NCBI GenBank assembly: GCA_030159075.1
Contig: BROG01000376.1
Location: forward strand, 323,001-387,000
Source of the DNA: Atrina japonica
Taxonomy: Eukaryota > Mollusca > Bivalvia > Pterioida > Pinnidae
Direction of reading: 5' to 3'
Length of the DNA: 64,000 nucleotides
In this document: piece after piece, positions 1 to 64,000 of the stretch
Position numbering within the stretch: position 1 is the first letter of the stretch
How the letters are laid out: each line of letters starts with the position of its first letter
Translations under genes and position numbers: made by a program
The notes under the pieces: generated by a model
What the model was told of the DNA's origin: nothing
Database searches by the model: none
The model's input: only the letters and a program-made list of their open reading frames with translations

Positions 1-458
1 CCTTTTGTATTTTACTACATATATATAGTTCTTTGAAATGTTGAGGATTTTTGTAACTAAGCAGACCTCAGAACTGAAAGCCAATCTATCATTTTCATCA
101 ACGTCTGGAATACATGTTATTTTGAGACACAAAATGCCTAGATCACAGGAATGTGTCATAAGATCTCATTACAAATGATACCTATGCAATGGTACATGTA
201 TTAACTAATTGTATAAAGATCTATAAGTCTATCCAAGTGTAACAGATGAAAATTGTCAAATATCTTTATGTTCAACAGGTACAAATGTATTTTAAGACTT
301 TACCCCAGAAACAAAAAGTGAATATATGCAGAAAAAAAATAATAAACATAGATCAAAGCATAAATATATGCAGATAGAAAAAAAATAAGTGTGAAAACAA
401 AGACTATATATATATATATATATACACGTATGCAGAAAGAAAGAATAATTATTTGCAG

Positions 459-492
<34 letters not shown>

Positions 493-1340
493 AGTCCAGA
501 AAATATTTCTGTGCTGCCAAATAAAATGACCCCATCCACCCCAGGGGCATGTCAGCAAAGTGCACCCCCAGGGGCATATGATGTTAGTGAAGTTTAAGCA
601 ACCCTAAGATGAACTTACAGTCTAAGTTTGGTTACTGTATCACAATTCAAACTTTAAATATTGCAATGGCCTACATTTGGACTCCATCCCACCCCCAGGA
701 GCATGTGATGTCAGCAAAGTACACCCCCAGGGGCATGTAATGTCTGTGAAGTTTAAGCAAACCTTACTGTATCACAATTCAAACTTGAAATACTGCACTT
801 TATATGTAAGCTGGACAGAATTATAGACAGACAGACAAACAAACAGAAATGAAACAGACAGACAGACAGATGGACAATCCAAACACTAGATGCCCCCGGC
901 GGACCTTACAGGCCAGAAGCATAAAAAGACTATATATGCAAAGAATACATATATGAAGAACAAAGAGTATGGTAGAAACATTTTAATAAATTTTCTTGGT
1001 GTACATTTCCTATCAACTAGCATATTCTATCTCCATCGATTAAAAACTTCTCTTTCACAGATTGGTGTGTGTGGGATCAAAATTTGATTTTTGCTTTAAC
1101 ATATGTTTTTGATATTTACGTGATGAGTTTAACATAACGACAAAATAAATAATTAAAAAGCGTATAATTCAAGTTGTATATGGTTTATATAAGGAACACC
1201 CAAAGTGTCTACAATGATACGCCTTCTTATCACACTTCCAAGTATTTGAAATGGGACACACTATATAAAATGATGTAATGCATAATACTTCATTAGTAGA
1301 TAGAAAAATAAAAACATTTAGTGATATAAAAAACAACAGT
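1..1340. other. AT-rich flank with short repeats
   Basis: No gene seen. It holds a short TA run near 405-424, three copies of a cacccccaggggcatgt-like unit between 535 and 745, and a GACA/GACAAACA microsatellite at about 823-873. Confidence 0.5.
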
Positions 1341-1354
1341 TCATCTTTATTACA

Positions 1355-3215
1355 TGCAATGTGAGGTATTTGTACAGTTGTAGGGTAAATCCAATGTACA
1401 TTATATCATCTCAAGGTCACAGTACAACTTTATTGATGTGGGGTCATTTGTACAGTTGTAGGATAGATCCAGTGTACCATCTCAAGGTCACAGTACAAAT
1501 TTACTAATGTGGAGGTTATTTGTACGGATATAAGACAAATCCAATGTACATTATATCATCTCAAGGTCACAGTACAACTTTATTGATGTGGGGTCATTTG
1601 TACAGTTGTAGGATAGATCCAGTGTACCATCTCAAGGTCACTGTACAAATTTACTAATGTGGAGGTTATTTGTACGGATATAAGACAAATCTAATGTACC
1701 ATCTCAAGGTCACAGTACAAATTTACTAATGTGGAGGTTATTTGTACGGATATAAGACAAATCCAATGTACACTATATCATCTCAAGGTCACTGTACAAC
1801 TTTATTGATGTGGGGTCATTTGTACAGTTGTAGGATAGATCCAGTGTACCATCTCAAGGTCACAGTACAAATTTACTAATGTGGAGGTTATTTGTACGGA
1901 TATAAGACAAATCCAATGTACCACATCAAGGTCACTGTACAACTTTATTAGTGTGGATCATTTATATACAGTTGTGAGATAGATCCAATGTACCCTCTCA
2001 AGGTCACTGTATAACATTACTGATGTGAGATCATCTGTACAGTTATAGGACAGATCTAATGTACCATCTCAAGGTCACAGTACAACATTATTACATGCAA
2101 TGTGGGTGTATTTGTACAGATATAGGGCAGATCCAGTTACCATCCCACGGTCACTGTACAACATTATTGATGTGGGATCATTTGCACAGTTATAGGACAG
2201 ATCCAATACACTACCGTATCAATGCCACAGAACAATTTTATTGATGTGGGGTCATTTGTAAAGCTGTAGGACAGATCCAATATACCATCTCATGGTCACT
2301 GTACAACTTTATTGATGTGGGGTCATTTATATAGTTAAGGGACAGATCTGATGTACAATCTCAAGGTCACAGTCAAGATTCATTGATGTGGGATTATTTG
2401 TACAGATATAGGGCAGATCCAATGTATCATCTCAAGGTCACTGTACAACTTTATTAATGTGGGATTATTTGTACAGATATAAGACAGATCCAGTGTACCA
2501 TCTCAAGGTCACTGTACAACTTTATTAATGTGGGATTATTTGTACAGATATAAGACAGATCCAGTGTACCATCTCAAGGTCACAGTACAACTTTATTACA
2601 TGCAATGATGGGTTATTTGTGGTTAAAGCCTTATAGCACCGATCTGGTGTACCATCTCAAGGTCGATGTACAACTTTTTAATGTGGGGTTATTTGTATAG
2701 ATATAGGACAGATCTGGTGTACCATCTCAAGGTCACAGTATATAATTGATATGGGGTCATTTGGACAGTTGTAGGTCAGATCCAATGTACCTTCTCAAGG
2801 TCACAGTACAACATTATTGATGTGGGGTCATTTGTACAGTTGTAGGTCAGATCCCATGTACCATCCCAAGGTCACAGTACAACGTTATTGATGTGGGGTC
2901 ATTTGTACAGTTGTAGGTCAGATCCAATGTACCATCCCAAGTTCACAGTACAACTTTATTGATGAGGGGTCATTTGTACAGTTGTAGGTCAGATCCCATG
3001 TACCATCCCAAGGTCACAGTACAACGTTATTGATGTGGGGTCATTTGTACAGTTGTAGGTCAGATCCAATGTACCATCACAAGGTCACAGTACAACTTTA
3101 TTGATGAGGGGTCATTTGTACAGTTGTAGGTCAGATCCAATGTACCATCACAAGGTCACAGTACAACTTTATTGCTGCAGGGTTATTTGTACAGCTGTAG
3201 GACAGATCCTATGTG
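1355..3215. repeat. Minisatellite, about 70-80 bp unit, about 25 copies
   Basis: Head-to-tail units built around ccatctcaaggtcac-agtacaac, ttattgatgtggggtcattt and gtacagttgtagg-cagatcc. Copies vary at a few positions and in small indels. Most contain CAAGGTCA, usually preceded by T. Short ORFs in it are products of the repeat. Confidence 0.93.
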
Positions 3216-4059
3216 TTTTAGCATACAAACTCCTCTATATATTGCATCATCTCCCAAGACAATATTACCTGTGTTTAAAAATCAAAATATACTCAACTGA
3301 ATTATGATATACATATATCAAATATTTCTTACACATTAAATGCTATCCTACTCCAAACATTATAATATTATCAATTTTGATATCATCACAGCTTCAAGCA
3401 CATCAATTTCTACATTAACTTTAAATGTCAGCTGGATGATTAAACATTTGAAATCATAACAACTGCTAGACTTAACACATGTTGCTGCACATGTTATTGT
3501 AAATCAGTTTCAACACTCATGGGTGATCCATTACCTAAAATCCTTTAAAAAGATAAATGCCATCAACAGGGTGAAATATCTTTGGGAATTTACAAGAGCT
3601 ACAATAGAAATACATCGACTAATTCCACCATGATTGATAATGGAATCCACCATACTTTATGTTAAAGAGACTATTCTGTCCAACTGTGTTTTAGGTATGA
3701 ATGAGAAAATATCACAACACATGAGAATCATCACTGCTGCAGAAATTTATGTATTTCCCAATGTGCTGTAAACTACATGGTAAATATTTAATTCAAACAC
3801 CCACAACCAAAATATAACACTAGCAATGTTACCAAAATCATATCTTCAAAGTAAATATAAACGTAAATCTCTGCCGCAGAAATTAATGTACTTCCCAAGA
3901 TGCTGCAAACTACATAATAAATATAATTTAATTTAAACAACCAAAACTACAATACCACAGATGATATCAAATCAAATGTACAAATTGAATATTAGCATAA
4001 AGCTTAAAGGTGCATATAAGCTGTCTTTTTTCAAAATTTTTATTTGCCTTTTTTTACTA

Positions 4060-4238
4060 CAGTAAAACCTGCTATAGTGGCCACCTCTACCCAAGGATTA
4101 CCTGTTTATAAAGGCCAGTTTTTTCAAGTCCTTTGACTGCATACTTCAACTAAATTGAACCTGTGTATAAGGGTCATCTGCACATAAAGGTCAATATTTT
4201 CTGGTCCCTTGGGTGGCCCCTATATACAGGTTTCACTG
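4060..4238. mobile_element. Small TIR element (pogo/Tigger-like MITE)
   Basis: It begins CAGTAAAACCTGctatagtgg and ends with the inverse (ctatatacAGGTTTCACTG), flanked on both sides by TA. The CAGT-AAACCT terminus and TA duplication fit Tc1/mariner-superfamily pogo/Tigger MITEs. 179 bp, no ORF. Confidence 0.7.
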
Positions 4239-4499
4239 TACTTAGATTGAAATATACTCAGGCATAAAAATCCTAAAATCCTTATATATTGAATGAAAAA
4301 TGCTTGGGAAACCCTGGTTTGATACTTTTACACTTGCAATTGATTAACTCAATCTTACTATTTATATATGAAAACCACACTGGACTGGACCTTATTTTCA
4401 CAAAATATATATAGGAGTATATTATTGTGTATGTCTGTGTATAGCTCTTATTTGTTATTGGACATCTAGTATAAAATGTAAAAGTAGAACAAATTTAAA

Positions 4500-5110
4500 A
4501 ATTTATTTTTGGTAAACACAGCTTTGCTAGCATGGTCAGCCATTAGCTATCTAAGCATTTTTTTTATTACCAATAACTTAGTTAGCATGGTCAATTATTT
4601 GCTATATAAGCATGTATTTATAACCATTAGCTTTGCTAGCATGTTAAACTATTAGCTATCTACATGTAAGCATGGCCATTAGTTATAAAAGCATGTGTTT
4701 ATAACCATTTGCTTTGCTAGCATGATCAATCAATAGCAATCTAAAAATGTATTTATGACCATTAGTTTTGTTAGCATGGTCAATCAATAGCTATCTAAGC
4801 ATAACTATTAGATCATTAAACATATTTACAAATATTAACCATTACCGTAGTTATTTACCATTGTTTTTTTTTTCAGCCCATACAACAATAAGCTTTCTCA
4901 TAGTATATAACCATTTGCTTTCCAAGCACACATATCATTGAGCATATATACATATAAGTAATATCTAAAACCAATAGTTTTTAAGAGCATATAACCATTA
5001 GCTTCCTCATCGTGTATAACCATCACATTTCCAAGAGATCATTAAGCATAATATAAGTAATAAACACAAGTTCTTTTCGCCCATATAACCATGTTTTCTC
5101 TAAGTGTATA
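4500..5110. repeat. Degenerate tandem repeat
   Basis: Loose repeats of accattagctttgctagcat, ggtcaatca-tagctatctaa and related text, increasingly diverged towards 5110. Confidence 0.6.
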
Positions 5111-5153
5111 TATAAGCATTAGATTCTCAAACACATGTAACTATTAAATCATT

Positions 5154-5154
<1 letters not shown>

Positions 5155-5212
<58 letters not shown>
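5155..5212. repeat. (TA)n(TG)n microsatellite
   Basis: A run of TA dinucleotides passing directly into TG dinucleotides. ORFs across it are spurious. Confidence 0.95.
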
Positions 5213-5215
<3 letters not shown>

Positions 5216-6490
5216 AAGTAATAACCATATTTTCAGCAAATATAACATTAAATTTTCCCATATAACCATAAGCTATCAATCCATAACATTGGCTTTCTAT
5301 GTATATAGACTTATACTTACCATCATTGTACAGCTTCAAAACTTCTTTTCCACAATACAATGGCAGTTCCAGCATCTTTCAGTGTTTACCACTTCACAAA
5401 CAAGTTTCATATCTCCTAAATCTGTAAAATATTACCAAGTTATGCGTTTAGTTTTATACATCCCAATCAAGTGCTACATAATGCTGCGTACTTTATATCC
5501 TTGTACAAATCAAAGTGCAAACCTAATGTCAAAATTTCCGACTTTTTTAAAACTAACTAATTCCCCCCTTATCTGTACTCTTTAACACAAAACAACTTGT
5601 GTATATATACAGAGATAACGAGAACATATTTTTTTTTTCTTCCCCCTTTTTTTAATTACCAATAGGTCTAGGTGAAGTCAATACAAGACGGATGTTGCAA
5701 TATGATTGATGCTGGCTATTAACTAGCAGCTGTTTTCTGTATCAAATAGGTGGAACTCTCATAACATGATAATTCAATTTGCCAATTTTGTACTTACCTA
5801 TTTGTAGTTGAGCCAATTTGTTTTAGATTCATTTTTACATGTTTAAAAATTATCAACTGAAAATACTTCCAACATTTGACAGTAGGCCTACTCATATACT
5901 TCTTGTTACAAATTATGCGTTTGTAAATTATTAGGTAAAAGATGCACATTAATGAGCAGGTATTGTATAGATAGGAATCTTAAAATCTCTCCTAAAACTC
6001 ATGTACTTAAAACAAAATCAGGTAAAATGATATAGGGTTCTGGTCTTAAAACACTGAAAACATACTAAGGTCATATGAAACCACAATGATTTTCTGGCTC
6101 AAGGGTCGGAAAAGTTGGGAAAATATACAACAGTTTTACTAAAAAAGAAACATTTAATTTGAGGCATTTCTTTTAAAAAACTTTATTATTTATTTTTAGA
6201 TTCCAAACTGATTATATTTGCATATTTTGGGGAAATACATGTACAAGTCATTTTTGCATTGGAAAGGGTCCTGTGACCGAAACCAAAATAAGCCTAGGAA
6301 AATCCCTGAACCATATAATTATGGTTATGGTTTCAGGCTTGCAGGCCTCAAAGTGGGGTTCGGATTAAGGTGACCTATTAGCTGGCACAATCCCTGAAGA
6401 CTGGTGGCCTCACTTAAATTATAGATAATTTATCTAATTATGTTTTATGGTTGCCTACATATACATGTAGGTAACCATTTCGGTTGACTA
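5213..6490. other. No gene recognised
   Basis: AT-rich single-copy-looking DNA. 6090-6380 has mixed composition and could be an old transposon, but I see no termini. Confidence 0.4.
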
Positions 6491-6494
6491 AATT

Positions 6495-7010
6495 TGTGAG
6501 CCATGGATTTATACATTTTAGTCACATGTCGAAGGTGTGGGTTTATACATTTTAGTCACATGATGAAGGTGTGGATTTATACATTTTAGTCACATGTTGA
6601 AGATGTGGATTTATACATATTAGTCACATGTTGAAGGTGTTGGTTTATACATTTTAGTCACATGATGAAGGTGTGGGTTTATACATTTTTGTCACATGCT
6701 GAAGGTGTGGGTTTATACATTTTAGTCACATGCTGAAGGTATGGATTTATACATTTTATTCACATGCTGAAGGTATGGGTTTATACATTTTCATCATATG
6801 CTGAAGGTGTGGGTTTATAAATTTTAGTCATATGCTGAAGGTGTGGCTTTATACATTTTAGTCACATGCTGAAGGTGTGGGTTTATACATTTTAGTAACA
6901 TGCTGAAGGTGTAGGTTTATACATTTTAGTTGCATGCTGAAGGTACGGGTTTATACATTTTAGTCACATGATGGATGTGTAGATTTATATTATACATGTA
7001 TATCTGTCAC
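6495..7010. repeat. Minisatellite, about 34-36 bp unit
   Basis: About 14 copies of ggtgtgggtttatacatttt-agtcacatgctgaa with point changes. Confidence 0.93.
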
Positions 7011-7024
7011 ATGCTGATGGTGAA

Positions 7025-7515
7025 AGCTTATAAATTTTATCACTTTGTGGCCCCAGAGACTTAGAAATTCTGGTTATATCCTAGTGCCATAGACATCTAC
7101 ATTTTATCACTTTATGGTGTCAGAGACTTAGAAATTCTGGTTATATCCTTGTGATGTAGTTATATACATTTTATCACTTTGTGGCCCCAGAGACTTAGAA
7201 ATTCTGGTTATATCCTAGTGCCATAGACATCTACATTTTATCACTTTATGGTGTCAGAGACTTAGAAATTCTGGTTATATCCTTGTGATGTAGTTATATA
7301 CATTTTATCACTTTGTGGCCCCAGAGACTTAGAAATTCTGGTTATATCCTTGTGATGTAGTTATATACATTTTATCACTTTGTGGCCCCAGAGACTTAGA
7401 AATTCTGGTTATATCCTAGTGCCATAGACATCTACATTTTATCACTTTGTGGTGTCAGAGACTTAGAAATTCTGATTCTATCCTACATGTAGTACCGTGC
7501 ATTTATAGATTTTAT
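7025..7515. repeat. Minisatellite with two-monomer higher-order unit
   Basis: About seven 71-bp monomers around cagagacttagaaattctgg. Two kinds (agtgccatagacatctac and tgtgatgtagttatatac ends; tggcccc versus tggtgtc starts) alternate in the first part, giving about a 142 bp unit. Confidence 0.88.
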
Positions 7516-7716
7516 CACCCGAATTGTAGGAAATTTAGTAATTTTGTTGGATCACTGCCTGTATATACACACATGTATTGCATGATGTTAGTTGCTATAT
7601 AATACTTTGAAGAATATCAGTTCATAGTCAGTAAACCTACAGAGGTTATTCTTGTATATTAACTAGCTTGCCTGATTTGTTACTTTCATATTAATGTATC
7701 TCCTTTTAACAGAGAC

Positions 7717-7962
7717 GGGTCGCAGGTTTGTTGTGCCTCGGGGGAGGAGACTGGCTTCTCCTGTTCTTCAGATGAGACAGTAAAAATTGAGGTTCCATGT
7801 CACAGTAGGTGTCAACGTGTTAAAGAACCCTCACTCCTCAATGGCTGTAAGTGCCAAGCATAGGTCAAAATTTGAAGTCCTTCACCAGCATTTGGTCACA
7901 TCTTCATATGAGTGAAAGATTCTTGAGTAGGATGTTAAACAACAACACAACAACAACAACAA
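7717..7962 (+). mobile_element. Complete SINE with 12-bp target duplication
   Basis: 246 bp ending in a CAA-type simple tail (gttaaacaacaacac-aacaac). It is flanked by identical direct repeats TTTAACAGAGAC at 7705-7716 and 7963-7974, as expected for LINE-mediated insertion. The body (gttaaagaaccctcactcct, gtaagtgccaagcatagg) resembles a dispersed bivalve repeat I recall. No clear tRNA box A or B was identified. Confidence 0.8.
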
Positions 7963-8029
7963 TTTAACAGAGACCACTTATCTCTTTACTTTAGTGAATT
8001 AATTCCTAAAATATTAGTGAACTTCCCTT

Positions 8030-8395
8030 TATATTGGTGAGATATCAGGGAACCACCTTATATCACTCAGTGAACACTTACCACCTTATATCACTCAGTG
8101 AACGCTATCCCCTATATAGCAGTGAATAATTATTATCACCTTATATCACTCAGTGAACACTAACCCCTATAGAACAGTGAATAATTATTTCTAATCTTAT
8201 ATCACTCGTGTGAACACTTACCACCTAATATCACTCAGTGAACACTTACCACCTTATATCACTCAGTGAACACTTACCACCTTATATCACTCAGTGAACA
8301 CTTACCACCTTATATCACTCAGTGAACACTTACCACCTTATATCACTCAGTGAACACTAACCCCTCTACAGCAGTGAACAATTACCACCTTAACA
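8030..8395. repeat. Minisatellite, about 28 bp unit
   Basis: Repeats of atcactcagtgaacacttac-caccttat. Near-identical copies lie at 8215-8350, diverged ones at the edges. Confidence 0.92.
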
Positions 8396-8640
8396 GGGTG
8401 AGAAAAAAAATTGAAAAATCACTCGTCCAATGGCACAAGTGATTTTAAAAACCAGTCGTCCTGAGACACCTTCTTGTCCAAAACTATTATAAACTTTAAT
8501 GGAACCATTGAGACTAACTATTCCAGGGATTTTCCATACCCTTTTGGGAATCAGACCTGGGCCTTTCGAATTTGGAATATTAGCAACATTTTATTAAAAC
8601 TGGTAAATCTAGAAATACACAAAACTATGTGAAACACTTA
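8396..8640. other. Non-repeat insert inside the 28-bp array
   Basis: About 245 bp unrelated to the flanking array. It probably inserted into the array, but I see no clear terminal inverted repeat or target duplication. Confidence 0.4.
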
Positions 8641-9225
8641 CCTCTACATCAATGGACACATAACCCTATATCAGTGAACACCTTCCCCTCTATATAAAGA
8701 ACACTTACCCCTCTATATCAGTAAACAATTACCCCTATATCAATGAACACTTACCCCTATATCAGTAAAGACTTACTCCTATATCAGGGAACACTTATTC
8801 CTCTATATCAAAAACACTTATCCCTCTATATCAGTAAACAATTACCCCTCTATATCAGTAAATACTGACCCCTATATCAGGAAATGCTTACTCCTCCATT
8901 ATCATTAAACACTCGCCCCTATATCAGGGGGCACTCATTCCTCTATATCAAAAACACTTACCCCTCTGTATCAGTTTGACACTTACCCCTCTATATCATT
9001 ATTAGGGAACACTTACCCCTTTATATCAGGGTACACTTACCCATATACTAGTGAATACTTAAGTTATCCCCTATATTAGGAAATGCTTATTCCTCTGTAT
9101 CAGTGAACACTTACCCCTCTGTATCAGTGAACACTTACCCTAAATAAGTCAATGCTCACCCCCTATATCAGGGAACACTTATCCCAATATCAGTGAACAA
9201 CTACCCCTCAATATCCCTTTATGTA
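8640..9225. repeat. Diverged minisatellite, about 30 bp unit
   Basis: Loose copies of tatatcagtgaacacttacc-cct, evidently older relatives of the 8030-8395 array. Confidence 0.8.
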
Positions 9226-9299
9226 AGTGAAATTTTGTCTCATTTATACCAGTGACCATATGCATGACACCTTTATTTAAGTGACCTACTATCCCTTTA

Positions 9300-10115
9300 T
9301 GCATGTATCATAGAAATCTTTTCCCATTTACATCAGTAATAGTTTATACCTCTCATATCACTGAAATCTTTTCCCATTTACATCAGTAATAGTTTATAAC
9401 TCCCATATCAATGAAATCTCAATGAAATCTTTTCCCATTTACATCAGTAATAGTTTATACCGCTCATATCACTGAAATCTTTTCCCATTTACATCAGTAA
9501 TGGTTTATAACTCTCATATCACTGAAACCTTTTTCCATTTACATCAGTAATAGTTTATACCGCTCACATCAATGAAATTTTTTCCCATTTACATCAGTAA
9601 TAGTTTATACCGCTCATATCAATGAAATCTTTTTCCATTTACATCAGTAACAGTTTATACCTTTCACAGGGGCTGAAAAGTCCAAGGTCTTGGACCAACA
9701 TATTTTACTTTCGGACCCTGTCATTTTACTGCTGTGTGGGTCCGAAGACCAAACAAGTCGGAATCAGTGAATGACTATTCTGTCAATTTCTTTCTTTCTA
9801 AACTGCACTTGTTTCCTTTGTAAAGTTCAATCGTCATTTTCTAATATAATTTTGTGGCAGTTTTTGGTTTACATAATTTTGTGTTCCCACATTTGATAAT
9901 TATTATATGTATTAATTATATAAAAAATCTGACTCAGATTTATTGTAATTGGACCCATACATGTATGTTAGAGGACCAGACCCAGGCAAAATTTAACAAA
10001 AAAGTCTTGGACCTAAGCAGCTGAAAGAAAATTTTCAACCCCTGCCTTTCATATCACTGAAATCTTTTCCCATTTACATCAGTAATAGTTTATACTTCTC
10101 ATATCACTGAAAACG
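9300..10115. repeat. Minisatellite, about 54 bp unit, split by an insertion
   Basis: Repeats of tgaaatcttttcccatttac, atcagtaatagtttatacc, gctcatatcac. About seven copies lie left of 9666 and two right of 10045. The array is interrupted by the element at 9667-10044. Confidence 0.9.
9667..10044. mobile_element. hAT-like MITE
   Basis: 378 bp with ends CAGGGGCTGAAAA and TTTTCAACCCCTG (inverted, one mismatch), flanked by direct repeats CCTTTCA at 9660-9666 and 10045-10051. The CAGGG terminus fits the hAT superfamily; hAT duplications are usually 8 bp and 7 match exactly here. No coding capacity. Confidence 0.78.
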
Positions 10116-10489
10116 TTTCCGTTTTACATTGTTGAACACTGATCTCTTTATAAAAGTGAATTCATTTCATCAATTTATCTTTATATACGCATGTAAGTGA
10201 ACTCATATCTTTATCATCAGTAAAACTACATCTCTTTATAGTAAAAACATCTTATCCATTCATTTTTGTAAACATGTAAGAAAGGAAGATGACTTCAAAT
10301 AACATAACCTTGCTCTGCAATCCCATTACATTTTTCTTGTACCAATTTACGTATCTACTTCAACTTCTTACTGTACAATTGATACAAGTGGATTTACTAT
10401 TATTTTATCAGAATTGGATCATTTTCTCATATAGTTACCAGATGTGCTATAAACATTTCAGAAGTTTCAGCGGAAACCAGATCTAGAAG

Positions 10490-10975
10490 GGACAGAGATC
10501 TAATATCTTCTGCAGGGATACCAAAGGGAGATTTTATACCCTGGCAAGAAGGATAACAAAGCAATAGATATCATAGATCTCCAGAGGGGATAATAAAAAG
10601 AGATTATATATCTCTAGGAGGATAACCAAGATAGCTGTATATATCTCCAAAAGAGACAACTCAAAGAGATTTGATTTTCCAGAAAGGATAACCAGTAGAT
10701 CTAGAGATTATGTTTCTCCAGATGGGATAACTCAGAGAGATTATATATCCCGAGAAGGGATAACCAAGATATTTCATTATCTCCAGAAGGGATAATCAAG
10801 AGATTATATATCTCAAGAAGGGATGACCAAGAGAGATTTTATATCTCCAGAAGGGATAACCAAGAGAAATTTTATATCTCCAGAGATAACCAAGATATTT
10901 CATATCTCCAAAAGGGTTATCCAAGAGAGATTATATATCTCTAGAAGGGATAACCAAAAGATTTTATAAAAGGTT
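10490..10975. repeat. Minisatellite, about 34-36 bp unit
   Basis: About 13 copies of tctccagaagggataacc-aagagagattatata with variation. Confidence 0.9.
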
Positions 10976-11700
10976 ACCTCAAGACCCTTTAAAATATGCA
11001 AAGAAACAATTGGAATACAAATTTAAAAGACTTAATTTCCCCAATTGAAGTGCAGCGCCATTTTCCAAAAATTTAATGTAACAGATCCCAAATGGTTACG
11101 TTTAATGATTCTTTTAAGCTCAACAAAGAGTGAATTGGACAAAATTTATGAATTAATTATTAGGAGTGAGCATGATTATATCTATATGTTTTGTTTGATT
11201 TAATACGTTAACAATCTTATTTTTTCTCATGTCGTCATGACATCACTTTCCCCAAGCGCGTAAAAAAGAAAGTTGGGATGAACACTGATAGGCCCCTTAA
11301 CTGACGTAACAATATATTAAAATAATTGTTTTGAATTTTCTGGCTGCAGCACATCTCTTTAGAGTGTATAAGCAGACGACATGTAGGAAAATATTTAGCG
11401 AAATCCCGTTTATTATACCCGTAATTATCAATCGTCCGGGAACTGTTATCGTCTGGGAACTGTTACAGTACCAGTAATTGTAAAAGTTTACTCAATGTAT
11501 AACTGTATTGACTACTGACTACTGAGTAGGCTACACATTCTTTCACAAATCATTGGAAAGCATGCTATAATTTTTATTAAATGAGTACAACCATAGTAAT
11601 TCTACCTGCATAAGTTAATCTAAAAACATATGCCCTGGTCTTCCAGACGAAGTTTTAGCAGCAAACACTTCTTTCTGTCACGTCAAATCTTTCCCGCAAA

Positions 11701-11907
11701 TTAAATCGACTCTTCTGAGTTTGAGTCAGAAATGTCACACCAACGATAATATCTCAAATCAATAACGTGTCTAAGTTTCAAAAACCGGAATAACATTGCT
11801 CCATGGGCACCTGCCCAGCCCCTATCCATAAGAGCAACACACTCTTTAAAATTGTGCACTGTTATTCGCCTCCTAAAATGACAATTATTGTTTAGATAGC
11901 TAAACAA
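11701..11907 (-). CDS. Unrecognised 68-residue ORF
   Basis: Starts MFSYLNNNCHFRRR and ends WCDISDSNSEESI. The composition is protein-like (ECVALMDRGWAGAHGAMLF, FLKLRHVIDLRYYRW) with an acidic Ser-rich end, but I recognise no family. It is 206 bp from, and divergent to, the ORF at 12114. It may be chance, an exon, or a transposon remnant. Confidence 0.2.
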   Translation of the reverse strand: MFSYLNNNCHFRRRITVHNFKECVALMDRGWAGAHGAMLFRFLKLRHVIDLRYYRWCDISDSNSEESI

Positions 11908-12113
11908 AATTTTGTTTTGGGACCGAATAGTAAATTATTCCGAGCAGATATTTTTATTTTTATTTTTAGGGGTGAGTGGAAGATGTGTGGGTGTTAGTGG
12001 AATCAGCGAGCTATTAGCTTTATATATCGCTGCGCTGGTGGAATATAAAAACATAGATACCTCCATTTTAACTGCAGGCCTAAGGTAGTCCATAAATATT
12101 ATACAGAGTTAAA

Positions 12114-12266
12114 ATGAGCAAACACGGACTTCTGGATAATCTTGAAGTGGCAATAGGACCCGGCATCATAAAACTTGAGAATTTACTCAAGTCGGAGAAT
12201 ATCCTCAACGAGGCTACCTCAGCCATTCAGATTCCAAGATTAGCCAAAGTTGAGTATAATTTTTAG
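12114..12266 (+). CDS. Unrecognised 50-residue ORF or first exon
   Basis: Starts MSKHGLLDNLEVAIGPGIIK and continues LENLLKSENILNEATSAIQI. It is amphipathic and protein-like. A TATAAAA is at 12044-12050, about 70 bp upstream of the ATG. A possible donor, AAA|GTTGAGT, lies near 12248, so this could be a first exon. There is no family match and no downstream exon was found. Confidence 0.2.
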   Translation: MSKHGLLDNLEVAIGPGIIKLENLLKSENILNEATSAIQIPRLAKVEYNF

Positions 12267-12605
12267 ACTTCAAAAGTAATGCCTTGTCCTGATACTGTAA
12301 AGGAATAAGAATCAGAATCCGACCGGTCACATGTTCTGAAGTACTACAATCAAGTGCATATCCAAGATGAGGCACCATCCCTTGTCACAACCAAAATAGA
12401 CGATTTAACTAAATATTAAGGAAGTAAATCTTAACATAACACTCATATCCCCTAAACAGCAATTTTTCTCTACTTTTTAGCAACTTGTGTAATTCTTTTT
12501 ATGAAGTGGTCATACGCGGGACAGGCAATTTACATATTTTTCGTAGCGCCTAAATGTCCAAAATAGTTTTTAAATTTTTGTATGTCGGAAGTCTATATAT
12601 TTGCT

Positions 12606-12972
12606 CTGGGCCAGAAGTCACCAAATTTACTCAGTACTCAAGCTCAACTAACTTTTAATGATTTTAAGGTAAAATCAAGTGAACTTCATTCTGTTACTGG
12701 ACATGTTTGTATATTGTTGGCATACAACTTTAAATAATGGTCAAAATTAATACCCATTTGAAGGAAACTTCAAAAATATTAGAAAAATGTTTGAGTACGT
12801 AATCAAATTCAGAGTACTCACCATATTACATAAAATCATAAATGTGACGATAGAAAATGTTATATGTTTCCTAATCACTCAAACCCAAATGATTTACACC
12901 GATTGCATAGTCAAAATGATGTAATAAAAGCTGAGCTTGATTATTGAGTAAATTTGGTGACTACAGGCCCTG
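12606..12972. mobile_element. TIR element (MITE), about 370 bp
   Basis: About 40-bp inverted ends. The left begins CTGGGCCAGAAGTCACCAAA, and the right, read in reverse, begins CAGGGCCTGTAGTCACCAAA; both continue TTTACTCA. No ORF of note. Superfamily not assigned. Confidence 0.78.
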
Positions 12973-13239
12973 ATAAATGACATCGTAAACAACTTGTACC
13001 TAATAACTCCGTCTACATTTTAAATGTTTCGGTATGTTGATTTAGTTGTCCAGGATCACGAGACAATTTCAGACTTAAGTCAAAATTTCAATCTTCAATT
13101 AAATATTTATTTACCAATTTTGCATGACCCAATTTTGAAGGAAAGATCACACTCTGGATTTACGCTTAGTACACCTTACCGTACTGTAAAACAATTCCGA
13201 GTACAGATACCGTAAACAGAACAAATCCACTTAACAAAG

Positions 13240-16075
13240 GATGAACTGTGTCCTCCTCTTAAATGGGAACAGATATGACACTCAAGAGACGCCCGAGACT
13301 CTAATACATCCCAAACACTACACTCGAATTGGGAATTGGAATGTAAGAACACTGTATCTTAGAGAAAACATTGATGTGACAGCTAAAGAAATGAAAGAAA
13401 ACCAGACTGATGTGATGGGAATAAGTTAGACGCATTGGGTAGGTCAATGAAAGATTAAGCTACCAACTGGTGAAACAATGTTTTACTCAGACAGGGAAGA
13501 TGATATCGACAGTGAAGGGGTAGGTATACTTATGTCAGAGCAGAGTGAACGAACTCTGATTGATTGGACCCCTATAACGGAGAATGATGAAAGCTAGGTA
13601 CTTCTCCAAACATATTAAGATGTTTGCACCAGCAGAGGCAAAAGGAGAACAAGAGATGGATAACATCTATAGATAATAACAAAGTGTTATAGATGGAGTA
13701 CACAGACATGACATACTGAAGATATGAATACCAAGATTGGAGATAACAATAATAATTATGAGATGATGGAAGGGGAGGAGAGAGGGAAATGGAATTGGGA
13801 CACATGACAATGGTAAGTAAGAGACCATGCAGCTTCTGTGACAACAGACATTATTGATGCTATGGAACACCTACAATATAACTATCACCAGGTGGTAGAA
13901 GGGGAAACCAAATAGATCACTTCTTCGTAAGTAAAATGTTCTGGAATTTAGCAGAGGATACCAGAGTAATGAGAGCAGCGGAGATCGGACCTGATCTCTG
14001 TCTGGTACGAACAATACGAACAAATTCAAGTTGAAACTATACAAAGTATCAAATGGAAAGACTCAAGAGAGAAGAAAAAGATACGATAATGACAAGTTGA
14101 AACTTCCGGAAAACAGAGAAAGGTACACTGTAGCAGCTACCAACAGATTTGCAGCACTAGAAAACATGGAGATAGACTTGAATAACAAGACCGGGATGAT
14201 TAAGTAGAGGAAAATTGTCAAAAATTATTAAAAGTATACACCGAGACAGCAGATGAAGTCATAGGAAAAAGGGAAAGGCAGAAGAAGCCACGGGTAAGTG
14301 CAACATCATGGCAATTGATTGATGAAAGGTCATAAACAAACAAGAAAATCCTAGATACCGAATCTGAAAGAGTGAAGGATCAGTTGAAGGAAGGCTACCA
14401 GGTAAAGACAAATACTCTCAGATAAGAGAGAAAATCTATTGACAATATTACTTCAGAAGCAGAAGAAGGAGCAATAATGCAACACATGAAGACAATGTAT
14501 GCGATTACAAAAGTTCTGAGCATTGAAAACCCTGGCAAAGTGTTTGTGTCCTAGATAGGAATTGTAACACTATTACACGAAGCGTAGAAAGACGAGAGAG
14601 CTGGAATCATCATTTTAGTGAAATGTCAAATAGAGAAGAACCAAATAACCCTCTGGTAGAAATACCCAGTGATCCAGTAGAGGAAATTAAGTACCGCGAA
14701 TCAACTTTGACGGAGATAAAGAATGCAATACGGGTAGATGACATCACAGCAGAACTTCTTAAAGCAGATATATATTATGCACCAGGGAAGTTAAATAAAC
14801 TGATTGACACGATCTGAAGAAATGCCAGAATATTAATTTACTAAAGAAAGGGACTGATAGTAAAACTGCCATAGAAGAACTTAAAGACACTTAAAAGAAT
14901 ACAAGAAGTAGATATGAATAACAATAATAGGGAAATAGTTGGGGGAAAATGTACTATTGACTAAATTAAAAGTGGAGTTGGCAGCAAGCTACGAAAGTAG
15001 CATTCAGGATTTTGAACTGGCAGAGGAACAATTGAACAAATTTCCATCTTACGTAAAATCACTAGAACAAGTGAATGAAAGCAATCAATCAATGTATGTA
15101 AACGTTACCGACTTTGAAAAGGCATTTGACTCAACACACAGGGATCGCCTTTGGACCATATTAGCCAACTACGGAGTGTCTGAGAATATAGTTAATATTG
15201 TGAAATCATTATATGATGGATTTATATGTACAGAAATTGACGAAAATAAGACAAGTGAATGGTTTGACATTCGAGCAGGAATGAAATATGGTTGAAACAT
15301 GTCAGACACTTGACTGGTTTGCATGAAGAACAGTGAGAAAAGGTAGCACAGGGATAAGATGTGATTTCAACGCCATGCTTGACGACCTAAACTTTGCAGA
15401 TGATATTAATTTTCTTAATTCATGTAGACAACACATACACACACAAGAGAAAGCAGATAGATAACAAGAAGATGCAAAAATTGTTAAATTGAAAACCAAC
15501 GCATCCAAGAGTAAGAACATGATGCAACTCAACGACAGGCAATCAAATTACATGATATGGTCATTGAAAATGTAGACATTTTGTGTATCTAGTGGCAACT
15601 GTTTCCAAGCAAGGAGAAGGGATGGAGTGTATAAAGAGACGCACTGCAAAGGCAAAATAATCGGAATCACCAAATACAAAAGAATAATAAATGTTTTCCA
15701 TAACAACAGTTTAAGGAAAATAGCCAAGAACAGACGGCAAGAAAGGGTAACAACAGAAGAGCAACTATAAATAACACCCATGTCACTACATAGTAATGGG
15801 ATCAAGGGAAGGTGGAAATTTATTGGTCCTAAAATGTGAATAGAAAGCAAAAGTGACTGTAAAATGAACACCGGAAAGGGAAAATAAGGAGACCAAAGTA
15901 TACATGGAGGAGAACGGTAGAACGAAAGGTCAAATGCTAGATGGTTTTCTTTGGGAGAGGAGGCGAGGGTTGCCGCTGCTGACAGAGATGGGCGGAGAAA
16001 TTCTATTGATGCCTTATGTGCCACCTGGAATTGGATAGACAACAAGAAACATCGTTTATTGTATTGAGGTAAATG
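13240..16075 (+). pseudogene. Decayed RTE-type non-LTR retrotransposon (LINE)
   Basis: All three parts of an RTE-like ORF are visible but broken by many stops and frameshifts. (a) 13330-14020: endonuclease, with IGNWNVRTLY, LPTGETMFYSDRED and GNQIDHFFVSKMFWN. (b) 14940-15560: reverse transcriptase, with VTDFEKAFDSTHRDRLWTIL, NIVKSLYDGF and the catalytic NFADDI near 15390. (c) 15880-16070: C-terminal tail, with EEARVAAADRDGRRNSIDAL and CATWNWIDN. Such proteins are often auto-annotated as craniofacial development protein 2 or jockey-like. No intact ORF remains, so it cannot be active. Confidence 0.9.
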
Positions 16076-16373
16076 ACATCCGGAAATACACAAAACTTTA
16101 ATGTTTAACCAAAGTCCAAGATCGCTTCGTGAACCTGGCGCCTGTTTCATTATAAATCTAAACTTAATTGACCTAAAAAGAAATTGTAGGACCGTTTTAT
16201 CAACCCTAACCTAACTCAGGTTTTAAGGCATTTTAACAAATTATCAAAAAAGACCTTAATGGTTTGTGAATACTTATATCTGCTATATTCACAAAGACAA
16301 ATTATTACAAAACTGAAGAACTGCATTAGAATCCTTCCAATGAGAGGCTACAACTTTGTTCTTTGATCCTAAG

Positions 16374-16378
<5 letters not shown>

Positions 16379-16460
<82 letters not shown>
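16379..16460. repeat. (TA)n microsatellite, about 40 units
   Basis: Uninterrupted TA dinucleotides. ORFs across it on both strands are spurious. Confidence 0.97.
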
Positions 16461-16461
<1 letters not shown>

Positions 16462-17079
16462 CGTCGTTTGCACATTTACGTGACACATATACCGAAATCA
16501 AAGAGGAAGAAAGGATAGTACTTTATGTAATTTTTGTTTGTCAGTTTAAATATATATAGACTAATAGATGATAATAACTGTTTTCTTGTCATTGTTTGAT
16601 GATTTCACAAAACTAAAATATTAGAACAAACACCATAGTAATCAAGAAGCGTGGAATTTATTTATTGATATGATTACAGCGCATCAACAGGAAAAATGTC
16701 CTCACAAAAGTATGTGTAAGTGGAGTAAATTTACAAGAATAAATTATTAATATTTACTATCAATTCTCATATTGCTGATAGTTATACAATGTATTAAGTA
16801 ACACCTACACAACATCATAGATATAGCCAGTATGTCACAGCAACTTTGCAATGGCTAGTATCAGTTTTAGAAATCGCAGAGTTGAGAACAATTGTGCGAA
16901 AAATCTTTATGCTCAATTAAGATGTAGTATAATACATCTTCCAGCTAAAATTCAGTATAAAACGATCTTCATACGTTTACCTACCAGTGTGTCAATGGTG
17001 AATGTTAGAAATTTATAAGAACTTGTTATCAAACCACAATACCGCATCAACCATTTAAAGAATTATCAAGTCCAGTCTA

Positions 17080-17480
17080 TGCAGACTGGAGCAAAAAAGT
17101 TCAGATAATCCAGACTGGGGCCAAAATGTTAAGATAATCCAGACTGAGGTCAAAAGTTAAGATAATCCAGACTGAGGCCAAAAGTTCAGATAATCCTGAC
17201 TGAGGTAAAAAGTTAAGATAATCCAGACTAAGGCCAAAAGTAAAGATGATCCGGAAAGACAACAGAATTTCAGATAATCCGGGGAATTTTTCACATAATC
17301 CGGAATGGCAATAGTTTATATAATCCGGAGTAACGACAAAGGCTTAGATTAGACAGACTAATGACAAGAGTGCATACACATAATCTGAAATGACAAAAGA
17401 AATTCAGACAACATGTAGCGATGACAGAAGTCCAGATAATCCAGACCAATGGCAGATAATCTGAACTAGGATCAAATGTT
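17080..17480. repeat. Degenerate minisatellite, about 28 bp unit
   Basis: Repeats of gataatccagactgaggcca-aaagttca, best preserved at 17090-17240, decaying towards 17470. Confidence 0.85.
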
Positions 17481-20400
17481 GCACGATTACAACCATACAT
17501 TACTCATCTATAAACATGAAGACAAAATAATTCACCAGGTAACAATTTTCTTGCTTCACAGAAATAGAAGGAATTGCTAAGAGTTTGTGTCACCATATAT
17601 CTTCCCTATAAGACACCTGCTTTTAACTAGAATGGATAGGGTATTATAAACAACATTAGAGGTCTCCTGGAGACTGAACTGTCGACCTGGTAATATCCAA
17701 CACACACAGAATGGCTGATCATGTGTTTAGATGCATTAGTTTTGTAATGCGTCATGCTATTTTTTTCTTCTTACAGTTTCTTGAATGTTATCAGATAAGG
17801 TTGCAAAGCGGGGGAACTATTCATTGACCAATTAATAATATTTCAAAGGGTCACACAATATTTTTGTCCCCCAAGCTTTATAATATATAGATCTTAATTC
17901 GCTGGTTTCTATCAATCTATGTTCTCGAGATAAAAGCCAAAAACTTATACCTAGTCTCTAACATGACTAACTTTTTAACTTTATTTTAAATAGGCAGTAC
18001 TCATGCACAGAGAACATAAACAGGTTTAAATAATAGATGATAGACCTGTAATATTCACGGGTATTTAATTTGGTGGTATTTTCTTTGACTGCGAATATAG
18101 CAAAATTAAATCCCCGGTGAATAAAAGCAACTATAAATAAATAACAATGTTATATTCTGCTATACAAAACAGTAATTTAATTCTGCACTACAAAAATCAT
18201 ACAAGGGCAATTTTTCATCTTATATAATGAAGTATGTGGACAAGAACGTGAATATAATATCTCTTAAAATGTTCCAGTAGTTGGCTTATTTTGTTGTTGG
18301 GTTGGGAATGATGAAGTCATGATGAAATTATTTTGAAGTGACATAAAACATTGACTTCCGACCAAAAGACATAACTCCAACTAATACTACATGTAGAACT
18401 TTACTTGTGAAATCATAGATCCACACCCATAATATAGAGCAAAACAATTTCAAAACTGCAAGTAAAAACAATCGGATTCACTTACATAAACAGTAAACAA
18501 CACTGGCTGGAAATGTTCTTGATTACAATACATCACTGTAAAACTCAACATTCACAATTTTTAACATTAATGACAAAAGTACCCTAACATGAAGTAAAGA
18601 ATGGTGATTATTCCTAGTAATTACTGAGTGCATTTATTGTCCGTCATACTGAAGGACCTTTGATGTATTACTGGCAACTGAAATGTTTCAATTGTACTAA
18701 TAAATATGATGTCCACCGTACGGATAAACATCCGTCTGGTGTATTCACAATTATGTATCGGTAATTTTCGGTCAGTAAATCTGATCAACTTTGTCTTAGG
18801 TATCAAATTCTGTTGTATTAATTACCAAGTCGTTGTTTATAATTACCGTGTCTGTTTATAACTACCTTCTGTATGTTTATAATTACCATATGTCCATGTA
18901 TTTAATTACCGCAAGAAATGATTTCACCCAATATTTTACACCCAACATTTATTCATGAGCTATGAAATGAAACGTCATCCTTCTGGACCAACAATCACGT
19001 GTCGCCTACTATTCTAGTAGCAAACCCACATTTACACAAAGAATCATAAAAGACAGGTAAAACGTAAGATATTTTCCATGTTAATGACAAATCAGTTATC
19101 TGGTACTGATCATCCACTTATAGCAAGAGTTGCACAAGGTATTCCATTCACAAGAACATGGATTAATATGAATTAAACGGTAATTTGTCATATAAAATCC
19201 AACAGTGCATCCCCAAGGCAATGATTTCTCATGAGACTTGCCTTTTGGTCGTGTACGGTAGATAAGACCATGAGAAACATGAGAGGACCACTATTTGGGC
19301 TTTGTGTGACTGGTCCACTTTTACTCAGGGCATTACAAAAACGACCAACTTTTTTAACTTGACCAAGTTGATGTAAACTATCTGTGTAAACTAACTTCAA
19401 ATTTTAAACCCAGTCGTTTACATATTTATATTATGTTACCAATCATTTCTATAACAAGATAGAAATAACACACATATATTGATCCTCAAATAATAGCATT
19501 TGTATAGCACAACAGAAAAGAGAAAATGAAGACTGAAAGAAAACTATACATCTTGATATAAATAAATTTTTGTGAAAGACATCAGTTTCCTTGAAGTAGA
19601 AATAAATGCAACACATGCAAATAAACACAAGTAAAGAAAAACAAAAACGCAAACAAGTAGATTTTTACATTTAATAAATTAATTTTAGTGGAGTGCTCCA
19701 ACAAAAATGAAAAAGATATGATGACTGAAATGAAAAATTGCATACTTCAGCAACAAAAATATCATTCACAGCAAGCAGCTTCTGTTTAGAACCAAAACAA
19801 GTTGTAACATACACACAATATGTAATCTTTCATACATCTGCTTGGCTGTCATATGAATGACTATATTGAACTTTGGTTTGCTTCTCCTAAATATCAACTA
19901 CAATGGGCAGCTCCAGGAATCGGAAGAAATGTTGTGCTTAAACTTAATTCCAAACACAATACTCCAATATCTGTACCATAATTTTATAATTCATTTATAC
20001 ATGTAATTGTTAACAATACCGAATGACATAGACATTTCTCACTCTTTTTGAAGTAGTGAATCAGATAAAAATGAGGAAACCTAATTCTGATAAAGATATT
20101 AGGGATCCCCATAGACAATTTTTTTACCAAAAACAAACCCAACGGCAAAATAAAACATCACAATTTTTAACTGTACAATTATTGTCTTACCTTTAAAAGT
20201 TAGTGCCCATCAATTGCACTGTAGATTTGAAATGTTTTAACTTTGTGTGTGATTAAAGTAAGATATGTTTGCATAATTAAGAGATTATCACGTATATATC
20301 ATTTAGTAAAAATAATACTAATAATGATTTGTTCATTTTATATTTATATCATATCTCAACTTCATAGGACATAGATAAACCTATACAATTTGTCCCAAAA

Positions 20401-22470
20401 TTAAATTCTGTACAATAAACTTTTTAAGTGTAATAATGGCCCACAACTCTTATTTATAATATAGTAATGTATACAGAAGCTAGCGAAAACTCCCATATAT
20501 AACACAGAAAAGTATACACAGGCTAGCCAGGGTGTTAATCCATGTTAGTAATAATGTAATCTCTATTGAATGAAAATTGCCAATAATATGCCTACCAATA
20601 TTCACATTATACCTCATTAATAAAACACAGTCAGGGATTGGTTGAGAGCCGTCATGTTTGTTGGGAGACGAGGATTTGTTGGGTAAACAAATCTCCATGT
20701 CTCCTTACAACCAGGGCAATAAATGTATAGAGGAGTATAAGACTTGACATACTTTACAGGAAATGGCCAGTTTGTTTAATAGCCATACAGGAAAATGGCC
20801 ATACTCTGTCATATGTACTGGAAAAATGGCTAACCAAATGTGGTGCAATAACTGGACAAAGGCTACTGGTATGTCTGACCATAACAGAAGACACTAGATT
20901 TTTAAATATACATACACAAGCCTTAAACTATCATTTAAAGTCCTTATGTTCATGACATTAAAACACAGATAAATCTCTAACAAATATATATATAGTCAAT
21001 ATGACACTTAACATTAGTATACATTCATTATGAATTCCCAAAGAAAAAATAAACAAAATGATAACAACAACAAAAGCACAGAGACAAAAACTAACACATG
21101 ACTATATAGGCAAGCAATGGACATAAAAACAGAACTACCTGAGATTGCAACAAAATCATACCTAGACCAAAATCCTGATGTTGAGAAAAAGTCTTCTGGA
21201 AAGCCAGTGAACTCCTAAGACTTGGAATTTTTTTAATTGTTTAATACCAGTACTCAACCCCAAAGTGAAATTGTTCTCTGCCAATCAATATATTATTACT
21301 TTATAACTGCAACTGTGATTGAAAATTGAAATCGGTATAGTTTCGAGTATAAAAATTACAATCATGTGCCCAAGTATTTGACAGATTTCTAATTCTGTCA
21401 TAAGACAAAACTTTGGTCTACATAGAGATCTATCTACCTGTGGATAAAAAACACAAAACCAAAAATCCCAGAGCACCACTAAGATAAGATGCAATTTGAA
21501 AATAGCATTGAGAAGATTAATCCAGCATTAGATTCTGTTGTCACATGCATCTATAGTTACTTCACATTATTTATTGTAAAAAAAATGTTTATATAATATC
21601 ACTGTCATGGAGCTCTTGACATCAATTTCACACTTTTCAAATTCATGTTGGACTACATGTATTTCAAAACCAAATGAAAGCCCACTTGTTACAAACAAAA
21701 TGAGTTTTGTAACTTGTACACCACCAAAACATTTTGACAGATGATAGCTTACTCAAAAACAAGTTTGCTAAAGACATTTTCTAATGCACGTATACATTAC
21801 AAATATGCTATTCTGAAATCAGGAGTAACTAAACTGTTGTGCAGAAACAAACATGATAACAACATATTTCTTAAACTTTAACATAAAAAAGTTTTAAAAC
21901 CACGAAAAATAATACAGAATACAAAATATCCAGTAACACACATACACAAGAGTCTCATAGTTTCACTTTCAAATGAGCAAAGTCTTGTTGGGTAAATATT
22001 CTATTATTCAGTATTTATTGAATGGATTCCCACAGTACAAAATAGGAAATTCTTTTAGGATTCTAAAAAAATTGGAATGATAAAAATCCATTTTGAATTT
22101 TGAAATCCTATCCTCCCCCTAGTTTTTGTGGACCATACCACTGGCAATTTAATGATATATACATCAAGCCATTTGTACAAAGTAGCACTTTTAAATATAT
22201 TTCTCTCTATTGAATCTAACCTATAATGTTGTGTGAGACTGCAGCAAGCAATACCATTTATACACATTTATGATAGCAGCCAATCAAATATTTCTACCAT
22301 ATCCCTCTAACAGCAATCAATGTTATTCTAAAATGTTTTATGGGATGAGTAAACCATGTCAACATCACATCTGTGTTCATCTACATACAACAAATCAGTG
22401 AGGAGTGTGAATGATTTTGACAACAATCAATTAATCAAAAGAACATTAGAGAAATAGAAACTAAAACTGT
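17480..22470. other. AT-rich region, no gene recognised
   Basis: Downstream flank of KLC or a very long 3' UTR. It contains diverged tandem units near 18830-18910 (aattaccgtgtctgtttata). 20630-20700 holds a stretch (acagtcagggattg-ttgagag) that recurs at 36500, so it is a dispersed repeat. Nothing coding is supported. Confidence 0.4.
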
Positions 22471-22800
22471 ATGTCTGGTGATAGGTAAAGAGGATAGAAC
22501 TTATGGTGATATGGAAAAAGGGAAGTAGTACTTCTGGTGATCAGGAAAGAGAATAGCACTTATGGTGATATGGGAAAACGGAAGTAGTACTTTTGGAGAT
22601 AGGGAAAAAGGATAGTACTTATGGTGATAGGGGAGAAGGGAAGTAGTACGTATGGTGATAGGGAAATGGGGAATTAGTACCTCTAAAAACAGAGAAGATA
22701 AGTAAAATGTCTAGTGATATAGAATGCAAAATGTAGTACTTCTGGTGTTAGGGAAGGAGGGAAGTAATACTTCTCGAGTCAGATCTGGTACTATCAGACA
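22470..22800. repeat. Degenerate minisatellite, about 40-60 bp unit
   Basis: Loose repeats of ggtgatagggaaaa-gggaa, gtagtacttctggtgatag. Confidence 0.75.
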
Positions 22801-23968
22801 AAATCACCATTAATAATATTGAAATTGCAGATTAGCAAACTAGTAATGCCTATTGAAAGTAAAATGCAAACTTACAATCAGACACAAAATCACTGCCAAT
22901 GGTCAGCAATACAATGTACAAAAATGGATTCTAGTGTCAAAAAATAACAGTACAGATAATAACACCACAGTAAATAAAACCAGTGTGAGACCAATACATG
23001 TTGTTAGTCATTAAAATATTCACAACCAATATCCTATTCCTTTAAAATTATTCATACACTGTTACAGAAAATATTTTCCAAAGAAAAGATACAATATATC
23101 ATTAATTGATGGAATGATACACCTGGGTACAAGGCGGCAGTTAGAGAAAAAACTAAAAACAAATTAAAAAAAACAATAAAAAAAAACACCAGTAGTAAAT
23201 GATGTGTCTGAAGGTAAAAGGTAATAGACTTCAAATTCACTCTCATACACATATAAACACATTTTACTGGCCAAACATCTATTGCAGTCACTTGGAAGCA
23301 AATGTAGGAAATAAAAAGATAATCTGAATATAATCTAGGAAAAAGATTGAGAAATATCAATCAAAACTTATTGACTGAAGTTCAAAAAGCCAAAATCTTG
23401 GTACATGACAATACATCACTGTGTATGATACTTGGTATTTAAGTTGTGTTGATCATCTTCTTACATACCATCATCAACAATGACATTCCCAACCCTTGTT
23501 TAAAGTCCAAAAATAGTCATAAAACCTGCATGTGATATTGACACATAAATAAACGACTGAAGATGCTTCAAATATTGACAGAATTTATGCTGGTTAACAT
23601 TGAAATGACAAGAAACTTAGACATGAAGGAAGTACAGCTTACACTGTGCAAGATGACGTCTGTACATGAGCATTTGAAAAAGGAATTATCAAAACTACTG
23701 ACTGATTTATAAACATATGAACTACACAGTCAACGTATGACCTTGGAATAAGTTGATGTTATCAACTGTTGGCAACATCACATTTTGGTTCAATACATAA
23801 TTAAACTACATCTGGTTAAGACATTGGTGTTTGAGGGTAGTTAGAAGAGATATTTCCATATCAGCAACATCAGAATATCTGTCATACAGTTAATGTAGTT
23901 TGAGACTCATATCAGTGCCCCTTTGACTTGGTTTTGAAATTAATTATCCAAGGAAAGACCAGAAACTG

Positions 23969-24895
23969 TTTATTCTGATAAGTGAAAGGCAATACTCTGG
24001 GTAGCAGTGTTGTCACCTCTAAGCAGAATTTAAAGTTCATGTTCAAACATTCATCTAATTATTAAATATGCATACATAAAGGTTGATGCTTTTGTACAAA
24101 TGCAATAGACATATATACATAATAATGTTTACAGAATATTGGCTCAGATATTGTACAAGATTTTAAACAAGGAAATGGTATGGTTTTCTGTTTACCCTTC
24201 TACATCCTGACGACAGGTAACAATTGAAATCAAAATTACATCTTCATATTATCAAGGACTACGATGCACAGTGATGACAAAATGAAGATAACATTCACGT
24301 ACGTTGCCATGGTATATGACAAATGTTTTACTTATTTTCATCCATCAAGGATTTCACTTTTCTGCCCACTTATGATGTCAAACATTTACGAAGCCACACT
24401 AGTTGACTTCAATACACTATGTACTTGGCATAAACTTCTGTCACAACATAAGCAAGCATGTAGACAATATTTCCTGTATCTTATTTATGATTTCATCCTA
24501 AACAAAGCTCATAATTCATACCTATTGTACAAGTTATAATGTGTATATTTTACATTCTGTACAATATGTAAATTAACAAATCCTGAAGTGTTCTGAAAGT
24601 ACCTGTCAGTTGTTGTATATCTCTTGATCACAACGTACTGTCCTACAGGTGTAAATGTCGTCAACATACAAGAGTCATTACTGTACATTTACAGACTGAC
24701 ACATTTATACAGGTAAGAATGTCATAAACTCTAGTAACTGCAGTACAAGTCTTAAGTTGGACTGATACATCAGATGATATAACCACAAATGATATATGAT
24801 TGCATTAAATATGATATAGGCCTACACAAGTTTACATCAACATCAAAATGGTACATTTTTTAAATGGTCGGAGCTGGCTGTTTTTCCTCGTAAAT
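23969..24895 (-). other. KLC: Presumed KLC 3' untranslated region
   Basis: AT-rich sequence after the inferred stop. The first AATAAA on the minus strand is at 23969-23974, which would give a 3' UTR of about 0.9 kb. Further AATAAA-like sites lie farther on (16-23 kb), so a longer UTR is possible. No other coding signal is seen. Confidence 0.35.
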
Positions 24896-24923
24896 TTAAG
24901 TCACCGTATGATCTTCTACTTTC
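24896..24923 (-). CDS. KLC: KLC last coding exon (short C terminus)
   Basis: The previous exon leaves AG. Here an acceptor with a T-rich tract (TTTTTGCAG) is followed by G and then codons for KVEDHTVT and a TAA at 24896-24898. The phase fits and the tail is short and plausible. It is not as strongly conserved as the rest, so another 3' exon between 24924 and 29956 is possible. Confidence 0.6.
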
Positions 24924-26538
24924 CTGCAAAAATATTAAAAATATTCAATAAATACAGATATCCATAGTAATTTGCATCCATAAACAAAAATGCTAATAAC
25001 AAATACTGATGCTTATCTGTGTCACATGATACATATGCAGACCCACCTCAGTGTCTCTGATGACACACAAACTGCACGTTGTCTTTACTAACTTTGTCAG
25101 CTGTTATAAAGTGTATTAATATTATCACAAGACATACAATAAATACATGTTATGTTGATGTATCAGCAGCAGAATCAGTTAAACCTGACCAATCTTCTTC
25201 TTAGCCAGAGCATTGAAAAGAGGCTAAATTCAAAAAATGGTCAATTATGCAAAAATATACAATAAAAATCCAGTATCCGACGTAAAGGATGTGCTTAAAA
25301 TCAAAAGACATGCAGTATTTCTTGATGTGTAAGCAGGAGAATCAGGTAAATGTGAACTTATGAAATCTTCTTAACCAGAAGCTGATGCTGGAGTGATATA
25401 ATAAGCTTTCTTCAACATCATTAAGGTGAGCTAAACTCCAGTGGTTGACATGGTAGTTATCAGACTTGTAAACATTTAAAACTCTACCAGTTGTTATGAC
25501 AGTTTCAGAACTAACTTTAACTACTATAAGGATTAGTATCATCAATATAGGGCTGGTACAAGGACCCATTCCTGATGCATAATCAGCTGTCTTTTAATCA
25601 ATCATGAGCAAAAATTACTCAGTAATGTTTATTGTGTGGCTATGATATACAAAGGAGAATTTTACTGTTCAATACTTCTATGTCTTCAAATGAAAATCAT
25701 GTTGTCAGTAATAACAAAACTGAATTAATCATATGTTTTGTGTTTTTATTATGACCATAGTTACTCCTCCCATCCACCCACAAAAAAATTGGCCCATTGT
25801 GATGTAAATTTCCCAAGTGAAAGGGTACAGGATCCTAGACCAAAAAGGACCTATTAACCCATGTACTATACTGAAGCACTCAAAACTATTGTTGACATGA
25901 CAGTAACAATACTAGAGTATATAGTTGAACAAGGGGCATAACTCCCAACAAAAATGATCAAACCATGCTTGATTTCTATACTTGTTCAAGATGTTGATGG
26001 TGGTATCTCTTGATATAAATTTCATGAAAATCCATTGAGAAATATAGGCCTGAGAGTGCTTAATATGTGGTAGGATGGATGAACACCTGGCATTTCTTTG
26101 TCCCTCGTTAGCATTGCAGTGAAGACAAAATGTAAATGCAGCAGGAAACATGTTGACTGAATTTTAAATGTTTTATAAAATTTGATTTTTCTACAAATTC
26201 TTATCATCAGAGAAATAAAACTTACACTTAATTTATCTGTATTACTACTGTTTGTGTTGAGGACCGACATGGAGCTTGCTCTTTTCATACTGAAACAGAA
26301 AAGACAAAAAATGACCCCTCCTCTCAAAGAACTTTCTTATTTCTTAATTCATTTTCAAATTCACATGTTTCTCTTTTGGATCTGAAATGGCAATGTTTTC
26401 TAGTAAATATTGAGAAATATCATTAATCACATTCAAGATGTATGTTCACAAGTCAAATTCCCTTGCAGTGTTCTTTAATGGCAGCTCAAATCCAGACTGA
26501 CCAATACACATTTAGTTTATGTATCTGAAGCTCCTTAT

Positions 26539-26540
<2 letters not shown>

Positions 26541-26570
<30 letters not shown>

Positions 26571-26690
26571 AATAATAATAACAATAATAATAATAATAAT
26601 AACAATAATAATAATAATAAAAATAATAACAATAACTATAATAATAATAATTATAATAATAATAATAACAATAATAATAATAATTATATC
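26541..26690. repeat. (CAA)n(AAT)n microsatellite
   Basis: CAA trinucleotides followed by AAT/AAC trinucleotides. Confidence 0.95.
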
Positions 26691-26898
26691 AACAGATTTT
26701 GTTTTATTTATTCACCAGTAACTGCTTCTCTTATATCATTAATGTCTGTAACCATAGCCTTTATGATAGTTTACCTATACATTATACACTCACAAAATTC
26801 TTTCTGCGGCAAACTATCACAAATAAATAATATTTTTTCAATAAAAAATAAACTTTACATTTATCATGGTATATATCACTAAATTTGAATACAAGATA

Positions 26899-27230
26899 CC
26901 GTATTCAACCCATTAAGCATCGCTCAGAGTGCTTAGCAAAATGGGAAAAGGGGGTGGGTGCTTATTGGGACCAATTAAAAGTCAAATTGACGTAAAACGG
27001 TTAATTTTTATATGGCACAGTGGTAAAGTTGTTGAGGTTATTACTGAGGACATCTATCGATATTCTTCTGTTGCTGGGAGACAGAACTGTTACTTACGAC
27101 TCTCTGTTCCACATCTTCTCGTTAACCAGCTAGAAAAGATTCTTGATTGAGTGTTAAAAAAGGTGAGTAAATCTGAACTACAGTGGAGGGGCTCTTATGG
27201 GAACATGTGCACTTATTGGGTCGAATACGG
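26899..27230. mobile_element. TIR element (MITE), TA-flanked
   Basis: Ends CCGTATTCAACCCATTAAGC and CTTATTGGGTCGAATACGG are inverted copies with two mismatches, flanked by TA on both sides. About 330 bp, in a KLC intron. The short ORF at 26929-27150 is within it and not convincing. Confidence 0.75.
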
Positions 27231-29956
27231 TAATGATAATAGTAGACCAGTCTGGTAACTGGAAAAAAGCAAGTGAACGAACAATAAATGAAAAATAATA
27301 TAAGCATTTCAGGTGGCAAGTAGCGACAAATCTGAATGACTTGCATTTAGTCATTTATTTTTCTCCAGTTTTACTTGCCACCAATTGTTAGAAAGCTTGT
27401 AAATAATGAGAAAACAATTAAAAGCTGCTCAAAGCAACATAAATGTTCTACAGAACCTCTTAACCATGAAAGCATAAATACACAGACCAATGTAACAATA
27501 TATCTTGCTTCAAAATCAGCCTTAAAGACTCATTTGATGACTTTTATTTCTACACTTATTAAAGACCAGCATATCATATTTACAAATAGAGGGATTTGTA
27601 TAGCATGAGTCCTGTCAAAAACATTGAATTATTAATTTACATATGTGCAGATTGGCAATTCTATCCCATACAAGAAAAGAGAACCAACGGAAATGTGACT
27701 TGTATTAAATGTCCGACTGCCAGATAGGAATAGAGAGATCACATAAACTTTGGCCGGACAGTAACAACATAGTAATGCATTTAACATGCCCTAGTACTGG
27801 CATACATTAGATAAAGGTTGTACTGTAAATTTGTCCGTCCAAACATTTCTGAGTACAAACACACACACGTTCTATTACTGAAGATATTGGCAATGTAAAT
27901 ACACTTTCCTTCATGTGAATAAAATGGCTGTAATGAATGTGGAAACAACAGAAATAAAAGTATTGTGTTAACTGAAAATTTCCAATGGTAGTTAATCTTG
28001 TGAATTATCCCTCCTTGTGTAATTCATAAACATTATCTCCATGCTAATGTTTTCACATTTACAGTATGTTTAAAGTACATATGTACACACCCTACTAAAA
28101 TTTCTGTGCCCATAATCATGATGTCAATATCATAGTAGTATTGTAGTTATTTTATACATATGATTCATAAAACTTTTTGAACTATTAATGTAAATGGTAT
28201 GACACAGTTTTTTTGTAGCAAAGATCAAGATCTTTCATTGCAATTTATGACTGTGTACTTCTGTATTTATGTACAGTACAACATTCTACCTAGCTTTCTA
28301 TCAGAGAAGGTGAGAGAGTAAACTTGCAGCAGGACGGTTGTCTTATCAAGGGTAATTTGTAACCAGATAACAGTAACTTTTCCATCATTTAAAACTGGTC
28401 ACCATCAAATTCCCCACCCCCAAAGTTGAGAATAGCGTAAAACATGATTAAAACAAATATTTCTGAATGATTTTCATTTTGAATCGTGTTTTATGCCACA
28501 CTCAACAATTTTTCAGTTATATGGTGGAAGCCAATTTCAAATCAGCTTTGGTTATTTCAGAGGGAAAATGGATAACTATATATGTATTGACTTTTACATA
28601 AAAGGAAAATGGAGTCCTATAGATATTAGTATCTATACTACACAAGTAAACTTAGTTTAAGCGGGTTGCGAAAGCCACGTAAATAATCTAAGGTTTTCTA
28701 AATAATACCTATCTTAAATAGTCTTAGATTATTGATCGGTATTATATTGTACAATTACAAATTAGAATATAATGTAAAAGTTAACAGGGAGAAAAATAAT
28801 AAAAGTATATACACCAGATTTCATATATACAAATAATAACGTGTACATAAAGAGAATCATGCTAAATGTCTTAAATATGCTTCAGAAAGTTTCAAACTTG
28901 GTTACAGAAGTAATAGTTACAAGTAGAATATGTAGTTGTTTACTTAATTTTAAATAAAATATATTGTTTATTTTTCAGTGGTAGGATAAAGCTGCATAGG
29001 AAAGGATATGTATGTTACAGTCGGATAATTGTGTATATATATATATATATGATACCAGTATACAATATATCAGACAGTAATACGCAGTAACTTATGTCTC
29101 TTCCTGATTGTTTCTATAGAAACTCAGCCTCTTTATGGACTCTGTATAGTCATAACATTCTTTTTAATTCCCATAGTTCTCACTCTTGAGAGCTGATTTA
29201 CAAATTTGTCATAAGTTTAAAAAAAGTTAAAATCTACTTATAAAATAACTGGCCCTACAAAAAAGGCAATTTTTATATAAAGGTAAATATATTCCCCTCA
29301 TTCAGGAAAAATCCATATGTCTGCTTAGAATAAAACCTCGTATTTTAGAATACATTGCTTGCAGTTTGCAAAATATACAGATGTCAAATTGCCAGCATGC
29401 TATATAAACTTTCAAAGATCTTTTTTATATATATATATATCATTATCTATTGTAAAGAGACAAAAGTTATACAAAATTGCTACTTGGTACTTGTAGATGG
29501 TGTGTGTGTATATATGGCTTATATGTAATGAAACAAACCCGGATCTTATGTCGACATTGGCAGACTCGTTTTCATCCCAGTATCGAGGAAGCGTATCATG
29601 ATATAAACTCCATGAGCTATGTAAAAGTTAAACATGCTAGTACAGGCAGTATATAAGTCAAGAGGATCTATGAAGCAAATTTTATTTTCTCTTATGTAAA
29701 ATAATTTCAGTTTAGTTCTATCAGTATTTAACTTTGAGCAAACTTTGAAGACTATGTAATTTAATATCAAATAATAAAAGTTACTGAAGCTGAAAGGCAA
29801 GAAAATGAAAAAAAAGACAAATGATCCGCAAAAGTAGTACTAGTGGTATGAAATCGTTGACAAGGCAAGGCTACGTATGAACATGAAAATGAGCTAATAT
29901 CCCAAGAAATGTCATTAGCTAGTCTCTTGCTCCCAAATAAACATGAATTATCTTAC

Positions 29957-30072
29957 CTTCCACCATTTTCTTCCCCAGGACCTTTTCCTTTCAATTTCTG
30001 GACCAATTTAGCACTGGAACGTCTAATGGAAGCTCGCAGTTTGGAGAAGGACCCACTTCGTTTAAGTTTACC
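29957..30072 (-). CDS. KLC: KLC exon: conserved basic C-terminal segment
   Basis: 116 nt; acceptor CTACAAAG (not very pyrimidine-rich), donor GGAAG|GTAAGA. Encodes GKLKRSGSFSKLRASIRRSS then AKLVQKLKGKGPGEENGG. The KRSGSFSKLRASIRRSS block is a signature of many KLC C termini. If the following intron is retained, the frame ends at once (AGG-TAA). Confidence 0.93.
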
Positions 30073-31019
30073 CTTTGTAGATTAATTAGAGAGGTTCATT
30101 AATAAAAGAAGAAGTGTCTTTATGATCTTTACCTATACTGCCACTTCACATGATCATAGGAAGGGTAAGAAATCTTTTACAATATTTTCTACTTTTACAT
30201 AAGAAAATTGTCTAATTTTTGTTTGTTTTTGCCTCAGTAACTGACACTTCTCCTTACTTAATGGAACCTCTTTGCCTAGAGTCGAATGGTATTTATAAAA
30301 ATATTTAAGTTTATTTTCTTTTTATTTTTGTTTTTTAAAATAATTTTAAAGTCTGCATATTAATGCACTGATCCAGATATAAACAAAACTAAAAATAACT
30401 CAACAAACTGAAAGTAGACAATTTTTCCCCTTCCTATGACACTTACTCATATATATATATAAACATTAAAAAACAAAACGTAGCAAAAATGTACATTATT
30501 ATCAAACTAATTCTGCATGTATGGTTTTTCATTTGAAAAGATTAAACATAAGATAATTTATAACTTCTGAAATATCTCATAAAGTGCATGATTTATAAAC
30601 AGAAAATGGCGGAGTGGTGGTTAGACACGGTCATGTGTTTTAGTGCACAACATTGAGAAACAGGGATGACTACATATATACCATATTGTTTTTCTTGTTT
30701 TTCTGTAGGTAGAACACAGTCATTCAGTAAAAGAGATTTTTTAGCTTATCTAGATTTCCATTCGCTCTGACAAGTTCAAAGGTCAAACATCTAAAGCGCA
30801 ATGTTATAGAATGTGTTAACAGACAATAAAGTGCTTCTAGACAGAAAAAAAGAGAAAAAAAAGAGAAGTCATTCTGGCTACCTTGGTGATAGTCTTCAAT
30901 GCAAATCACTGATAACAAACTAAGAACCTTGCTAGTACAAAAAAAAAAACAAAAACAAAAAAAAGAATGTCATTGCTAAAACTAAAAATCAAGAAATAGA
31001 AAAAAAGTTATGAAACACT

Positions 31020-31290
31020 TATTATGCAGACTTGATAAAGCATAAACAAACTCTATAGCCAGCATTATTTTGTGGGCTGATTCTTGTGGGCAAAAAAAAG
31101 CTAAATAAATAATAAAGTCTGTATCATTTTGTGTTGTAATTCTTGTGGACAGAAAAGCTAAACAAATAATGAAGCCAGTAATATCTGTTGGGCTAATTCT
31201 TGTTAGCAGAAAGGCTAAACAAATAATAAAGCCAGCAATATTACGTAGGGTAACTCTAGTGGGCACAAAATCTAAATAATTAATATGCCA
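31020..31290. repeat. Minisatellite, about 60 bp unit
   Basis: About 4-5 copies of aattcttgtgggcagaaaag, ctaaacaaataataaagcc, agcaatatt. Related diverged units recur at 31720-31870. Confidence 0.85.
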
Positions 31291-31339
31291 GCAGTATTGT
31301 CCGATTCAGATAACTTGGAGGGGCAGAGTAACCTTTTGA

Positions 31340-31575
31340 TTATCATATGGGTCATTCTACTCTCTTTTTGGTTATGATGAGAAATGCATTTTATTATCCA
31401 CTCACATTTTGGATGTGATGAGAAATGCATTTCGTTATCTACTCATTTTTCGGTTAAGATGAGAAATGCATTTTATTATCCACTCACTTTTCGGATTCGG
31501 TTATGATGAGAAATGCATTTTATTATCTATTTACTTTTCGGTTATGATGAGAAATGCATTTTATTACCAACTGGA
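31340..31575. repeat. Minisatellite, about 40-47 bp unit
   Basis: About five copies of ggttatgatgagaaatgcat, tttattatccactcacttttc. Confidence 0.88.
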
Positions 31576-32487
31576 TAACCAATCAAGTAGGAATGATTAC
31601 TCTTGTCAGAGTAATTTTAATGTCATACCTAAATTTTAAACTTTTAGTTCATAAAGGGCTTCATGAGACTCCACACTGCCAGGTTGTATAGACTTTACTA
31701 TCTATCATTTGGCATTTCTTGTAGGTAGAAAAGATAAACAAAGAATGCTGGCTGCATAATTGTATGGCAATTCTTCTGGGCAGAAAAGTTAGATAATATA
31801 AACAGCATTATTTGGTGTTGCAATTCTCTTGGACTGAAAAGCTCAACAAACTCAGCAACATTTTGTGGAAATATTAATTCTATACCCTAAGAAACTATAT
31901 CAAGCATGAAGAGCTATGTGCAAAAAGCAAAACATTTTTTATTTCTAAATTTATAATCAGTAAATTTATAATAATTCAATTTTAATAATAAAAAAAACAC
32001 TATTGTCTTAATCATCTTAATCAAATTAAAACAAAACCAGTTTCCTCCAAGACCAATGAAACTGAAGCATGCAGAAAAAAATGCAATAAATATTTGAAGA
32101 CATTTACCTTAACTGGAAACGTGCTTGTAAAGATTTTGGTAGACGGAAACTAATTGCAAATGAAAAGTATTATTTTAACTTGAAAAAGGGGAGTGAAAGT
32201 GAACACTGCATTGTGTAAAAATAGTTAAAGACAGTTTCAGTACAAAACAAACATGCTACTCTTTGTCAATGAATGGAAATCATTTTGTTGCTGAAAAATG
32301 GTGCATCTTTACATTCTGTTTTACAACCAAAACATATGAAAGAAAAAAAAAAACTGAAAATTTTAAATTTTAAATGAAGTGTTATTATGTCACAGTTTAT
32401 TGACTGACTGTTCTACTCCTGAATTTTACTGAAGTAGACTGTGCTCTATGTGCCCCATGAGGGTCTTCAGACCTTCAATATACTCAC

Positions 32488-32640
32488 ATCCTCCCCTTCA
32501 CCATTATAAGACAGATTTTCCATTGACTGCCTTCGCACACTATCACGACTGCTTGATCGTCGTCGAGCCTGATTGTTGGGGATATGGTCCTTAGAATAGT
32601 CAGTTCCTAGGACCTGTGTCTGTTTAACTACATCCAGGGC
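32488..32640 (-). CDS. KLC: KLC exon: start of C-terminal tail
   Basis: 153 nt, 51 codons, phase 0 both ends; acceptor TGCTAG, donor GAT|GTGAGT. Starts ALDVVKQTQVLGTDYSKDHI, then has a basic Arg/Ser stretch (ARRRSSSRDSVRRQSMENLS) and an acidic end (GEGED). The first residues match the family's helix after the last TPR. The RRRSSS and RRQS sites are plausible basophilic-kinase targets (inference). Confidence 0.94.
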
Positions 32641-34185
<1,545 letters not shown>

Positions 34186-34316
34186 TTAGAGACAAAAGGA
34201 AAAGATAAAGGCATTTTACTTATGAAATCAAATGTTCAAATTCTTACTTTTGTTGTTTTCCAGTAACATTTCAAATAACCATATAATGGCTAACCCAATA
34301 TGGTGGAAAAAATATA

Positions 34317-34852
34317 CATTGGAACCTGTCTTGAAAGACCACTCTCATGAAAGACCACCTGTCTTTTTTGAGACCACATTAATCCTTTAAGTAAAACCTT
34401 TGTTGAGAGATTAACTGTCTTGAGAGACAATGTTTCAGTGGCAGATGGGGTGGTTGTCTAACTGTCTTGAGAGATAATGTTTCAGTGGCAGATGGAGTGG
34501 TTGCCTAACTGTCTTGAGAGACAATGTTTCAGTGGCAGATGGGGTGGTGGCCTAACTGTCTTGAGAGACAATGTTTCAGTGGCAGATGGGGTGGTGGCCT
34601 AACTGTCTTGAGAGACAATGTTTCAGTGGCAGATGGGGTGGTAGCCTAACTGTCTTGAGAGACAATGTTTCAGTGGCAGATGGGGTGGTGGCCTAACTGT
34701 CTTGAGAGACAATGTTTCGGTGGCAATTTGGGGTGGTCGTCTAACTGTCTTGAGAGACAATGTTTCGGTGGTAGATGGGGTGGTCGCCTAACTGTCTTGA
34801 GAGACAATGTTTCAGTGGCAGATGGGGTGGTCACTCAAGACAGGTTCCACTG
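34317..34852. mobile_element. TIR element with internal minisatellite
   Basis: Ends CATTGGAACCTGTCTTGA and TCAAGACAGGTTCCACTG are inverted copies, TA-flanked on both sides (pogo/Tigger style). The interior, about 34405-34830, is about nine copies of a 47-bp unit (taactgtcttgagagacaat, gtttcagtggcagatggggt). The unit itself contains the element's ctgtcttgag text, so the array probably grew out of the element. Confidence 0.8.
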
Positions 34853-35534
34853 TAATACATTAATGATATAAATATTAAGGAAGATCAAGATATGGGTTCC
34901 TGTAAATATGTAACATACAAATGTATATATTTAAGTTTTAATTGAGTGATTATCTACTTCTGTAATATATGAAGCAAACAGTGGATTTTTTGTAAGCAAA
35001 ATTCTTTGGGCAAGTTAACTGGGGAATATATATATATATATATTTTTTCAATATCATTAGATTTATTTCAACAGAATAAATATAATGAATGTACTTTAAG
35101 CCATATGATCTGAAATCTTTGACTAAATATCTCTTTCTGGGAAAGGCTGAAGTATCAGTGATAAAAATATCATGTACATTAAAATGTATTTCCACAGAAA
35201 CAGTTTATTACCGTCCTGTTCAAATTTTTTCTTTATCATAAAACTTACTAGCCTAACATCTCATTAATTATACAGCGAGTGAATTCTTAAACAAGACTTA
35301 CAGGACAATGATAAAATTTAGCTCTAACAAGATATTAACCTTTGTGAGACAATCAAGTATTAATATGTCATAATATCATCATTATTTATACTGTGGAAAA
35401 ACTATACAACTCTCCTTCCTGGAAAAAGTGGGTCCTCCTATTGCTTTGTCTGGTTTCTGTTAATGTCCTTGTTTGTATACACAAGTTACAAGATATCCAA
35501 GATTAACCATTGGAGGAGATTATTAGAATCTTAA

Positions 35535-35671
35535 ATGGGTGTGTGGAGTGGATAAGGAAATCTCCACCTAAGTGGAAAGAATCTGGTTGTCATATCCGAG
35601 GGTTTCCCGAGGATTGGACTTTCAGATTCTTACAACGAGAATTAAGCTTTTCCTTTCCACTCAACACACCC
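35535..35671. repeat. Inverted repeat (fold-back)
   Basis: Left arm gggtgtgtggagtggataag near 35537 pairs with right arm ctttccactcaacacaccc near 35653. The loop holds a second, smaller palindrome (gaatctg...cagattc, about 35579-35629). About 45-bp direct repeats (aagttacaagatatc-aagattaac) flank it at about 35480 and 35903. Confidence 0.65.
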
Positions 35672-35988
35672 GTGTTTGATTATTTTTCTCCCATGCTTCA
35701 AACACATGATTGTGTGTGTATAAAAAGTCTGATGCAACTTTCAATGCACTATTTTCTCGTCACATACAAGTCTTACATTGAAAAAATATTGTGGCGTCAA
35801 AGAATGACCTAGGGTGTGGACAGAGAAATTCTTTCTTAGCAAAACAGTAGATGTGCCTGTTCAAAGTGTGAGAAAATATGCTCTGTAACGTAAGTTTGTA
35901 CACTTAAGTTACAAGATATCTAAGATTAACTGTAGGAGGAGACAATATGCTCATATACAGACAATTTCTAAACTTTCCCAGCACAAAC

Positions 35989-36056
35989 CTGTCAACTTTG
36001 GCTGCTTTATGCCAAGCACCATACTCTGGTAAAGGAGATCCATCTTTATTTTTTCC
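35989..36056 (-). CDS. KLC: KLC exon: TPR5-TPR6 loop, second part
   Basis: 68 nt; acceptor TTTCCAG, donor GACAG|GTTTGT (a weak donor). Encodes GKNKDGSPLPEYGAWHKAAK then VD, matching the KLC segment with DG-S--EYG-W-KA-KVD. The intron between this exon and the previous one contains the 37-40 kb anomaly. Confidence 0.94.
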
Positions 36057-36689
36057 CTGGAAAAGAAACAAACTATATATTGTAGGTTTAGTAGGAGAAA
36101 ATCCATGAAAAGAGAAAATCCATACATACAAATATCAAAACCAGAAATATACATATTTCATTCTAGCAAACTCAGTATGAAACAAGATATACTTAGACAG
36201 CAAAATGATCAAGACACAACCAATTTAGTACTAGAACGAACTGACCACTAGTCATAACAGAATCAAAAAATAGATATAATCACCCCTGTCTACATAATAT
36301 TTTTTCTCTTAGAAGATATATGACTGTGATCTGTCACCTATGTGGCCTTCCAAAACATTTTGATATGAGCTAACTTGTCCATCATGGTATAAGATTGAAT
36401 ACATCCTATAGATATCGGCAGTGTACAGAAACAACTACTATCTCAATATTAAAAGAAGAGTGGGCATAAATGGTATTATTATATCTCATAGATGACATAC
36501 AGTCAGGGATTGATTGAGAGTCATCACATGTAAGGGCGATAAAACTTTGAGTCTCCCCATTAGAAGCCCCTTGTGGGTTTTAGACACATTTATCATTTGT
36601 GAAAGGGAACTCTCTGAGGTGTTTCGAATACAAGCATAAACAAAAATGTCAGATCACAGCAGACAGCATTTTCAACTTCCTGATGCTAA

Positions 36690-37095
36690 TGTAATTTATG
36701 GTTGCCATTGGTAAATATGACATGCCTTGGGTATATACAATTTTTGGGTCTCACTACAGCCAGGGCAATAATTGCGAAATCATACATCCATGTAGATCAC
36801 TCAGAAACAATCTGTTTTTCAATTCATGGAGCTGTTCTGGAGAAGAAGATTTTTATAAGAGGGGTACCTTTTTGGACCTATTCTGCTCCGCCCTGGATCC
36901 ACTCCCGGGCCAATCTAGCTGAAAACTACAAAATTGGTAAAGGACCTTGAGCACTTGCTTCCTGTCAAGTTTCGTCAAAATCCCTTCAGTGGTTTTCAGA
37001 GAAGAAGTCAAAAACATGAAAAGTTTATGGACGGATGACGGACGGGGAGTGATCACAATAGCTCACTTGAGCCTTCAGCTCAGGTGAGCTAAAAA
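36690..37095. repeat. Dispersed repeat of bivalve type
   Basis: A block ending gatcacaatagctcacttga and a small hairpin (agctcacttgagcc/agctcaggtgagct) followed by a run of A. I recall this ending, with ggttttcagagaagaagtc and ggacggatgacggac upstream, as common in bivalve genomes. No ORF is meaningful. A corrupted second copy starts near 39379. Confidence 0.5.
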
Positions 37096-37119
37096 ACACT
37101 AAAACACTCAATATTCACA

Positions 37120-37254
37120 ATTTTCGGCCCCTTGGCCTTTATCAAGTGAAAGATGACAATTATTTGCAATAAAGCTGTTTATTATGCAGACTTGATACTA
37201 TATAACACTATAATACAGATATTGTCATCATATTTGATAAAGGCCAAGGGGCTG
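37120..37254. repeat. Inverted repeat at the edge of the anomaly
   Basis: Left arm ggccccttggcctttatcaa (37125-37144) and right arm ttgataaaggccaaggggc (about 37233-37252), with a loop of about 90 bp. The complementary continuation of the left arm (aattttgtgaatattgag) reappears only near 40056, after the anomalous block. Confidence 0.75.
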
Positions 37255-39370
37255 TGATCGGGGGGGGGATTAGAGTTAGTAGGTGGGGTGTGGGTCTTTT
37301 GATGCGTGGGGGATGCGGGTTCCGGAGGGGGGGTGGCGGGGTGGGAGGTTCGGGTCGGCTTGTGGGTGGGGCGGGGGGGTCGGTGGGGGGAGTTGGGCTG
37401 GCGGCGGGGTATGGGGCCGTGGATGGTGGTACTCCGGGGGCGGACCGAGTGTAGGCCCCCCCCTTGGGGGGCCGGTTTTGGGGTGCGTGGGGTGCGGGTG
37501 GGGGTTGGGGGGGCGCGGGCGGGGATGGCGGGGTGTGGCTATGTGGTGGGGTGGTGGTTGGGGAACGTTGAGGGGTGGGAGTGGGGTGTTTGTCGATGGT
37601 GGGTGTGGTGGTAGGGGTTGAGAGTGTTGAGGGTAAGTGTAGTTGTCGTTCGGGGGCGGTGTGGGAGTATTGGGGGGTGTGGGGAGGGTTAGGTGGCTAT
37701 GTGATTTGGGTGGGTGGGAGGGCGTGTATAGTTTGTATGAGCACACTTGTTTGTTGGTGGTTGTTTGGTTGTGGTGGTGGTGCAGTTTGGTTGTGCTTTG
37801 TTTTTTTGATGTTTTTTTGTTGGAGTTTTGTGTTGTTGGGATGTGGGTATTGTTTGGGAGTTGTAGGGGGGAGGGGATGGCGGGTGGGGGGATTGGTGTT
37901 TGGCGGTTGGGTTTAGGGGGGGGAGCGGTGGTTAAGGTGGGGGTGTGTTGTGGGTATGGTCGCGGTGGGGTTGGGGTGGGTGTTGTTTGGGGGGGTGGTG
38001 TGCTGGGGAGGTTGGGAGGATGGATAGTGGTGTGTGGAGATGGATCAGAAACATTATGTTGGGGCGGATGGCGTCTGGTGGAGAAGCAGATGGGGGGGAG
38101 CCTGGTGGCGGGGGATCCTGTTTTGGTGCGGTCATGTGTGGGGCCGGGTATCGTCCCTGCATGGGAGGGGGGATGGGGCCGGGTTCGGGGGGAAGGGGGT
38201 TGGGGGTTATGGTGTGGACCTACGGTGTTGGGAGTTGCGTGGGTCGTGGGGCGGTGGAGTAGAGGGTGGTGTAGGTTGGGTTAGGTTGTGTTGGTTTTTT
38301 GGTGTGGGGTGGGGGAGGGTGGGAGAATGGAATTGGAGGTGGGGAGTTGGGGGGTTGGGGTGGTTTTGGTTTGAGTGCGGGTTTTGGTTGTTTGTCGGTT
38401 TATTACGTCGGGTAGTGTTGGTTCTCTGGATGGCTGGAGGTTTGGGTCCGTTATTGGGAGTGTGTGGGTAAGGGTGGTGTTGGGGGGGTGTTCGGGGGAT
38501 TTGTGTGGTTTGTTTAGTTTTATTATATTTTGATTGTGGGTGTCCTGTTCTGGTGGTAGTGTGTGAGGGGGCGGCGGTCTGGGCGGTGTTAGAAGGTGAC
38601 GAAGGGGGGTGGGGAGTGTTGTAGATTGTTTGGGTGTTGGGGGTAAGGGGGGGATGGGTGGGGAGGGAAGTGGGGTTTTGGTGGGGAAAGGCGATGAGAG
38701 GGGGGGTGTCTTCTACTATGTTTTATAAGGGAGGGGTGGTGGGTGTGGGGGGGTTGGTTGCTGGCTGGGGGGTTGTGTGGTGTGGGGGCGGTGTACCTTT
38801 TTGGGGCGTGTGTCGGGGTTATTGGAGAGAGTGGGGTGGGGGGGGGGTATGGGCTATTGTGGTGGGGGTGCGGGGTTGTGGGGGTGGTTGGTGGGGGCTG
38901 TGTGGATGGTGGGTTAGTTGGGGGGTTGGAGAGGGGTGGTTAATGTAGCAAAGGGGGAAGGTGGGGTGAGTGGGGTACGGGGAAGGAAGTTGAGTGTGTG
39001 GTGTGGTGGGCGATGGGGAGGGTCCGGTGGCCCCAGTGGGGATGGGAGACTGTTCGAGCGTGGGGGGCGGGGGCGGGGGGTGGGGCGGTGGGGCATCACT
39101 TATGTGAGAACTGGGGGCCGGCCCTTTATTTCCGTTTGTTTGTTGATATGGTGTTTTTTTTTTTGGATTTGCCTTTTATTGGGTTAGGTGGTTAGGGGGT
39201 GGTTGCCGGTAGCATGGGTGCGCGATGATAGGGGTTGGGGGTTGGGGTTGTTTTTAGTAAGGTCGGTTTATATCTTTTGGGGGACTACCTGGGTGGGGTG
39301 TTGGGTTGTTGGGTGGGTGGGGGTGGGTGGGGGGAAAATTGTGTAAAGGGGGGAGCGGGGGGGGGTTGGG
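37255..39370. other. G/T-only block, probable sequencing/assembly artefact
   Basis: About 2.1 kb almost without A or C on the plus strand, mostly irregular G runs with T, starting abruptly. It resembles neither a regular satellite nor the AT-rich surroundings. The long ORFs here (Gly/Trp/Val-rich on one strand, Pro-rich on the other) follow from composition only and should not be annotated. Confidence 0.75.
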
Positions 39371-39790
39371 GTCCGCACCTTGAGCACTTGCTTCCTGTGG
39401 TGGGGGGTAGGGTGGTGGTGGGGGAAGTTTCGTCAGCAAAATCCCGTCAGTTGGTTTTCAGAGAAGAAGTCTTGTGGGTGGGGAAAAAAGGGAATGAAAA
39501 GTTTAATGGACGGATGACGGGACGGGGAGTGATCACAATAGCTCACTTGAGCCTTCGGAAGTATTGTGGCTAGTGGGGGTGGTGGGGCTGGGGTTGAGTG
39601 TGAGCTAAAAAAACACTAAAACACTCGGTTGTGGTTGGGCCTCTTTGTGAATATTCACAATTTGTTTCGGGTTGGGGGGTGGTGGGCGCGGCGTGGGTAG
39701 GGGTTGATGGTGGAGCCGCTTGGCCTTTATCAAGTGAAAGATTGACAATTATTTGCAAATAAAGCTGTTTATTATGCAGAACTTGATATC
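39371..39790. repeat. Corrupted copy of flanking DNA with G/T insertions
   Basis: It follows 36950-37190 in order (ttgagcacttgcttcctgt, ggttttcagagaagaagtc, gatcacaatagctcacttga, tggcctttatcaagtgaaag, aagctgtttattatgcaga), but G/T-rich strings are spliced between the pieces and single bases are added. Real duplications do not diverge this way. Confidence 0.75.
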
Positions 39791-39838
39791 TTGTTTTTTT
39801 GAATTTTCTTTTTTTTTTATATATCTACTTTTTTTTTT

Positions 39839-39871
<33 letters not shown>

Positions 39872-40030
39872 TTTTTTTGTTGTATTATTTATTTCTTCTT
39901 TTTTTTTTGATTTTTTTTTTCACTATTTGATGGTGGGTTTTTTTTTTTTTGAAACAATTTCTTTTGTTTTTTTTTTTTTTTTTTTTTGGTCTTAGATTTT
40001 ATTGTTCATTTTTTTTCATATTTGATAAAT
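39791..40030. other. T-rich low-complexity stretch
   Basis: Long T runs with scattered other bases. It may be the corrupted continuation of the loop and right arm of the inverted repeat: catatttgataaa appears near 40017. Part of the same anomaly. Confidence 0.65.
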
Positions 40031-40226
40031 TTTTTTAGGCTTCAAGGGATCCTGACAAATTTTGTGAATATTGAGCGTTATACTGTTTTTTCGCATAACG
40101 ATACTTCCCTTAGAAGGACAATGAATTTTACTGGAATCAAATTTTTTGTTATATCTTTTGTGACTCAACATTACTCAACTAATTCTTAAGTATTTAAGAA
40201 AACAAATATAACAGAGTTAATTGTAC

Positions 40227-40276
40227 CTTATTTTCTTCCCTCTCCTCTGCTTGCATCCATATAGGTTTATTTTCAC
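40227..40276 (-). CDS. KLC: KLC exon: TPR5-TPR6 loop, first part
   Basis: 50 nt; acceptor TTTCAG, donor AAG|GTACAA. With the preceding G it encodes GENKPIWMQAEEREENK, matching the KLC segment DDENKPIWMHAEEREE. It lies only about 200 bp from the artefact-like block, but its own sequence looks normal. Confidence 0.94.
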
Positions 40277-40912
40277 CTGAAACATATGTAAATAACTTTG
40301 TTTTCAGTACACTGGAACATACTTATTTACAACAAATGTAATAAATAAAACTGGAATATGCAAAGAAAATCTGACATTTCATAAATATATTTCATAGCAA
40401 TATTGCCATTCAAATACATCTGTTTCGTGTTTCTGCAATACATGTATCAGTTTTTAATATTTACTTTCAACCAAGTTCTACCTTATTTTTATAAATCAAT
40501 AACCCCTAGACCATACTTATTGGTTACCGTAAATTTCATTTCCTATGACTTAATAAAATATATTAAGAATTTCTGTGATCAAATTTTTTATATTAAATTT
40601 AATAAATCCTACTAGAGTACACAAGAAGATTAGGTACCAACAAACTTACCAAAAGTACAGAAATAGTGGAGACAATGCTTTTAAAGGATTAAAGGCAGGG
40701 GTGGGAGCACTGGGAAGTTTTAAAATCCTCAAACACCAGTAAACAATTGCAGGATCAAAATCAACTTACAATATAATTGTCTTTGCTTTTCTCCAATACA
40801 CAAAACCTAAAATATTTCATATCTGACTTTTCTTTATGTACATTTTGATAATTGTATGACAAAATGCATTCAGACAATGTACCAGGTACATAAAGACTAA
40901 ATACTGAAATTA

Positions 40913-41059
<147 letters not shown>

Positions 41060-41389
41060 TCAGCACATACGGTAATATATCAGTTGATCACATTTATAAA
41101 TACTCAATTTACTTACATCAAAATTATCCTTGTCAGATTTCTAGCTTTTTCTCTATTTAATATTTTCAAATATTATATTTCAACTGACAACACAGATACT
41201 GATATTATTTGTAATTAGATCCAATATTAAGGCGTGTTGTTTTCTCACAAAGGTGCAACCAAATAAACAGTGTTTCCCGTTACCACAAGTAGCGCATGCA
41301 AACAAAAAGCTTTTGACAGATATGAATGCATTCACCCATTGTGTTTCCAGTGTTAAAAACAATTTAGAATGTAATACTGACTCTGTGAT

Positions 41390-42625
41390 ACAACAAATTT
41401 ACCATGGCACATTGATGTACAGTATTTCTATATGTGGCCTATACTTTATAATACTGACTTACACACACACTGGTGTACAGTACTTCTATATGTAGCCTAT
41501 ACTTTATAGTACTGACTGACACACACACATTGATGTACTTCTTTAAGTAGTCTATATTTTAGTGTACTGACTGACACAAATTGGTGTACAGTACTTCTAT
41601 ATGTAGCCTATACTTTATAGTACTGACTGACACACACACATTGATGTACTTCTTTAAGTAGTCTATATTTTAGTGTACTGACTGACACAAATTGATGTAC
41701 AGTACTTCTATATGCTGCCTATACTTTACAGTTATGACTAAAATACACATTGATGTACAATACTTCTATATGTAGTCTATATTTTATAGATCTGACTGAC
41801 ACACGCACACTAATGTACAGTACTTCTATATGTAGCCTATACCTTAGAGTACTGACTGACACACACACTGATGTACAGTACTTCTATATGTAGCCTATAC
41901 CTTAGAGTACTGACTGACACACACACTGATGTACAGTACTTCTACTACTGACTGACATACACACTAATGTACAGTACTTCTATATGTAGCCTATACCTTA
42001 GAGTACTGACTGACACACACACTAATGTAGTACTTCAGTACTATCCTTAGAGTACTGACTGTACACACTAGTCTACTATATTAGCCTATACCTTAGATAC
42101 TGACTGACATACACACTGATGTACAGTATTAGCTATATTTTATAGTTCTGAGCCTTGGCATACAGTACTTCTATATGTAGCCTATATTTCAAAGTACTAA
42201 TGTACACTAATGTACAGTACTTCTATATGTAGCCTATACCTTAGAGTACTGACTGACATACACACTAATGTACAGTACTTCTATATGTAGCCTATACCTT
42301 AGAGTACTGACTGACATACACACTAATGTACAGTACTTCTATATGTAGCCTATACCTTAGAGTACTAACTGACATACACACTGATGTACAGTACTTCCAT
42401 ATGTAGCCTATATTTTATAGTTCTGACCGACACACACATTGGCATACAGTACTTCTATATGTAGCCTATATTTCAAAGTACTGACACACACACACACACA
42501 CACAGACACACAGACACACACACATTGCTGTAGAGTACTTTTATATGTAGTATAAGTTTATCAGTTCTGACTGACACACACACTGACGTAAAATCTTTCT
42601 TTATGTAGCCTATATTTTACAGTTT
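41390..42625. repeat. Minisatellite, about 60 bp unit, about 20 copies
   Basis: Units of gatgtacagtacttctatat, gtagcctataccttagagta, ctgactgacacacacac. Some copies are truncated. It fills most of the KLC intron between the TPR5 exon and TPR4 variant B. Confidence 0.93.
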
Positions 42626-42989
42626 TAACAAACAAACTGATTGAGCAATTAAAATGTTCATGGTGATTTTATATAAGCAAAATGATTAGAAACTATTTCA
42701 TTTAACATTCTATATGTTTGTTGTTCTACTAGGAATTTTACACTATATGGGAAATATAGTATTAAAAATTAATACCCATGGCTTACTGATTCTAGGTAAT
42801 ATGGTATGTCTTAAATTGAACTTGAACTATCTGGGTCCCTCCTTCTCTTTATTTCTTCAAAAGAAGTTATTAAATACTCTATTTATTATCAGATGTACAT
42901 TTGAAGACACTGTCTTATGTTGTACTGTCAACACTTTTGATGTCATAATAGTTCCTATAATATATTGTAGCAGGCAGCGGGAAATGTGT

Positions 42990-43062
42990 GACCAGACTGG
43001 GAATTGAACCCAAGACCTTCCAAACACTAGCTAGATGCTTTTACCAACTGAGCTATCTGGGC
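42990..43062 (-). pseudogene. tRNA-like sequence (SINE head or tRNA pseudogene)
   Basis: On the minus strand, GCCCAGA...TCTGGTC forms an acceptor stem with one mismatch. It has box A (TAGCTCAGTTGG), box B (GGTTCAATTCC), a seven-base anticodon loop with T33 and AGT in the anticodon place, and a T arm TTGGG/CCCAG. It lies in a KLC intron within short inverted flanks (tatattgtag...ctacaatata). More likely tRNA-derived repeat than a working tRNA-Thr. Confidence 0.5.
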
Positions 43063-43199
43063 CTCCACCCTCTGCACCACTACAATATATAACTAACTAT
43101 GGTATGATACAGTGTACACTGTGTGGGTATTATATAGAAAACTTTAATTCACTCTCAGTATTATCTTTACATACTATATAACTACTGTGTTTCCACTTA

Positions 43200-44813
<1,614 letters not shown>

Positions 44814-45126
44814 TCACTGCACCTGTAAACTAAATCAGAAATCTAGAACATTAATACAAATACCTTGGTGTCTCATACTTATGTAATAATTTCACAAACT
44901 TTTTTTCACCTTTAAACTGATTTTACAAATTTGCAGACCTATTAAACATAATATTGCTGAAAATTATTTGTACATTATTATGAAAAACTTATTACATTTA
45001 TATAAAAAACAATACTTCAAAGTAGAGGTTTTTCCTGACCATTGTTAGTAACGACATTACTCAATAATTTAACTTATTCCCTGTAACTGATAATTTAGCT
45101 GTTATCATTACGTATATGTATGGTTA

Positions 45127-45968
<842 letters not shown>

Positions 45969-47074
45969 TCAATTATATATGTATCAATAATGTTACTGTC
46001 ATGTAATTACAGAAATACAAAATGACAAAGTTCATCATTCCATCTATCATCATCAAATAAGACTTTTCTTCCTGACTAATACAGATATATATGTTATCAA
46101 ATGTGACAAGGGAAAGTTAACAAATCCAAGTGCTCTTCCACAACAGTAAAATATGTCAGATAAACACAACCTGTATGTACAACTCCAGGAAAGGGGTAAA
46201 AGCGATGAAATCAACAGTATTGTTTTCCATCTATCCTTTTGGTCCTATTTAGACCCAAATCAATAAACAGTATGGTCTACTGTCATAATTCAGAAGTGAA
46301 CAAGTTCAAATTGCATGTAAAACTATTATAAAATTCTGATTCTAAATCATACACCCCTAAATTCTGCCAATGGACTTAACCATTCTTTGAAATGCGCAGG
46401 TCCAAATGTGACTTCAAGGGTTGATGTGTTAAACTAAGTACAAATAATATAATTCAACGTTTTGCTGATAATTCAGAAATATCTGCTACAACAAGTAAAA
46501 TTGTCCTAATCTATTGCAATATTATAATGTGTCAAGAATAAACCCAAGAAACATGCCATGCTATGCTTTACCTGTTACATGAACTATTAATGAAGGTGTA
46601 ATATCAGAACATATCAAATACAGGTAACAACTTACATCTCCTAAAATACCTCAAGTAGAATATCTGAAGGTACTGTTTGCAAATCTGTTACATTAATACA
46701 TCCTAATATACCATAGTTTAATTACAGACATCTTCCCAAGATCTATAAAAATATCTAATGATGGTAACACTTTAGTGGTTTTGTGAGACTGTTACTTGGC
46801 AATGGTCAGAAGTGGTGTATTTACATGAAAAATGAGGGCACCACATTCAGTGCATTTCATTGAGGTGAAACAAAGAGATGAATTATCTCCCTTTTCTGGC
46901 TACTGTAAAAACTATTGACCAGTGCATGTATCAATAAAAGTGACTAACACACATGTCAATAATTGTGACTAGATAATGTATCAATGATAAGTGATGTGTA
47001 ATGAAAATATAATAACAAGAAATGTAGAAAGATTACCTATAGATCACAATATGTTATGTGTATAATGATGAAGA

Positions 47075-47225
47075 TGAAGTGGTTAAAGCATTGCTCTAGA
47101 ATCCACAAAGTCCTCTCACCTCTAGTCAGTGTAAGTTTAAGCCCCACTGGAACCTTAGCCGATTTTGTGAGAAAGTTTGCAAGTTGACTTGTGGAAAAAT
47201 TGTTGATTGTGGCATAAAACACCAT
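47075..47225 (+). mobile_element. tRNA-type SINE fragment
   Basis: agtggttaaagcattgctct and gtttaagccccactggaac look like decayed box A and box B. A tail gttgattgtggcataaaac resembles the 28490 fragment in inverse orientation. No target duplication identified. Confidence 0.5.
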
Positions 47226-47664
47226 TCAAAAATTACATATGAAGATAAAACAAATGCATGTCCTAATATTTCAATATATAAGACTGGAAATACTGTTTTC
47301 AAAATATAGAAATCAATGAAGCCTACTTGGAACTAATTAATGAATACAATATGGGGAAAATTATTGTCATACAAGTCAAGATGGTCAGGTTGAAAGTAAT
47401 AGGAAGACAAAAATATCAATTAACAATTTCTGGGTCAGATATCTAGACCATAAGAAGGTCAAATCTTGTGATATTCATCTGGAAAGTAGAATAAAGTGAT
47501 GCAACTGTTATAAAGCATTTACGAGGCAGAATTAAATTCTGACTGAACTAGAGGTGATGGTGATCTGAAATAATACAGCATGATTATGCAGTGACAATTC
47601 CAAATAAACTCATGCAAATATGAACCGAAGCAATGAATATGAACATTAAGACAAATATAAAAAG

Positions 47665-47667
<3 letters not shown>

Positions 47668-47721
<54 letters not shown>
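47668..47721. repeat. (CA)n microsatellite, about 26 units
   Basis: Uninterrupted CA dinucleotides. Cys/Val ORFs across it are spurious. Confidence 0.97.
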
Positions 47722-47722
<1 letters not shown>

Positions 47723-48000
47723 AAAAATCTAAATAAGGTGAGTAATGCAAGTAAGAGTGGTGAAATAAAATAACAAACAAACTGATGCAGAATGTTAGAA
47801 CTGAAAAATTCCTCTTGCATTTATGCATATCACTTGACAGAGACTCATAAAATAAACAACTTCTAGGGAAGTACCAGGCTTGTTTAACTCATTCACCACT
47901 AAAGACACAGTTGGACTGGTCTAAGTCATTGATTCACAGGGGTTGATGAGTTTAAAACTACAATATCCATACTGACAGACTAGGTCAAGTGTGTGAACGT

Positions 48001-48025
48001 GGGGGGGGGGGGGGGGGGGGGGGGG
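48001..48025. repeat. Poly-G run of 25
   Basis: Plain homopolymer. Length may be unreliable in the assembly. Confidence 0.95.
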
Positions 48026-48663
48026 TCTGTACACCTTATCCATATCCATGGAATTATACGGATAGATTCAATAAAATTGATAAACCTTATTAAACAGAGA
48101 ACCAGATTGTGTGATGAAGAAGGCACGGAGTCTTTGACATTGTTTTCATCAGAAGAATTAAGATATAGTCTCTTTTATTTAAACTTTGTTTGTGTCAAAG
48201 TGACAGTGTGCTAAGCTTTCCAACACAACAGACCATAACAGACTGGTCTAAGACAGTAGAAAAGTGCATGCAATTTAGATACTTAGGGGGATAAAATGCT
48301 TAACAAAGTAAAACCTGTCAAGGATTAGACCTACAACTATAAGGAGTGATTTTTAATACACTCCAAATACAAGTCTGCATGTTTTAGATGAGACAACCAA
48401 TATGATTAGGTCATGTCATGCTGATCATGGATGGTTTACGAACAATCTATGCATAAGTCCGTAGCAAAAGTCAAAATTAGGGTACTTCACCGTCAGTTTC
48501 TTAAAATGCTTCACTAAAACAGTGAGCAAATAAAGCAATGACAACAAAGCAAGTCCACGTTGACAGTTCTTTGTATCACAGCCATATGTATAAAAACAGT
48601 GTGTTTGAACCAAAAATCAATGTGACCATATAAGCAGGAGTCTGAATCAGACCAATAATTTTA

Positions 48664-49933
<1,270 letters not shown>

Positions 49934-50449
49934 TCATACACATACAATTCAATTTCTTTGATATAAAGATAAACATATTGGAAGTACATTTTGTAAAATG
50001 GGTTTGCTATCATCAGGATCATATAGAGACATTAAACTGGTGCTATTATAAAACATAAGACATTTGAAAATCTTGAGCAAAGAGTGTGATCAAAGAATTA
50101 TTTAAAACAGAAATAAGGAGAATACTATATATACCCCCTGTCCTTGTTTAAGGCAGTTTGGCGATACTGGAAAGCAATATGTTCAAATTTAAACACTGAA
50201 CTACATATGTTAAACATTGTGTCCCATACAATTATTCTATAGATTTACATGACAAAGGATATTTATCTGTACTAAGAGAGTAAAGCTTTTAAGAAATTAC
50301 AACTTTTCATTTTTAAGCTGTTACAAAACTTTGCTCAACATTTTAAAATTGTTTTACCATTTCTCAATCCAAGTCATCTATATGTTTTGAAAGATTGACT
50401 GATCCTGACATCATGTATCAATCGACAATCAATTGTTGCATGCTATATC

Positions 50450-51226
<777 letters not shown>

Positions 51227-51500
51227 TTATAAATTATCAATGTTGTAATCCTTATCTCCATAGATGTGGACACAAAACAAAATAGACTTTGCAATAAAAC
51301 AAATATAGTATTATTCTTTTTATCAATTATTAAGATATTTTACCTTTTTATTTTTTCTTATATTGGAAGCATAATGATCACAATTAGATAATTTTTTACT
51401 ACCCAAGAAAAATTACTTGAAAAGGTCCCCAAATACTTCCTGCCATAGTCTTCTGAGCAGTGTTTCCAAGGTAACATGTATATCAGTTCCTTAAACTTAC

Positions 51501-51591
51501 CTTCTTGTTGTGGTGGTTCCTCATCATCATCAGGAAAACCTAAATCTAGGGACTGTGTTGACTGATCTTGTTCCTTCTCACTCTCAGAATG
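51501..51591 (-). CDS. KLC: KLC exon: acidic linker with LFP-like motif
   Basis: 91 nt, phase 0 in and phase 1 out. Acceptor CACATAG, donor GAAG|GTAAGT. Encodes HSESEKEQDQSTQSLDLGFP followed by DDDEEPPQQE. The LGFPDDDEE part lines up with the leucine-phenylalanine-proline acidic motif (LFPNDEDD in vertebrate KLC1) that is known to fold back on the TPR groove and autoinhibit cargo binding. Here it reads L-G-F-P rather than L-F-P. It lies directly after the microexon cluster. Confidence 0.9.
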
Positions 51592-51639
51592 CTATGTGTA
51601 AAGACAGAAATAATCCATGTTATAGTTATAAAAAATCAC

Positions 51640-52510
51640 ATAAACTTAGTACATGTCACAGGCACTTATCACATAGACTTAGTACATGTTACATATACTT
51701 ATCACATAAACTTAGTACATGTCACATATACTTATCACATAAACTTAGTACATGTTACATATACTTATCACATAAACTTAGTACATGTCACATATAATTA
51801 TCACATAAACTTAGTACATGTTACATGTACTTATCACATTTCACATAAACTTAGTACATGTGACATATACTTATCACATAAACTTAGTACATGTCACATA
51901 TAATTATCACATAAACTTAGTACATGTTACATGTACTTATCACATTTCACATAAACTTAGTACATGTGACATATACTTATCACATAAACTTAGTATATGA
52001 TACATGTACTCATCACATAAACTAAGTACATGTTACATGTACTTATCACATTTCACATAAACTTAGTACATGTTACATACACTTATCACATAAACTTAGT
52101 ATATGTCACATGTACTCATCACATAAATTTAGTACATGTCACATGCACTTATCACATAAACTTAATACATATACATGTACTTATCATATATCACACAAAC
52201 TTAGTACATGTCACATGTACTTATCACATAAAACTAGTACATGTCACATGTACTTATCAAATAAACTTAGTACATGTCATGTGTACTTATCACATAAACT
52301 TAGTACATGTCTTATGTACTTATCATATATCACACAAACTCAGTACATCCCACGAAGTTATCAAACATGAACTTAGTACATGACATGCTGTTATCACATA
52401 TCAGGTGAACATGTCACATATAGTTATCACAGATTCATAGGAGTCAACTACATGTCAGATTATCATACGCCACATAAACTTAGAACATATCACATGTACT
52501 TACTACACAG
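51640..52510. repeat. Minisatellite, about 33 bp unit, about 25 copies
   Basis: Units of cataaacttagtacatgtca-catgtacttatca in the KLC intron between the acidic linker exon and microexon 5. ORFs are repeat products. Confidence 0.95.
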
Positions 52511-52766
52511 CATCAGATCATGTCACATCAATATATCACACATCACATTATATTCTATGTTGTTTCATGACGTAGACAATAACCTTTACTGACAAACTGT
52601 CAGAAATTGGAGTAGGTAGTTTCTGTGCATTGGCAACTGTGTTCATCAGATATATGTGAGGACTAGTGAGGATTGCTGAATCTAATACAAAGCTGTCAAA
52701 AGAACTTCCAAAACGATACCACACTTAAACATCTGTATGATAGATATACAGAGAGACATTACTTAC

Positions 52767-52797
52767 AATACAATAGTCTAATGACACCGGCGTACTT
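52767..52797 (-). other. KLC: Possible 31-nt cassette (poison) exon
   Basis: Strong donor GTAAGT, acceptor GACAG with a TGCTAAC branch-like site upstream. The length is not a multiple of three, and inclusion would put a TGA into the next exon. Not supported by homology, so only a candidate. Confidence 0.2.
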
Positions 52798-53731
52798 CTG
52801 TCAAAGTGTTAGCAAGAGCAAGCATGTGTGATTAAAGGCGAAGGAAAGTGCCAAATACCATGAACATATTTTTATAGCATTGAAATTCTACACACTACCA
52901 AGTGCACTTAATAAGATCAGATTCTGAACAACACACTGAGAAAAGTCTCCAACGACCCACTGTCAACAACTTTTTAAGTGAAGTATCCTTAGTAATACTG
53001 GACAGTATATAAATCATAAGAGGAGATATCTATTGTTGTTAAAAATACTACGATTAACAGGGGTTACCATCAAATAGCCTTTCATATGATGCAATGTATT
53101 ATAAGATTTCATTAAGTATCCCTCGTTATGGCAAAAAGTATGATTACCAGAGGCCTTCAGATATCAACTGTCATGATAAAAAAAGATAGCATTAACAGAT
53201 TTTATCAGGTGAGTTATCCCTTGCTGTAGTGATAAGTATGATTGCTAGTGGCCATCAGATATCAACTGTCATGATGAAAAGTGATATCATTAACAGATTT
53301 TATCAAGTGAGATATCCCTTGTTGTAGTGATAAGTATTATTGCTAGTAGCTATCAGATATCCCTTGTCATTATGAAAAGTGATATCATTAACAGATTTCA
53401 TCGGGTAAAACATTCCTTGTAATAGTGAAAAAATACATAATTAACAGAGGCCATTAGATATCTTGAAAATGTACATAAATGGCAGATATCACCAGAGGAC
53501 TGAAAAATGTATGATAAACAGAGACCATCAGATATCCTTTGCTACAATGAAGTATGTGACTGATAGATATCATATAAGATTTCCCTTATTATTTATTGAG
53601 GCTGGCTTGTGTCACATTTAAATCTGTCAAATTGTATGCAAATATTGATAAAACAATAAAGAACATATTTTTTTGAAATACAATGTAGTAAGGTTGAAAT
53701 TCTGGGAGTGTATCTACATGTTTATACTTAC

Positions 53732-53761
53732 AGATATTGAGTCACTTGGTGATTCTATAAT
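53732..53761 (-). CDS. KLC: KLC linker microexon 5 (30 nt)
   Basis: Acceptor GTTTACAG, donor GTAAGT, phase 0, one codon longer than its siblings. Encodes IIESPSDSIS, with two Ser-Pro-like positions changed to a more acidic context (ES instead of KS). It is the last copy before the acidic linker exon. Confidence 0.8.
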
Positions 53762-54171
53762 CTGTAAACATGTTTCAGATAATCTTTATGGCAAAGTTTT
53801 TACATATAGTTTTTCCCCTTTTTTCTTAAGATGTACAGATAATAAAAATCCTGGTATTAAGTTGTATGATAAAAAGGTCATCAGATATCCCATATTACAT
53901 GAAAAAGTGTAGGACTTGGCAATATTATCAGATGAGATAAAAAATGTGTGGTAAACAGAAGCCATCATATCTCCCTTGTTATACTGAAGTATATGATTGA
54001 TATAAAATATATAAAATATCCCTGATTAATCATTATGGCTGGCTTGTGTCAAATTTGAATTTTTCCAAATGTATTCAAATATTAATGAAATAATAGAGAA
54101 TAAATCTTAACTCTTTTATTTGAAACATTAAGGTTAAAATCCTGGGAATGTATCTAAATGATTCTACTTAC

Positions 54172-54198
54172 AGGTACTGTATCACTTGGAGATTTAAT
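54172..54198 (-). CDS. KLC: KLC linker microexon 4 (27 nt)
   Basis: Acceptor GTTTACAG, donor GTAAGT, phase 0. Encodes IKSPSDTVP. Flanks match microexons 3 and 5 closely (AAACATGTTTCAGAT-like text on the acceptor side), so these three are the most recent duplicates. Confidence 0.82.
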
Positions 54199-54653
54199 CT
54201 GTAAACATGTTTCAGATAGTCTATATTGCAAAGTTATCGAAGATTTTTTCCTTTCCCTATCTTTTTCTAATCATTTTCATTAATGATGTACAGATCTAGA
54301 GGTCATAAAAATTACTGATATAGAGAAGATTCTATGATAAACAGATCATCAGATATCCTACATTGCATGGACAAGTGTATGATTTGTTATTAAATGAGAA
54401 ATCACCTGTTATAGTTAGAAAATTATGTGATTAATAAAGACCATTAGATATCCCTTGTTTTACTAAAGTTTATGACTGATAGATATCATAAGACATCCCT
54501 TATTATTCTTTGTGGCTGGCTTGTGTCACATTTAAATTTGTCAAAATGTATGCAAATATTGATAAAATAATAGATAATCAATGAATTTTAACTTTTTTCT
54601 TGAAATTTTAAGGTTGAAATTCTGGGAATGCAACTGCATATTTAAATACTTAC

Positions 54654-54680
54654 AGGTACTGTGTCACTTGAAGATTTAAT
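54654..54680 (-). CDS. KLC: KLC linker microexon 3 (27 nt)
   Basis: Acceptor GTTTACAG, donor GTAAGT, phase 0. Encodes IKSSSDTVP. It differs from its neighbour microexon 4 mainly by Ser for Pro, so it alone lacks the Ser-Pro dipeptide. Confidence 0.82.
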
Positions 54681-55176
54681 CTGTAAACATGTTTTAGATC
54701 ATCTTAATTGCAAAATTTTCAAATACAGTTTTACTTTCATTTTCTTAATGTATGGAAGTCTTAAAAACCCCTTGATATTGTATCACAAAAAAGGTCATCG
54801 GATATCCCAAATTACATAAAAAAGTGTATGATTTTGCACTGTTATCAGATGAGAAATCCCTTGTTATAGCAAAAATGTGTGTGATAAAAAGAAACCATCA
54901 GATACTCCTTGTTATAGTGAAAAGTTATATGATAAACATGTTTAACACTGCACACTTCCAACCTGTCTAAAACTTTTGTGTTATTCTGAGAGAAAATATT
55001 AATATGATTTTCAGTTAAAACAGAAATCAAAAGATCAACTATTCTATTATGAAAGTTTGTCTTTGCCACATTTAAAGACCATCAAAATGTAAGCAAACGA
55101 CAATTACGTACTAGAGAATTAATTTGATAGAGATAAAAGCATGATAATTGCTGGGAATGTGACTACATATACTTAC

Positions 55177-55203
55177 AGGTAATGGGCCAGTTGGTGATTT
55201 CCT
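55177..55203 (-). CDS. KLC: KLC linker microexon 2 (27 nt)
   Basis: Acceptor TTTTCAG, donor GTAAGT, phase 0. Encodes RKSPTGPLP, a variant of the microexon 1 peptide. Flanking intron text also resembles the other copies (a TGGGAATGT-like stretch beyond the donor side on the plus strand, AAACATATGTT beyond the acceptor side), so the exon was duplicated with its introns. Confidence 0.82.
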
Positions 55204-56115
55204 CTGAAAACATATGTTCCAGGTGATCTATATTGCAATATTGTTTCAGTAAATAGAGTATGGTTACCAGATATCATAAGATATCCCTTGCAATAGTAAA
55301 GAGTGTATGATTAGCCGATGTCATAAAATGAGATATAATTTATAGTGAACATTGTATGATAAATGCATTTGTAGAAGCCATCAGATATTTCTATAACATA
55401 GCAAAATGTGTAGACTTGGCAAATGTCATCAGAGAAGATGTAACTTGTTTTAGTAAAAATATGAAATAAAGATGCCATCAAATATCCCATAATACAGAGA
55501 GTGTGTGTGATTCAATCAGATATCCCATGTCATTCCATAAAAAGTGTGACTAAATAATGTCATCAGAAATTTCTTGTTACTCCAAATATTGAGGCCATCA
55601 GATATCCATTGTTTTAGTAAAAAGAATATGATTGGCAGATGTCATGATATGAGATATCTCTAATAACAGTGAAAAGTGTGATTAACAAAGGCCATCTGAT
55701 ATCCCATTAAAGCGAAAAGTATATGATCAGCAGACGTCGTCATGAAATATCACTCATTATAGTAAAGTGTGTGATGAACAGAGGCCATTGGATATCACTT
55801 GTTTACTGCTGTAAAATTTCACCAATTTTCTGTTGTTTTGTACCAATAAGCAGATGTTACTTGATCACTGAAATTTTAACACATCTGAAACCCTCGTGTT
55901 ATACTCGGAGAAAATTTTGATGTAAGTTAAGTTAAATCACGCAATTCAGATATCCATAAATTCATTATGAAAGCTGGACTGTGCCACATCTAAAGTTGAT
56001 TAAATGTGTGCAAACCATGATTAAGTATTAGAGAATAAATTTGACAAGAAAAAAGTGCCCATTTACAAATTGTTATAGAATAAATGTTGGGGATGTTACT
56101 ACATTTAATACTTAC

Positions 56116-56142
56116 AGATAACGTGCCACTTGGTGATTTAAT
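56116..56142 (-). CDS. KLC: KLC linker microexon 1 (27 nt)
   Basis: Bounded by TTTTCAG and GTAAGT, phase 0 on both sides. It encodes IKSPSGTLS. It is the first on the transcript of five homologous microexons, so it is supported by repetition as well as by splice sites. The peptide has a Ser-Pro site. It falls in the linker between the KLC coiled coil and the acidic LGFPDDDEE segment. Whether it is always included or alternative cannot be read from DNA. Confidence 0.82.
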
Positions 56143-56420
56143 CTGAAAACATATGTTTCAGATGATCTTTATGGCGGCAAGTTTTGTATTTTTTGTTTTC
56201 ATTTTATAGATTACACAATAGTACAGTAGGAACATGTCAATAAATAACTGCTGAAAATCAAAGTAATCGATTAGTGTTGGTACTTAGGGGATCACTTCTT
56301 TCTTTGTTCTCAGTTTGTCTCAATTTTCCTTTACAATCAGTGTAAAATATAAGATTGTAATGATCTGAATATCTTAGAACTAAACTTAAAAAGATTCTGA
56401 CTCTCATAGGAAATATTTAC

Positions 56421-56438
56421 CAGGAGGCTCGTTGGAGT
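56421..56438 (-). other. KLC: Possible sixth, 18-nt linker microexon
   Basis: ATTCAG|...|GTAAAT bounds 18 nt encoding TPTSLL in phase 0, just upstream of microexon 1 and with a Thr-Pro. The polypyrimidine tract is weak and the shared flanks of the other copies are not evident. Confidence 0.2.
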
Positions 56439-56739
56439 CTGAATTATTAAGTAATTTGCTAGGAATTGTTTTATTGATTTTCTTTTTCATTCTATTAAAA
56501 TTTCTTTTTATTTCATTATCATTATTTTTATGAGTGCTATGCATTGTTTTCCATCTCTATTAAAGATTTATTAACCAAATGCTTTTTGACTGATTGGTAG
56601 ACCTTGCATTACTGAGAGTTTTATTATTTCTGTTTTCCTCTCTTATACTTTTCATGATTTGAAACATTAACTACAAATGTCTTAATAAAAATAAAAATTT
56701 CAGGATTGTAGCTCTTAGAAGTAGTTCTTAAAAAGACTT

Positions 56740-57425
56740 CAATAGAATGATCCAAAGATCAGATTCCAAGATATGTAGTATAATCCTTAGATATGTAGAA
56801 TGATCTTAAGATCAGTAGAATAATCTTAAGTTCAGTAGAATGATCCTAAGATCAGTAGAATGATCCTATGATAAGTAGAATGATCCTAAGATCAGTTGAA
56901 TGATCCTAAGTTCATAGAATGATCTTATGATCAGTAGAATAATCCTAAGATCAGTTGAATAATCCTATGATCAGTAGAATGATCCTAAGATCAGTGGAAT
57001 GATCCTAAGTTCATAGAATAATCCTATGATCAGTAGAATGATCCTAAGATCAGTAGAATAATCCTAAGATCATTTGAATGATCCTAAGTTCATAGAATGA
57101 TCCTATGATCAGTAGAATGATCCTAAGATCAGTGGAATGATCCTAAGTTCATAGAATGATCCTATGTTCATAGAATGATCCTATGTTCAGTAGAATAATC
57201 CTAAGATCAGTTGAATGATCCTAAGTTCATAGAATGATCCTATGATCAGTAGAATAATCCTAAGATCAGTGTAATGTTCCTATGTTCATAGAATGATCCT
57301 ATGATCAGTAGAATGATCCTAAGATCAGTAGAATAATCCTAAGATCAGTTGAATGATCCTAAGTTCATAGAATAATCCTATGATCAGTAGAATGATCCAA
57401 AGATCAGTAGAATGATTCCAAGATC
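56740..57425. repeat. Minisatellite, about 20 bp unit, over 30 copies
   Basis: Units of agtagaatgatcctaagatc and variants, in the KLC intron between the coiled-coil exon and microexon 1. Confidence 0.95.
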
Positions 57426-57601
57426 TTAAAAGAAAAAATAATCACAATCTACAAAAATAATAATAATTGGCAAATGTTTGTTAGTCACAAAATGAATGCA
57501 CATGATTTTCAGATTACCTTTATATGAGCTCAACATTATAGTTTCAGTTGATATTGCAGGAATTGACACAGAAAAACTTGAACTAGACTCCAAGAACTCT
57601 A

Positions 57602-57886
<285 letters not shown>

Positions 57887-58579
57887 CTACAAAACAAAAT
57901 TGATACAATAACCATCATTTCAACAGGGATTATTTTCTGGCCTTGTAAAGAGCCCTGGGAACAAAAATGATAAAATATCTCAGATGTATTTTATAGAAGA
58001 TTGGCCTATATGTATATAGTGTTTGGTTACTGGCAGAGTACTCAAAGCCACATATAGATGGTATTGGCTGCAGTTAGAAATGTACACAAATTCTTGCCCT
58101 TCTGACTACCACGATAAGCTAAAAAATCCATTATCGGTAGGTAGTCTTTGACTTCAGGGCCATGGATCTAATTGAGTCTACTGACCCTTTCAATTGGACT
58201 CAAAAATAAAATTCCATTTTCTATAGATGATGAAATATATATCACTTTAAAATTCAATAAAATAGTATTCTATCAAAGGCAATAGAATCTTTGTGCTAAT
58301 AAGATAAAAGTGCCACATCGACATTGTAACAAAAATGTTACTGTTGATTCAGACATTATTGTTATTTTAAAACATTATTTTGTTTATAACGGTTGTCATG
58401 GCATTGCTATTTATCAACAGATGCAGTATAGCACTTCCAACAAATATTTAGTTTTGTAGTACATTTCTAAAATAAATCCAGAATTTAGAATTATAATTCT
58501 TTTTATGCTGGACTCCAACCTGACTTCATTACCAATCACATCTACTGCTACGTATGTCTACCCAATTACAGTTGCTGTT

Positions 58580-58865
58580 ACATGACTACCAATTCACAGT
58601 TGTTGATACATATGACTACCAATTCACAGTTGTTGATACATATGACTACCAATTCACAGTTGTTGATACATATGACTACCAATTCACAGTTGTTGATACA
58701 TATGACTACCAATTCACAGTTGTTGATATATATGACTACCAATTCAGAATTACTACCAATCACATTTGTTGTAATGTATGACTTCCAATCACATTTACTG
58801 TTACATATGACTACCAATCATAACTGCTGTTATATTTTACAACCAATCACACCTGCTGTAACATT
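58580..58865. repeat. Minisatellite, 29 bp unit
   Basis: Five nearly identical copies of atgactaccaattcacagtt-gttgataca, then diverged ones. Confidence 0.95.
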
Positions 58866-59601
58866 TTAAATCTTGTTTATGATTGGTTGAGATTGAGGTC
58901 GGTCTGAAGTTCATCACAAAAAAATATTACAAGAAATTAACCAAGTATCTAGATTTTAACCAGAATCCATAGCCTAAGTTTAATTATAGGCATCTTGTGT
59001 GTTCATTAGTAGAAAGTCAGCCATCTTACTGGATGAAGATTCTGCTACATTCTCCATCACCATGATATAGTTCATGGTCTTAAAACAACAATTATGAACA
59101 TGCTCAAAATTGTAATAGCCCTATCCTGCTTTACTATATTGAATGGCAATCCCAATATGTTTCTAATACATTCTAATAAGACCTCATCATGAACCTGCGA
59201 AGACCAGGTCCATGTTCTTTAAGATTTATAAAATTGTAGCATGTTCTCTTTGTCAAGTGTGAAAGAGAGGTTAACAAAGATAGGTTACTACAATCAGCCT
59301 AGGAGTGGAATACTAATAGGAACATAAGAACATGGCAAATTTGTATCTTTAACTGTATAGATATTTTACTGCTGAAAGCTGTCTTAAGACTTGTGGCAAT
59401 ATTCTGATATTAAAAGCTGTTTTAGAATCTCGGGCAATAAAATAACAGAAATCGTCGTAACCAATTTTCAGTACCATAACCTGCAGGTTATGAGAGCAAT
59501 AATGAAGACTTAAAGATGAAATTCATTGAGAACGAAAAGGACGATCGTTCCTATGTTATTTTGTGGTCTGTACTGTAGAATGAATTTTGTAAACATTAAT
59601 A

Positions 59602-60577
59602 CAGTAGAACTTCGATGAGTCGAACTTCAATGAGTCGAATTTCTCGTTGTTTCGAACTTTTTACAAAGTCCCTATTTATTTCATTATATTGTAAAAAACA
59701 ATTTATAAATCGAACTTTCATGAGTCGAATTTCTCGGTGTTCGAACAAACTGGCAGTCACTGTTCGAAAATTCATACAAATGAATCGAAGTCGAAGTTTC
59801 TGTATACAAGATGTACCCGTGGCGATTTTCACACCTATCCGACTACGTTGAACAATGGACACGTGTTTATTGATAAACACCCAGTATATAAAAATAACAA
59901 CATGATTTAAGTAATTAAAAGTAATAAGCAGACGCTAATTGATTATTGATTGTTTGGACTTTGTCAGACTCAAATATGCAAATTACCGGCGGTTGTGTTG
60001 GTTGTTTACCATCTCGTAGCTTGGGTCATGATAAGTTACCGATTTGTAAAAACAAAAAAATGACCCGATAATATACTGTAAACATTTTTACTCAAACTCA
60101 AAGTGTCACTTGTAAAGAAAAAAAAACAACATGAAATGAACGGTATCGGCAATTTGATGTGAAAAAAAAAATATTTTAATGTATAGACTAGTGCTGCATG
60201 ATACATCTATTGACTTTCTGATAATTAAATTGGTGACAAAATATTTTAGCTTCTCTGTTTTTTTCTTAACTCTGAGTCAACGTTGTGTTTCTCGAATAGG
60301 CGCTTGGATTACGATTTTTCTGCAGAATGTTTGGACCTCCGAGTACAAAATAAATACACTGTATCAATTAAATAGGCCGTAAATGATTTTAGTATAGATT
60401 CTAAGTCATGATCCCAGCACCTATACAGTTACACAGTCACGTACAATAGATTTTTTGTGTGGCATGTCGTTATGGAGTAAATTTTAGATTTCTCGATCAC
60501 CATTCATGAGTCGAAGTCCCGATGTTTCGAACTTTTTTAGACGGTCCCTTGAACTTCGACTCATCGAAGTTTTACTG
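59602..60577. mobile_element. Pogo/Tigger-like TIR element, 976 bp
   Basis: Left end CAGTAGAACTTCGATGAGTC; the right end read in reverse is CAGTAAAACTTCGATGAGTC. TA precedes the left end; the right TA is lost. The subterminal text gagtcgaatttctcg...gtttcgaactttt is repeated inward on both sides. No transposase ORF, so non-autonomous. Confidence 0.8.
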
Positions 60578-63279
60578 CATTTCAGGGTGCTGTTAATTAT
60601 GTGAATTTCTTATGTAAACCATACGTGTGGGGTATTTTACATGATGATTCTTAGCACAAATGTGGGACTGGTATGCTGCGGGGGTTAAGTGTAAATTACA
60701 CAAAAAATTCTTCATTCTGTATTTAGTTTAAATTACTCCGAAGCATGAATTTCCATGTTTACAATACACCTATAGCTATCAGTAGAACTTTTCACTATAA
60801 ATAATACTCCTGTGAGGCTGTGACCTGTCACTTGGTGATATGGCTGACTCAGACCTGTATATGTACCTTTATCAATATTACCGGTATGTAACAATTTTAG
60901 ACTAGGTGTACAGCTTCTGACAGAATTCTACACAAATAGTGACGGTAGTATTATCTGTCATTATTTTCCTACGACTTGATGCTATATCTGAAGGCTGACT
61001 CATTCTGTATGTATATCCCATGACAGACAATGTAACAGTGTTCAGTTCTACTATTGATTTTTGGACAGTAAGGTTCTTGAGAGCTCTGACATTTTATTGC
61101 TTCAGATAACATGTTTATAGTGAAGTATGTACATACAATTATCTGTATATTATTGATCAGTAGAACTGCCCAATACAAATTAGAAATATATATTCTATCT
61201 TGTCATCCTAAGATTACAAATAAAAGACGGTAAACAAAGGATTAATCATAAATAAATTACCCTCATATCTTAGAAATTACCATAGCATCTTAGAAATTAC
61301 CCTCATATCTTAGAAATGTCAGTACTATACAAGATGTTTACGTTTGAGGTACTTTATAAGACAGACATAAATTCTAAGATCACATTATAAATATCATGTA
61401 GAGCTACTTAAAAATATACAAAATCTTGTCAAGTCAATGTGAAGCTATGAAGTCCATTTAACAGTTATCTACCTTGCTTAATGACATAAAGCATGGTTGA
61501 TGGTGCATACTTTTAGAGAGTCTACATGTGTGTGACATTGACTGATAAAAAGAGACATGTAATTCCCTAATCACTAGATATTTTATTCAATACCTATAAT
61601 CTTTGTCCTTATCCCTAATAATGGTGCTGAGAAATAATTCTTTTTGTCATGTAATTTGAGTGTATTAATTAAAAAAAAAAGGAAAAAAAGTAAATTTTTG
61701 TCTTACTGATTTTTAAAACTTGACAGACTTATCTTTATTCAAATTTCCTCTACTTTTCTAGAAGAGCAGTCAAACTTATATAAATGCCACTCAAGGGAAC
61801 ATGTAAAATAGTCATTATTATGAAGGGTTAATTCATTATCAAAAAGTTAACAAAAGTTATGTCCGAATGGCCTTTATAGGCAGGTGCCTTTTAAACAAAG
61901 GTGGCCTTTATTACAAGTTTGATTGTATGTACCAAAACTCATTATTTTCCAGTATTCATTAATTTGTCTAACTCAAGATTCCCTAATCTGAACAAATTCA
62001 ATGTGTATCATTCTACATGTATACCAATCTTAAATCCTATATAACTGGAAGAATTTTCTCTGGCTTACAAGAACTAATTACTTAGCTTACCTCATTGGGT
62101 TTCTTATTCAGTAACCTTACAAATAAAGACAGGACTGAATTTATTAGAATTTTGTGAATTGAAGTCCTTCTCATTGTTCATACAAATAAACATGTCTACT
62201 GATGAACTTGATTACTACTCCTCTTCAACAGGATCACATGTACCACAAAAAACAGAAGCTTCAGTATCCCAACTATAGGGAAATTCACTTACATAACTGT
62301 ATAGAAAGGTAAATATATCAATTTCTGATAATAAACTTTGTTAGACTGTAATTCCTATCACAACTGTTATTCATTACTGGTAGCCTATCTTTTGGTCATA
62401 TACTCGACTGCTTCAAAAGCAAATATTACTTTGGAGAGTTGTTTAAAGATCACTATTATTATTAACCTTGCATTTGATTAAGGAACGAAATTATTAGAAC
62501 GCTGTAATAATTTTTCTTAAATATTCAGAGGATTCCTGTTTAATTTTTGTTCTCATTCAAAGACTAGTAAAAAATTTAGAAAATGAGTTCATGACTCAAG
62601 ATGATGGTTTCTATCTTACTGTATGTACAAAGTTATATACAAAGATTCCCTAATAATAACATTGTAGATGATAAAATCAATAATTTGTCTCTTGCTTAAG
62701 TCTGATTCTAGCTTTGAAGGATGTAATGATATATTGATCTTTGATAACTGCAGACTCAGGTGAAATCATTACCTGTCAGATCATTAAACCACTTTTCAAC
62801 ATAATTATCAACTATGGCTTAGTATGGGAAGGCATGACATTATTTACACAAAATTCAAAATCCTAAGATCCTGTTGTTTCTTGGAAAATTCCCTGTGAGT
62901 TGGAATTACTAAAATATTTTCAGGTTTGGATAATAAGTAAACACTGTAAACATTACATAATCCAAGTCTGAAAGTGACGTAATCAATGTCTAGGAAAGCA
63001 TAATTAACATATTTACTGATTCAATATTAATATGTCTACCGGTTCAAGGCAAAAAAGCTATAATTTACAGTCAATGTAATTGCATTCAGTTTGTTTCATT
63101 GCTGTTTCACAGTCTGCCAAGAATTTTTCACCTGTATGGGGATGTCACCAGCTTTAGGTGAAGTGTCACAAATTTCGACATGTGCTATGGACTAAGGTCG
63201 ATGTGGTGAAGGTTATTTTATGCAATTCAGAAATATAATGAGCGTAAAGTCATGAATCAATATACATAATGATGAATCA

Positions 63280-63800
63280 GCAGATTCTCCTGTCAGAAGT
63301 TCTAGTAAGATTTTGATCTTGAATTATGAATGATACAGCCTAAAGTTCTATAGAGACACTGATCCTGAATCCTGAATAAATGTCAGAAATTCTATAGAGA
63401 CACTGATCCTGAATTATGAATGATACAGCCTGATGTTGGAATTCTATAGAGACACTGATCCTGAATCCTGAATAAATGTCAGAAATTCTATAGAGACACT
63501 GATCCTCAATTATGAATGATACAGTTAGAAGTTCTATAGAGACACTGATCCTGCATGATAGTCAGAAGTTCTATAGAGATGCTGAACCTGAATCATGAGT
63601 AATACAATCAGAAGTCTTATAGAGACAATGATCCTGAATAACAGAGTCAGAAGTTCTAGAAAGACAAGTAGCGATCCTGAAATATGAATTATATTGTCAA
63701 AGGTTCCCTAAATGTTAATCCTGAATCTAGAATCATAAAGTCAAAAATTCTACAAAGATTTTGATTCTGAATTCTGAATCATTGAGTCAAAGGTTCTATC
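63280..63800. repeat. Minisatellite, about 43-60 bp unit
   Basis: About ten copies of agttctatagagacactgat, cctgaattatgaatgatacag, decaying to the right. Confidence 0.9.
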
Positions 63801-63932
63801 TAGTACATGTATACCACCACTTGATGTCTTAGTTAATCCTACAAATACATAGATCATCAACTGTAAGCTGTAAAGAAAGAATAACAGTATAACAGGTGTA
63901 AAGTTTATAATATATATGTAAAACCTTCTTAC

Positions 63933-64000
63933 CTGTGCTTCACTTAAACCAAGTTCTATAGTTTCCAGTGATTTTTTAAGTCTATTTGTTTTCTCCTCCA
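63933..64000 (-). CDS. KLC: KLC exon: N-terminal heptad coiled coil (partial)
   Basis: Reading from the window edge after two leftover bases gives EEKTNRLKKSLETIELGLSE then AQ, the KLC heptad region that precedes the MMALA segment in family members. The exon ends CAG with donor GTAAGA at 63932 and is in phase 0 with the next exon. The segment belongs to the coiled coil that binds the kinesin heavy chain. The upstream part of the exon and the start codon are outside the window. Confidence 0.93.

Follow-up and report, generated by a model that had tools for sequence, protein, structure and literature searches.

Can a kinesin light chain (KLC) gene adjust the length of its product's linker by splicing? 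The question is raised by a locus of the bivalve Atrina japonica, where five small and similar blocks with exon-like borders lie within an otherwise ordinary KLC gene, between the exons for the coiled coil and those for the TPRs. Kinesin-1 is kept off until cargo binds in part by the linker that leads up to the LFP-acidic motif; whether the length of this linker matters is, to our knowledge, an open question. Below, we describe the gene and the blocks, weigh what they could be for, and compare them with related light chains; the window is the whole 64,000-nt stretch of DNA that was analysed.

Candidate microexons in the linker of a kinesin light chain gene

The window encodes a bivalve-like KLC on its minus strand, running from 64000 to 32488 or lower, as an earlier sequence-only reading had proposed. 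Coiled-coil and TPR exons were found in order with a human KLC1 probe (Table 1). The heptad-repeat exon is 85% identical to human KLC1 over 71 aa, and the joined 189-aa stretch around the linker matched human KLC1 in the structure PDB 9pmb_C at E = 2.4e-96. TPR repeats were recognized by Pfam TPR_10 in six stretches and by TPR_12 in five. The KLC exon at 64000-63930 is truncated by the window edge and the preceding exons lie beyond it; further C-terminal exons, judged by eye, seemingly continue to ~24.8 kb. The linker exon contains the LFP-acidic motif, in which the vertebrate LFP is replaced by GFP, the same as in molluscan relatives; the pattern L[DE]LGFP occurs in the best 120 of 183 relatives.

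Table 1. Exons and candidate exons of the Atrina KLC gene, in the order of transcription (window coordinates)
Feature	Positions	Strand	Length (nt)	Description	Basis
Coiled-coil exon	57641..57886	-	246	heavy-chain-binding heptads; phase 0 at both ends; ends ...QVTVSQ	KLC1 identity, PDB 9pmb_C, splice borders
Microexon m1	56116..56142	-	27	IKSPSGTLS	AG/GTAAGT borders, copy alignment
Microexon m2	55177..55203	-	27	RKSPTGPLP	AG/GTAAGT borders, copy alignment
Microexon m3	54654..54680	-	27	IKSSSDTVP	AG/GTAAGT borders, copy alignment
Microexon m4	54172..54198	-	27	IKSPSDTVP	AG/GTAAGT borders, copy alignment
Microexon m5	53732..53761	-	30	IIESPSDSIS; 3-nt insertion relative to m1-m4	AG/GTAAGT borders, copy alignment
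Linker exon	51501..51591	-	91	LFP-acidic motif SLDLGFPDDDEE; enters in phase 0	borders, motif in relatives
Linker end and TPR1 exon	50946..51174	-		ends ...LNILALVY(R)	KLC1 probe, PDB match, borders
TPR2 alternative exon T2a	49832..49919	-	88		KLC1 probe, borders, one-or-other use in relatives
TPR2 alternative exon T2b	48835..48922	-	88		KLC1 probe, borders, relatives
TPR3 exon	45846..45947	-	102		KLC1 probe, borders
TPR3/4 exon	45148..45231	-	84		KLC1 probe, borders
TPR4/5 alternative exon T4a	44649..44738	-	90		KLC1 probe, borders, relatives
TPR4/5 alternative exon T4b	43281..43370	-	90		KLC1 probe, borders, relatives
TPR5 exon	40924..41023	-			KLC1 probe, borders
Last TPR exon	34033..34141	-		TPR6 by homology to KLC1	KLC1 probe, borders

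Other features of the locus include a 99-bp unit, repeated 3.1 times at 50681-50988, which by eye is a copy of the last part of the TPR1 exon and the splice donor that follows, so that donor-bearing exon fragments remain in the intron. Minisatellites lie in the introns on both sides of the microexon array, at 56768-57425 (20-bp unit, 33 copies) and at 51635-52403 (33-bp unit, 20 copies). From 36001 to 40000, GC content rises to 49%, with a GC skew of +0.53, while the other 4-kb bins have 30-37% GC. No Rfam family was matched at the gathering threshold between 44000 and 64000.

The microexons sit between the coiled-coil exon and the LFP-acidic exon. Their peptides, the AG before and GTAAGT after each block, and phase 0 were as first reported in all five, and none contains a stop. 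Because the exon ahead of the array ends in phase 0, the one after it opens in phase 0 and the blocks are symmetric, each subset keeps the reading frame, which bears out the count of 32 in-frame combinations. The placement in the linker between coiled coil and TPRs was also correct and can be sharpened: the array precedes the LGFPDDDEE (LFP-acidic) exon, and would therefore alter the distance from the coiled coil to the LFP motif, not that from the LFP motif to the TPRs. Without the array, the flanking exons join in frame and leave 25 residues between KKYD and LDLGFP; the various subsets would add 9 to 46 residues, all five giving the full 46 and hence at most 71 residues over this interval.

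A background of similar blocks was estimated by scanning both strands of the 64 kb for AG, then 24, 27, 30, 33 or 36 nt, then GTAAGT. The scan gave 20 matches, five of them the array; five of the other 15 lack an in-frame stop. In a KLC intron at 41140-41117, a 24-nt block with these borders (KSDKDNFD) has a pyrimidine fraction of 0.20 and an AG-free zone of 2 nt; it probably arose by coincidence and gives the array a useful standard of comparison. As judged from the letters, the microexon array is real, frame-neutral and splice-competent-looking.

Descent, constraint and competing readings

Pairwise identity and a profile search both indicate that the five microexons are diverged copies of one unit, in agreement with the initial proposal that an exon-intron unit was duplicated serially. 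The accompanying claim that the surrounding introns are homologous held downstream and for ~30-60 nt upstream, but further upstream the resemblance is weak (48% mean pairwise identity at -110 to -26). The unit begins ~30-60 nt before the exon and extends at least 200 nt beyond it. Averaged over pairs, the five copies are 87% identical in the 25 nt that precede the exon, 79% within it, 92% from +1 to +12 and 63% further downstream; downstream identity also separates two subfamilies, m1-m2 (68%) and m3-m4-m5 (75-79%). The profile found the five copies at E <= 3.2e-27, with the next match in the 64-kb window at E = 3.1, and thus no sixth or decayed copy in the window. An assembly artefact is ruled out, the copies being only 52-79% identical downstream, as are five independent chance blocks, by the common splice signals and descent, though chance blocks do occur.

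What the copies have kept bears on a rather unlikely alternative, that the array is a near-neutral by-product: an exon-like block would have arisen in a repeat-rich intron, been copied locally, and be spliced rarely or never. The surrounding introns are indeed rich in tandem repeats, and the absence of the array from the best 120 of 183 relatives agrees with such an origin. However, the most conserved stretch of the unit runs from the 3' splice site through the exon to the 5' splice site: in the five-copy alignment, the mean identity of the exon is reached by 65 of 280 scored 27-column windows, all overlapping this splice-site/exon core, and by none of the 187 windows that lie elsewhere. Beyond the core, the highest intron window has 77% identity, so that the exon, at 79%, is itself hardly conspicuous. 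All five copies are intact, with no decayed copy in the window. When neutral decay was simulated on a star tree, which overstates the independence of the copies, five AG..GTAAGT blocks without a stop survived with p ~2e-5 (0 of 20000) if the rate was that of the downstream intron, and with p ~2.5e-3 (42 of 20000) if it was the slower one given by the most similar copies. The sole indel within the exon is of 3 nt, and all four pairwise indel events there are multiples of 3, compared with 11 of 39 downstream and 6 of 24 upstream. The five intact copies, the conservation peak on the splice signals, the GTAAGT in each copy and the 3-nt size of the exon indel argue against a by-product.

The encoded peptides, on the other hand, provide no such argument. 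Pairwise differences at codon positions 1, 2 and 3 number 25, 14 and 18 of 90 each, and a search for protein-level purifying selection across these positions found no excess of silent change. With substitutions spread over the codon positions, the peptide appears to drift as splice signals and frame are kept. The lack of amino-acid constraint fits a spacer, and equally idle exons, as the by-product reading would have it.

GTAAGT is present at all five 5' sites, the microexons themselves ending in CT rather than AG. At the 3' sites, the pyrimidine fraction is 0.45-0.55, versus 0.55-0.75 in the gene's other exons, and the AG-free stretch is 20-22 nt, some other KLC exons having less (11-17 nt). 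The microexon acceptors look rather weak, which would suit a by-product; weak acceptors and tiny size together would also lead one to expect partial inclusion. Each of the five has a TGC at -32 to -37, farther upstream than the nearest AG; seven of the 15 other scanned blocks also have a TGC in the preceding 60 nt.

It is also possible, if unlikely, that the microexons are modular phosphorylation sites and not a spacer, each adding a peptide with Ser or Thr, and that splicing decides how many proline-directed kinase sites lie next to the LFP-acidic switch. S-P occurs in m1, m2, m4 and m5, serine or threonine accounts for 17 of the 46 residues, and ISPSED is found where the array would align in the linker of human KLC1 (PDB 9pmb). 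Yet m3 has no S-P pair, nor does the constitutive Atrina linker between KKYD and LGFP, and the codon positions, as described above, show no protein-level constraint. Highly improbable is a Dscam-like mutually exclusive array, in which one of the five would be chosen to give a near-constant linker length and a variable peptide: in its favor, the homologous copies stand in tandem and hardly differ in length, the gene's TPR exon pairs are mostly exclusive in relatives, and in one of six docking-site tests, that with 18-mers of the downstream intron, the best sum (78) was above the highest of 12 shuffles (76). Against it, the best sums of the other five tests (62, 63, 77, 89 and 87) did not exceed their shuffled maxima (64, 64, 77, 89 and 90), so that the docking-site signal is weak or absent, and the copies are all symmetric, so that the frame imposes no exclusivity.

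Linkers and TPR exon pairs in related light chains

A protein search with the linker gave 183 matches, each a cluster at 90% identity, of which the best 120 were read (117 with molluscan organism names, three without a name). Linker lengths and TPR exon types were read by text patterns and species labels taken from the listing; the counts cover these 120 entries, isoforms inside clusters or ranked beyond 120 being outside them. The array is absent from all of the best 120 of 183, in which what the two flanking exons encode is either directly joined or separated by short inserts of other kinds, so that the array is presumably skippable. When proteins were searched with just the array, 12 candidates came up and none reached E <= 10; as far as seen the array appears lineage-restricted. 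Linkers of the best 120 relatives are 16-36 aa long, the 25-aa Atrina linker without the array falling within this range; by eye, the nearest among those listed are from Ostrea and Pinctada.

Other molluscs carry inserts of their own, known from protein sequence. In Mytilus, a 14-aa insert, DVETLIKQMKQTQQ, at the junction where the array lies in Atrina is present in 16 rows and missing from 17 others, and the rows of M. galloprovincialis and M. edulis include both 21- and 35-aa linkers, indicating that the junction takes optional inserts elsewhere. Set against other scallops, three Mizuhopecten rows show a 12-aa insert; a 2-aa insert (VS) occurs in 18 rows of Magallana gigas or Crassostrea angulata. 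The linker junction so seems to tolerate optional inserts. Beyond the LFP motif, three Crassostrea gigas isoforms (P0091-P0093) have a different linker sequence, DMKLSNETDLDKIVQRYRV..., after PPQQE, which suggests another alternative exon there.

The KLC gene also contains two tandem duplications of TPR exons, T2a/T2b and T4a/T4b. As the T2 exons are 88 nt each, inclusion of both would shift the frame. Among the best 120 of 183 relatives, 31 have only the T2a type, 88 only T2b, none both, and one could not be parsed; to judge from these proteins, T2a and T2b behave as mutually exclusive exons, exactly one being used. For the 90-nt T4 exons, the corresponding numbers are 59 with T4a only, 47 with T4b only, 11 with both and three unparsed; at least three of the 11 (P0041, P0044, P0049) are NCBI isoforms of Crassostrea virginica. 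Both T2 types occur among the rows of at least 12 named species, including oysters, mussels, limpets and an abalone, and since bivalve and gastropod isoforms share them, the T2 pair looks older than the bivalve-gastropod split. A third protein search (best 120 of 5670) retrieved nearly only other TPR-repeat proteins, with one named KLC1 (P0212). We found no report of molluscan KLC exon pairs in the open-access literature, and these pairs may be weightier than the microexons.

A proposed optional spacer before the autoinhibitory motif

The explanation that we favor, and to which we give an even chance of being right, is a serially duplicated set of five symmetric cassette microexons that lengthen the disordered KLC linker and likely tune autoinhibition; from the sequence we infer their splicing-in, variable inclusion and effect as a spacer. 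Such an adjustable spacer is favored by the 25-aa linker lying within the range of relatives, by the optional insert of Mytilus and by the absence of amino-acid constraint, and disfavored by the rather weak 3' splice sites and by the fact that no listed relative among the best 120 of 183 has the array.

If any subset were spliced in, the stretch that separates the heavy-chain-binding coiled coil from the LFP-acidic autoinhibitory segment would gain 9-46 residues, and the tether from the coiled coil to the LFP-TPR module would range from 25 to 71 residues, or ~9 to 26 nm of contour length by a simple polymer estimate. The tether between the LFP motif and the TPRs would not change, the array being upstream of the motif; the expected effect is on the places where the LFP-TPR module can dock in the folded motor and on the ease of its release. 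The most likely effect would be on the ease with which the LFP-acidic segment and TPRs fold back in the inhibited motor, and through it on the threshold for activation by cargo.

Published work on the motor bears on this proposal. According to one study, the TPRs are bound in cis by the LFP-acidic region on their N-terminal side, which helps to keep the motor autoinhibited; with this region included, the KD of KLC1 for a W-acidic peptide goes from 0.64 to 8.20 uM, a more than tenfold weakening, and that for the Y-acidic JIP1 peptide changes little, from 0.95 to 2.21 uM (PMC6214655). In a second study, the KLC linker is unstructured and at least one TPR domain forms the shoulder of the folded motor; the same study reports that the motor does not need its TPR domains to adopt the inhibited fold in vitro, which disfavors our explanation (PMC9481135).

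How the array compares with known systems depends on the feature considered. Schistosome micro-exon genes (MEGs) have coding regions made up mostly of such exons, and their proteins are associated with secretions of the parasite, while in Atrina five copies occupy one linker of a motor-subunit gene. The Mytilus insert has the same linker place and is present or absent within species, but is single and unrelated in sequence. Vertebrate KLC1 likewise owes diversity to alternative splicing; the known mammalian KLC1 forms differ at the C-terminal tail, not through a linker microexon array. Brain-specific Klc1 isoforms are mentioned in another article (PMC4801060). With the neuronal microexon program of bilaterians (eMIC/Srrm234), the array shares in-frame exons of microexon size; it may also share the UGC close to the 3' splice site, a TGC lying 32-37 nt upstream in all five copies but within 60 nt of seven of the 15 other scanned blocks too. 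Its AG-free zone of 20-22 nt, weak tract and GTAAGT do not fit the eMIC architecture as described (PMC8797185), and the long AG exclusion zone and long pyrimidine tract of eMIC targets are not found. The TPR2 and TPR4 pairs resemble tandem duplicated exon substitution events, a class of mutually exclusive exons arising by within-gene tandem exon duplication (PMC9741552); the microexons differ from it in that joint inclusion or skipping of all five keeps the frame. The array would thus be of a known kind, symmetric cassette microexons (27-30 nt and canonical borders in 5/5, symmetric phase), newly placed in a disordered linker before the KLC autoinhibitory motif. The earlier remark that no such array had been described in KLC agrees with the open-access literature, older subscription papers lying outside that scope.

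If the microexons are spliced, they would provide a natural series of linker lengths in otherwise identical light chains, allowing a direct test of the effect of length. A further, doubtful extension is a combinatorial adaptor, in which 32 linker forms that tune the autoinhibitory switch, two TPR2 exons and two TPR4 exons, both of the cargo groove, would allow a single gene to make as many as 128 light chains; if this were true, a cell would set cargo choice (by the TPR exons) and activation threshold (by the linker) separately through splicing. Together, the array and the TPR exon pairs point to a motor adaptor that may have been diversified via splicing, not via gene copies.
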